43,307 nt of DNA from an uncultured Rhodospirillales bacterium (GTDB lineage: Bacteria > Pseudomonadota > Alphaproteobacteria > Acetobacterales > Acetobacteraceae), in the NCBI GenBank assembly GCA_903927465.1, contig CAIYMY010000079.1:1-43307 (forward strand), in the 5' to 3' direction. The position numbers were made by a program, and so were the translations under genes. Below, piece by piece: positions 1 through 43,307 of this stretch (position 1 is the first letter of the stretch; every line of letters starts with the position of its first letter). A model generated the notes under the pieces. The model did no database searches. It saw only the letters and a list, made by a program, of their open reading frames with translations, and was not told where the DNA came from.

Positions 1-249
<249 letters not shown>

Positions 250-256
250 TGTTTTA

Positions 257-280
257 GCGCTGCCCCTTCTGGGGCAGCGC
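257..280 (+). terminator. Strong hairpin between the two aminotransferase genes
   Basis: A perfect 10-bp inverted repeat (GCGCTGCCCC / GGGGCAGCGC) with a TTCT loop lies 8 bp after the first aminotransferase stop. It has no clean T-run behind it. It probably ends or attenuates transcription before the second copy, or stabilises the upstream mRNA. Confidence 0.65.
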
Positions 281-319
281 GCAGCTTCCGGCTTTGTCAT
301 TGTTGAAAATAGGATCGCC

Positions 320-1522
320 ATGCCCGCCCTTGCCGAACGTTTGAACCGCGTTTCCATCTCCGCTTCCGTCATCATGACGATCAAGGCACGCGAATTGGCC
401 GCGCAGGGGATCAAGGTGGTCAGCCTGGCTTCGGGCGAGCCCGACTTTCCGACCCCGCCGCATGCGATTGAAGCGGCGCATCAGGCGGCACTCGCGGGCG
501 ATACCAAATACCCGCCGCAGGATGGCACCAAGCGGCTGAAGGAAGCGGTGCAGCGGAAATTCAAGCGCGACAATAACCTTGATTACGCGCTTGATGAGAT
601 CATGGTCACCAATGGCGGCAAGCAGAGCATCTTCAACGCGCTCATGGCCACCGTCGATCCGGGCGATGAGGTGCTGATCCCAGCCCCCTTCTGGATTTCC
701 TATGCAGAAATGGCGAAGGTTGCGGGCGGCGTGCCGGTGACCATCAATTGCCCGCAGAATAACGGCTTCAAGCTGCGGCCTGAGGATTTGGATGCCGCCA
801 TCACGCCCAAGACCAAATGGGTGATGATCAATTTCCCGAATAACCCAACAGGTGCCGCCTGTTCGCGCGCGGAAATGCAGGCGATTGCGGCGGTGCTGAT
901 GAAGCACCCGCATGTCTGGGTCATGACGGATGATATGTACGAACACCTGATCTATGACGGGTTTGAATTCTGCACGATTGCCGATGTTGAACCGCGCCTG
1001 AAGGACCGGACACTCACGGTGAATGGCGCATCCAAAACCTATGCCATGACCGGCTGGCGCATCGGCTTTTGCGGTGGGCCCAAGGCGCTGATCAAGGGCA
1101 TGATGAATATGCAGGGCCAGGCGACGGCGGGGGTTTCCACCATCTCCCAAGCCGCCGTCGCGGCGGCCTTGGATGGCCCGCAGGAAATTGTGCGCGAAAG
1201 GGCGGAAGAATATCGCCTCCGCCGCGATCTGGTGGTGGAAATGCTGAATGCGGCGCCGGGCATTTCCTGCCATAAGCCGGAAGGGGCGTTTTACGTCTTC
1301 CCGAATATTGCCGGCTGCATCGGCAAAACCAGCAAAGGCGGGCGCAAGATCGAAACCGATACGGATTTCGCCATGGCGCTTTTGGAAGAAAAATATGTCG
1401 CGACCGTGCAGGGCACGGCTTACGGCATGTCACCCTATTTGCGGATTTCCTATGCGACCAATACGGACAACCTGCGAGAGGCGTGCGGCCGCATTCAGGC
1501 ATTCTGCCGCGAATTGAGCTGA
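320..1522 (+). CDS. Pyridoxal-phosphate-dependent aminotransferase, aspartate aminotransferase type
   Basis: This complete 400-residue fold-type I aminotransferase probably interconverts aspartate and 2-oxoglutarate with oxaloacetate and glutamate. Sequence support includes the N-terminal SGEPDFPTP substrate-loop motif, NFPNNPTGA near the middle, the PLP-lysine motif SKTYAMTGWRIG (about residues 239-250) and the C-terminal RISYAT arginine motif. The length is normal for the family. It is the second member of a tandem pair, and the upstream copy is cut by the window edge. The GNAT gene starts 8 bp downstream, so they are probably cotranscribed. Related tyrosine, prephenate or branched-chain specificities cannot be excluded from sequence alone. 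Confidence 0.93.
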   Translation: MPALAERLNRVSISASVIMTIKARELAAQGIKVVSLASGEPDFPTPPHAIEAAHQAALAGDTKYPPQDGTKRLKEAVQRKFKRDNNLDYALDEIMVTNGGKQSIFNALMATVDPGDEVLIPAPFWISYAEMAKVAGGVPVTINCPQNNGFKLRPEDLDAAITPKTKWVMINFPNNPTGAACSRAEMQAIAAVLMKHPHVWVMTDDMYEHLIYDGFEFCTIADVEPRLKDRTLTVNGASKTYAMTGWRIGFCGGPKALIKGMMNMQGQATAGVSTISQAAVAAALDGPQEIVRERAEEYRLRRDLVVEMLNAAPGISCHKPEGAFYVFPNIAGCIGKTSKGGRKIETDTDFAMALLEEKYVATVQGTAYGMSPYLRISYATNTDNLREACGRIQAFCRELS

Positions 1523-1529
1523 ACCTGCG

Positions 1530-2525
1530 ATGCTCCGCGCCGGGCGCGATTCGGATGCGGCGGGGTTCATTGCACTGATCAGGGATTGCTGGGCGGAATA
1601 TCCCGGCTGCGTCTTTGATCTGGATGGGGAACTGCAGGAGCTTCGTGCGCTCGCCAGCTATTTTGCCGAACAAGATGGCTCGCTTTGGGTGGCAGAAGTT
1701 GCTGGCGCGGTGGTCGGCATGGCCGCCGTGCATCCTTTGCCTGGAACGCCGGATTGGGAGATTTGCCGCATGTATGTAGCGGCCAGCCAGCGCGGCACGG
1801 GCTTGGCCGTGGCGCTGATGGAAGCGGCGGAAGGCCATGCGCGCGCTGCGGGGGCAGAGGTGATCCGGCTTTGGTCCGACACACGCTTCACCCGCGCGCA
1901 TACCTTCTACGCGAAGCTTGGCTATGTGCGGCAGGGGCCGATCCGCATTTTGAATGATTTGTCCAATTCGCTGGAATTTCCCTTCATCAAGCCGGCGCGC
2001 GGTGTCGCGGTGCAGGCGCTTGATGCCTCGGCCGCCGAACATGCCGAAAGGCCCTTGGCGGATATCCTGATTGCCTGTGTTGCCGCCGGCGCTTCGGTTT
2101 CTTTCCTGCCGCCTTTGAATGCCGAGGCTGCGCAGGGCTTCTGGCGACGGAGCCTTGGGGATATGGCGCTTGGCCAGAAAGCCATCTGGGTCGCCTGGGT
2201 GGATGGCGTGCTGATCGGTACCGTCACGCTTGATCTGGCGATGCCACCCAATCAGCCGCACCGCGCGGAAGTCGCGAAGCTTTTGGTGCACCCGGCGGCG
2301 CGGCGGCGCGGCGTGGGGCAGGCGCTGATGGCCGCTTTGGAAGCGGAAGCGGCGCAGCGCGGGCGGCGCTTGCTGACACTCGACACCCGCGCTGATGATG
2401 CTGGTGAGGCGCTGTATCGCCGCCTTGGCTGGCAGGAAGCCGGGCGTATTCCGGGCTTTGCGCTGAATGCGGATGGCAGCGCCTCGGCGACTATTTTCTT
2501 CTACAAGCAGATAGGTGGCGCATGA
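1530..2525 (+). CDS. Tandem-domain GNAT N-acetyltransferase
   Basis: This 331-residue protein has two GNAT acetyltransferase folds in one chain. Domain 1 (about residues 1-150) has the acetyl-CoA loop region RMYVAASQRGTGLAVALM and an AHTFYAKLGY block. Domain 2 (about 160-330) has KLLVHPAARRRGVGQALM, a canonical R/QxxGxG-type pyrophosphate loop, and ALYRRLGW. Domain 2 has the better-conserved loop. The acceptor substrate is unknown; GNAT enzymes acetylate amines, amino acids, antibiotics or proteins with acetyl-CoA. It starts 8 bp after the aminotransferase stop and overlaps the DinB-like gene by the ATGA tetranucleotide, which suggests a three-gene operon. A single-function two-domain fold is as likely as two separate activities. 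Confidence 0.88.
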   Translation: MLRAGRDSDAAGFIALIRDCWAEYPGCVFDLDGELQELRALASYFAEQDGSLWVAEVAGAVVGMAAVHPLPGTPDWEICRMYVAASQRGTGLAVALMEAAEGHARAAGAEVIRLWSDTRFTRAHTFYAKLGYVRQGPIRILNDLSNSLEFPFIKPARGVAVQALDASAAEHAERPLADILIACVAAGASVSFLPPLNAEAAQGFWRRSLGDMALGQKAIWVAWVDGVLIGTVTLDLAMPPNQPHRAEVAKLLVHPAARRRGVGQALMAALEAEAAQRGRRLLTLDTRADDAGEALYRRLGWQEAGRIPGFALNADGSASATIFFYKQIGGA

Positions 2526-3043
2526 TTTCGGCGGATTGGTGCCGCATGATGGCGGCTTACAACAGCGAAATGAATCGCAGGCTTTACGCTGCCGCGGATG
2601 GGTTGGATGCCAGCGCGCGGCAGGCAGATGGCGGCGCTTTTTGGGGCAGCATTCAGGGCACGCTCTGCCATCTGGTGTGGGGCGATACCACTTGGATGAG
2701 CCGCTTTGACGCTTGGGAAAAACCGAGCGTGGGCATGAAGCAAAGCCCTGTCATGATCACGGATTGGGCGGAGTTGAAGTCGCGCCGCGCGTCCGCGGAT
2801 GCGAAGATTGAAGCCTGGGCGGCAAGCCTCACGCCCGAACGCCTGGCTGGGCCGCTCATCTGGTATCCCGGCATTGCCGGGCGGGAAATGCGCATGCCCT
2901 ATTGGATCACGGTTGGGCATTTCTTCAATCACCAGACGCATCATCGCGGTCAGACGCATGCGCTGCTGACGCGCGCGGGTGCCGCCACAGGCGATACGGA
3001 TTTGCCATGGGTGCTGGATTTGCCGGCGCTTGGGGTTAATTGA
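2522..3043 (+). CDS. DinB-like four-helix-bundle protein
   Basis: This 173-residue protein resembles the DinB/YfiT family of metal-binding four-helix-bundle proteins. The expected histidines are present: His50 in LCHLVWGD and a C-terminal NHQTHHRGQ motif (about residues 136-144), which together normally bind a divalent metal. Some relatives are thiol-dependent transferases (bacillithiol, mycothiol or glutathione), but most have no known function and no substrate can be named here. The start overlaps the GNAT stop (ATGA), so it is the last gene of the putative operon. Its 3' end overlaps the convergent DMT transporter gene by 8 bp. Confidence 0.85.
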   Translation: MISADWCRMMAAYNSEMNRRLYAAADGLDASARQADGGAFWGSIQGTLCHLVWGDTTWMSRFDAWEKPSVGMKQSPVMITDWAELKSRRASADAKIEAWAASLTPERLAGPLIWYPGIAGREMRMPYWITVGHFFNHQTHHRGQTHALLTRAGAATGDTDLPWVLDLPALGVN

Positions 3044-3929
3044 TTTTCGCCGCGGGCTTGGCTGCGCGCGCCGATAGGGCGGCAAGAAAGGCCCCTAAGC
3101 TGATCGCAACCGCGCCAAGCATTTCGAATACGCTCGGCACCTCGCCCAGGATGAAGAAAGCCAGCGAAAAACTCGCGACCGGCAATAGCGCAAGACTCAT
3201 GGCGGTCGCAGGCGCGCCAAGCAGCATGGTCGAACGCCCGAGTGAGAAGATGGTTAAGGCGCCCATCAGCACGCCCTGATAGAACCCCTGAAACAGCAAA
3301 TCCGAGACCGGGATTCGCGTGAGCTTCGATGAATTCCAAAAGAACCAAATGAAGAATGGGAAATAGATCAGCATGGAATAGACGCTGAGCAAGGCCGCAC
3401 CCTGCAAGGCGGAAAGCCCGGAACGGCGCATCCGCAGCAGATAAACGGAACCCATCATGCCGGCGCAGACGAAAAGGATATCGCCCTTCCAGTAATCCGG
3501 ATGGATGCTGGTGAGGCTAACGCCCCCAATGGCAAGCGCGCCGAGGGTGATGCAGGCAAGCCCCAATTTGCGCTGGCGTGAAATCGCCTCGCCCAAAAAA
3601 TAAAAGCAGAGCAGGCTGGTAAACAGCGGCATGAGACCGGTGGAAAGCGTCAAATGCCCAGCCGGTGCAAGGGCGAGACCCATGGTCGTCAGCATCGCAA
3701 GCGGCGCGCCTTGCAGCAGGGCGAACCAAAGCCCCTCAAGCCATGCGTGGCGCGGCATGGAACCAGCAAGCCGGAGCAGCACCGGCAGCAGGATCAGCCC
3801 GCCAATGCCATAGCGCAGCAGAACAATATCAGCGGGGGTGACCGATTCAGTTACCGCAAGCCGCGTGAAGGCCGGCCAGGCCGACCAAACAATAACCGTA
3901 AGCGACGCCCATAAGGTGCCGTGCAGCAT
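3036..3929 (-). CDS. EamA/DMT-family transporter
   Basis: This is an inner-membrane drug/metabolite transporter of about 297 residues and roughly ten hydrophobic segments arranged as two EamA repeats. Readable signs include the first helix (LWASLTVIVWSAWPAFTRL), the LLRYGIGGLILLPVLL segment of repeat 1, and GAVAISLGAFLAALSARA at the C-terminus. The family exports small metabolites or amino acids; the substrate is unknown. I prefer the ATG at 3929 because an AGGA lies 8 nt upstream. A GTG at 3977 would add 16 polar residues. It is convergent with the DinB-like gene and overlaps it by 8 bp. Confidence 0.88.
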   Translation of the reverse strand: MLHGTLWASLTVIVWSAWPAFTRLAVTESVTPADIVLLRYGIGGLILLPVLLRLAGSMPRHAWLEGLWFALLQGAPLAMLTTMGLALAPAGHLTLSTGLMPLFTSLLCFYFLGEAISRQRKLGLACITLGALAIGGVSLTSIHPDYWKGDILFVCAGMMGSVYLLRMRRSGLSALQGAALLSVYSMLIYFPFFIWFFWNSSKLTRIPVSDLLFQGFYQGVLMGALTIFSLGRSTMLLGAPATAMSLALLPVASFSLAFFILGEVPSVFEMLGAVAISLGAFLAALSARAAKPAAKIN

Positions 3930-4020
3930 GGTATTTGTCCTGGCTTTTGCGGTATCGCTTTGAACATGGGCTGACACGCAGGCTGCCGATCACGCGCCAG
4001 AAAAGCGGCGGGGCATGATT

Positions 4021-6069
4021 TCAGCCCTTCGGCACCCCGGCCAATTCAAGGCCGCGCGCATAGTTTTCGCGGTCTTCTTGCCGGGCCAGGGGGTAGGTGC
4101 GGATGAAATGTTCGATGGTGAAATGTGGTTCCAGGGCAAGCAGTTTTTGGACATAGGGTGCGGCTTCATCCCGCCGGCCGAGATGGCCTAGCGCAGCGAG
4201 GAGGTGCTTATACCCGTTGGAGAAGTTGGGGCATGCCCGTACAGCACGCTTACCGTAGCGATAGGCGGCTTCGTAATTGCCTTTAAGGACGTGGGTGGTT
4301 GTGTAAATTGTATCGCCGAAATAAGCGTTTGGATCAAAGCTTGATAGCGCAGTATAGCGTTCCAGATGCTGCAGCGCTGAGTCAGAATCTCCCACATAAT
4401 TGCAGGTCGCAGCACTCATCGCCCAGGCGAAAGTGATGTTTGGATTAAGCCGCAGTGCAGTACGGAAATAGTGTTGGGCTAATTCAAAATCCTTTTCGAA
4501 AAAAGCGCACATATGTCCGCAAATGGCATACGCTTCTGCGTTCTCGGGATCATTCCTGATGGCTCGGAAGGCTAATTCTTGTGCTTTTTCAAGGCTTGCT
4601 CGCGGGTCATCAGCCCATCCTTGACCGGTGTGAAACCCGTACCAAAATGCTTTCCAAGCCGCTGCTTTGGCGTTCTCGGGGTCAATTCGAAGGGCTTCAC
4701 TCAGTAACTCACCGGCCTTTTCGAAAGGGCCGCGCTGCATCGCAAAAAACAATGGTAAGGCCTGAAGTACCAAGCTGGTCGCCCCCGAGCGTCTCGGTGC
4801 AGCTTGTTGCCCCTCAATAAAGAGTATCACAGGATCAATGCGCGCAACCACCGGTGCCACCACACGATCATGGAGCTGATCCATCATATCGGTCGCAAGT
4901 TCGAAACGATCACTCCAGACCGGCCGGATATCCTGACCAATATCCAGAAGGCGGATACTGATACTGACCTTATCAGCACCGCTAATCAGATTGCCCTCAA
5001 CCGCATAATGCCAGCCTTTACTGCGAAGGAAGACTTCATCCCATTGCCCAATTTGAGCCTGAGGTGTCAGCGCGGCCACCACATCAAACCAGCGAAAACG
5101 CGCAAGGGCTGAGGCGATTTCCTGGCTCAGAGAAAAAGCCAATTGCGCATTCTGATCATTGGTCGTCTGAAAGGGGATGACCCCTATGCGCAACCGGGAT
5201 GCGATTTGCGCAGACGCGGCAGTGCTGGGGTGAGATTCGGTATGGTTTGGGGAAGCTTGGCCTGGTTCAATTCTCTGCCGCGCAGTCGCCAACCGAAGCC
5301 TGTCATAAAGCGCCCTGGATTCGGCTGAAGGCTCCACCTCCAACCTGCTGCGCATGGCCATGCGGCAGCGTTCGAATTCGCGCAGCGCCTGGGCTTTTTC
5401 ACCAAGATCAGCCAGCGCCGTCATCAGGATCCGGCTGGCCCCTTCATGTGTTGGGTCGCAGGCAATAATGCGGCGCGCAAGGCCAGCACGTCTTTCGGCA
5501 GGAATATCTGCCTTCGCGATCTGGTGCAGTTCTTCGTCAAAAACCCCAGTGATTTCAGTCGCGAAGCGTGCACGTTCCATCAGTAGCCATTCGTCAAAGG
5601 CTTCCGATATCCCGTTCAGGTCCTCCAACAATTCCCCTTCGCAAAGGGCAGCCAAATCGGTCCTGAGCAGATTGGCAGGGTGCGGGCCGGCCAGAATGGC
5701 GGCGCTATCAACCCAGCAGGCACGTTGGTTGAGCCGCACCATCTCGGCATCGGTTTCAAGAATTTCATTCGCGAGCGGCCCGAAGGCCAGCAATAGCTCC
5801 CGCAGGGATTGCCTGAGGCTGGCGCGGGCTTGATGGTCGGGTACCCTGTCCCAGAGCAGAGAGGCTATTTTGGCCCTTGGCACCCGCTGCCCGGCATGCA
5901 GGCAAAGATAACCCAGAATGGCGCGCGCCTTGCGGCCCCGGGGCACCAAATCCTCGCCGAGGTAGCTAATGGCACGCAGCGCGCCGAGAAGATGGATGCG
6001 AACAGCAGCCTGCCGGGCGCCGACATCCAGCGCCACAAGCTTGTTCTGATTGGCATGTTGTCGCGCCAA
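4021..6069 (-). CDS. BTAD/SARP-type transcriptional regulator with TolB-like and TPR regions
   Basis: This is a large cytoplasmic regulator of 682 residues. About residues 20-110 form an OmpR-like winged helix (RGRKARAILGYLCLHAGQ, then an LLWDR...ASLRQSLREL block). Residues 115-260 match the bacterial transcriptional activator domain (EGELLEDLNG...EWLLMERAR, ALREFERCR, EPSAESRALYDRL). Residues 290-420 resemble the TolB-like domain seen in such regulators (IGVIPF, ALARFRWFDV, YAVEGNL). The rest is tetratricopeptide-like (ALRIDPENAKAAAWKAFW, AIRNDPENAEAYAICGH, ALRLNPNITFAWAMSA). These proteins activate neighbouring genes, and here the repeat-peptide gene diverges from it. The start is a TTG with GGTGAGG just upstream; an in-frame GTG at 6033 is possible. 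Base composition looks lower in GC than the flanks. The ligand is unknown. Confidence 0.9.
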   Translation of the reverse strand: MARQHANQNKLVALDVGARQAAVRIHLLGALRAISYLGEDLVPRGRKARAILGYLCLHAGQRVPRAKIASLLWDRVPDHQARASLRQSLRELLLAFGPLANEILETDAEMVRLNQRACWVDSAAILAGPHPANLLRTDLAALCEGELLEDLNGISEAFDEWLLMERARFATEITGVFDEELHQIAKADIPAERRAGLARRIIACDPTHEGASRILMTALADLGEKAQALREFERCRMAMRSRLEVEPSAESRALYDRLRLATARQRIEPGQASPNHTESHPSTAASAQIASRLRIGVIPFQTTNDQNAQLAFSLSQEIASALARFRWFDVVAALTPQAQIGQWDEVFLRSKGWHYAVEGNLISGADKVSISIRLLDIGQDIRPVWSDRFELATDMMDQLHDRVVAPVVARIDPVILFIEGQQAAPRRSGATSLVLQALPLFFAMQRGPFEKAGELLSEALRIDPENAKAAAWKAFWYGFHTGQGWADDPRASLEKAQELAFRAIRNDPENAEAYAICGHMCAFFEKDFELAQHYFRTALRLNPNITFAWAMSAATCNYVGDSDSALQHLERYTALSSFDPNAYFGDTIYTTTHVLKGNYEAAYRYGKRAVRACPNFSNGYKHLLAALGHLGRRDEAAPYVQKLLALEPHFTIEHFIRTYPLARQEDRENYARGLELAGVPKG

Positions 6070-6148
6070 TGCCTCACCCCCAAAAAAGGTCCCTTAGGAC
6101 GTCACATTGGGAAGGCTATTACCTATGGTTGTATAGGGCAAGCGTTAT

Positions 6149-6208
6149 TTCACGCCCATCAAGCGTTTTTTTAACGTTGCCATGATGTTCACTTCACGGC
6201 TCTTTCAC
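6149..6208 (+). promoter_or_regulatory. Cluster of TTCAC repeats in the divergent intergenic region (candidate regulator sites)
   Basis: TTCAC occurs at 6149, 6188, 6193 and 6204 between the regulator and the repeat-peptide gene. The last two lie 11 bp apart, one helical turn, as expected for the direct repeats bound by SARP-type winged helices. The motif is short and the AT-rich context could produce it by chance. Linking it to the adjacent regulator is inference. Confidence 0.3.
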
Positions 6209-6226
6209 GCCGGGCCGTCAATCTGC

Positions 6227-6276
6227 AAAAAACCACCGCAAACCGGCGGCTCCACCTCAACCTCTGGTGGTTTTTT
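6227..6276 (+). promoter_or_regulatory. Terminator-like inverted repeat in the leader of the repeat-peptide gene (candidate attenuator)
   Basis: AAAAAACCACC at 6227-6237 is perfectly complementary to GGTGGTTTTTT at 6266-6276, with a 28-nt loop. The right arm ends in six Ts, so the RNA would be a GC stem plus U-run, as in intrinsic terminators. It lies 31 bp before the ATG at 6308, so a promoter driving that gene almost certainly transcribes through it. The repeat is symmetric and would look alike on the minus strand. The long loop makes it weaker than a textbook terminator. Confidence 0.55.
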
Positions 6277-6307
6277 GGTCGAGCCCCCAAACGCAGGAGA
6301 TGTTAAA

Positions 6308-6727
6308 ATGAGTGACATGAACATTCAACAGCTTCCCTCCATGAAGCCGGTCTCCCTGGGTGGGGCCGCCATCAACGATACTGGCAAGGTTCGCTTCGGT
6401 GCTCTTGCGCCAAGCCTGCCGCCGGTGCGCATCTCCGATAACGCAGCAACCGATACTGGCAAGGTTCGCTTCGGTGCTCTTGCGCCAAGCCTGCCGCCGG
6501 TGCGCATCTCCGATAACGCAGCAACCGATGCCGGCAAGGTTCGCGTTGGCGGCCATGCCCCAGCCCTGCCTGCGGTGCACATCTCCGCTGAAGCCGTCGC
6601 CGATGCCGGCAAGGTTCGCTTTGGCGGCCATGCCCCGAGCCTACCGCAGGTGCGCATCGCCGCTGAAGCCGTCGCCGATGCCGGCAAGGTTCGCTTTGGC
6701 GGCCATGCCCCGAGCATGCCGCGCTGA
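6308..6727 (+). CDS. Small protein made of 25-residue tandem repeats (candidate multi-core precursor peptide)
   Basis: I do not recognise this 139-residue protein. A 23-residue N-terminal segment beginning MSDMNIQQLPSMKPVSLGG is followed by five repeat units, each 25 residues except a final one of 16. The unit pattern is D-[A/T]-G-K-V-R-[F/V]-G-[A/G]-[L/H]-A-P-[S/A]-[L/M]-P-x-V-[R/H]-I, then a variable Ser/Ala/Asn/Glu linker. There is no cysteine, tryptophan or tyrosine and no obvious signal peptide. The N-terminus itself resembles a decayed half-repeat. I chose the ATG at 6308 because AGGAG lies 8 nt upstream; an in-frame ATG at 6182 would run through the attenuator-like hairpin. The next gene is a DUF6065-like protein, and a BTAD regulator diverges upstream. 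A short leader plus repeated units is how multi-core RiPP precursors look, but a structural or binding repeat protein is also possible. Confidence 0.82.
   Translation: MSDMNIQQLPSMKPVSLGGAAINDTGKVRFGALAPSLPPVRISDNAATDTGKVRFGALAPSLPPVRISDNAATDAGKVRVGGHAPALPAVHISAEAVADAGKVRFGGHAPSLPQVRIAAEAVADAGKVRFGGHAPSMPR
6377..6724 (+). repeat. 75-bp coding tandem repeat, five units (last one partial)
   Basis: The units are 6377-6451, 6452-6526, 6527-6601, 6602-6676 and 6677-6724 (48 bp). Units 1 and 2 are identical over all 75 bp. Units 4 and 5 share their first 39 bp exactly. Units 3-5 start GATGCCGGCAAGGTTCGC and units 1-2 start GATACTGGCAAGGTTCGC. The DNA-level identity points to recent duplication or gene conversion, and the copy number probably varies between strains. 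Confidence 0.95.
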
Positions 6728-6770
6728 ACCAAGCGCAACTCCTGGTCAGGGCTCAGGTCCGGATAGCGGT

Positions 6771-6806
6771 TTGGGGGGATTTGGTGAAGACTTCGTCTTT
6801 CCCCAA
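6771..6806 (+). promoter_or_regulatory. Intercistronic hairpin between the repeat-peptide and DUF6065-like genes
   Basis: In the 105-bp gap, AAGAC/GTCTT (6787-6791 / 6795-6799) closes a TTC loop, and TTGGGG/CCCCAA (6771-6776 / 6801-6806) can form an outer stem across an asymmetric bulge. There is no T-run. It could act in RNA processing or partial termination, lowering expression of the second gene relative to the repeat peptide. Confidence 0.35.
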
Positions 6807-6832
6807 CTCCCCACCGCAAAACAGGTGTTGAC

Positions 6833-7615
6833 GTGACTGAAAATCGCAAACCCGAAGCACCGCTCGCAACATTCTATCGCATGATTCCCTCGGCGCGCCC
6901 ACCACAGCGCGCCGATAGATCTGCTGCGGGCAGCATGCCAACCAGGGCCTTTCGGTTTTGTGAGGCGATGACAACCGCTTCCTCCTTCGGGTGGTATATT
7001 TTTCCGCCCATAGGCTTCAAGTTGATGTGGGATGGTTCGGATGTGATCTGGACCTATGATGGTGTGGAGGATTGGTACCCCCTCACCACCGCGCAGTTTC
7101 CGAATTTCGCGCCTCATTTCGATGATGCCGCGCCGGAAGATATCAAGGGCTACTCGCCCCCCTTCCTCAGCACCTTCATCGAACCAGGCCTGGTGCAGAT
7201 CTGGAGCGGCCTTGCAATGCGCACCGCCCCAGGCTGGGCCGCGCTGATCCGCGCGCCGGCCAATTTTGTGCGCAACCGCGGCTATGAATGCTATGAAGGT
7301 ATTGTCGAAACCAGCAACTGGTTCGGCCCGCTTTTCATCAATGTGCGCTTGACGCGCACGCATCACCCGATCGAATTCGATCCGAATTTTCCCTTTCTGC
7401 AAGTGCAGCCCCTCCCGCGGGAGGCCTATGGCGCGGCGGCCGAGAATTTTTCGATCATTGAGGATTTATCGGGCTTTGGCGAAGCCGAATGGAATGATTT
7501 TCGCCACACCATTGTACGCCCAAACAAGGACCCGCACCGCAAGCTTGGCGATTATGCCGTGGGTATTCGTAAAACTCAGCGCGCGAAGGACCGTGATGAC
7601 CCGGCCAAGGAATAA
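6833..7615 (+). CDS. DUF6065-like protein of unknown function
   Basis: This 260-residue soluble protein resembles my recollection of the DUF6065 family, which has no established function. Recognisable blocks are an N-terminal FYRMIPSARPP, then TRAFRFCEAM, ASSFGWYIFPPIGFKLMWDG, SPPFLSTFIEPGLVQIWSG, APGWAALIRAPANF, and YEGIVETSNWFGPLFINVRL near residue 160. The family's usual length (about 250-265) fits. The start is a GTG at 6833; an in-frame ATG at 6881 would drop the conserved FYRMIP block, so the GTG is preferred. It lies 105 bp after the repeat-peptide gene on the same strand and is probably cotranscribed. Many aromatic, proline and histidine residues are conserved-looking, but I see no known catalytic motif, so enzyme activity is speculation. 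Confidence 0.82.
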   Translation: MTENRKPEAPLATFYRMIPSARPPQRADRSAAGSMPTRAFRFCEAMTTASSFGWYIFPPIGFKLMWDGSDVIWTYDGVEDWYPLTTAQFPNFAPHFDDAAPEDIKGYSPPFLSTFIEPGLVQIWSGLAMRTAPGWAALIRAPANFVRNRGYECYEGIVETSNWFGPLFINVRLTRTHHPIEFDPNFPFLQVQPLPREAYGAAAENFSIIEDLSGFGEAEWNDFRHTIVRPNKDPHRKLGDYAVGIRKTQRAKDRDDPAKE

Positions 7616-7793
7616 TTGAGCGCTACGGGTCTCTCATCATCTCGATTTCCGGCAAAAAACAGACCCACTGCATGAAGTTTGCTGATTACTGATCGGAAAA
7701 AACCCTTTTCATAACTCACAAATTCGCAAGAATGATATTGTTTTTTGCTTTAGCTTGCGTAAACTATAGTGAGCCTGAATAGAGGAAGCCCCG
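7616..7793 (+). promoter_or_regulatory. AT-rich intergenic region with a possible -10 element
   Basis: This 178-bp stretch is clearly richer in A and T than its surroundings. TATAGT at 7765-7770, 24 bp before the ATG at 7794, could be a -10 element, but I see no convincing -35 at normal spacing. No open reading frame stands out in it. Confidence 0.25.
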
Positions 7794-8018
7794 ATGCCCC
7801 GCGATGGTGATGATCTTCTTGGAAACAAACTCATTACGCCGACGCTTGAATTAGCCGTACTAGGGCTATGGGCTGCAGCAATGGATGTGGAACGCCGTTT
7901 CAGCCGCCAGGAAATCGAAGCCTTGCCCGAATTGTCGCGCGCCATAGCCGCAGCAAATCTGCTGCCCGCCGCGATCGGCTGGGACGATGTCCTATCGGAT
8001 CAAGTTACCAAAGCTTGA
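7794..8018 (+). CDS. Small hypothetical protein (74 residues)
   Basis: I do not recognise this gene. It encodes 74 residues beginning MPRDGDDLLGNKLITP, with a probable amphipathic helix (LELAVLGLWAAAMDVERRF) and an acidic/alanine-rich second half. An AGAGGA lies 9 nt before the ATG, which supports translation. It is convergent with the XRE regulator gene and only 4 bp separate the two stops. It has no signal peptide and no clear membrane segment. A product functionally linked to the regulator is possible but unproven. Confidence 0.55.
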   Translation: MPRDGDDLLGNKLITPTLELAVLGLWAAAMDVERRFSRQEIEALPELSRAIAAANLLPAAIGWDDVLSDQVTKA

Positions 8019-8022
8019 TTTT

Positions 8023-8475
8023 TCAAACATCGCTCGTTTCTGACTGCTGTGACAGGCTCTGCACCAGCGTCGTAATTGATCGCCTGACATCAGGATCCGT
8101 TACCTGGGAAAAAGCACGCCCGATAGTATAGGCATCGCGCGCAGCATTAAGCACGTCCCCTGTCATTAAATGTTCTGTCGCGTGTCGTTGCGAAAACCCT
8201 TCTTCATCCAGCAAAAAAGTGATGGGAATATCAAGCACCGTCGCTATCACCATTAATCTTCCGGCGCCGATACGATTCACGCCACGCTCATATTTCTGTA
8301 ATTGCTGAAAGGTGACGCCAAGTTTCTCCGCCAGTTTTTGTTGACTCATGCCGACCATGGATCGGTAAAGCCGGATGCGTTCACCAACAAACTTGTCAAC
8401 TTCGTTGGTTTCCCGGCTTGCCGATTTTCTCAATACATCAAGGGCATCCTGCTCGGTCGGCTTGATCACTGACAT
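8023..8475 (-). CDS. XRE-family helix-turn-helix transcriptional regulator
   Basis: This 150-residue DNA-binding protein has a Cro/C1-type helix-turn-helix at about residues 33-90 (RIRLYRSMVGMSQQKLAEKL, then TFQQLQKYERGVNRIGAGRL). A C-terminal helical tail contains AFSQVTDPDVRRSITTLVQSL. It is a paralogue of the regulator at 39612-40088: both share TFQQ[L/V]QKYERGVNRIGA and the ITDP/VTDP tail. This class is common in alphaproteobacteria, usually with unknown targets. It lies between the repeat-peptide block and the TctC gene, convergent with the 74-residue ORF. The 252 bp upstream of its start could hold its promoter. Confidence 0.9.
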   Translation of the reverse strand: MSVIKPTEQDALDVLRKSASRETNEVDKFVGERIRLYRSMVGMSQQKLAEKLGVTFQQLQKYERGVNRIGAGRLMVIATVLDIPITFLLDEEGFSQRHATEHLMTGDVLNAARDAYTIGRAFSQVTDPDVRRSITTLVQSLSQQSETSDV

Positions 8476-8727
8476 GGTATCCCTTTCCGCGAAATCTGGC
8501 GCCTGAAGGCAGCGTGACTAAAAGATCATCAGAGGTCATCATGCCAGGGGGGGAGTATGACCACCGTGATAAGGGCGCATGATGGGCGTCAAATCGTCAG
8601 GCATTCAGCCGGTTTGCATGTCAAATGCCGTCAAGGCAGCGTTAAAACGGTGAAAAACATCAACATAAAATATGCGCAACGACGCACATGCCGATCCTGA
8701 ACGATTTCGGCCTCACCAATTAAATGA

Positions 8728-9696
8728 TCAATCCGCCGTGGCGCCGGAACTGCGCACCACATCGGCCCAGATCTGCGCTTCCCGCCGCACGAAACCCGCC
8801 GCCGCCGCACCCGCAAGCCCAGGATCAGTCAGCGAAAGTGTGGCCAGCCGCGCTTTCAATTCTGGGTCGGCCATGGCGCGCGGCACTTCGCTGGCAAGCC
8901 GCGCCAAAGCCTCGGAAGATTGCCGCGCCGGGGCAAAAAGTCCGAACCAGGTAGAAGCGGCAAAGCCCGGAAAGCCCTGTTCGGCGATGGTCGGCACATC
9001 GGGCAGCGTTGGGTCACGCTCGGCGCCCGCCACCGCGATCGGGCGCACCCGGCCTTCACGGATCAGCGGCAAGGCGGGCGGCAGGCTGGTGCTGCCGATC
9101 GGCGCCTGATTGGCGAGCACCGCGGTCGCCGCCTGGGCAGGGCCGAAGGCAACTGGAGTAGCCTCCACTTTTGCCAGCGTTCGGAACAGCAATTCTGCCC
9201 CCAGATGCGGCGTGGTGCCCGTGCCCGAATGGGCATAGGCCATGCCGGGATAGGCCCTCATAAGGGCCAGCAGCTCGGTCAGGTTGCGCGCCGGCACGGA
9301 AGGATGGACGAAAAACGCATTGGGCGCGGTCGCCACCACGGCGATGGTCGCGAAATCATCCAGCCCATAGCCCGCCGCGCGATAAAGCGATGGATTCACA
9401 CAAAAAGCCGTGCTGTGCATCAGCAGCGTATGGCCATCAGTGGCGCCCTTCACCGCCTGGGTACCGATATTGCCCCCGGCGCCGCCACGATTCTCCACCG
9501 GGACTGCGTGGCCCAACAGGGTTTCCAGCCTCATCGCCAATGCGCGGGCCACCACATCGGTAGAACTGCCGGGCGGGAAGGCCACAATGATGCGCACAGG
9601 CCGTTCCGGCCAGGCGGCGCGGGCCAGGCGCGGCGCCGCCAAAAGCGCCCCGCCGGTGATCAGGGCCGCGCGACGGCCCAAAAGATGCTTGGTCAT
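8728..9696 (-). CDS. Tripartite tricarboxylate transporter (Bug/TctC) substrate-binding protein
   Basis: This 322-residue periplasmic binding protein captures a small carboxylate or related anion for a TctABC-type transporter. The N-terminus has paired arginines and a hydrophobic core (GRRAALITGGALLAAPRLARA), consistent with a Tat-like or Sec signal peptide cut after ARA. The mature part starts WPERPVRIIVAFPPGSSTDVVAR, the Bug family's hallmark, followed by ENRGGAGGNIGTQAV and LPDVPTIAEQGFPGF. The ATG at 9696 is chosen because AGGGAGGA lies just upstream. No TctA or TctB membrane genes lie nearby, as is usual for the many orphan Bug proteins in this lineage. It diverges from the molybdenum hydroxylase operon, so its ligand may be related, but that is inference. 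Confidence 0.92.
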   Translation of the reverse strand: MTKHLLGRRAALITGGALLAAPRLARAAWPERPVRIIVAFPPGSSTDVVARALAMRLETLLGHAVPVENRGGAGGNIGTQAVKGATDGHTLLMHSTAFCVNPSLYRAAGYGLDDFATIAVVATAPNAFFVHPSVPARNLTELLALMRAYPGMAYAHSGTGTTPHLGAELLFRTLAKVEATPVAFGPAQAATAVLANQAPIGSTSLPPALPLIREGRVRPIAVAGAERDPTLPDVPTIAEQGFPGFAASTWFGLFAPARQSSEALARLASEVPRAMADPELKARLATLSLTDPGLAGAAAAGFVRREAQIWADVVRSSGATAD

Positions 9697-9895
9697 GTTG
9701 TCCTCCCTGTCGCCAAGCATCCTTTAACATGAACCGCACGGTAAAGCCCGAAACACGCGAATCGCGCCTGAATATCCGCCGGGGGCTATGCCGATCTTGC
9801 GCGCCACTATAGCCTTGTCCCAATGTAATTACCTGACGAAGAGGCAACCCCTCAGCCGGGGTGTCACAGGCAAGGCAAGGACAATAGGAACGCTC
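9697..9895. promoter_or_regulatory. Divergent intergenic region between the TctC and molybdenum hydroxylase genes
   Basis: These 199 bp must hold both divergent promoters. A small hairpin ACCCC/GGGGT (9847-9851 / 9858-9862, 6-nt loop) sits about 35 bp before the FAD-subunit start. I see no clear operator symmetry and no gene. Confidence 0.35.
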
Positions 9896-10765
9896 ATGAC
9901 AGATACTCGATATTTGGCGCCGCAGACGCTTGATGAAGCGGTCAGCGCCTTTGCCGCGGCCCAGGGGGCTGCACGGATTTTGGCGGGCGGGACGGATCTG
10001 CTGGTGCAGATGCGCGCCGGCGTCGCGACACCCGGTTTGATCGTGGATATCAAGAAAATCGACGAAATGAACCGCATCACGGAAAATGCCGATGGCAGTT
10101 TCACCGTGGGTGCGGCGGTATCCGCAGTCTCGCTCGCTGATCATCCGCGCTTCGGCACGGTGTGGCCGGGTGTGCTGGAAGCGGTGAACCTGATTGGGTC
10201 AAAGCAGGTGCAGGGCCGCGCCTCCCCGGGTGGGAATCTCTGCAATGGCTCGCCCGCCGGTGACAGCGTGCCGGCCATGATCGCCGCCGGTGCGGTGGTG
10301 ACGGTGCAGGGCCCGAAAGGCCGTCGGCAAATGCCGGTCGAAGCCTTCCCGGCCGGCCCGGGCAAAACGAACCTCGCCCCCGGTGAAATCCTGGTGAGCT
10401 TCACCCTGCCCGCGCGCCCCGCCGGTTCGGGTGATGCCTATCTGCGCATGATCCCGCGCACGGAAATGGATATCGCGGTTGTTGGCTGCGGCGTCAGCCT
10501 TACCATGAAGGATGGCGTTTGCACCGCCGCCCGCATTGGGCTTGGCGCCGTGGCGCCGACCGTGATGCTGTTGGAAGAAGCCGCCAAGGCGCTGATCGGC
10601 ACAAAGCTTGAACCCGCCGCTGTTGCCGCCGCCGCTGCCGCTTGCAGCGCCGCTTGCCGCCCCATCAATGACACGCGCGGCACCATTGTCTATCGTACCA
10701 AGGTTGCCGGCGTGCTCCTGAAGCGCGCCGTTGCCATCGCCGCCGAACGCGCCAGCCGGAGCTGA
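9896..10765 (+). CDS. Molybdenum hydroxylase FAD-binding subunit (CoxM-like)
   Basis: This 289-residue medium subunit of an xanthine dehydrogenase-family enzyme binds FAD and passes electrons from the 2Fe-2S subunit onward. The PCMH-type FAD motif AARILAGGTDLLVQMR is near the N-terminus. IGSKQVQGRASPGGNLCNGSPAGD around residue 100 is the second flavin-binding loop. The C-terminal third matches the CO dehydrogenase flavoprotein C-terminal domain. The start at 9896 is preferred over an upstream in-frame start because AGGA lies 6 nt before it and the domain starts right after it. The 2Fe-2S subunit gene follows after 3 bp, giving the order FAD, FeS, Mo. Confidence 0.93.
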   Translation: MTDTRYLAPQTLDEAVSAFAAAQGAARILAGGTDLLVQMRAGVATPGLIVDIKKIDEMNRITENADGSFTVGAAVSAVSLADHPRFGTVWPGVLEAVNLIGSKQVQGRASPGGNLCNGSPAGDSVPAMIAAGAVVTVQGPKGRRQMPVEAFPAGPGKTNLAPGEILVSFTLPARPAGSGDAYLRMIPRTEMDIAVVGCGVSLTMKDGVCTAARIGLGAVAPTVMLLEEAAKALIGTKLEPAAVAAAAAACSAACRPINDTRGTIVYRTKVAGVLLKRAVAIAAERASRS

Positions 10766-10768
10766 ACA

Positions 10769-11248
10769 ATGTCCAAGATGCATGTTTCGACCACCATTAA
10801 CGGGGAACCAATGGAGTTCCTGTGTGAAGCGCATGACAGCATGCTGGATGCGCTGCGCGGCCCGCTTGGCCTGACCGGCGCCAAGGAAGGCTGCGGCACC
10901 GGTGATTGCGGCGCCTGTTCCATCACCGTGGATGGCCGCCTGATTTGCGCCTGCCTGATGCTGGCGGTGGAATCCGAAGGCAAATCACTCGGCACCATCG
11001 AAGGCATGTCGCAGGGCGGTGATCTGCACCCGCTGCAACGCAAATTCCTGGAAATGGCAGCGCTGCAATGCGGCATCTGCACGCCAGGCGTTTTGATTGC
11101 CGCGAAATCCTTGCTGGAAAAAAACCCGGATCCAACCGAAACCGAAGTCCGTTTCGGCCTTGCTGGCAACCTTTGCCGCTGCACGGGTTACGACAAGATT
11201 GTTCGCGCCGTGCTTGAAACCGCCGCTGAAATGAGGGGGGCTGCCTGA
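10769..11248 (+). CDS. Molybdenum hydroxylase [2Fe-2S] subunit (CoxS-like)
   Basis: This 159-residue small subunit carries two [2Fe-2S] clusters. The plant-ferredoxin-like N-terminal domain has CGTGDCGAC and a downstream cysteine in ICACL. The C-terminal helical domain has CGICTPG and NLCRCTGY. All expected cluster cysteines are present. It relays electrons between the molybdenum centre and FAD in the cytoplasmic hydroxylase. It lies 3 bp after the FAD subunit and overlaps the large-subunit start by one base, so the three genes are translationally linked. Confidence 0.96.
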   Translation: MSKMHVSTTINGEPMEFLCEAHDSMLDALRGPLGLTGAKEGCGTGDCGACSITVDGRLICACLMLAVESEGKSLGTIEGMSQGGDLHPLQRKFLEMAALQCGICTPGVLIAAKSLLEKNPDPTETEVRFGLAGNLCRCTGYDKIVRAVLETAAEMRGAA

Positions 11249-13488
11249 TGAACGATATGTCCAACAAATGGATCGGCAAAAGCACGATCCGTCCCGATGG
11301 TGCGGAAAAGGTGACGGGCCGCGCTGCCTATGCCGCCGATACCAATATGCCCGGCATGATCTGGGGCAAGGTGCTGCGCAGCCCGCATCCGCATGCGCGC
11401 ATCATTTCCATCAATACCGCCAAGGCGGAAGCGCATCCCGGCGTGAAGGCCGTGGTGACGCACAAGGATTTGGTGGATTTCCCGCTCGACAAATCCGTGA
11501 TGCTCGGCATCCAGGATATGCGCTGGATGTGCCGCAACATCATGGCGCGCGAAAAGGTGCTGTTCCATGGCCACCCGATTGCCGCCATTGCCGCGATTTC
11601 GGAAAAAGTGGCGGCCGAGGCGCTGCAACTGATCGAAGTGGAATATGAGGTTCTGCCTTGGGTGATTGACGCGGAAGACGCGATCAAGCCCGATGCGCCG
11701 ATCCTGCATGATTTCATCAAGTTCGACGGCAAGGCTTCCAATATCGCGGGCAAGCTGGAACACAAGCTTGGTGATATTGAAAAGGGTTTCGCTGAAGCCG
11801 ACGTCGTTATCGAACGCCGCTTCCGCACCGCGCCCGTGCATCAGGGTTATATCGAAACCCATGCCTGCCTGGTGAGTGTGGCCGATGGCAAGGCAACGGT
11901 GTGGAGTTCAAGCCAGGGCCAATTCATGGTCCGCGCGATGTGTTCTTACCTCACTGGCCTGCCACAAAGCGATATCCGCGCCATTCCGGCGGAAATCGGC
12001 GGTGGCTTTGGCGGCAAGACGATTGTCTATCTGGAACCGGTGGCGCTGCTGCTGGCCAAGAAATCTGGCCGCCCGGTGAAGATGGTGATGACGCGCGAAG
12101 AAGTGATGCGCGCCACGGGCCCAACCTCGGGTTCGTTCAGCACCATCAAGATCGGTGCGAAGAAGGATGGCACCCTGGTCGCCGCGCAGGGCACTTTCTA
12201 CCTGCAAGCTGGCGCGCTGCCCGGTTCGCCCATTCGTGGTGCGGCGGGCTGCGCTTTCGCGCCCTACAATATCGCGAATGTGCATTCGCAGGGCTTTGAT
12301 GTGGTGTCCAACCGGTCCAAGGTTGCGGCCTATCGCGCGCCAGGGGCGCCGATTGGTGCTTATGGCGTGGAATGTGTGCTGGATGAAGTGGCCGAAAAGC
12401 TTGGCATGGACCCGCTGGCGCTGCGCCTGAAAAACGCCGCTGAGGAAGGCACCAAGGCCGCGCATGGCCCGGTATTTCCGCGTATTGGCCTGAAGGAAAC
12501 CATTGAAGCCGCGATGGCGCATCCGCATTACAGCGCGCCGCTTGGCCCCAATCAGGGCCGTGGGGTTGCCAGCGGCTTCTGGTTCAATGCTGGCGGTGAA
12601 TCTTCCGCGCAGGTGAACATCACGGAAGATGGCAATGTTGCAGTGACCACGGGGCACCCGGATATCGGTGGCTCGCGCGCTTCCATCGCCAATATCACTG
12701 CGGAATTGCTTGGCATTGATTACAAGCGCGTCTCAGTGCTGATCGGCGATACCGCGACCATTGGCTATTCCAACCTTACAGGCGGCAGCCGCGTGTTGTT
12801 TGCTTCCGCGATGGTGGTGACGCAATCTTCGGAGAAAGTCATCACGCAGCTCAAGGAACGCGCGGCGAAGATCTGGAAGATCGACCCCGAAGCGGTGATC
12901 TGGGACAATGGCGAAGCCCGTCCTGCGGGCGCCAATGCGGGACAATTCCCGCCGCTGAGCCTGAAGGATATCGCCGCCAAGGCCAGCGAAACGGGCGGGC
13001 CGATTGGCGCGGGCGTGCAGTTGAACACAACCGGCGCCGAAGGGGGTTTTGCGACCCATATCTGCGATGTGGAAGTGGACCCGGAACTCGGTACCGTGAA
13101 GGTGCTGCGCTACACATCCTTCCAGGATGTCGGGCGCGCGGTTCATCCGGCCTATGTTGAAGGCCAGATGCAGGGCGGTGCGGCGCAGGGCATCGGCTGG
13201 GCGCTGAACGAGGAATACATCTACAACGCCAAAGGCCAGGTGGATAATCCCGCCTTCCTTGATTACCGCATGCCGGTGTGTTCGGACCTGCCGATGCTGG
13301 ATGCGGTGATGCTGGAAATCCCGAACCCCAAGCACCCGCAAGGCGTGCGTGGCGTGGGTGAAGTGCCGCTGGTGCCGCCACTGGGTGCGATTTCCAACGC
13401 TATGTATCGCGCGACGCATAAGCGCTTCTACGCGCTGCCCATGTCACCGCCACGGGTTCTGGAAAAGCTGGATCAGGCGGCCGAATAA
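11248..13488 (+). CDS. Molybdenum hydroxylase large, molybdopterin-binding subunit
   Basis: This 746-residue catalytic subunit belongs to the xanthine dehydrogenase/aldehyde oxidase family and binds molybdenum cytosine dinucleotide-type cofactor. The start KSTIRPDGAEKVTGRAAYA is the usual entry. GGGFGGK is at 251-257, AYRAPGAP at 361-368, and the probable catalytic glutamate is Glu705 in GVGEVPLVPP. The active-site loop is neither the AYxCSFR of true CO dehydrogenases nor the AYRGAGR of form II, so CO oxidation is unlikely. The substrate is probably an N-heterocycle or aromatic/aldehyde compound that is hydroxylated with water. No cofactor maturation genes are in the window. A clear intrinsic terminator follows at 13514-13549. 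Confidence 0.92.
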   Translation: MNDMSNKWIGKSTIRPDGAEKVTGRAAYAADTNMPGMIWGKVLRSPHPHARIISINTAKAEAHPGVKAVVTHKDLVDFPLDKSVMLGIQDMRWMCRNIMAREKVLFHGHPIAAIAAISEKVAAEALQLIEVEYEVLPWVIDAEDAIKPDAPILHDFIKFDGKASNIAGKLEHKLGDIEKGFAEADVVIERRFRTAPVHQGYIETHACLVSVADGKATVWSSSQGQFMVRAMCSYLTGLPQSDIRAIPAEIGGGFGGKTIVYLEPVALLLAKKSGRPVKMVMTREEVMRATGPTSGSFSTIKIGAKKDGTLVAAQGTFYLQAGALPGSPIRGAAGCAFAPYNIANVHSQGFDVVSNRSKVAAYRAPGAPIGAYGVECVLDEVAEKLGMDPLALRLKNAAEEGTKAAHGPVFPRIGLKETIEAAMAHPHYSAPLGPNQGRGVASGFWFNAGGESSAQVNITEDGNVAVTTGHPDIGGSRASIANITAELLGIDYKRVSVLIGDTATIGYSNLTGGSRVLFASAMVVTQSSEKVITQLKERAAKIWKIDPEAVIWDNGEARPAGANAGQFPPLSLKDIAAKASETGGPIGAGVQLNTTGAEGGFATHICDVEVDPELGTVKVLRYTSFQDVGRAVHPAYVEGQMQGGAAQGIGWALNEEYIYNAKGQVDNPAFLDYRMPVCSDLPMLDAVMLEIPNPKHPQGVRGVGEVPLVPPLGAISNAMYRATHKRFYALPMSPPRVLEKLDQAAE

Positions 13489-13513
13489 GCCGCCTTTCAG
13501 CGCAAAGCCTATC

Positions 13514-13549
13514 AGGCCCGGGGGCGCAAGCCTCTGGGCCTTGCTTTTT
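13514..13549 (+). terminator. Rho-independent terminator after the molybdenum hydroxylase operon
   Basis: AGGCCC-G-GGGGC (13514-13525) pairs with GCCTC-T-GGGCCT (13530-13541) through a 12-bp stem with two G-U pairs and a GCAA tetraloop. TTGCTTTTT follows. It lies 26 bp after the large-subunit stop. Confidence 0.85.
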
Positions 13550-13594
13550 GGCACGTAGCGCTTCAGGGAAGCCGCATCACGACAGGAGAAGACC

Positions 13595-13927
13595 ATGATC
13601 GACACAAAACTGGGCACCGGGGCCGAAGCCACGGCGGGCCAGCACATCACGGTGCATTACACGGGCTGGCTGTTTGATGCCGCAGCACCCGAAAACAAGG
13701 GCCGCAAATTTGATAGTTCGCGCGACCGCGCTGAACCCTTTTCCTTCATGCTGGGCGCTGGCCATGTGATTGGCGGCTGGGATCAGGGCTTTGCCGGCAT
13801 GAAGGTCGGCGGGCAGCGCACGCTGATCATCCCGCCCGAGCTTGGCTATGGCGCGCGCGGCGCGGGTGGTGTCATTCCGCCGAATGCGACGTTGCTCTTT
13901 GAAGTTGAGTTACTCGGGGTTGAGTAA
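13595..13927 (+). CDS. FKBP-type peptidyl-prolyl cis-trans isomerase
   Basis: This compact 110-residue FKBP catalyses proline isomerisation in folding proteins. It is a single domain without signal peptide, so it is cytoplasmic. Hallmarks include [56 protein letters not shown] and the C-terminal [14 protein letters not shown]. These cover the usual aromatic pocket (the Tyr, Phe, Asp, Val-Ile, Trp, Tyr and Phe positions). AGGAGA lies 7 nt before the ATG. It stands alone between two terminators and is convergent with the FkbM gene. Confidence 0.95.
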
Positions 13928-13941
13928 GGGCTGACGTGTTC

Positions 13942-13967
13942 ATGTGATCCGCCGCGGCGGATCACAT
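13942..13967. terminator. Near-perfect palindrome between convergent genes (bidirectional terminator candidate)
   Basis: ATGTGATCCGCC (13942-13953) and GGCGGATCACAT (13956-13967) are perfect 12-bp arms around a GC dinucleotide. It sits in the 41-bp gap between the FKBP and FkbM stops, where it would fold in either transcript. There is no strong T-run. Confidence 0.6.
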
Positions 13968-13968
13968 C

Positions 13969-14796
13969 CTAACGCTGTAGCGGATGCGGATCGGTCGCAG
14001 CCTTCACTTCGACCCCGCCTTCTAGTTCATCGGGCGCTGCCTCACTTGGTAAACAGATCAGATTAAAGGAGGCAATGCCTGGAAACAAATTCTCGCTATC
14101 GCCGGCCAGATTTCCTGGGTTATAGAGCCAGGGCTGATGCCACCACATGCGGTAATCAAGGTCCAAAAGGGTCGCAATCAACTCAGCGTGCTTGTCGAGC
14201 CGATCATCATCGACATACAGATAAGGGCGAAAGCGCCTAATTGTCTCGCGCGCGCCATCCAGTACCTGCTTTTCCATGCCTTCAACGTCAATCTTCATCA
14301 TGTGGCAGGCAGGCAGCATCAGGTTGTCAATGGCGATCATTTCAACCACATCGCCATCATCACCGCCGAGTGCAACGCCGCCAAAATTATTGTCACCGCG
14401 ATAATCCATGCGCGGCACCGTGATCTCCCCCGCTGTGGCGCCGACTGCCAGGCATTTGGCATCCGTATTTTCAATGCCGTTCAAGGCCAGATTGGCGCAG
14501 AGCATCTGAAAGATCACCCGTTGCGCTTCAAAGGCGACCACCCCGCCATTCTCACCGACCAATTTGGCAAGGTGAACGGTATGCGCGCCGATATTCGCGC
14601 CGATTTCTAAGACCATCATACCAGGCTTGATAAGGCCGGAGAAAAGCTGCGCCTCAAGCTCGGAAAACTCGCCATAGCGATCAAGCGATCCCCCCACATA
14701 TTTATCGCGCCCGCTGTAGAGCATGACACCATGGCGGCAATGCTTCAGGCGCAAATGCGGGCTGGGTAGGGCAATGCTTGCCAGCTTTTCGATCAT
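13969..14796 (-). CDS. FkbM-family methyltransferase
   Basis: This 275-residue S-adenosylmethionine-dependent methyltransferase of the FkbM type typically O-methylates sugars or polyketides. SAM-binding features are VLEIGANIGAHTVHLAKLVG (motif I, about residue 67) and VVAFEAQRVIFQMLCANLALN. The family's IDVEGMEKQVLDGA motif near residue 170 is clear. I choose the ATG at 14796 over the TTG one codon earlier. It is a single-gene unit, convergent with the FKBP gene, and no glycan biosynthesis genes are near, so the acceptor is unknown. Confidence 0.88.
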   Translation of the reverse strand: MIEKLASIALPSPHLRLKHCRHGVMLYSGRDKYVGGSLDRYGEFSELEAQLFSGLIKPGMMVLEIGANIGAHTVHLAKLVGENGGVVAFEAQRVIFQMLCANLALNGIENTDAKCLAVGATAGEITVPRMDYRGDNNFGGVALGGDDGDVVEMIAIDNLMLPACHMMKIDVEGMEKQVLDGARETIRRFRPYLYVDDDRLDKHAELIATLLDLDYRMWWHQPWLYNPGNLAGDSENLFPGIASFNLICLPSEAAPDELEGGVEVKAATDPHPLQR

Positions 14797-14897
14797 CAAT
14801 TTCGGCTTTCAAATCCTGACAATGTATCAATCTATCAGCCACGGGCGGCCTGTGCCAATCTCTTCCTTCCGAATGCCCGTCAAGGACCGCTGATCAG

Positions 14898-15647
14898 ATG
14901 CCCCGCAGCCCAAAACAGCGCGCCGACCTGCTGCTGGTGGCGCTTGGCCTGGCGGAGAGCTGCGCCCGGGCGCAGGCGCTTATCCTGGCCGGCAAGGTGT
15001 TCAGCGATACCAAGCGGGTGGAAAAAGCGGGGGATCTGCTGCCCGATGGCGCGCCGCTTGAAGTACGCGGTCAGGACCACCCCTGGGTGTCCCGCGGTGG
15101 GCTCAAGCTTGCACATGCGCTCACGCATTTCGGGCTGAACCCGGAAGGGCGGGTTTGCCTTGACCTTGGCGCCTCCACCGGGGGCTTTACCGATGTGCTG
15201 CTGCAGCATGGCGCGGCGCGGGTCTATGCGGTGGATGTCGGGCATGGCCAATTGGCCTGGAAGCTCCGCCAGAACCCGCGCGTGGTGGTACTGGAAAAGA
15301 CCAATGCGCGTTATCTTGACGCCAGCGCCATCCCGGAGCCGATTGGTGCCCTGGTCTGCGATGCTTCCTTCATTGGGCTGCGTACCATCCTACCCGCGCC
15401 ACTGGCGCTTTGTGCGCCGGGCGCCTTTACGGTGGCATTGATAAAACCGCAATTCGAAGCGGAGCAAGGCCAGGTGGGCAAGGGCGGCGTGGTGCGCGAT
15501 GCTGCGCTCCATCGCAGCATCTGCGCCATGATCGCCGAATGGTGGGCGGCGCTGCCCGGCTGGCAGGTGCTCGGCATCACCGAAAGTCCCATCACGGGGC
15601 CAGAGGGGAATAAGGAATTCCTGATCGCCGCGCGCCACGAAACATAG
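14898..15647 (+). CDS. TlyA-family rRNA methyltransferase
   Basis: This 249-residue protein has an N-terminal S4 RNA-binding domain ([27 protein letters not shown], about residues 7-65) and an FtsJ-like methyltransferase domain. [12 protein letters not shown] precedes the SAM motif [20 protein letters not shown], and [11 protein letters not shown] is also typical. TlyA enzymes 2'-O-methylate cytidines in 16S and/or 23S rRNA and were once called haemolysin A. The length is normal for the family. The ndk gene follows on the same strand after 74 bp. Confidence 0.93.
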
Positions 15648-15721
15648 GGCGGGGCTTGCGCAAGCGACCCATCCCGCCTATCCGCCCGGTTCCTTTTCCA
15701 GACATTCAGGGGTTTGCCATC

Positions 15722-16144
15722 ATGGCCATCGAACACACCTTCAGCATCATCAAGCCGGACGCCACGCGCCGGAATCTGACCGGCAAAATCAATGCGGTGT
15801 TCGAAGAAGCGGGGCTGCGCATTGTGGCGCAAAAGCGCATTCATATGTCCCCAGCGCAGGCCGAAAGCTTCTATGGCGTGCATCGTGAACGCCCCTTCTT
15901 CAAGGATCTGGTGTCCTTCATGATCTCCGGCCCCGTGGTGGTGCAGGTGCTGGAAGGTGAGAACGCGGTCGCCCGCAACCGCGAATTGATGGGTGCGACC
16001 AACCCCGCCAATGCCGCCCCTGGCACCATCCGCAAGCTTTTCGCCGAAAGCATTGAAGCGAATTCGGTCCACGGGTCCGACAGCGCCGAGAACGCCGCCA
16101 TCGAAATCGCCTATTTCTTCGCCGGCAGCGAAATCGTCGGCTGA
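15722..16144 (+). CDS. ndk: Nucleoside diphosphate kinase
   Basis: This 140-residue enzyme transfers phosphate from ATP to nucleoside diphosphates through a phosphohistidine. It begins [19 protein letters not shown]. It has the [24 protein letters not shown] block and the active-site histidine in [16 protein letters not shown]. The length exactly suits the family. An upstream in-frame start at 15656 would add 22 residues that are not part of the domain, so 15722 is used. It follows tlyA on the same strand. Confidence 0.97.
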
Positions 16145-16230
16145 GCCGCTTTCACTTCCCGCGCAGCTGGTAACCAGCCCGTAAGTAGTTCCGGTGTTTA
16201 ATGCGCCCTCAAGTGATTGAGGACGCAGGC

Positions 16231-17052
16231 ATGAGCGACGGGTTTGGCAGTCAGGGCGATCGGGCGGCGGCGGGGCTGGAGCTTGCCCATTCGCCGGCGG
16301 AACTCCGCCAGGGCATCGCTGAGGCTTTGGCCAATGATGGCGCCGGCCTCAGGCTTGATCTGCAGCCCGTCTGCAGCGCCAATGGCCTGGAAACCGTGGG
16401 CTATGAGGCGCTGCTGCGCTGGGTGCACCCCGATCTTGGCCCCATCCTGGCCATGGAAACGGTCAATGCTGCAACCCAGGCGGGCATGGCTGCCGCGCTG
16501 GATGCCTGGGTTTTCAATGAGGCCTGCCGGATCCGCGCGCGCTGGCCGCGTTCCGCCCCCTATGTCTCCGTGAATATCACAGCCGAGGCATTCCTGCGCG
16601 GCGATGGCACCGCTTTGATGCGCCGCGCGCTTTATGATGCGGATACAGACCCCCGTGGCTTGGCGGTAGAACTGCCGGCCAATGCGGTCTCACTCTGGCA
16701 TGATGCGGCGGCCAATCTGGCAGCCGGGCTGCGCGGGCTTGGCGTTGTCGCGGCGCTGGATGATTTCGGTGTGGCGCGCGGCACCATCCTGGCCTTGCGC
16801 GCGATTCCCTTTCCCATGGTGAAGCTGCACCCAAGCCTTTGTGCCGGGCTGGATGGGGAAGCTCTCTCGGCGCGGCGCGCGCTGGCGCTCACCACCGGCC
16901 AGGTGGAAACCGCCCATGCGCTGGGCACGATTGTGGTCGCGAAAAGCGTGGAAACGCTGGCGCAGCTTCGTGCCCTGGAGAAGGCCGGCTGTGACGCCAT
17001 GCAGGGCTGGCTGCTGGGAAGGCCCGGCAAGGTGCCGAACCTGATCGAATAG
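16231..17052 (+). CDS. EAL-domain protein, probably degenerate
   Basis: This 273-residue protein has an EAL phosphodiesterase fold without other domains. The EAL motif itself is kept (YEALLRW, Glu59), as are VNIT (Asn114), the glutamate in VELPAN, LDDFG (Asp177-Asp178) and the lysine in MVKLHP (Lys198). However, the catalytic-loop motif usually written xAEGVET reads VAKSVET, so lysine (238) replaces the expected glutamate. It may therefore bind cyclic di-GMP or a protein partner rather than hydrolyse it. I prefer the ATG at 16231, which has GAGGACGC upstream, over the ATG at 16201. It is convergent with the ABC permease operon, 22 bp apart. Confidence 0.88.
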   Translation: MSDGFGSQGDRAAAGLELAHSPAELRQGIAEALANDGAGLRLDLQPVCSANGLETVGYEALLRWVHPDLGPILAMETVNAATQAGMAAALDAWVFNEACRIRARWPRSAPYVSVNITAEAFLRGDGTALMRRALYDADTDPRGLAVELPANAVSLWHDAAANLAAGLRGLGVVAALDDFGVARGTILALRAIPFPMVKLHPSLCAGLDGEALSARRALALTTGQVETAHALGTIVVAKSVETLAQLRALEKAGCDAMQGWLLGRPGKVPNLIE

Positions 17053-17073
17053 CCGGCGTCAAAGTGCTGCGAC

Positions 17074-17988
17074 TCAGCCCTTTACATCCATCGCCTGGCG
17101 CAGCCCATCGCTCACCAGATTAAAGCAGATGGAGGTCACGAAAATGCAAATCCCCGGCAGGATCGCGACCCAAGGCTGCACATAAATCGCGGTGCGCAGC
17201 GTATTCAGCATCAGCCCCCATTCCGGTTCCGGCGGCTTGGTGCCAAGCCCAAGGAAGGAAAGGCCAGAGGCCAAGATCATCGAAACGCTGATCAGCGATG
17301 TCGCATATACAAAGATCGGCCCCAGCACATTGCCCAGCACATGCACGCGCACAATGGTGAAGGCATTGGCGCCTGAGGCGCGCGCCGCATCCACGAAATC
17401 CAGATTGCGCACGCCCGTGGTCACTGTTTCCGCCACGCGGATAATGGGCGGGATGAAGACCAAGGTCAGCGCCAGAATTGCATTGATAATCCCCGCGCCA
17501 AGCGCGCCTGAGATCGCCACCGCCAGCAGCACGGATGGGAAGGCGTAGAACACATCCGTCACGCGCATGATGGCCATATTGGTCTTGCCGCCGGCATAAC
17601 CCGCCAGCACGCCCAGCACCGTGCCAATCACAAAGGCCAGCGCGACAGGCGTAATACCCATGAACCAGGAAAGCCGCCCGCCATAAAGCAAGCGCGTCAG
17701 CATATCTCGCCCAAGTTCATCCGTGCCCAGGATATAATTCGGCGTACCAACAGGTCGCAGGCGCCGGATCATGCTGCCCTGATAAGGGTCATGCGGCGCA
17801 ATCAGCGACGCGAAGACGAATGCGAGCAGCATCAGCAGCAAGACCGACGCACAGAAGATCGTCACCGGGTCGCGCCGCACGCGTTTCCAGACACCTGCCC
17901 AATAGCCGGTGGAGCTTTCTGCCGCCTGCCGCGCCTGGACCGCAAGTTCAGCTTCCGCCGCCGATGGGGTGGTTGCGCTATTGGACAT
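17074..17988 (-). CDS. Peptide-type ABC transporter permease (DppC/OppC-like)
   Basis: This 304-residue inner-membrane permease belongs to the nickel/dipeptide importer family. After a cytoplasmic start come about six membrane segments. LGTDELGRDMLTRLLYGGRLS near residue 100 is the OppC N-terminal hallmark, and the cytoplasmic EAA loop reads ARASGANAFTIVRVHVLGN. It pairs with the DppB-like protein to form the channel. It is the third and last gene of the minus-strand operon, 4 bp after the DppB-like gene. No ATPase gene follows; the next gene is the EAL protein on the other strand. Confidence 0.93.
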   Translation of the reverse strand: MSNSATTPSAAEAELAVQARQAAESSTGYWAGVWKRVRRDPVTIFCASVLLLMLLAFVFASLIAPHDPYQGSMIRRLRPVGTPNYILGTDELGRDMLTRLLYGGRLSWFMGITPVALAFVIGTVLGVLAGYAGGKTNMAIMRVTDVFYAFPSVLLAVAISGALGAGIINAILALTLVFIPPIIRVAETVTTGVRNLDFVDAARASGANAFTIVRVHVLGNVLGPIFVYATSLISVSMILASGLSFLGLGTKPPEPEWGLMLNTLRTAIYVQPWVAILPGICIFVTSICFNLVSDGLRQAMDVKG

Positions 17989-17992
17989 TGCC

Positions 17993-18946
17993 TCAGCCCC
18001 GCTTGATGCGCGGATCGAGCGCGGTTTGCATCAGATCCACCAGAAGATTGAGTCCGACGAAGAACATGGCCAGCACCAGAATGGTCCCTTGCAGCACCGG
18101 CAAATCGCGCTGGAAGATCGCGTTGTTCAGCAAAAGCCCAGTGCCGGGCCAGGAGAATACGGTCTCAACCAGAATTGAACCGCCCATCAGATAGCCAAGC
18201 TGCAAGCCCATCACCGCAAGCGCGGTGGGGGCGGCATTCTTCACCACATGCAGGAATACGCCGCGCCGCGTGAGGCCCTTGCCGCGCAGCGCGGTCACAA
18301 ATTCCTGGTTCATGATCTCCGCAATAATGCCGCGCACCGTGCGTGTAATGATCCCCATGGGAATCACGCAAAGCGTTACGGTTGGCAGGATCAGGTGCTT
18401 GATATGCTCCCAATTCCAGGTCCAATCGGAAGACCCACCTGGCCCCGCACCCATGGCCGGCAGCCAATTCAATTGGACGGAAAAAATCACCACCATCACC
18501 ATGCCAAGCCAATAATGCGGCACGGAAACGCCGCCGACCGCCAGCGTCACTGCCGCGCGATCAAGCCAGGAACCGCGGAAGGTGCCAGCAAGCCCACCCA
18601 GCACGCAGCCAAGGATGAAGCCCAGCAGGGAAGCGGAAGCCGCCAGCATCAGCGTATTGCCGATGGCGCTTGAAAGATCAGACCAGACCGGCCGGCCGGA
18701 AGCGAGTGACCGCCCCAAATCGCCCTGCACCACTTTCAGCAGCCAAAGCCCAAATTGCACAGGCAGTGGCTTATCCAACCCGTAATCGCGCCGCACCTGT
18801 TCCACCACGTCGCCCGGCGCATCGGGCGGCACGATAGCGTTGATCGGATCACCAGGTGCGATCTGCACCAGCATGAAACAAACGAACCCAACCGCAAGCG
18901 CGATGGGGATGGCATAGGCAATGCGGCGGATCAGGTAGAAGAACAT
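17993..18946 (-). CDS. Peptide-type ABC transporter permease (DppB/OppB-like)
   Basis: This 317-residue inner-membrane permease matches the DppB family. It starts MFFYLIRRIAYAIPIALAVGF, continues with FMLVQIAPGDP, and has the EAA loop TALRGKGLTRRGVFLHVVKNAAP near residue 220. The VETVFSWPGTGLLLNNAI segment is diagnostic for this subfamily. It forms a heterodimer with the downstream DppC-like permease. The solute-binding protein gene lies 49 bp upstream, giving the order SBP-DppB-DppC. Confidence 0.94.
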   Translation of the reverse strand: MFFYLIRRIAYAIPIALAVGFVCFMLVQIAPGDPINAIVPPDAPGDVVEQVRRDYGLDKPLPVQFGLWLLKVVQGDLGRSLASGRPVWSDLSSAIGNTLMLAASASLLGFILGCVLGGLAGTFRGSWLDRAAVTLAVGGVSVPHYWLGMVMVVIFSVQLNWLPAMGAGPGGSSDWTWNWEHIKHLILPTVTLCVIPMGIITRTVRGIIAEIMNQEFVTALRGKGLTRRGVFLHVVKNAAPTALAVMGLQLGYLMGGSILVETVFSWPGTGLLLNNAIFQRDLPVLQGTILVLAMFFVGLNLLVDLMQTALDPRIKRG

Positions 18947-18995
18947 CGTCTCTCCAGGTATCGCCGGGCGGTGATGGCCGCCCGGCGATCAGATG

Positions 18996-20612
18996 TTACT
19001 GAATGAAGGGCAGGCGCAGATCCACGAACCAGCTTTGTGGCTGCACGTAACCGCGCACACGCGGGCTCATGGCACGCGGAGACACGTCATGTGCAATCCA
19101 GATGAACAGCGCCTCATCCACACCAGCCGCATGCAAGCGGGCAAGTGCGGCATCACGCGCTGCCGGTTCGAAGGAATTGCGCGCTTCCGCGATCATCGCG
19201 TCAAAGCGCGGATTGTTGAAGAAGCCCCAATTGTTGGAAACCGGCGGCGCCATTTTCGAATCCCAGAAGCGCACCATGGCGAAGAAGGGGTCCATGGCGG
19301 CGAAGGACACGTTGGTGGCATGTGCCCCGCGCGCAGAGGCATGGGTGCAGCCCTGGCGCCAATTGGCGAACAAGGTGTTCCATTCCACCACGTCGAATTC
19401 CACATTCACGCCGATTCCCTTCAGGTCCTGCTGAAGGAATTCATTCATGGGCAGCGGCTGCATCTGGCCCGAACCGGAAGCCGAGATTTGTACCTTCAGC
19501 GTCAGCGGGCGTTGCGCCGTATAGCCCGCTTCCGCCAGCAAGCGGCGCGCTTCCGCCTTGTCGGTGCGGATATTGAAGCTCGGGTTGCCGAACCAGGGGT
19601 GGCCGCGCGGCACTGTGCCGACTGGCACCGACATCATGCCCCCCAGCAAGGTGCGCAGCCCCTCGCGGTCAATGCCAAGATTGATGGCCTGACGCACGCG
19701 CACATCGCGGAGCGGCGAGCCTTCAGCGAAGCAGGGCTGCCAGGGCCAGACATGCGGCTGCGCATTGCTGGTGATCACCATGCCACGCTGGCGAAGCTGC
19801 GGAATGGCATCCGGTGAAGGCGCTTCAATCCAATCCACCTGGTTGGACAAAAGTGCGGCAGTGCGCGCATTGGCTTCGGGGATCGGCAGGATCACAATGC
19901 GATCAAGCTTCGCCTTGTCCGACCAATAGCCATCAAAGCGCGCATATTCCGCACGTTCACGCGGGACAAAGCGCGTCATGCGGAAGGGGCCGGTGCCCGA
20001 TGGCTCACGCGCAAAGGCGTTCCAGGTCGCTTCCGCGGTTGGGTTCGCGGCGCGTAGCCGCTCCCATTGCGTGGGGCTCGCCATGAAAAGATTAGTCAGG
20101 TTGATTGGCAGCAGGCTATCCGGTTCAGACGTGAACAGCGCCACCGTCAGATTATCAATCTTTTCCGCGCGGCGCAGCGTTGGCATACGGGTCGCGGTGA
20201 GGCCCACCTGGCGCGGGTCATAATGCGGGGCTTCGCGGTCCAGGATCTTGCGCACATTCCACACCACGGCATCGGCGTTGAAATCCGACCCGTCATGGAA
20301 TTTCACACCACTGCGAAGCCGAAACACCCAGCGCGTTCTGTCAGTGGCATCAACCGCCCATTCGCTCGCAAGACCGGGGATGACAACCGAAGGCTTTTCT
20401 GCCGAGGACAAATCCCACATGGTCAGGCCGTCAAACAGCGGAATGCCGGTGAAGCGGTTGCCCTCAAAACCCTGGTCGGGCTGGCCGTGGGTCAGCGGAA
20501 TATCCGCAGCCGTCATGCCGATTCGCAGCGTGCCCTGGGCTTGTGCGATGGACGCCCCGAGCACCGGCAGCGCCACCAGGCAGGCTGTCATCAAGAATTT
20601 CTTCAAACGCAT
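18996..20612 (-). CDS. ABC transporter substrate-binding protein, family 5 (peptide/nickel type)
   Basis: This 538-residue periplasmic binding protein delivers peptides or similar organic solutes to the two permeases. The signal peptide is KKFLMTACLVALPVLGASIA with cleavage after AQA. Family-5 features are VFRLRSGVKFHDGSDFNADAV near residue 105, DRIVILPIPEANAR, VRQAINLGIDREGL and RRLLAEAGY. I choose the ATG at 20612, which has GGGAGAG just upstream, over an in-frame start eight codons earlier. It heads the minus-strand operon. A 9-bp hairpin lies in its leader at 20640-20661. The solute cannot be named; the divergent racemase-like gene hints at an amino-acid or peptide-like compound. Confidence 0.94.
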   Translation of the reverse strand: MRLKKFLMTACLVALPVLGASIAQAQGTLRIGMTAADIPLTHGQPDQGFEGNRFTGIPLFDGLTMWDLSSAEKPSVVIPGLASEWAVDATDRTRWVFRLRSGVKFHDGSDFNADAVVWNVRKILDREAPHYDPRQVGLTATRMPTLRRAEKIDNLTVALFTSEPDSLLPINLTNLFMASPTQWERLRAANPTAEATWNAFAREPSGTGPFRMTRFVPRERAEYARFDGYWSDKAKLDRIVILPIPEANARTAALLSNQVDWIEAPSPDAIPQLRQRGMVITSNAQPHVWPWQPCFAEGSPLRDVRVRQAINLGIDREGLRTLLGGMMSVPVGTVPRGHPWFGNPSFNIRTDKAEARRLLAEAGYTAQRPLTLKVQISASGSGQMQPLPMNEFLQQDLKGIGVNVEFDVVEWNTLFANWRQGCTHASARGAHATNVSFAAMDPFFAMVRFWDSKMAPPVSNNWGFFNNPRFDAMIAEARNSFEPAARDAALARLHAAGVDEALFIWIAHDVSPRAMSPRVRGYVQPQSWFVDLRLPFIQ

Positions 20613-20901
20613 TGCGTCACTCTCCCTTTGTCGCAATTGGGCAGTTTCGGGGGAAACTGCCGCCTAAATTTTATTGCTACGCTCGCCCCCAGGGCCAAGG
20701 CCCGGACGACAAGACAGTGCTTAAACGCAGCAAAGCCCGTGCCACCCCCCAGCCTTGGGCTGGCGGTCAGGGGTCTTCATCCATGCCCAAATTAATGGCA
20801 GCACTGCCCAATCATGAGGCGCCGCACGCCCAGGCGCGATAGGAAGTTCGGAGCCCCCAGCACCCTTGCCAGCCCCACCGGCAAAGCGGCAAAAGCGCGC
20901 C
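20613..20901. promoter_or_regulatory. Divergent intergenic region upstream of the ABC operon and the racemase gene
   Basis: These 289 bp contain a perfect 9-bp inverted repeat GGCAGTTTC/GAAACTGCC (20640-20648 / 20653-20661) 28 bp upstream of the binding-protein start. A smaller hairpin CCAGCC/GGCTGG lies at 20749-20763. The first would be in the leader of the ABC operon mRNA. Promoters are expected here, but I cannot place them. I see no gene. Confidence 0.4.
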
Positions 20902-21648
20902 ATGCGCATCCTGCTTCTGAACGGCAATACCGATCCCGCCATCACCGCCCTGATCGCCGCCCGCGCGCAGGAAGCCCTGCCCCGGCTTGGCCTGCCCGCT
21001 TGCGATCTGGTGCCCGCGACCGCCCCCTTTGGCGCGCGCTATATCGCAACCCGTGCGGCAGTCGCCATTGCCGGCCATGCGGTGCTGACGGGCCTCGCTC
21101 AGCATATCGGCCAGGATAATCCGCAAGGTTTTGGCGCCGCCATTATTGCCTGTTTCGGCGAGCCCGCCATTGAAGCGGCGCGCGAATTGCTGCCCATTCC
21201 CGTGGTCGGCATGGCGGAAGCTTCAATTACGCTGGCGCTGGAAAAGGCACCGCGCATTGCGCTGCTGACCGGGGGTGCCGCCTGGGTGCCGATGCTGGAA
21301 GAATTCGCGCTGATCCGCGGCCATGGGCAAGACCGCGTGCAGGTGCGATCCGTGCCCCCCACCGGCGACATGATCGCGCGCGAACCTGAAAAAGCACTGC
21401 ACCTGATCGCCGAAGAAGCACGCCAAGCGGTGGCGGATGGCGCTGGCGTGGTGGTGCTGGGCGGGGCTGGCCTGGTGGGCCTTGCGCCAAAGCTTGCCGC
21501 AATGCTGCCCGTGCCGGTGCTGGATAGCCTTGATTGCGCGCTGGTCATGGCCTGCCGAGCTGGCCGCGCCAATGGCCGCGCCCCTGGCCGCGTGGTGCAG
21601 GCGCCGCAGACCGGGCTTGAGGCGAAGCTTACCGCCATGATGGGGTAA
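20902..21648 (+). CDS. Asp/Glu/hydantoin racemase-family protein lacking the second cysteine
   Basis: This 248-residue protein belongs to the aspartate/glutamate/hydantoin racemase superfamily. It starts MRILLLNGNTDPAITALIA, the typical hydantoin racemase N-terminus. The first catalytic cysteine is kept in IACFGEPA (Cys84). Where the family normally has LGCAGL with the second cysteine, this protein reads VLGGAGLVGL, with Gly188. Two-base racemisation is therefore doubtful. A one-cysteine decarboxylase or isomerase-like reaction is an alternative, although arylmalonate decarboxylase keeps the other cysteine. I chose the ATG at 20902 because an earlier in-frame start would add 12 residues ahead of the strand. 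It diverges from the peptide-type ABC operon. Confidence 0.85.
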   Translation: MRILLLNGNTDPAITALIAARAQEALPRLGLPACDLVPATAPFGARYIATRAAVAIAGHAVLTGLAQHIGQDNPQGFGAAIIACFGEPAIEAARELLPIPVVGMAEASITLALEKAPRIALLTGGAAWVPMLEEFALIRGHGQDRVQVRSVPPTGDMIAREPEKALHLIAEEARQAVADGAGVVVLGGAGLVGLAPKLAAMLPVPVLDSLDCALVMACRAGRANGRAPGRVVQAPQTGLEAKLTAMMG

Positions 21649-21665
21649 CCCACGCAAAAAACTAT

Positions 21666-21680
21666 GTAAGGACTACTTAC
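21666..21680 (+). promoter_or_regulatory. Short inverted repeat upstream of ilvE
   Basis: GTAAG (21666-21670) and CTTAC (21676-21680) are separated by 5 bp, about 60 bp before the ilvE start. It could be a small operator, but 5-bp arms are close to chance. Confidence 0.2.
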
Positions 21681-21741
21681 CTTTCACCCAGACCCGCGCT
21701 AACCTGATCGCGCTTAGAAAAAACTCCGAGGATACGCAGCA

Positions 21742-22815
21742 ATGGCTTCCTTCCCGATCACCCGCACCACAACGCCCAAGGTGAAGCCCGCCGATGATGA
21801 TTTGGCCTTCGGCAAGGTGCTGACCGATCACATGTTCCTGATGGATTATCAGGAAGATAAGGGCTGGCATTCGCCGCGGATCGTCCCCTATGGGCCGCTC
21901 AGCCTGGATCCCGCGACTTCCGTACTGCATTACGGCCAGGCGATTTTTGATGGGCTCAAGGCGTTTCGCGGCGATGATGATCAGATCCGCATGTTCCGCC
22001 CAGATCGCCATGCGGAACGCTTCAACCGCTCTGGCCAGATCATGTGCATGCCGGAATTGCCGGTGGATATCATTCGCCAAAGCTTTGATGCGCTGGTTGG
22101 GCTTGAACATGAATGGGTGCCGCGCAAGCCCGGCACCGCGCTTTATCTGCGCCCGACCATCATCGCGACCGATGTGATGCTGGGCGTGCATCCGGCGCAT
22201 AATTACCTGTATTTCCTGATCCTTTCGCCCGTTGGCACCTATTACAAGGAAGGCGTGAAGCCGGTGAAAATCCTGGCGTCAGACACGCATGTCCGCGCGG
22301 TGAAAGGCGGCACCGGGGAAGCCAAAACTGCCGGCAATTATGCCGCGAGCCTGGCCGGCCAGCGCGATGCCGCCAATGCTGGCTATTCGCAAGTGCTGTA
22401 TCTGGATGGCGTGAACCGCAAATACCTCGATGAAGTCGGCACGATGAACATCATGCTGAGAATCGGTGATGAGGTGATCACGCCGCCACTGACGGGCACG
22501 ATTCTGGATGGCGTGACGCGTGCCAGCACCATGCAATTGATGCGCGATTGGGGGCTGAGGGTCACCGAACGCCAGATTGCCATTGATGAAGTCATGGCCG
22601 CCGGCCGTGACGGCACGCTCAAGGAAATGTGGGGCACGGGGACGGCGGCGGTGGTCTCACCGGTCGGGACGCTTGGCTATAAGGGCGAGGATGTGCTGAT
22701 CAATGGTGGTGAAATCGGCGATGTCACGCGCCGGCTTTATGATGCCATCACCGGCCTGCAATATGGCCGCAGCAATGACCCGCATGGCTGGATGAGCATT
22801 GTGCGCAAGGGGTGA
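21742..22815 (+). CDS. ilvE: Branched-chain amino acid aminotransferase
   Basis: This 357-residue fold-type IV PLP enzyme interconverts leucine, isoleucine or valine with their 2-oxoacids and glutamate. The N-terminus has the long-form entry (DDLAFGKVLTDHMFLMDY). LHYGQAIFDGLKAFRG is the substrate-side motif, and the PLP lysine is in GGTGEAKTAGNYAAS. EVGTMNIMLRIGDEVITPPL and VSPVGTLGYKGE near the C-terminus match the long subgroup with family-typical length. GAGGATA precedes the ATG. It appears to be a single-gene unit. Confidence 0.95.
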   Translation: MASFPITRTTTPKVKPADDDLAFGKVLTDHMFLMDYQEDKGWHSPRIVPYGPLSLDPATSVLHYGQAIFDGLKAFRGDDDQIRMFRPDRHAERFNRSGQIMCMPELPVDIIRQSFDALVGLEHEWVPRKPGTALYLRPTIIATDVMLGVHPAHNYLYFLILSPVGTYYKEGVKPVKILASDTHVRAVKGGTGEAKTAGNYAASLAGQRDAANAGYSQVLYLDGVNRKYLDEVGTMNIMLRIGDEVITPPLTGTILDGVTRASTMQLMRDWGLRVTERQIAIDEVMAAGRDGTLKEMWGTGTAAVVSPVGTLGYKGEDVLINGGEIGDVTRRLYDAITGLQYGRSNDPHGWMSIVRKG

Positions 22816-22824
22816 GATAGCCCT

Positions 22825-23001
22825 TCATTCCTCCTTCTTCGCGCCGTCGGTTACGGCGCGCTGCTTGGCCTTTTCGGCGGATAGCCGCGCGCGTTCGGCT
22901 TTGGTCTGCCCGTATTTGGCGCGATTTTCCGCGGCCTTTGTTTCGGCGGCGTCGCGTGCCTTGGCCTTACGGGCGCGATTGAGGTTGACGATTTCAGCCA
23001 T
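22825..23001 (-). CDS. DUF4169-family small basic protein
   Basis: This 58-residue protein begins MAEIVNLNRARKAKARD and is rich in Ala, Lys, Arg and Glu, predicted as one charged helix. The start and composition match DUF4169, a short alphaproteobacterial family of unknown function. It lies convergent with ilvE (9 bp between stops) and divergent from the dienelactone hydrolase (41 bp between starts). It is easily missed because it is so short. Confidence 0.85.
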   Translation of the reverse strand: MAEIVNLNRARKAKARDAAETKAAENRAKYGQTKAERARLSAEKAKQRAVTDGAKKEE

Positions 23002-23042
23002 GCACGCAGGATAGGTGAATACATCCCGAAAGGAAAACGCCC

Positions 23043-23708
23043 ATGCCCTTGATCTCTCTTACCGCCGCCGATGGTTTTCGCCTGCAAGCCTATCGCACTG
23101 GCCCCCAAGATTCGGATCGCGCCTTGGTGGTGACGCAGGAAATTTTTGGTGTGAACCGCCATATCCGGAAGCTCTGCGATGATTTCGCTGCTGCCGGCTA
23201 TGCCGTGATTGCACCGCAGCTTTTTGACCGCGCGGAACGCAATGCGGAGCTTGGCTATGACGCCGCCGATCTGGCGCGCGGGCGCGAATTGCGCGGCAAG
23301 ATTGATGCGGGCAAGACCGTTTTGGATGTGCTGGCGGCTGCGGCTGCCCTGCCCCGCCAAGCGAAGCGCGGCATTGTTGGCTATTGCTGGGGCGGCACGG
23401 TCGCGTGGCATGGCGCAACCCGCACCAGCGCCTTTTCTGCGTCCGTCGGCTGGTATGGTGGCGGCGTTGCTGCGGCGAAGGATGAAGTGCCGAATTGCCC
23501 GACACAGCTCCATTTCGGCGAAACCGATGCCTCAATCCCGATGAGCGATGTGGAAGCAGTCCGCGCCGCGCGGAAGGAAGTGGAAGTCTTCGTCTATATG
23601 GGCGCCGGCCATGGTTTCGGCTGCGATGAGCGCGGTTCTTACGTGGCGAAGGATGCCGCGCTAGCGCAGGAACGCACGCTCGCGTTTTTTGCCAAGCATC
23701 TTGGCTGA
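23043..23708 (+). CDS. Dienelactone hydrolase-family protein
   Basis: This 221-residue alpha/beta hydrolase resembles carboxymethylenebutenolidase. The nucleophile elbow is GYCWGG (a cysteine nucleophile, as in dienelactone hydrolase). The acid is probably in HFGETDASIPMSDV and the histidine in YMGAGHGFGCDERG. The start has ALVVTQEIFGVNRHIR, typical of this family. It is cytoplasmic. The substrate is probably a lactone or ester, and no aromatic-degradation genes are near, so the role is open. AAAGGA precedes the ATG. Confidence 0.92.
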   Translation: MPLISLTAADGFRLQAYRTGPQDSDRALVVTQEIFGVNRHIRKLCDDFAAAGYAVIAPQLFDRAERNAELGYDAADLARGRELRGKIDAGKTVLDVLAAAAALPRQAKRGIVGYCWGGTVAWHGATRTSAFSASVGWYGGGVAAAKDEVPNCPTQLHFGETDASIPMSDVEAVRAARKEVEVFVYMGAGHGFGCDERGSYVAKDAALAQERTLAFFAKHLG

Positions 23709-23745
23709 AAGATAGCAGCGCGGGGCACGCCCCGCGCCGATAATA

Positions 23746-24180
23746 TCAGACTTTCTTGTCGGTGGAGAGGCTCTTCACCTCCTCCATCGCCTCGGCAAAG
23801 CGTGAGTGCAGTACTGAAACAGCTTCACCGCTCGATTTTTGGATCAGATCAGCCAATTCCTGCATCTGCCCGACAGCACGTTCATAAGTGGCCTTGGCCA
23901 TTTCCGCACGCTTCGCTGCCTGTTCTTGTATATCGGTCGGGCTCGCCATACTGCGCATGGCATCCTGCATTTCAGCGACCGATTGCTGCACGATTTCCAT
24001 ATGCCGTTCTGCAACTGCGCGCGCACCTTCCAGCGCCACCTTATTGGCGGCCGAGATGGCTTCCAGATTCTTCTGCTGCGCCTTCGCAAGCGCGCTCATA
24101 TCCGGCATGGCGGGCAGACGAAACTCCGCGAAGAATTTCGTCATGTCCATATTGGGCTTGAAGCTGAACGGGTCGGTCAT
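23746..24180 (-). CDS. Phasin-family protein
   Basis: This 144-residue protein is almost entirely helical and charged, like phasins that coat polyhydroxyalkanoate granules. Signs are MTKFFAEFRLPAMPDM near the N-terminus, followed by heptad-like QQKNLEAISAANKVALEGARA and HMEIVQQSVAEMQDAM. No signal peptide is present. The ATG at 24180 is used; longer in-frame readings run through the intergenic region. A TetR gene ends 49 bp upstream on the same strand, which may control it. Confidence 0.88.
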   Translation of the reverse strand: MTDPFSFKPNMDMTKFFAEFRLPAMPDMSALAKAQQKNLEAISAANKVALEGARAVAERHMEIVQQSVAEMQDAMRSMASPTDIQEQAAKRAEMAKATYERAVGQMQELADLIQKSSGEAVSVLHSRFAEAMEEVKSLSTDKKV

Positions 24181-24229
24181 GGGGGTGCTCCGGTGGTGGA
24201 CGGCCAGTATAGACCGCCCGTGCTTCAGG

Positions 24230-24838
24230 TCACGAAATTTCCGCTTCGGGTGCCGGCTCGGCACCGCCGCGCAGCAGGCCAAGCGGGCGCGCAATCCGCT
24301 CTGCCCGATCAAGCGCCGAATCGAGCGCGGCCATGGTGCTGCCCATATCCGGGCTTTCATCGCGCACCCAGGCGCGGATGGTCGCCAGCCACACGCCGGC
24401 AAGGCCAATGGCCAGCACCCGCGCTTGGCAGCTTTTCGCTTCAATCTCGGCCGCTTCCAGCATCCAGCGCATGGCAACGCCGATATGCGGCGCGAGCGCC
24501 AGCGCAATGGCAGGGTCGCGGCGCATATCTTCGAACAGGCGCAATATCCCCGCCCGATGCGGCTGCATTGCATCCAGCCGACGCATCAGCACATCAAACA
24601 CGCGGTCCCGCGCCGAACCGCCCTGGCCCGGAATGGTGCCGGCCAGCACGGCCTGATCCATCACCCGTCCATGCAGCAGCAACAAATCAAGCCGGGTTGG
24701 AAAGCGTTCGCGCAAGGTGGCGGTATCGGTGCCCGCTTCTGCGGCCAGGTGGCGCATCGTCAGCCCAGGCCAGCCATGCGCGGCAATGACGCGCCAGAGC
24801 GCGGCGATCAGGGCTTCGTCGTTGGCGGTTTTGGTCAT
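24230..24838 (-). CDS. TetR-family transcriptional regulator
   Basis: This 202-residue regulator has a TetR N-terminal helix-turn-helix (about residues 8-55): ALIAALWRVIAAHGWPGLTMRHLAAEAG, then TATLRERFPTRLDLL. The C-terminal ligand/dimer domain is helical and unlike common subclasses; a COQ9-like tail is possible. It lies upstream of the phasin gene on the same strand, so autoregulation plus phasin control is plausible but inferred. The ligand is unknown. Confidence 0.85.
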   Translation of the reverse strand: MTKTANDEALIAALWRVIAAHGWPGLTMRHLAAEAGTDTATLRERFPTRLDLLLLHGRVMDQAVLAGTIPGQGGSARDRVFDVLMRRLDAMQPHRAGILRLFEDMRRDPAIALALAPHIGVAMRWMLEAAEIEAKSCQARVLAIGLAGVWLATIRAWVRDESPDMGSTMAALDSALDRAERIARPLGLLRGGAEPAPEAEIS

Positions 24839-24861
24839 GGCAGGGATATGGCGCTCAATGC

Positions 24862-25833
24862 CTATTTCGCCAGGGCCGGCGCTGGCGACGCCGACGGCAG
24901 CACATGCTCCCGCCAGGCTTGATCAAAGGCAGCGGCAGCTTGCGGCCCCTGCAGGAAGGCGGCGGTACAGGTATCGCAGGGCTTCTTTTTTTCCTGAGCG
25001 CTCACCAATTCGCGCCGCCAGCCAGCCGCCCTTTGACTCGCAAAGGCCTGAAAGATGCTGCCGTATTCACTCAAATTGCCGATCAGATAATCTTCATGCT
25101 CTGGCCGGTCGCTGCGGATATGGCAACAGGGCACGATATTGCCCGAAAAGCCGATGATGAAATGTGCGAAGGGGAAGAAACAGGGCGCCGAGCGTTTCGC
25201 CGCAGGCGTAATGTCCGGCAGCAGGCCGCCGCGATCTGTCCCATTGCGCATGAAATTGATGGCGCGGGTTTCGATTTCCAGGTGCGGATGCGGCATGGCG
25301 GCGATGATGTATTCATTCGAACGAATGGTACGGATGCGCGCCGCAATGCCTGCACGCACTGAAATTTCCAGCATGCGGTTGATGGCATAGATATCGGAAT
25401 ACTGGTCATCCTTGCGCATATGGATCGAAATATGCATGTAATTCAGCCCGGCATCCGCCAAGGCTTCAATATACGCTGGGTCTAGATAATCGCCATTGGT
25501 GTAGATCATCAGCCTGGCATTGGGCAGTGCTTCTCGTGCTTCCCTGATGCGATCCAAAATAGCGCGATCCGCGAGCGGTTCATTGTAGCTGTTCATCACG
25601 AAGTTTTTGGAAAAGCCGATTTCCGCAAGGTTATCCAGCACCAAGCGCCAAACCGGTTCTTCCATGCGCACATTTTCGCCAAGCCGGTCGCCCACCACAT
25701 TCGGGCAATAGGAACAGCGACGATTGCAATAGGAATGGGTTTCAACCTCCACCCGCCCAACCGTGCTGGCAAAGTATCGCTTCGCCGCTTCACGGTCCGT
25801 GATGGGATTGAAAGCTGCCCGGCCAAGCTGCAT
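24862..25833 (-). CDS. Radical SAM protein with SPASM-like C-terminus
   Basis: This 323-residue protein has the radical SAM cluster motif CNRRCSYC at Cys36, Cys40 and Cys43, followed by a partial TIM-barrel pattern (MNSYNEPLADRAILDRI, ARLMIYTNGDYLDPAYIEAL). The C-terminal third has extra cysteines (APCFFPF, VPCCHIRSD, KPCDTC), which suits a SPASM-type auxiliary iron-sulfur cluster. Such proteins modify peptides or activate partner enzymes. No peptide substrate lies next to it, so the reaction is unknown. It follows proC on the same strand by 13 bp, and the TetR gene starts 23 bp downstream. Start is the ATG at 25833. Confidence 0.88.
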   Translation of the reverse strand: MQLGRAAFNPITDREAAKRYFASTVGRVEVETHSYCNRRCSYCPNVVGDRLGENVRMEEPVWRLVLDNLAEIGFSKNFVMNSYNEPLADRAILDRIREAREALPNARLMIYTNGDYLDPAYIEALADAGLNYMHISIHMRKDDQYSDIYAINRMLEISVRAGIAARIRTIRSNEYIIAAMPHPHLEIETRAINFMRNGTDRGGLLPDITPAAKRSAPCFFPFAHFIIGFSGNIVPCCHIRSDRPEHEDYLIGNLSEYGSIFQAFASQRAAGWRRELVSAQEKKKPCDTCTAAFLQGPQAAAAFDQAWREHVLPSASPAPALAK

Positions 25834-25846
25834 CGCCTATCTTCCT

Positions 25847-26659
25847 TTACCCCGCCAATTCCCTCGCCCGATCCGTCGCCGCATGAATGGCGCGCGACAT
25901 CGCCTTGGGCCAGGCATCCGGTTCCATCAGCACCGCCAAGGCACGTTCCGTGGTGCCCTTGGGGCTGGTCACGGCGCGGCGGAGTTCAGCGGCGTCCTGT
26001 TCACTGGCGCCCAGCAGCGCACCGGACCCCGCTACAGTAGCGCGCGCCATGCGCCTGGCCAAATCGCGCGGCAGGCCCTGTTCCACGGCAGCGGCTTCCA
26101 GCACCTCGGCCAACAGAAACACATAGGCAGGGCCGCCGCCCGATACCGCCGTGACTGGATTGATATGATCTTCCTGATCCACCCAGGCCACTTCGCCAAT
26201 CGCTGCCAGCAGCGCATCGGCCAGCGCCTTTTGAGCGGCTGTCACGCCCGGCCCGGCAAAGGCCGCCGTAAAGCCCTGGCGGATGGCGGCTGGCGTATTC
26301 GGCATGGCACGGACCACCGCAGTGCCCGCACCAAGCGCTGCCTGCATGGAAGCGATCGAACGCCCGGCCATGATGGACAGAAACAAGGCCCCCTGCCCCG
26401 CAAACCGCGCATAGGCGGGCACGCTGCTTGGCGCTTCCTGCGGTTTGATGGCCGTCACCACCGCGGCGGGGCGGAAATCGGCCGGGATGGCGGCAGCATC
26501 CGCCACCACGCGCACACGCCCGGCAAAGGCGGCCACCGCCGGCGCATGGGGTTCAACCACCACAGCGTCAGCAAGGCCCTGTTCCAGCCAGCCGGACAGC
26601 ATCGCGCCGCCCATCTTGCCGCAGCCAATAAGAAGGATCGGGGGAAGTTTTTCGCTCAT
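25847..26659 (-). CDS. proC: Pyrroline-5-carboxylate reductase
   Basis: This 270-residue cytoplasmic enzyme reduces pyrroline-5-carboxylate to proline with NAD(P)H. The Rossmann motif is IGCGKMGGAMLSGW near the start. PNTPAAIRQGFTA and the substrate-binding motif VSGGGPAYVFLLAEVLEAAAV are conserved, followed by SPKGTTERAL. I chose the ATG at 26659; the longer reading has an N-terminal extension that precedes the Rossmann strand. The YbjN gene lies 55 bp upstream on the same strand, a pairing often seen in alphaproteobacteria. Confidence 0.96.
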   Translation of the reverse strand: MSEKLPPILLIGCGKMGGAMLSGWLEQGLADAVVVEPHAPAVAAFAGRVRVVADAAAIPADFRPAAVVTAIKPQEAPSSVPAYARFAGQGALFLSIMAGRSIASMQAALGAGTAVVRAMPNTPAAIRQGFTAAFAGPGVTAAQKALADALLAAIGEVAWVDQEDHINPVTAVSGGGPAYVFLLAEVLEAAAVEQGLPRDLARRMARATVAGSGALLGASEQDAAELRRAVTSPKGTTERALAVLMEPDAWPKAMSRAIHAATDRARELAG

Positions 26660-26714
26660 GCCCCCAGACTGCCTTTGAAATGAGGCGCGGGCAATCACCC
26701 CCGCGCCCAGCGCC

Positions 26715-27218
26715 TCAGGCTTCGCCAATGCAATCCAGCATCGCCGCGGCCAGCGCATCATTTGGGCTTTTCCCGCCCCAAAGCACAAATTGGAAAGCCG
26801 GGAAGAAGCGTTCGCATTCGGTCAGCGCGATATCCACCATATCTTCCAGGCTTTCTGCCGAGGCACCAGGCGCGCCGCGCAGCAGCACGGAATGGCGAAA
26901 CACCGGGACACCTTCTTCCGATTCGATGCCAAAATGCCCGATCCAGAGCCTATCATTGGCCAAGGCCAGCAATTCATAAAGCTTTTCCCGCCGCGCCGCC
27001 GGCACTTTCAAATCAAAGGCGCAGGTAAAGGCCATGGCGCTCATTTCCGAGGACCAGGAGAAATGCAGCCCGTAATCGCACCACTTCCCGGGCGCCTCGG
27101 CCGCCATCTCCTCATCGGAGCGGCGTTCAAATTCCCATTCATTGCCGGCGATAATCTGTTCCAGCACGTCTAAGGGATTGATAACGCGATCAATTTCAGT
27201 ATGCAAAGAGGCGGACAT
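26715..27218 (-). CDS. YbjN domain-containing protein
   Basis: This 167-residue protein resembles the YbjN family (a bacterial chaperone-like fold of unknown precise role). It starts MSASLHTEIDRVINPLDVLEQI, then WEFERRSDEEMAAEAPGKW and AFTCAFDLKVPAARREKLYELL. The acidic and aromatic pattern is typical. AGGGGGAG lies 5 nt before the ATG. It is the gene just upstream of proC. A function in proline metabolism is suggested only by position. Confidence 0.85.
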   Translation of the reverse strand: MSASLHTEIDRVINPLDVLEQIIAGNEWEFERRSDEEMAAEAPGKWCDYGLHFSWSSEMSAMAFTCAFDLKVPAARREKLYELLALANDRLWIGHFGIESEEGVPVFRHSVLLRGAPGASAESLEDMVDIALTECERFFPAFQFVLWGGKSPNDALAAAMLDCIGEA

Positions 27219-27350
27219 CGGAAACTCCCCCTTTCCGATCAGCCGGCCTGCACCCCAACATCTGGTGTGCGAATCGGGCCGTCGACCACAAGCGGAGATT
27301 ACGCAGGTGCGGAATCCCGCCGCAAGGGCGAATAAGTTACAATCCTGTCT

Positions 27351-27701
27351 TCAAGTACCGGATGAGGATTTGCCGCCAGATTTCGGAACCGCCTTGGAAT
27401 GCTTTGTCGCATTTTCCGAGTCGCCAAGTGATGCCACTTGGCTTGAAAATGCTTTGGCTTCCAGCGCTTCCACCCGGGCCGCGAGGTCCTCTGCCTGTTC
27501 CCGGGCGCGGCGGGCCACATCCATGGCCGCGTCCAATTCTTCCCGCCGGACCAGGTCCAGCCGGCGGATAATGGCTTCCGCCTGGGCCTTGGCGATGGCC
27601 TCAATCTCCGCGCGGATGCCAGTCAGCACCGAAAAGGCGCCGCCCGCCACGCCGGCCAGATCGTCCATCATGCGGGCACGCCCGCCACCCTGATCCTTCA
27701 T
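27351..27701 (-). CDS. UbiK/BMFP-like accessory factor (DUF526 type)
   Basis: This 116-residue protein has a short amphipathic N-terminus (MMDDLAGVAGGAFSVLTGIRAEI) followed by a long charged coiled coil (VRREELDAAMDVARRAREQAEDLAARVEALEAK). This is the layout of UbiK/BMFP proteins, which help ubiquinone biosynthesis at the membrane. The C-terminal tail is serine/lysine rich. The ATG at 27701 is taken because it begins the conserved part; a longer in-frame start at 27773 is possible. It diverges from hldD. Confidence 0.75.
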   Translation of the reverse strand: MKDQGGGRARMMDDLAGVAGGAFSVLTGIRAEIEAIAKAQAEAIIRRLDLVRREELDAAMDVARRAREQAEDLAARVEALEAKAFSSQVASLGDSENATKHSKAVPKSGGKSSSGT

Positions 27702-27796
27702 CGCCTTGCCCTTTCGGCCCTTGCTTGCCGGTCCACTCACCCACGGCCTATACGCTATAGCCTGATCGCTCAAGGCCGAGGCTGCAAAGACCGTCC

Positions 27797-28780
27797 ATGC
27801 ATATTGTCACTGGCGGGGCCGGTTTCATCGGCTCCAACCTGGTTGCAGCACTTTGCGCCCGAGGGGCGGAGGTGATGGTGGTGGACCGCCTGCGCCAAGG
27901 GGTGAAGTGGCGGAACCTCGCCAAACACCCCATCGCCGGCGTGATCCCGCCCGAGGCGCTGTGGGATTTCCTGGCCGCCGGCGCGCCGGTGGAAGCGGTG
28001 TTCCATATGGGGGCGATCAGCGCCACCACGGAAACCGACGGCGATCTGGTGGCGGCGGTGAACATCACCCTGTCTCAGCGCTTATGGGATTGGTGCGCTA
28101 AGCGCGGCGTGCCCTTCATCTATGCGTCTTCCGCCGCGACTTATGGCGATGGCGCCTTGGGTTTTGATGATGACGCATCGGAAGCGGCGCTTGCCAAGTT
28201 GCGGCCTTTGAATCTGTATGGCTGGTCCAAGCTCGCCTTCGATCGGCGCGTGGCGCAGATGCTGATGCGCGGGCGGGCCAGGCCACCGCAATGGGCGGGG
28301 CTTCGTTTCTTCAATGTCTATGGCCCGAATGAACACCATAAGGGCCGCATGGCGAGTGTGGTGCTTCATAAATTCCGCCAAATCATGGCGGGTGAGGCCG
28401 CAACCCTTTTCGCCTCGGACCGCGAAGGTGTCGCGGATGGGGAACAGATGCGCGATTTCGTGCATGTGGATGATTGTGTGGCCGCGATGCTTTGGCTGCA
28501 TGACAATCCCGGCACCTCGGGCCTGTTCAATATGGGCAGCGGCACGGCGCGCAGTTTCCTTGACCTGACGCGGGCGATTTACGCGGCCTTGGACCGCGCG
28601 CCCGATATCCGTTTTGTGCCGATGCCGGATGATCTGAAGGGTGGCTACCAATACTTCACCGAAGCGCGCATGGAACGCCTGCGCGCGGCTGGCTTTCGCA
28701 AGAACCCGACCACGCTGGAAGCCGGCGTCGCTTCCTATGTGCGTGATGTGCTGCTGCGCGCCGAGGATCCCTTCGCCTGA
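27797..28780 (+). CDS. hldD: ADP-L-glycero-D-manno-heptose 6-epimerase
   Basis: This 327-residue extended SDR enzyme interconverts ADP-D-glycero- and ADP-L-glycero-manno-heptose for lipopolysaccharide core synthesis. The nucleotide motif is TGGAGFIGSNLV. The catalytic region has SSAATYGDG and the YGWSKL motif with Tyr and Lys. FFNVYGPNEHHKGRMASV is the hallmark of HldD. GTARSFLDLTRAI lies in the C-terminal part. Its stop overlaps the lgt start by one base (TGATG), which couples translation. The divergent UbiK-like gene lies 95 bp away. Confidence 0.95.
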   Translation: MHIVTGGAGFIGSNLVAALCARGAEVMVVDRLRQGVKWRNLAKHPIAGVIPPEALWDFLAAGAPVEAVFHMGAISATTETDGDLVAAVNITLSQRLWDWCAKRGVPFIYASSAATYGDGALGFDDDASEAALAKLRPLNLYGWSKLAFDRRVAQMLMRGRARPPQWAGLRFFNVYGPNEHHKGRMASVVLHKFRQIMAGEAATLFASDREGVADGEQMRDFVHVDDCVAAMLWLHDNPGTSGLFNMGSGTARSFLDLTRAIYAALDRAPDIRFVPMPDDLKGGYQYFTEARMERLRAAGFRKNPTTLEAGVASYVRDVLLRAEDPFA

Positions 28781-29577
28781 TGTTCTTCGCCCTGCCCTTT
28801 CCGATGATTGACCCCGTGCTGGTGCAAATCGGGCCCTTTGCCATTCGCTGGTATGCGCTGGCCTATATCGCCGGGATTGTGCTGGGCTGGCGCCTGGCGC
28901 GGCGGTTGGTGGTGCTGGGGCCAAAAGTCGCGACGCCCGAGCAGGTGGATGATTTCGTCACCTGGGTCACGCTTGGCATTATTCTGGGTGGGCGCTTTGG
29001 TTATGTGATTTTTTATCGCCCTGACATTTTCTTGAGAGCGCCTTGGGAGATTCTGTACCTATGGCAGGGCGGCATGTCCTTCCATGGCGGCGCGCTTGGC
29101 GTGATTGTCGCGCTGTATTTCTTCACGCGCCGCCAAGGGCTGGATTGGGTGGCGTTTTCTGATCGCGTGGTCTGCGTGGTGCCGATTGGGATTTTCCTGG
29201 GGCGGCTCGCAAATTTCATCAATGGCGAATTATGGGGCCGGGTGGCTGATGTGCCCTGGGCCATGGTGTTTCCAGGCGCTGGGCCTGATCCGCGCCACCC
29301 GTCGCAGCTTTACCAGGCGGGGCTTGAGGGTTTGTGCCTTTTCGCCCTGCTGATGGTGCTGGTTTACCGCCCTTCAGTGCGGGCGCGTGTCGGCGTGCTT
29401 TCGGGCGTGTTCCTGGGCGGTTATGGCGTGGCGCGCTTCATTGGCGAATTCTTCCGCCAACCGGACGCGCATTTGGGGTTTCTGTTTGCGGGCGCCACCA
29501 TGGGGCAATTGCTGTCGCTGCCGATGATCGCGGCGGGGGCGTGGCTGGTGCTGCGGGGGATGCGGCGCGGGGTTTAG
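28780..29577 (+). CDS. lgt: Prolipoprotein diacylglyceryl transferase
   Basis: This 265-residue inner-membrane enzyme transfers diacylglycerol from phosphatidylglycerol to the lipobox cysteine of prolipoproteins. Hallmarks are IGPFAIRWYALAYIAGIVLG near the N-terminus, GGRFGYVIFYRP, GGMSFHGGALG (the central Lgt signature) and FLGRLANFINGELWGR. GVARFIGEFFRQPD is near the C-terminus. About seven membrane segments are expected. It follows hldD with a one-base overlap. After it the base composition drops and the AT-rich island begins. Confidence 0.96.
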   Translation: MFFALPFPMIDPVLVQIGPFAIRWYALAYIAGIVLGWRLARRLVVLGPKVATPEQVDDFVTWVTLGIILGGRFGYVIFYRPDIFLRAPWEILYLWQGGMSFHGGALGVIVALYFFTRRQGLDWVAFSDRVVCVVPIGIFLGRLANFINGELWGRVADVPWAMVFPGAGPDPRHPSQLYQAGLEGLCLFALLMVLVYRPSVRARVGVLSGVFLGGYGVARFIGEFFRQPDAHLGFLFAGATMGQLLSLPMIAAGAWLVLRGMRRGV

Positions 29578-29602
29578 ACAGGGAAGAGAGAAGAAGACCT
29601 GC

Positions 29603-29636
29603 TTGTCTATCAAAGACGGCTAAATTTGATAGACAA
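29603..29636. repeat. 12-bp perfect inverted repeat after lgt
   Basis: TTGTCTATCAAA (29603-29614) pairs with TTTGATAGACAA (29625-29636) over a 10-nt spacer. It lies 25 bp after the lgt stop, at the point where base composition drops. It could be a terminator for hldD-lgt without a classic T-run, an operator, or a footprint of the inserted segment. I found no second copy. Confidence 0.75.
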
Positions 29637-29705
29637 ACAACTTTGCCTACCTTAAGTGAGAGTCAAATACGCTTGTTTCTCATTTCAAGGAAATTCCCAG
29701 AGACA

Positions 29706-29765
29706 ATGACAGACCCCCACCCATTAGCAGGCTTCGACCACAGCGGCGCAGTTCAATACCATTAA
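29706..29765 (+). other. Nineteen-codon open frame after lgt, status uncertain
   Basis: ATG at 29706 opens a 19-residue frame reading MTDPHPLAGFDHSGAVQYH before a stop at 29765. A start preceded by AGAGAC and downstream of lgt might be the remnant of a gene displaced when the island was inserted, or a chance frame. I cannot assign it. Confidence 0.2.
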
Positions 29766-29791
29766 CAGACAAACCGGCTTCGTGGACGCGA

Positions 29792-32083
29792 CTATCTACA
29801 TAGTCTTAGCATATGGTCGGTGTGCTTTGGGTCGGCGGTGTGCATCATTTCTATGAGCGCTTTTGCTGCCTCATAAGACTCCTCTAAGGTCATAGAGGAA
29901 AAGCCCACTAGATCATCTAGATTATCCGAGTGTGATTCGACCTGAGTAAGCCGGTCGAGAGCCTTCATACGAACCGTCTCCAATGAATAATCACTGCAAA
30001 GTTGGTCAACCTTGCTTGCGAGGCCGGCGCTTCCTGGACATTTGAACGTCAGGAACACCTCTAATACTCGGCGAAGTAAATGAGGCATCATATAAGCATA
30101 CTCATAGTCAATCCCCTGACTCTCGAAATCTACGACGTGCTTGAAAAGAAAATGATACTCAAAATCATACTCACGCAAAAGTTTCGACATTTCAGAAAAC
30201 GTGCTTTTTCGCGTTGCACAGTTTCTTGGTAGTCCAACATTCAGGAAAAAGAACCGTGCCGTTGGTTGTTTTGATGCATCATCCGGTTTGGCACGTTGTT
30301 TCCAGTACTTCTTGAATTCATTCATACAAGGCAGATTGTGGGTCAGAATAAAAACTTGAGCCGACTGCTCTACTCTAGATTTAACGAGAGTACATGCGTA
30401 ATTCAAAGCCTTACTATCTAAACTTGAGATAGGATCGTCGATCACCAGAATAGTATCTTCCAGCTTCCGTCCATCTGATTGCAACATTGAAATGAAATAA
30501 CAGAGCGCGATCGCTGTCTTCTCACCTTCGCTAGGCGGCCCAATCAAGCGTCTTCCGTGTCGCTGAATTTCATATCCCTCGGTAGTGGGACGGATTGTGA
30601 GTTCGTGATGTCCAAGGTATGAGGCTATAAGTTTGTTTACAATCTCGGCTGCCTTGCTGTGTTCGCGAATGACGCTTTTTAGCAAAGCGATTTCCGCCTT
30701 CAGTTGGGCTATCTTCGCCCCAGACTCACTTGCGCTAACTTTCGCATCCTCAACATTTTTGACCAGACCATCATATTCCGCTCTAGCTTCTGCTACATTA
30801 TGTTTACGGATACTCAAGCGCGATTCCGATTGATATTGCGTAAACGTTGAAGCTTTTCCGTTGTGTTTTCTGATAATTTCGTTGATTCGAGCTATGGCAT
30901 CATCTAGGTTCGTAATATTGTATTGGCTGACGATGACCTGGAAGGCTTGGACGTTAATTTTTCGCGTCGGATATTCGCTTTTCTCCTGAAGAATGTCGCC
31001 AGCTCCTGTGAGCAGAGATTTGGCGGTTTCTATTTCTTCAACCAACCGGGTCTGCGCCTGTTCGTAATCAAACGAAAACTCTCCCAAAAGAAGTGAGGGG
31101 GCGGGAATACGACTTTGTAGTGCGAGCAAACTCTGAGTTATCACCACAACTTGCTCACGACAAAATCTCAAGCGTTGAAGAAATTGATCTAGATGATCAT
31201 TAAATATTTGCTCCAAGGCTTCTGTTCGCTCAGGCGTAATTGGGTTATCGCAAAAGAGGCAGGTTTCAAGCCCATTGCCCTGGTGATACTCAAACCCTTT
31301 CTTTACCCAAAGGAGCATATCGGGATGGCGCTGAAGGCCCTCAAGAACAATGGTACCGGGCGTTTCATTTGAGAGATTAATGATCTCAGCTAAAATATCT
31401 GCCTTCAGTTCGGCTTCTTCCACGAGCGCGGAAACCCGATCAATGCTTTCTCGGGCACATATAGATCTCGCGACATCCAGCGCTTCCTGCGACATTGGAG
31501 CATCGCATTCGGAGGACAGATCTGCAAAATCCTGCTCCAACTGTCCAGCCTCGTAACTACGACCAACAAATCGCCCCTGCTCAGAAACAAGTTTTGCGCG
31601 TCCTCTCTTGAATGTGCTGAGAGCTTTTTCGGCGGCCTGTTGAAGTTTTACAGCTTCCGCGCTCTCTCTAATAATTTCGGTAAGTTGATTTTCTTTGCGC
31701 GCGAGGTCTGCGGCAGCCTCAGCCTGCTCGCGGCCGATATAAAATATAGGATTAGCCGCGCTGTTGTTCCATTGTAGGTTGCGATCAACAAAGTCCGTAT
31801 TGAATACTAAAATATGCTTTTCAATACCCTTAAGGTTACCTGGGGCCTTGAGATAACTTTTGGTTTCCATTTCAAATTCGAAAGAACAATTTTCAGGCAG
31901 CATGGGATCGCTAGAGCCGCCTTGAAGACTCGCGAACAACCTCGAGAGCGTGCTCTTTCCAGAGCCATTAAAACCATAAATTAAGTTGTATTTGAGGAAC
32001 CCAAGGCTCGAATCTGCTCGTGTCCGATCGCCAAGAACCCCCACTCCACTAAGTTCAGAAATGTTTGCAATTCGTGCGCTCAT
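29792..32083 (-). CDS. RloC-like AAA/ABC ATPase with candidate anticodon-nuclease C-terminus
   Basis: This 763-residue protein looks like RloC (wobble-nucleotide-excising tRNase, AAA_13 class), a phage-defence and DNA-damage protein. Walker A GFNGSGKST is at 37-45. A coiled-coil hairpin covers about 120-480 and holds a zinc-hook-like CLFC (Cys275, Cys278), as in Rad50. The ABC signature-like PSEGEKTA is at 517-524, Walker B ILVIDD at 545-550, and the switch His582 is in LTHN. The C-terminus has R671-x3-E675 (RRVLEVFL) and His718 (VESHSD), which fits the Arg-Glu-His catalytic triad pattern of PrrC/RloC nucleases. The His is 43 residues after the Glu, so this assignment is tentative. The gene is clearly AT-richer than its neighbours and stands alone beside tRNA-Thr, which suggests horizontal acquisition. 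No restriction-modification genes adjoin it. Confidence 0.85.
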   Translation of the reverse strand: MSARIANISELSGVGVLGDRTRADSSLGFLKYNLIYGFNGSGKSTLSRLFASLQGGSSDPMLPENCSFEFEMETKSYLKAPGNLKGIEKHILVFNTDFVDRNLQWNNSAANPIFYIGREQAEAAADLARKENQLTEIIRESAEAVKLQQAAEKALSTFKRGRAKLVSEQGRFVGRSYEAGQLEQDFADLSSECDAPMSQEALDVARSICARESIDRVSALVEEAELKADILAEIINLSNETPGTIVLEGLQRHPDMLLWVKKGFEYHQGNGLETCLFCDNPITPERTEALEQIFNDHLDQFLQRLRFCREQVVVITQSLLALQSRIPAPSLLLGEFSFDYEQAQTRLVEEIETAKSLLTGAGDILQEKSEYPTRKINVQAFQVIVSQYNITNLDDAIARINEIIRKHNGKASTFTQYQSESRLSIRKHNVAEARAEYDGLVKNVEDAKVSASESGAKIAQLKAEIALLKSVIREHSKAAEIVNKLIASYLGHHELTIRPTTEGYEIQRHGRRLIGPPSEGEKTAIALCYFISMLQSDGRKLEDTILVIDDPISSLDSKALNYACTLVKSRVEQSAQVFILTHNLPCMNEFKKYWKQRAKPDDASKQPTARFFFLNVGLPRNCATRKSTFSEMSKLLREYDFEYHFLFKHVVDFESQGIDYEYAYMMPHLLRRVLEVFLTFKCPGSAGLASKVDQLCSDYSLETVRMKALDRLTQVESHSDNLDDLVGFSSMTLEESYEAAKALIEMMHTADPKHTDHMLRLCR

Positions 32084-32287
32084 GCGTCTGAACCTACATT
32101 CGGTTTAACTTCTCGCAACCTTAAGTTAAAGGGCGGAGTCACGCTAGCATCACTAAGTCATTGCTTGGCAATCAAAAAATTTCTATTTTGCCATCGGGTG
32201 AACGGCTGCGTCATGTCACATATCCCATTAAGGGGCGCTCCACAGTGTTGCGAATGGAAGCCCATGGAGGGCGCCCGGCGTGATGCA
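32084..32287. promoter_or_regulatory. Intergenic region between the RloC-like gene and tRNA-Thr
   Basis: These 204 bp are AT-rich near the RloC-like gene, which probably holds its promoter, and GC-rich next to the tRNA. Imperfect arms GGCGCTCCA / TGGAGGGCGCC (about 32234-32279) could fold as an end signal for the tRNA transcript. No repeat of the tRNA 3' end was found at the far island edge. Confidence 0.3.
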
Positions 32288-32362
<75 letters not shown>

Positions 32363-32455
32363 CAAGGCCCTGGCGGACGCGCATCCTCTAGCCCCAGCCT
32401 GGGGCGTCCCGCAACCCCTTGATGACGGCAGAATGCGCTGCCAATTCATGCCCGC

Positions 32456-32620
32456 ATGGAAAAGCACGGCAAAACCCCGCCCAAGCCCGCATCGTCCCGC
32501 GAAGAAAGGCTGGCGGCGGCGCTCAGGGAGAATCTGCGCCGGCGCAAGGCCAAGGCGCGGGCGCTGGATGCGGCGGCAGCGCCCCCCAAGCCAGACAGCG
32601 CCGAAAAACCCAGGGAATAA
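32456..32620 (+). CDS. Small conserved basic protein upstream of accD
   Basis: This 54-residue protein reads MEKHGKTPPKPASSREERLA, then AALRENLRRRKAKARAL, with a Lys/Pro/Ala-rich tail. The REERLAAALRENLRRRKAKAR core resembles short uncharacterised alphaproteobacterial proteins that lie before accD. It lies 76 bp before accD on the same strand. No function is known to me. The predicted basic helix could bind nucleic acid, but that is speculation. Confidence 0.7.
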   Translation: MEKHGKTPPKPASSREERLAAALRENLRRRKAKARALDAAAAPPKPDSAEKPRE

Positions 32621-32696
32621 AGCCGGGTTTCCCCCGGGGGGCCAAGTGCGCTATTTTCCGCCCCAAGGGGCTCCGGCCCAAGCTTAAGGACATGCC

Positions 32697-33587
32697 ATGA
32701 ACTGGATCAGCGATTGGGCCCTGCCGAAGATCCAGGGCCTGTTCAAGCGGGAATCGCCGGAAAACCTCTGGCATAATTGCCCTGCCTGCCAGCAGATGAT
32801 CTTCCATCGGGATCTGGAAAAGGCTTTGCGCGTTTGCTCCCATTGCGGGCATCACATGCGGCTCGGCGCCGTGCAGCGGCTGGAAGCCACCTTGGACCCT
32901 GGCTTTTCACGCATTGAATTGCCCAAGGCACCGGCTGATCCGCTGCGCTTTCGTGACCAGCGCCGCTATGCGGATAGGCTGCGCGAAAGCCAAACCAAGA
33001 CAAGCATGGATGATGCGGTGGCGGTCGCGCATGGCACCATCAATGACCAACGCGCGGTCGTCGCCGCCTTCGAATTCGCTTTCATGGGCGGGTCCATGGG
33101 TGCTGGCGTGGGTGAGGCCATTGTCACCGCCGCCAAGCTTGCCGTGCTGCAGAATGCGCCGCTGATCGTCTTTACCGCCTCGGGCGGGGCGCGCATGCAG
33201 GAAGGGGCCGTCAGCCTGATGCAAATGCCGCGCACGGTGATTGCAACGCGCATGGTGAAGGAAGCCGGCCTGCCCTTCATTACCGTATTGTGCGACCCGA
33301 CCACGGGCGGTGTCACGGCCAGCTTCGCCATGCTGGGCGATATCCAAATCGCTGAGCCTGGTGCCCTGATCGGCTTCGCCGGCGCGCGCGTGATTGAACA
33401 GACAGTGCGCGAGAAATTGCCGGAAGGTTTTCAGCGCGCCGAATACCTGCTGGAACACGGCATTCTGGACATGGTGGTGAAGCGTGGGGAAATGCGCGAA
33501 ACCTTGGCGCGCGTCATTTCCCTGCTGCGACAGCCCCTGCTTGAACGCAGTGACGAAGAAGCCGAAGCCGCGGCGCCCGCCGAATAA
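32697..33587 (+). CDS. accD: Acetyl-CoA carboxylase carboxyltransferase subunit beta
   Basis: This 296-residue subunit, with AccA, transfers CO2 from carboxybiotin to acetyl-CoA to make malonyl-CoA. The N-terminal zinc ribbon has CPAC and CSHC (about residues 28-50). The carboxyltransferase core has FEFAFMGGSMGAGVGEAI, FTASGGARMQEGAVSLMQM and VLCDPTTGGVTASFAMLGD. The length is normal. AAGGA lies 6 nt before the ATG. folC begins 5 bp after its stop, the usual accD-folC pair. Confidence 0.97.
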   Translation: MNWISDWALPKIQGLFKRESPENLWHNCPACQQMIFHRDLEKALRVCSHCGHHMRLGAVQRLEATLDPGFSRIELPKAPADPLRFRDQRRYADRLRESQTKTSMDDAVAVAHGTINDQRAVVAAFEFAFMGGSMGAGVGEAIVTAAKLAVLQNAPLIVFTASGGARMQEGAVSLMQMPRTVIATRMVKEAGLPFITVLCDPTTGGVTASFAMLGDIQIAEPGALIGFAGARVIEQTVREKLPEGFQRAEYLLEHGILDMVVKRGEMRETLARVISLLRQPLLERSDEEAEAAAPAE

Positions 33588-33592
33588 ATCCC

Positions 33593-34864
33593 TTGTCCCG
33601 CGCTGAAGCGATTGTGGAGCGTCTGCATACGCTCCACCCCAAGCTTATTGATCTGAGCCTGGGCCGGATGGAGGATTTGCTCGCCAAGCTCGGCCATCCG
33701 GAACGGCGCCTGCCGCCGGTCATTCATGTGGCGGGCACGAATGGCAAGGGTTCCACCTGCGCTTTTTTGCGCGCGATTGGCGAAGCAGCGGGGCAGCGCG
33801 TGCATGTCTATACCTCGCCCCATCTGGTGCATTTTCACGAACGCATCCGGCTTGCGGGAGACTACGTGACGGATGAGGCGCTGACCGCGACGCTGGAAGA
33901 AGTGGAAGCGGTGAATGGCGGCGCTCCGATTACGGTGTTTGAAGTGACCACGGCGGCGGCCTTTGTGCTGTTCAGCCGTGTGCCGGCTGATTTGCTGGTG
34001 CTGGAAGTGGGGTTGGGTGGGCGGCTGGATGCGACGAATGTCGTGCCGCGCCCGGCGGCATCGGCCATTACCTCCATTTCCATGGATCACATGGATTTTC
34101 TGGGCGATACGCTTGGCAAGATCGCGGGTGAGAAAGCGGGCATCATGCGCGCTGGCGTGCCCTGCGCCACGGGCGCGCAGGCCGCGGCAGCGCTGGAAGT
34201 GATCAGCGCCACGGCAGCCGAACGCGGCGCGCCACTGCTGCGGCGCGGACGGGATTGGTTCTGTGAGGCTACGTTAGAAGGTCTGCACTACCGCGATGCC
34301 GCAGGCGTACTCGCGCTGCCGCCGCCGGGGCTGATCGGGCCCCATCAGGCGGATAATGCCGGCATCGCCGTGACAGCGCTGCGCGCCGCTGGCCTGCCCT
34401 GGCTGAATGATGCAGCGATTGCTGAGGGCATTGCCAAGGCGTCCTGGCCCGCGCGGTTGCAGCGCCTTTCGGGTCGGCTTTCTGCGCTGCTGCCAACAGG
34501 TTTTTCGCTCTGGCTCGATGGCGGGCATAATGCCGGGGCGGGTCAGGCGCTGGCCCAGCATTTCACGCAATGGCGCGATCAGCCTTTGCATCTTGTCATC
34601 GGCATGAAGCAGGGCAAAGCGAGTGCCGAATTCCTCCGCCCCTTGCTACCCTTCGCCAGCACCATTCATGCGGTGGCTGAACCCGGCCAGCATCTGGCGA
34701 TGAGTGTCGCGGATATTATCACCGCCAGCGGTGGTATCGCCGAACCAGGCCCCACCGTTGCGGAAGCGCTTGGCAAAATCTCCGCCAACGCAACCCCGGG
34801 GCGCGTGCTGATTGCGGGAAGTCTTTATCTGGCGGGTGAAGTCCTGAAGGCGGACCAGGCCTAA
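33593..34864 (+). CDS. folC: Folylpolyglutamate synthase / dihydrofolate synthase
   Basis: This 423-residue Mur-ligase-like enzyme adds glutamate to folates and may also join dihydropteroate and glutamate. The ATP loop is VAGTNGKGSTCAFL near residue 46. TSPHLVHFHERIR, LEVGLGGRLDATN and the C-terminal DGGHNAGAGQAL are typical. The start is TTG at 33593 because the conserved N-terminus starts right there and no ATG or GTG fits. It lies 5 bp after accD, so it is probably translated by coupling. Confidence 0.94.
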   Translation: MSRAEAIVERLHTLHPKLIDLSLGRMEDLLAKLGHPERRLPPVIHVAGTNGKGSTCAFLRAIGEAAGQRVHVYTSPHLVHFHERIRLAGDYVTDEALTATLEEVEAVNGGAPITVFEVTTAAAFVLFSRVPADLLVLEVGLGGRLDATNVVPRPAASAITSISMDHMDFLGDTLGKIAGEKAGIMRAGVPCATGAQAAAALEVISATAAERGAPLLRRGRDWFCEATLEGLHYRDAAGVLALPPPGLIGPHQADNAGIAVTALRAAGLPWLNDAAIAEGIAKASWPARLQRLSGRLSALLPTGFSLWLDGGHNAGAGQALAQHFTQWRDQPLHLVIGMKQGKASAEFLRPLLPFASTIHAVAEPGQHLAMSVADIITASGGIAEPGPTVAEALGKISANATPGRVLIAGSLYLAGEVLKADQA

Positions 34865-34865
34865 G

Positions 34866-35753
34866 TCACGCCTGCTTCCGCTCAATCAGGCTACGCCGAA
34901 TTTTCCGCCCGCGCTCAATGCGGTCTTCAATGAAGCCTGCCTCTCCCCTACGAATAGCGCGGCCAAAGGCATGCGCATCCTCAGAGAAACGCGACAGCAT
35001 CTCAAGCACTGCTTCGCGATTATTCAGGAAAACATCGCGCCACATATCCACGTCCGATGCCGCGATGCGCGTGAAATCCCGAAAGCCGGATGCGGCGAAT
35101 TTCAGCACCGCTTCCTTGGTTTCTTCCGCCAAATCATCCGCCGTGCCGCAAATGGTGAAGGCGATCAGATGCGGCAGGTGGCTGACAATGGCGACAACCT
35201 TGTCATGCGTGATGGGGTCCATGGTCTCGATCATGGAACCGCAACGCCGCCAAAGCTCCTTCACCTTTTCGACCGCCGCCGGGTCGCTGTCTGGCAGCGG
35301 TGTTACGATGCAATAACGGCCTTCGAATAATTCCGGAAAACCCGAATCGGGGCCCGAATGTTCGGTCCCTGCCATGGGATGCGCCGGCACAAGATGCACG
35401 CCGGCTGGCAGCAGCGGCGCCAAGTCTCGCACCACGCTGCCCTTGGTGGAACCAACATCGGTCAGCACCGCGCCCGGTGCCAGATGCGGTGCGATATGGC
35501 GCATGGCCTCCGCATAGGCGCCAACGGGGATACAGAAAATCACGCCATCGCAGCCTTCAACGGCGCGCGCGGCATCCGCTTCCACCACATCAGCCAAGCC
35601 CAATTCGCGCACGCGCGCGAGCGTTTCCGGCCGGCGCGTTGTCACTACCAAAGTCTTCGCAATATCGCCGCGCTTTTGCGCAACCCGCGCAATGGAAGAC
35701 CCGATCAGCCCAATGCCAACCAGGCAAAGCCGATTGAACAGCGGTTCAGCCAT
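34866..35753 (-). CDS. Prephenate/arogenate dehydrogenase-family protein
   Basis: This 295-residue TyrA-type dehydrogenase oxidatively decarboxylates prephenate or arogenate in tyrosine synthesis. The NAD(P) motif [15 protein letters not shown] is at the N-terminus. [29 protein letters not shown] and [11 protein letters not shown] follow; the histidines are those expected for catalysis and substrate binding. The ATG at 35753 overlaps hisC by 8 bp. It is the last gene of the operon chorismate mutase-like, hisC, tyrA. A folC stop lies only 2 bp away, convergent. Confidence 0.93.
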
Positions 35754-36837
35754 GTTGCGCCATGAAGGCAGCAATGGCGTCCGCCACCATCTGGCATTCC
35801 TCGCCAGTGCCAATGCTGATCCGCAGGCACGCCGGCAGCCCATAGCCACCCATGGCGCGCATGATCAGCCCGCGCGCTTTCAGTGCCGCATCGGCAGCCT
35901 TGGCCTTCTCCGCAGAACCAAAATCGGCCAGCAGGAAATTACCCTCACTCGGCCACACCTTCACGCCGGCAGCGGTCAGCGCTGCCGCCAGCTTGCCGCG
36001 CCATTCGGTGTTGTGCGCGATGGATCTTTCAATCCAATCCGGTTCCTGCACGGCGGCAATGCCCGCCGCCATGGCCGCAGCATTCACATTGAAGGGCCCG
36101 CGCACGCGCGCAAGCACACCCACCACCGCTTCCGGCGCATAGGCCCAACCAAGCCGCATCCCGCCGAGCCCGAATATCTTGGAGAAGGTGCGCGTCATCA
36201 CCGTATTGCCGCCACCCGCATCCACCAGCGCCACACCCGCATCATAATCCGGGCGCGTTACGTATTCCGCGTAAGCGGAATCAAGCACCAGCAGAATGTC
36301 ATCGCGCAGCCCCGCGCGCAGCCGCACTATTTCCGATTGCGGCAGGATGGACCCTGTTGGGTTATTTGGATTGGCAAGACACACAAGCTTGGTGCGCGGC
36401 CCGACCGCGGCCAGCATCGCATCCACATCCACCGTCAGATTACGTTCCGGCACCTTGATGATGCGGCAGCCGGCCCAACGCCCGGTAATGTCATACATCA
36501 TGAAGCCATGGGCAGACATCACAAGCTCGGTGCCCTCACCGCCATAGGCAAGGATCAGCAAAGCGAGCAATTCATCCGAACCATTGCCGCAGACAATCCG
36601 CGCGGGGTCGAGGCCAAAGCGCGCGCCAATCGCCTCCCGCAGCGCCTTGGCGCCACCATCGGGGTAGCGATGTGCATCGGCGGCCATACCGGCAATGGCG
36701 GCAATGGCGCCTGGCGGCGGGCCGAAAGCACCTTCATTGGATGAAAGTTTCACAATCCGGTTGACGCCGGGAATTTTCGATTCCCCGCCAACATAGGGTT
36801 CCACCGAAAGGATCGAAGGGCGCGGCATCACGGTCAT
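35746..36837 (-). CDS. hisC: Histidinol-phosphate aminotransferase-type enzyme
   Basis: This 363-residue fold-type I PLP enzyme transaminates histidinol phosphate and, in many alphaproteobacteria, also aromatic 2-oxoacids. The PLP lysine motif is [19 protein letters not shown]. Other motifs are [35 protein letters not shown] and [10 protein letters not shown]. Its place between a chorismate mutase-like gene and tyrA suggests that it serves tyrosine/phenylalanine synthesis. It overlaps both neighbours (ATGA with the upstream gene, 8 bp with tyrA). Confidence 0.93.
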
Positions 36838-37670
36838 GGCACATCTCCAGCAACTGGCACGGCATAGGTGCCCAGCAATACGCAGCGAAGGGCAGCAAGC
36901 CGCTCATCGCCTGCGGCAATAAACCCATCAATTTCGGCCAGCGCCAGGCTGCGCCCATCCTGGCGCGTCAGGCACAGGATGCGCCCGGCAAGCCCCGCTT
37001 CGGTCAGCAGGCGGGCAAAGCTTTCGCGTGAGGCATCAGCGCCCGCTTCCAGGCGGAGCAGGCTACGATCCTCGCCGGAGGCATCTGGCGGCACGGGTGC
37101 GACGACCAGCGCCGCATCGGCATGCGCGGCGTCGGCCAGGAAGGGCAGGCGCGCCACCACGGCAAGGCGCGGCGCTTCAAGGGTCTGCCACCAGGCGCCA
37201 TCTCCTTCGCCTGCCGGCGCCGGCAGGACCGCGACAGATGCCTTGCCAGCGCTGACCGCTGCCAGCGCCTGAGCTGGCGAGGCGTAGATGTGCAGCGGGG
37301 TCGCGCTACCGAAATGCTCGCGCGCCATGGGCATGGCCGGTGCGGCTTCACCAGGTGCCGAGACGGCCGCGGTGAAGGCGCCTTGGATGGCGGTATGGGC
37401 CATGAAGATGTGCCGCCAGATGCGAAATACCGCCCCGCGTGAGAGCGCGCCGGAATGCCGCCCGAGCAGGCGCCGCAGCACCGCCGCTTCCCGCCCCGGC
37501 CGTAATGGAGACCCCGCGCCTGTCTTTGTGCGGCTACCCGCCATGCGCGCCACCACGGCACCGCGGCGCATCAGCAGATCATGCATCGCATCATCCAACG
37601 CATCTATCTCAGCGCGCAGCGCCTGAAGGGCGGGATCAGCGGTGGGGGTGGCAGGGGGCTTATCGTTCAT
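36834..37670 (-). CDS. Chorismate mutase with degenerate prephenate-dehydratase-like region
   Basis: This 278-residue protein begins with an AroQ-type chorismate mutase (about residues 15-90), with [19 protein letters not shown] and [13 protein letters not shown]. The rest looks like a shortened Phe[35 protein letters not shown] and ARLPFL resemble the dehydratase fold, and LLRLEA...[17 protein letters not shown] resembles an ACT-like regulatory end. The catalytic Thr-Arg-Phe motif of prephenate dehydratases is not visible, so dehydratase activity is unlikely. It heads the hisC-tyrA operon and overlaps hisC by 4 bp. I use the ATG at 37670, as the longer frame lacks a conserved start. Confidence 0.82.
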
Positions 37671-37783
37671 GCGGGACCAAATCTTTGGGGCTTCAATAAA
37701 CCGCACATCGCCGCACGCCAAGCGTCCCTCATGTCACACGCCAAGGTTGCGCCCCGGGTGAGGGGCAGCGTAATAGATCGTTC
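37671..37783. promoter_or_regulatory. Divergent intergenic region upstream of the aromatic operon and metX
   Basis: These 113 bp separate the aromatic operon from metX. GCCCC/GGGGC (37751-37755 / 37762-37766) forms a 5-bp hairpin with a 6-nt loop, 17 bp before the metX start, where it could affect ribosome access. I looked for a SAM-II riboswitch and did not find its conserved core. Confidence 0.35.
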
Positions 37784-38938
37784 ATGAGCCAAGCCATCGC
37801 CCCGCTGCCCGATGTGGACCATCAGGCCGCCCTATTTCCGGATGGGCTTGCGCTGGAATGCGGCGCGGTCATCGCGCCGCTGAAGGTCGCCTACCGCACC
37901 TATGGGCGTTTGAATGCGACGGCCAGCAACGCGGTGCTGATCTGCCATGCGCTGACGGGCGATCAATATGTCGCCGAAACCCACCCCATCACCGGCAAGC
38001 CCGGCTGGTGGGAAAACATCATCGGCCCCGGCCGGCCTTTGGATACGGATCGCTATTTTCTGGTCTGCGCCAATGTGCTGGGCGGCTGCATGGGTTCCAC
38101 CGGGCCGCGCAGTGAAATGACCGATGCGGCAGGGCGCGGGCTTGGTCGGCCTTGGGGCACGGATTTTCCTTCGGTGACGATCCGCGACATGGTGCGCGCA
38201 CAAAAGCGCCTGATGGAAAAGCTTGGGATCAGCCGCTGGCTTGCCGTGATTGGCGGTTCCATGGGCGGCATGCAGGTGCTGGAATGGGCCGCGACCTATC
38301 CTGAAGCGGTCTATGCTGCCGCGCCCATCGCGGCTGCGGCGCATCATTCCGCGCAGAATATCGCCTTTCACGAAGTGGGGCGCGCTGCCATCCATTCCGA
38401 TCCCGATTGGCGCGGCGGTCGCTATTGGGAAGCAGGCATCACCCCAGCCAAGGGCCTGTCTGTCGCGCGTATGGTGGCGCATATCACCTACCTATCCGAA
38501 AAGGCGCTGACCCGAAAATTTGGCCGCCGGCTGCGCGGTGCCGCAGCGCTGACCTTCCTTGAAGATGTGTTTGAGGTGGAAAGTTATCTCCGCCACCAGG
38601 GCTCCACCTTTGTGCGCCGCTTTGATGCCAATTCCTATCTGACCATCACCCGCGCCATGGATTTCTTTGACCTGGCAGCCGATTATGAAGGCGATCTGGC
38701 CAAGGCTTTTCGCGGGACCGGGACGCGGTTTTTCGTGGCGTCCTTCAATAGTGATTGGCTGTTCCCCACCAGCGAAAGCCGCACGCTGGTGCGCGCGCTG
38801 AACATGGCGGCGGCCAATGTCAGCTTTGTTGAGATTGACAGCGACAAAGGCCACGACGCCTTCCTGTTGGAAGAACCGGATTTCCATCGCGCGCTTGGCG
38901 GCTTCCTCGCCGGCTGCGCTGAACGCCTTGGGGTTTAG
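37784..38938 (+). CDS. metX: Homoserine O-acetyltransferase
   Basis: This 384-residue alpha/beta-hydrolase-fold enzyme makes O-acetyl- (or O-succinyl-) homoserine for methionine synthesis. The nucleophile elbow is [14 protein letters not shown]. The acid and histidine lie in [13 protein letters not shown] and [13 protein letters not shown]. The start [21 protein letters not shown] is typical. Acyl-donor specificity cannot be read reliably. metW begins 3 bp after it, the usual metX-metW pair. Confidence 0.95.
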
Positions 38939-38941
38939 CCT

Positions 38942-39589
38942 ATGGCCATGGATGGCGTTCAATATGTCGCGAAGAATATGCGGCTTGATCTTCGCCTGAT
39001 CGCGGAGATGATCCCGCCTGACGCGCGCGTCCTTGATATTGGCTGTGGTGATGGCGCGCTGATTGAATATCTGGCGCGCGAAAAACGCGCCGATGCGCGC
39101 GGCATTGAAATTGACATGACGCAGGTGACCAAGGCGGTCTCCGCCGGGCTCGCCGTTATCCATGGCGATGCGGATAATGACCTGGCGTTTTATCCGGATG
39201 GTGCCTTTGATTATGTGGTGCTGTCACGCACTTTGCAGGCGGTGGAAAAACCGCGTGAGGTGCTGCGCCAATTGCTGCGTATCGGGCGGCACGCGATTGT
39301 GTCCTTCCCCAATTTTGGCCATTGGCAGATGCGCTGGCGGTTGTTGTGGGGCGGGCGCATGCCAGATACGGAAACCTGGAACCGCCCCTGGTACGAAACA
39401 CCCAATATCCACCCCTGCACCATCACGGATTTCACCGAGCTTTGTGCGCTGGATGGTTACGCAGTGGAACGCTGGTTGGCGGTGGATGACCAAGGGCTGA
39501 AGGCGCCATGGCGGCGCTCACTCAGGATGGCCAATCTGTTCGGCGAACAGGCGCTGTTCATGCTGCGCCGGGCCGGGCCGGACAGGTAA
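38942..39589 (+). CDS. metW: MetW-family methionine biosynthesis protein
   Basis: This 215-residue SAM-methyltransferase-fold protein pairs with MetX and raises its activity in bacteria that use this system. VLDIGCGDGALIEYLAREK is the SAM-binding loop. DYVVLSRTLQAVEKPREVLRQLLRI and SFPNFGHWQMRWRLLWGGRMP are MetW signatures. It follows metX by 3 bp and is convergent with the XRE regulator. Confidence 0.94.
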   Translation: MAMDGVQYVAKNMRLDLRLIAEMIPPDARVLDIGCGDGALIEYLAREKRADARGIEIDMTQVTKAVSAGLAVIHGDADNDLAFYPDGAFDYVVLSRTLQAVEKPREVLRQLLRIGRHAIVSFPNFGHWQMRWRLLWGGRMPDTETWNRPWYETPNIHPCTITDFTELCALDGYAVERWLAVDDQGLKAPWRRSLRMANLFGEQALFMLRRAGPDR

Positions 39590-39611
39590 CCCCGACCGGT
39601 CAGCCGGAATA

Positions 39612-40088
39612 TCACTCAGTCGGCGCGAGGCTTTTGATAAGGTCAAAGACGCGCTTGCGCACGGCCGGATCGGTGATGCGCGAATAGGCGCGCACCAATT
39701 CAAGCGTTTCGCGCTTGTTCATACTGTCGTCTTCAACGCCATTTTGGGCTTCGGAGAAGCCATAGAACGTCGGGCGGCTGCGCACCGCTATGTTACCGCC
39801 CATTTCCGGGGGAAGGTCATCGAAGAAGAAGCCGATAGGTACATCCAGCACCCGTGCGAGGTCGAAAAGACGGCTGGCGCCTATGCGGTTCACACCACGT
39901 TCATACTTCTGCACCTGCTGGAAGGTGAGGCCCAGCGCATCGCCGAGTTTTTCCTGGCTCATGCCAAGGAGGGTACGGCGCAGGCGCACCCGGCTGCCTA
40001 CATGGGCATCAATCGGGCTCGCCCGGTGCTCGCGTTCGACCTTGGCGACAGAATCGTCTGCATCGTTCATGGCAACTACCGATTTCAT
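39612..40088 (-). CDS. XRE-family helix-turn-helix regulator downstream of lnt
   Basis: This 158-residue regulator has a Cro/C1-type helix-turn-helix (about residues 28-90: SRVRLRRTLLGMSQEKLGDALG, then TFQQVQKYERGVNRIGASRL). A C-terminal tail reads ETLELVRAYSRITDPAVRKRVF. It is the paralogue of the regulator at 8023-8475. It lies in the place often held by an XRE gene in alphaproteobacteria, between lnt and metK, although here metX-metW follow on the other strand. I chose the ATG at 40088, which has AGAGG upstream. Longer in-frame starts would add a non-conserved stretch. Confidence 0.88.
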   Translation of the reverse strand: MKSVVAMNDADDSVAKVEREHRASPIDAHVGSRVRLRRTLLGMSQEKLGDALGLTFQQVQKYERGVNRIGASRLFDLARVLDVPIGFFFDDLPPEMGGNIAVRSRPTFYGFSEAQNGVEDDSMNKRETLELVRAYSRITDPAVRKRVFDLIKSLAPTE

Positions 40089-40297
40089 CTTTTGCCTCTT
40101 CCTGCCGTAACGGCAACTTTGGCGCGCAATGAGAGTGGCGCCTGGGAGTTTTGCTTGCATCAAGTGAGAAGCAGAACGCTGCTTGCCAGTGATTAAGCAG
40201 GTTGCGAATACCTTAATTGACATCATAACGTCTATAGGTTTTTCCATATTCTCAAAAAAGAAACAAATATTTTTCTTTTATAAGCAAAACTGAAATC
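40089..40297 (-). promoter_or_regulatory. AT-rich region between lnt and the XRE regulator, with AT-only inverted repeat
   Basis: These 209 bp include a strikingly AT-rich part next to lnt. AAAAGAAA (40256-40263) pairs with TTTCTTTT (40272-40279) over an 8-nt loop. On the minus strand it is followed by Ts, so it could be a weak terminator for lnt, and the area probably also holds the promoter of the XRE gene. I see no gene. Confidence 0.4.
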
Positions 40298-41830
40298 CTA
40301 CGGGCGATTTCTGCCGGACAAAAACCACCCTGAGGCGAAAACAAGCAGTACAAGCGTAAAGGGTGTGGCCAACCCTAGCCCAGCATAGAAGGTCGGTGCC
40401 CGCGGCGCCGGCAGAGGCGCCCGAATGATCGCCGATTCGCCCAATGGACCACGCGTCACCACCCGCCCGCGCGCATCGAATACCGCCGAAACCCCCGTCT
40501 GCGCTGCACGCGCGAGCGGCAAGCCTTCTTCCACGGCGCGTAGCCGCGCTGACGCCAGATGCTGCCAAGGTCCGGCTGTGATGCCGAACCAGGCATCATT
40601 CGTCACATTCACAATCCAATCAGGTCGGCGCGCCGGCATAATCCGCCCGGTGAAAATTACCTCGTAGCAAATCAGCCCGACAAAGGGCGGCAGCCAGCCG
40701 GCTACCACTCGGCGCCTTTCCTCGGCCGGGGTGAAATCGCGCGAGCTTTGCACCAGCCGGATCGGCAAAAGGCCCCTGAAGGGCATGAATTCGCCAAAGG
40801 GCACCAGGTTCATCTTGTCGGTCACCGCCAGCACCTGCGTATCGGGACCAATCACGGCAAGGCTATTGAACAAATCCCGCGCATAGCCTTCCGGCGTAAA
40901 GTCACCGCGCACGGTGCCAGTCAGCAGCAGGGTGTTTTGCGGCAGGGCGCCGGCCACTAATTGCCGTGCCTCCCGGTCATTGGGCAGCAGGAAGGGCACG
41001 GCCGTTTCCGGCCAGATCACCGCCAGCCGATGCCCGGGCGGCAGATCGCGCAAGGCCGACAGCGCGGCTTCGCGGGTTGCTTCCACATAGCGGCGCAGGA
41101 TCGGCACGCGGGATTGCTCCTGCCATTTCAATTCCTGCGCGATATTGCCCTGCACGATCAGCAGGCCAACAGGCTGGGGATCAGGTTCCGGCGCCCAAAG
41201 CCGGGCAAAACCGAAGGCGCCGCAAAAGGCGAGTACGGCCACGCCGCCCAGAAAGGCGCGCCGATCCAAAATAGGCGTCGCCGCCACCAATAGCGTAATC
41301 AGCGACAATCCATGCACGCCAATCACCGACGCCATTTGGATGGGCAGCGCGTCAAAGGCCCAGACGCTGCCCATCAGATTCCAGGGAAAACCCGTCAGGA
41401 TTTCGCCGCGCAGCAATTCAAAACCAACAAATCCGCCGGCAAAAACCAGCACGCGCGGCCAGCCGGGCCTGGCACCCCAGGCAATCGCCGCCGGACCAGC
41501 GACAAAAAACGCGAGCGGTAGCGCCAGCGCCGGCACGGCAATGGGTACCAGCCACCAATAGCGCGCCACATCCGTCAGAATGGCCGAGGTGATCCAGTAA
41601 AGCCCGCCCAGGAAAAACCCGAAGCCCCAGGCAAAGCCGATCCAAAAGGCGGCGGTCCAGCTTGCTGCCCCGCCAATCATGGCGATCAGCCCCGGAATGG
41701 CGAAAAACAGGGCGGGAATGATGTGCAGGGGCGGCAAGGCCAAGACCGCCAGCATGCCTAGCCCGAACGCGGTGACCATGGCGCGCCAGCCACGCCGCAA
41801 CCCAAGGGCATTCCAGATCCGCCCTATCAC
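40298..41830 (-). CDS. lnt: Apolipoprotein N-acyltransferase
   Basis: This 510-residue inner-membrane enzyme adds the third acyl chain to lipoproteins. About six to eight N-terminal membrane segments precede a nitrilase-like domain (from about residue 225). The Glu-Lys-Cys triad is visible as VIWPETAVPFLL, DKMNLVPFGEFMPF and VGLICYEVIF. NVTNDAWFGITAGPWQHLASARLRAVE is a family signature. The start is a GTG. It lies 11 bp after corC, in the conserved ybeY-corC-lnt order. Confidence 0.95.
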   Translation of the reverse strand: MIGRIWNALGLRRGWRAMVTAFGLGMLAVLALPPLHIIPALFFAIPGLIAMIGGAASWTAAFWIGFAWGFGFFLGGLYWITSAILTDVARYWWLVPIAVPALALPLAFFVAGPAAIAWGARPGWPRVLVFAGGFVGFELLRGEILTGFPWNLMGSVWAFDALPIQMASVIGVHGLSLITLLVAATPILDRRAFLGGVAVLAFCGAFGFARLWAPEPDPQPVGLLIVQGNIAQELKWQEQSRVPILRRYVEATREAALSALRDLPPGHRLAVIWPETAVPFLLPNDREARQLVAGALPQNTLLLTGTVRGDFTPEGYARDLFNSLAVIGPDTQVLAVTDKMNLVPFGEFMPFRGLLPIRLVQSSRDFTPAEERRRVVAGWLPPFVGLICYEVIFTGRIMPARRPDWIVNVTNDAWFGITAGPWQHLASARLRAVEEGLPLARAAQTGVSAVFDARGRVVTRGPLGESAIIRAPLPAPRAPTFYAGLGLATPFTLVLLVFASGWFLSGRNRP

Positions 41831-41841
41831 GCCCGCACGAC

Positions 41842-42741
41842 CTATTCCGCCGCAACGCGCGGATTGGCACCAGGGCGGCGCACACGAAGCCGGCGAATGC
41901 GTCGCGGATCAGCTTCCAGAATGCGGAATTCAAGGCCTGATGTGTGGGAAACCAATTCCCCGCGCGCAGGCACGCGCCCGGCAAGGGTGAAGACCAGCCC
42001 GCCTACCGTATCAATATCGGCGGTGCGTTCCTCATCCGTCAGCACAGTGCCAAGCCTTGCCTCAAAGGCCGCGATTGGCGTGCGCGCATCCAGATCAAGC
42101 GCGCCATCGGGGCGTTCGGTGATCTGTTGCGCCTGCTCCTCATCATGTTCATCGCTGATATCGCCGACAATGGTTTCCACCAGATCTTCAATGGTGATCA
42201 ACCCATCTATGCCGCCATATTCATCCACCACCAGCGCCATATGCACGCGCGCCTGACGCATTTGCAAAAGCAGATCAAGCACGGGGATGGACGGCACCAC
42301 GAAAAGCGGCCGGCGCAGAATGGCCGCCAGCGAAAATTCCGCTTCCTTGCCGATGGCCGCGAAGACATCCTTGATATGGACCATGCCCACAATGTCATCC
42401 AAGCCACCGCGATAGATCGGATAGCGGCTATGACCTTCGGTCTGGATCAGGGCAATGGTTTCAGTCAAAGAATGGCTTTCCGGAATCGCCATGATATCGG
42501 CGCGCGGCACCATGACATCATAAGCCGTACTGCCGCGCAGCCGGAGAACATTGCCAAGCAGCGCGCGTTCTTCCGCATCAAGGCTGGCCACCATCGGGCC
42601 ATCGCCCTTGCTGGCTTCGTTTGGCGCTTCCTGGCGTTCGATCAGTTCTTCCACCTGATCGCGAATGGATTCCGCTTCCTTGCGGCGGAGCATGCCCTGG
42701 ATTTTCCAGAACAGCCCGGGTCTTTGGCCGGCGTCGCTCAT
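41842..42741 (-). CDS. CorC-like CBS-domain protein (transporter-associated)
   Basis: This 299-residue soluble protein has two CBS domains (about residues 75-195; DVMVPRADIMAIPESHSL, EGHSRYPIYRGGLDDIVGMVHIKDVF, then MALVVDEYGGIDGLITIEDLVETIVGDI) and a C-terminal transporter-associated domain (TVGGLVFTLAGRVPARGE). This is the CorC layout without the N-terminal membrane domain of TlyC/HlyC relatives. CorC proteins influence magnesium and cobalt handling. It overlaps ybeY by ATGA and is followed by lnt, so the operon is translationally coupled. Confidence 0.93.
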   Translation of the reverse strand: MSDAGQRPGLFWKIQGMLRRKEAESIRDQVEELIERQEAPNEASKGDGPMVASLDAEERALLGNVLRLRGSTAYDVMVPRADIMAIPESHSLTETIALIQTEGHSRYPIYRGGLDDIVGMVHIKDVFAAIGKEAEFSLAAILRRPLFVVPSIPVLDLLLQMRQARVHMALVVDEYGGIDGLITIEDLVETIVGDISDEHDEEQAQQITERPDGALDLDARTPIAAFEARLGTVLTDEERTADIDTVGGLVFTLAGRVPARGELVSHTSGLEFRILEADPRRIRRLRVRRPGANPRVAAE

Positions 42742-43265
42742 GTTGCGCCCCGCCAGGGATTGGGCAGGCCAAGCCGGCGCATCACGCGCGCCTCGGCGCG
42801 TTCCATCCGCCGTGCCTCACCGGCTTGCAAATGATCATGCCCTGCAAGGTGCAAGGCGCCATGCGCCACAAGATGCGCGAAATGCGCCGCCACGCGCCGC
42901 CCGGCGCCGCGCGCTTCGCGACGCACCACACCAAGCGCCAGCGCGACATCGCCCAGATAACCCGGCACGCCCCCCGGAAAGGACAGCACGTTCGTCGGCT
43001 TCGCCTTCGCGCGATGCTGGCCATTCAGCCGCTTCACGGTGGTGTCATTGGCCAGCAGCAGCGTCATCGCACCATGCGCCCCTGCTTCAAGCAGCGCGGC
43101 ATGGGCGGCGCGGCGCGCCAGCGCCTCAGGCCGTTTAATGCTGGCGCGCCAGCCTGGCGCTGCCAAGATCACGGAGATTTCAAGCCCCTCCGCCGATCCG
43201 CTCCGAAGCCCAGCCGAAGCGCCCTTACGGCGCCCCTGGCCGGGACGGCTACTTCCCGGTTCCAT
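42738..43265 (-). CDS. ybeY: Endoribonuclease YbeY, rRNA maturation factor
   Basis: This 175-residue metal-dependent RNase takes part in 16S rRNA 3'-end maturation and ribosome quality control. The H-x3-H-x5-H zinc motif is HGALHLAGHDH near residue 140. NVLSFPGG and LGDVALALGVV are also typical. I choose the ATG at 43265 because GGAG lies 4 nt upstream; the frame stays open to the window edge, so a longer start (43307 or beyond) remains possible. It begins the run ybeY-corC-lnt. PhoH, the usual upstream gene, would lie beyond the window. Confidence 0.92.
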   Translation of the reverse strand: MEPGSSRPGQGRRKGASAGLRSGSAEGLEISVILAAPGWRASIKRPEALARRAAHAALLEAGAHGAMTLLLANDTTVKRLNGQHRAKAKPTNVLSFPGGVPGYLGDVALALGVVRREARGAGRRVAAHFAHLVAHGALHLAGHDHLQAGEARRMERAEARVMRRLGLPNPWRGAT

Positions 43266-43307
43266 TCTTCTCCTTCTTCGCCCGGTTCTGGTCATCGGCC
43301 CGCCCAT

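Follow-up and report, generated by a model that had tools for sequence, protein, structure and literature searches.

The window, meaning the whole stretch of DNA analysed (43,307 nucleotides of contig CAIYMY010000079.1), carries a 139-residue repeat peptide, a divergent DUF6065 protein and a SARP/BTAD-TPR regulator. The preliminary description had placed these three genes together, and this arrangement was confirmed at the following positions.

4021..6069, minus strand: SARP/BTAD-type transcriptional regulator with a TPR C-terminal part (Pfam BTAD and TPR), divergent from the peptide gene
6308..6727, plus strand: repeat-peptide gene, 139 aa, putative multicore precursor (open reading frame and repeats; homologous units 5' of DUF6065 relatives)
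6308..6376, plus strand: 23-residue N-terminus of the repeat peptide (motif in close relatives)
6377..6451, plus strand: repeat peptide unit 1, residues 24-48
6452..6526, plus strand: repeat peptide unit 2, residues 49-73
6527..6601, plus strand: repeat peptide unit 3, residues 74-98
6602..6676, plus strand: repeat peptide unit 4, residues 99-123
6677..6724, plus strand: repeat peptide unit 5, truncated, residues 124-139
6766..6817, plus strand: predicted stem-loop between the peptide and DUF6065 genes, possible attenuator (folding z)
6833..7615, plus strand: DUF6065-like protein, 260 aa, predicted dUTPase-like (beta-clip) fold (PF19541, AlphaFold, Foldseek)

The peptide gene starts with the ATG at 6308, its stop codon ends at 6727, and a GGAG is located 8 nt 5' of the start codon. 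Tandem Repeats Finder reported a period of 75, 4.6 copies, 87% matches and a score of 386 for this gene, against a second-best score of 66 in the window. Residues 1-23 are followed by four full 25-residue units and a fifth of 16 residues, which matches the five units described previously apart from the partial last one. The N-terminal pattern QQ[LVI]P[SA]M..V[ST]LG was conserved in the seven close relatives compared. When folded whole, intergenic positions 6725-6832 gave a z of -2.82, and z was -2.4 or lower for the corresponding region in 5 of the 10 loci folded. No sigma-70-like promoter was found in 5900-7900, and tRNA was the only Rfam match in the window at the gathering threshold.

Across relatives, the number of short cores in the peptide ranges from 1 to about 18, with array periods of 36-78 nt. 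The core takes two forms, roughly D-x-G-[KR]-[VI]-[RKH]-x-[GA]-x-x-[AS]-P-x-[LF] and D-x-G-x-V-R-x-G-A-G-x-R-x-P-K. Third codon positions accounted for 564 of 721 differences between copies and, as judged from such comparisons of the coding sequence, the core is shown to be under selection at the protein level. The window peptide stops directly after its last core, as do many relatives. The earlier reading of a leader followed by multiple cores was supported only in part: some relatives are nearly leaderless (beginning MTNSNIATADAG... or MTKVRIGMMAP...), and others have one core within about 30-40 residues. Similarly, Cys, Trp and Tyr are absent from the units of the window, as first stated, but all three occur in the family: relatives' units include GGCAPSLP and GAGCRTPK (Cys), GGYAPSLP (Tyr) and GAGWRLP (Trp). 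The exclusion of chemistries that use these residues therefore fails for the family. Across lineages the core R is replaced by K, H, S or E and G by A, and D and P are missing in some. None of the core residues thus stays chemically the same in all lineages, and no single site stands out as the one modified.

The peptides matched no Pfam or NCBIfam family above the curated cut-off. Several weaker matches of the unit arrays were considered and dropped. The Reyranella-like array KVKLGMMAPAF, which we take to resemble the VRIGVNAP strand of CsrA, matched NCBIfam CsrA at E 0.0015 (18.7 bits; cut-off 70.1). Pfam CsrA gave no match among the unit arrays scanned and the window's genome has no CsrA match, so this similarity was treated as a short chance match. 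PBSX XtrA (E 1.9e-5), CysA_C_terminal and other sub-cut-off matches were discarded in the same way.

The DUF6065-like gene begins with the GTG at 6833 and ends at 7615. Its assignment to DUF6065, already proposed, was upheld by PF19541 (E 7.5e-15; 55.5 bits, cut-off 26.6). The AlphaFold model had a mean pLDDT of 86.9 and a helical C-terminus. Searched against the PDB with Foldseek, the model gave 46 matches at E <= 0.001 (best E 8.2e-5), and all 50 matches listed were dUTPases, with TM values of 0.44-0.76 by target length and 0.25-0.38 by query length and rmsd of 4.5-10.5. The protein is predicted from this model to have a dUTPase-like fold, and its GIVETSNWFGP stands in register with GLIDSDYQGP of dUTPase (PF00692). 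Unlike dUTPases, it has a helical C-terminus, the glycine-rich C-terminal motif V was not seen, and the profile match was insignificant: PF00692 was absent from its Pfam matches up to E 1, and hhalign of window-type DUF6065 against PF00692 gave a probability of 0.8 percent (E 0.068). Profile comparison of typical DUF6065 with dUTPases was likewise not significant. Window-type and typical DUF6065 (PF19541; Caulobacter rings, the control genome) belong to the same profile family (hhalign E 9.1e-18), but share only about 20% identity. Common to both is a conserved polar set, C43, N144, E159 and N170 in the window protein, which is predicted to be active-site-like. When the peptide was folded as a read-through fusion with DUF6065, neither an indication of docking nor a block that stood out was seen; each 25-residue unit was modelled as two short strands with a pLDDT of about 62-73.

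For the regulator, the BTAD match (E 2.5e-13) lay above cut-off and several TPR families were also matched, as had been described; the winged helix of the same description reached only a sub-cut-off match to Trans_reg_C (E 0.012; 16.1 bits against 26.2). The middle part is presumably TolB-like. With a putative winged helix, BTAD and TPR next to what may be a biosynthetic locus, it resembles SARP/AfsR-type regulators; it falls in an alphaproteobacterial branch. SARP homologues were linked in 18 of the 34 named loci with long flanks, in 17 of the 20 same-genus genomes having a DUF6065 unit and in 8 of 14 other genomes. Linkage was missing in the remaining 16 of 34 long-flank loci, in three genomes of a family designated f41 and in the annotated Rhizobium neighbours. 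The regulator is thus a frequent though not constant third member, in line with the first account.

Co-occurrence was scored in 146 related genomes, including the window's own. The repeat was present in 48 of the 50 genomes with a strong DUF6065-like match and in 3 of the remaining 96 (Fisher p 2e-32, uncorrected for relatedness). Named loci comprised 80 of 248 relatives counted, most of them from Acetobacteraceae or labelled as their relatives. Irrespective of motif, the 700 bases upstream contained an in-frame tandem repeat at 52 of 78 named loci, compared with none of 187 control windows; the core pattern was found in upstream windows of 62 of 78 named loci and 1 of 187 controls. Typical DUF6065 loci had such an upstream in-frame repeat in 1 of 16 cases. 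The proposed search for a repeat gene upstream of DUF6065-like genes elsewhere was therefore positive for the window's subfamily (52/78). DUF6065 genes that are widespread without a repeat partner, named beforehand as evidence against the pairing, are a feature of typical PF19541 members and not of this subfamily, and the pairing is shown to be specific to one DUF6065 subfamily.

The carriers are bacteria related to Roseomonas, in which the peptide gene usually lies directly before the DUF6065 gene and the regulator is often near. In the four genomes with two units (G001, G011, G030 and G032), a peptide match was located beside each DUF6065 gene. Two Rhizobium plasmids retain the pair, with DUF6065 at 44-45% identity and three DxGxVHIANKSPxF units, as do a Reyranella-like genome and family f41, in which the other neighbours differ. 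In a class-wide sample, the peptide was present with all four other strong DUF6065 matches. The idea of a dedicated neighbour is strongly supported by the counts from genomes (48/50 vs 3/96) and windows (52/78 vs 0/187), and peptide and DUF6065 are almost certainly dedicated functional partners. That the two genes are adjacent by inheritance only and have no common function is very improbable: the counts are inflated by relatedness, given the dominance of Acetobacteraceae among the 80 named loci, but the pair is kept in Rhizobium, the Reyranella-like genome and f41 while other neighbours change, and each DUF6065 gene in two-unit genomes has its own peptide.

Neighbouring genes were clustered from predicted ORFs of at least 70 aa at 70 of the 80 named loci. 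Among the 25 largest clusters, which were inspected, there was no recurrent exporter and no recurrent protease other than tldD. This metallopeptidase gene (Pfam) is the close upstream neighbour, in the same orientation, at 12 of 80 loci; of the 44 loci with 3 kb upstream, no more than 11 have it linked. A search of 11 genomes placed the main copy of tldD at the cassette in 4 of them; the window's own genome has it elsewhere. On one Rhizobium plasmid, the DUF6065 gene shares 4 nt with the gene for an MFS transporter. The window locus itself has neither tldD nor an overlapping MFS gene. A hydrolase-like ORF was observed just downstream in 11 loci, all in one group of relatives. A phage origin was considered and dropped: P0001 had no match in 50,697 phage records. 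P0001, P0002 and P0003 had none to PADLOC anti-phage models at E 0.01. Relatives occur on 17 IMG/VR contigs, which are candidate viral sequences.

The nearest known counterparts are RiPP precursors that carry several cores and have their own modifying proteins, such as those of cyanobactins and microviridin-type peptides; fungal Kex2-repeat RiPPs are described as another multicore example. The locus follows the general logic of RiPPs, in that an encoded precursor with a conserved core lies beside a dedicated partner protein. As in multicore RiPPs, a small gene of tandem similar cores adjoins the partner gene, relatives differ in copy number but keep the core, and a tldD protease gene adjoins a minority of loci. 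Unlike them, some members have little or no leader, neither a recurrent exporter nor a known RiPP enzyme family was found, and a dUTPase-like fold is predicted for the partner. A profile scan of precursor and partner for known RiPP classes gave nothing over the curated cut-off except the partner's PF19541. To our knowledge, no dUTPase-fold protein has been described among RiPP enzymes.

The best explanation is a conserved cassette of two genes, which a dedicated SARP-type regulator often accompanies. For its activity, the main reading is that the peptide is a multicore precursor and DUF6065 its covalent maturation enzyme, to which we assign a probability of about 45%. The regulator would turn the cassette on, and the intergenic hairpin may keep precursor levels above those of the enzyme. 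The DUF6065-like protein would recognise the short core and act on each copy, and a host protease, TldD/E for instance, would cleave the peptide, giving a multicore, leader-poor RiPP-like product. The leader of microcin B17 is cut off by TldD/E (PMC5810440), and the linkage of tldD to the cassette strengthens the covalent reading. It is possible, if doubtful, that a dUTPase-fold family has been recruited to tailor every copy of a leader-poor core, which would constitute a new class of ribosomal peptide under SARP control, coupled to TldD in some lineages. In a more specific form of this idea, the Gly/Arg-containing core would work in trans as the missing dUTPase motif V arm and close the DUF6065 active site.

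Alternatively, DUF6065 may bind the cores non-covalently, for example with the core added as a beta-strand, and the peptide would be multivalent, acting on a possibly trimeric DUF6065 as scaffold, sink or inhibitor. Conservation in the core concerns a strand-and-turn pattern (x-V-x-aliphatic-G/A) more than any one reactive residue, which would suit such binding; multivalency would account for long arrays, and the strands modelled in each unit and the lack of a recurrent dedicated exporter point the same way. Single-core peptides, however, need no multivalency, the active-site-like polar residues are retained in distant DUF6065 relatives, and the overlapping Rhizobium MFS gene and linked tldD speak against this reading; we consider simple binding unlikely, though a serious rival.

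RRNPP regulators are peptide-sensing TPR proteins of Firmicutes, and the peptide might analogously be an intracellular signal that the TPR part of the SARP protein senses, either as such or after processing by DUF6065. The linkage counts of the regulator and its absence (E 1e-10) from the three genomes of the genus that were searched and lack DUF6065 are consistent with such a loop, but the unlinked loci are not, and control of the cassette may be all that the regulator does; a signalling role is improbable. Still less probable is a structural repeat protein (beta-solenoid or filament) with DUF6065 as assembly factor or cap. The regular two-strand pattern per unit would suit it, but confidence in that part of the model was low (pLDDT as above), and a solenoid would not tolerate the variation in unit length or copy numbers down to one.

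Open-access full texts in PubMed Central yielded no paper containing 'DUF6065' or 'PF19541', and the locus looks like an undescribed cassette for making or binding a peptide. Part of DUF6065, a family of unknown function, thereby acquires a function-bearing context, and its partner is a peptide family outside the Pfam and NCBIfam models at their cut-offs. If the cores are modified by DUF6065, the RiPP enzymes would gain a nucleotide-hydrolase fold; if they are only bound by it, the cassette would represent a natural array of short motifs together with its receptor.

The following genes of the window were analysed.

4021-6069, opposite strand to the next two genes, SARP/BTAD-TPR regulator (Pfam)
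6308-6727, forward strand, repeat-peptide gene (139 aa)
6833-7615, forward strand, DUF6065 gene (PF19541, E 7.5e-15)

The peptide opened with 23 residues, followed by four units of 25 residues each and a fifth, truncated unit. Its gene gave the top repeat score in the window (Tandem Repeats Finder; period 75, score 386), and no Pfam or NCBIfam model matched the peptide over cut-off. It ended 105 bases before the DUF6065 gene. Ten peptide/DUF6065 intergenic stretches were folded: z was at or below −2.4 in five and between −0.7 and −1.6 in the other five, with −2.82 for the window's own. An intergenic hairpin is weakly compatible with an attenuator between the precursor and partner genes.

A one-genome-per-species collection (84,980 species) was scanned with two short patterns, giving 248 relatives; the analysis retained the best 80 loci. 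Upstream tests used the 78 of these with at least 200 bases upstream. The preliminary description had asked whether repeat-peptide genes lie upstream of DUF6065-like genes in other genomes. In-frame tandem repeats (period 36-120, multiple of three, at most 700 bases upstream of DUF6065) were found in 52/78 loci of the divergent subfamily holding the window's protein (window type), so the answer was positive there; it did not extend to typical PF19541 members, where 1/16 loci had a repeat (36-base unit, 2.1 copies). The same test gave 0/80 downstream, 0/43 at 3.0-3.7 kb upstream and 0/64 at 3.0-3.7 kb downstream. A core pattern, composed after the sequences had been seen, matched 62 of the 78 upstream windows (at least two copies in 50), with 0/80, 0/43 and 1/64 in the corresponding controls. 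When the lists were compared by hand, 66 of the 78 passed one or both tests, and diverged units were visible by eye in L070, L115 and L123. Neither repeat nor core was found upstream in L064, L065, L074 (214 bases only), L092, L098, L110, L111, L126 and L130. The contigs of L009, L011, L013, L055, L058-L060 and L062 stopped within the repeat gene or shortly ahead of it, presumably broken off in assembly by the repeats. Several organism names of metagenome-assembled genomes look unreliable (e.g. records labelled Asaia bogorensis).

Co-occurrence was assessed by protein search in the window's own genome and relatives, 146 genomes in all. DUF6065-like matches at E ≤ 0.001 were obtained in 53, of which 50 were strong (E < 1e-50); the weak matches (G065, G120, G122) were counted as negatives. 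A two-unit repeat profile matched 51 of the 146 at E 0.01. Both were present in 48 genomes, DUF6065 only in two, the repeat only in three and neither in 93 (Fisher p 2e-32, uncorrected for relatedness). The DUF6065-only genomes were G037, which carries three variant units like DSGRVSTGGLQRAI in the gene upstream of DUF6065, and G036, where the peptide was absent from the stretch fetched. Repeat-only genomes were G049 (E 1.2e-4) and G071 and G072 (both near E 0.01). Four genomes (G001, G011, G030, G032) contained two DUF6065 genes with a repeat match for each, always on the same contig and strand and within about 0.5 kb upstream. G007 and G044 also have a second DUF6065 gene each, and no peptide was found in the stretches fetched for these. 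In a class-wide sample the subfamily profile matched 28/289 genomes, five strongly (the window's own included), and the peptide was present in all four other strong genomes. At the 17 of 24 weak places inspected no repeat peptide was found; the pattern matched there only singly, within long frames that overlapped.

Successive units were compared over 7,170 bases. Of 721 differences in the ten-codon core, third codon positions took 564, first positions 92 and second positions 65; the units are kept up as protein. Array periods were 36-78 bases, most commonly 51. Counted cores per peptide ranged from 1 to 18, but because a number of contigs break off within or close to the array, copy numbers could be in error and some linkages overlooked. 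Type A cores read D-A-G-K-V-R-L-G-G-x-A-P-x-L; type B cores, D-K-G-T-V-R-x-G-A-G-x-R-T-P-K-A-S-V-A, were found in second units of same-genus genomes. Two Rhizobium plasmids carried DUF6065 at 44-45% identity, preceded by a three-unit gene annotated as hypothetical (DDGKVHIANKSPAF). In one, the DUF6065 gene shares 4 bases with an MFS transporter gene; in the other, two hypothetical genes occupy the transporter's place.

Window-type DUF6065 genes were also seen on 17 IMG/VR contigs (L183-L199; prophages or host fragments). Twelve were examined; nine had a plausible core upstream and L192, L193 and L199 had none. Several of these peptides were approximately 30-40 residues long with a single core, e.g. 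MKPSTAPATNDTGRIRLGAGWRLPSADPCR. KVKLGMMAPAF units (Reyranella-like, L202/L251) were similar to a strand of CsrA; the NCBIfam match (E 0.0015) fell well short of the cut-off.

The regulator's DNA-binding part or whole was matched in 36 of the best 80 loci, and its C-terminal part alone in three more. Flanks of 3 kb or more upstream and 4 kb or more downstream were available for 34 of these loci, and 18 of them had the regulator, at up to about 5 kb. In 39 genomes searched, all 20 of the window's genus with a DUF6065 unit had a regulator match, within about 3 kb on the same contig in 17 and on another contig in G007, G016 and G018; the three of that genus without DUF6065 had none at E 1e-10. It was adjacent in eight of 14 further genomes. 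The window's whole genome held only two regulator-type matches, so chance adjacency there is unlikely. In the three genomes of family f41 homologues lay only away from the cassette, and none was annotated beside the Rhizobium pair; the regulator is therefore not obligatory. Most likely it controls the cassette; alternatively, its TPR part may sense the peptide.

A 74-aa ORF without Pfam match adjoins a helix-turn-helix (HTH_3) gene at 7794-8475, and a similar pair follows DUF6065 in L010. In 11 of the best 80 loci (L066, L072, L074-L076, L079, L082, L085, L101, L113, L114) one ORF type, which we take to be a GDSL/SGNH hydrolase, starts just 3' of DUF6065. Three genes at 9788-13488 presumably encode subunits of a molybdenum CO/xanthine dehydrogenase-type enzyme, judging by their sequences. 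A 763-aa AAA_13 protein (29792-32083, reverse strand; Pfam E 9.3e-146) matched candidate defence family PDC-S06 (E 1.6e-153); its low-GC stretch (0.457) adjoins tRNA-Thr (32288-32362) and resembles a small tRNA-linked island.

The AlphaFold model of the DUF6065 protein (72 sequences) had a mean pLDDT of 86.9. All 50 PDB matches listed were dUTPases (best E 8.2e-5; TM 0.44-0.76 by target length, only 0.25-0.38 by query length). In a viral library the top ten matches (best E 2.8e-9) were proteins without a name or characterisation, and most of those ranked below them were dUTPases. Profile comparison grouped the window type with typical DUF6065 (E 9.1e-18), whereas its match to dUTPase was not significant (E 0.068, probability 0.8 percent). 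Solved structures, searched with a profile, yielded a single chance-level match (E 0.62). C43, N144, E159 and N170 were common to both DUF6065 types. E159, kept in at least 90% of window-type sequences, falls in the non-significant dUTPase alignment at what we take to be the catalytic Asp. A phage family of unknown function, phrog_7084, linked to typical DUF6065 (E 5e-6) and to L049:1279-2055 (E 3e-49), which hints at a wider family with a dUTPase-like fold.

In 12 of the best 80 loci a PmbA/TldD metallopeptidase gene (C-terminal domain E 3.6e-69) immediately preceded the peptide gene on the same strand, ending 740 to 1,680 bases before DUF6065; of the 44 loci whose upstream flank reached 3 kb or more, 11 had this linkage. 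Each of 11 genomes searched had one close tldD homologue, at the cassette in G041, G085, G052 and G075 and elsewhere in seven, the window's included; the four linked genomes belong to the same family, so the linkage may be one event. The microcin B17 precursor leader is removed by TldD/E (PMC5810440). The linkage favours a peptide-processing role, without proving it.

There is a dedicated relation between the peptide core and the DUF6065 subfamily. That DUF6065 only binds the cores seems rather unlikely, though the core has no chemically invariant residue and an exporter is not recurrent, as binding alone would have it. Maturation of the peptide by DUF6065 was given a probability of about 0.45, raised from 0.4 by the tldD check; counted in its favour were copy-number change as in precursors, the single-core members, active-site-like residues in DUF6065, the adjoining tldD in a minority of loci and the transporter gene that, in one Rhizobium strain, overlaps DUF6065.
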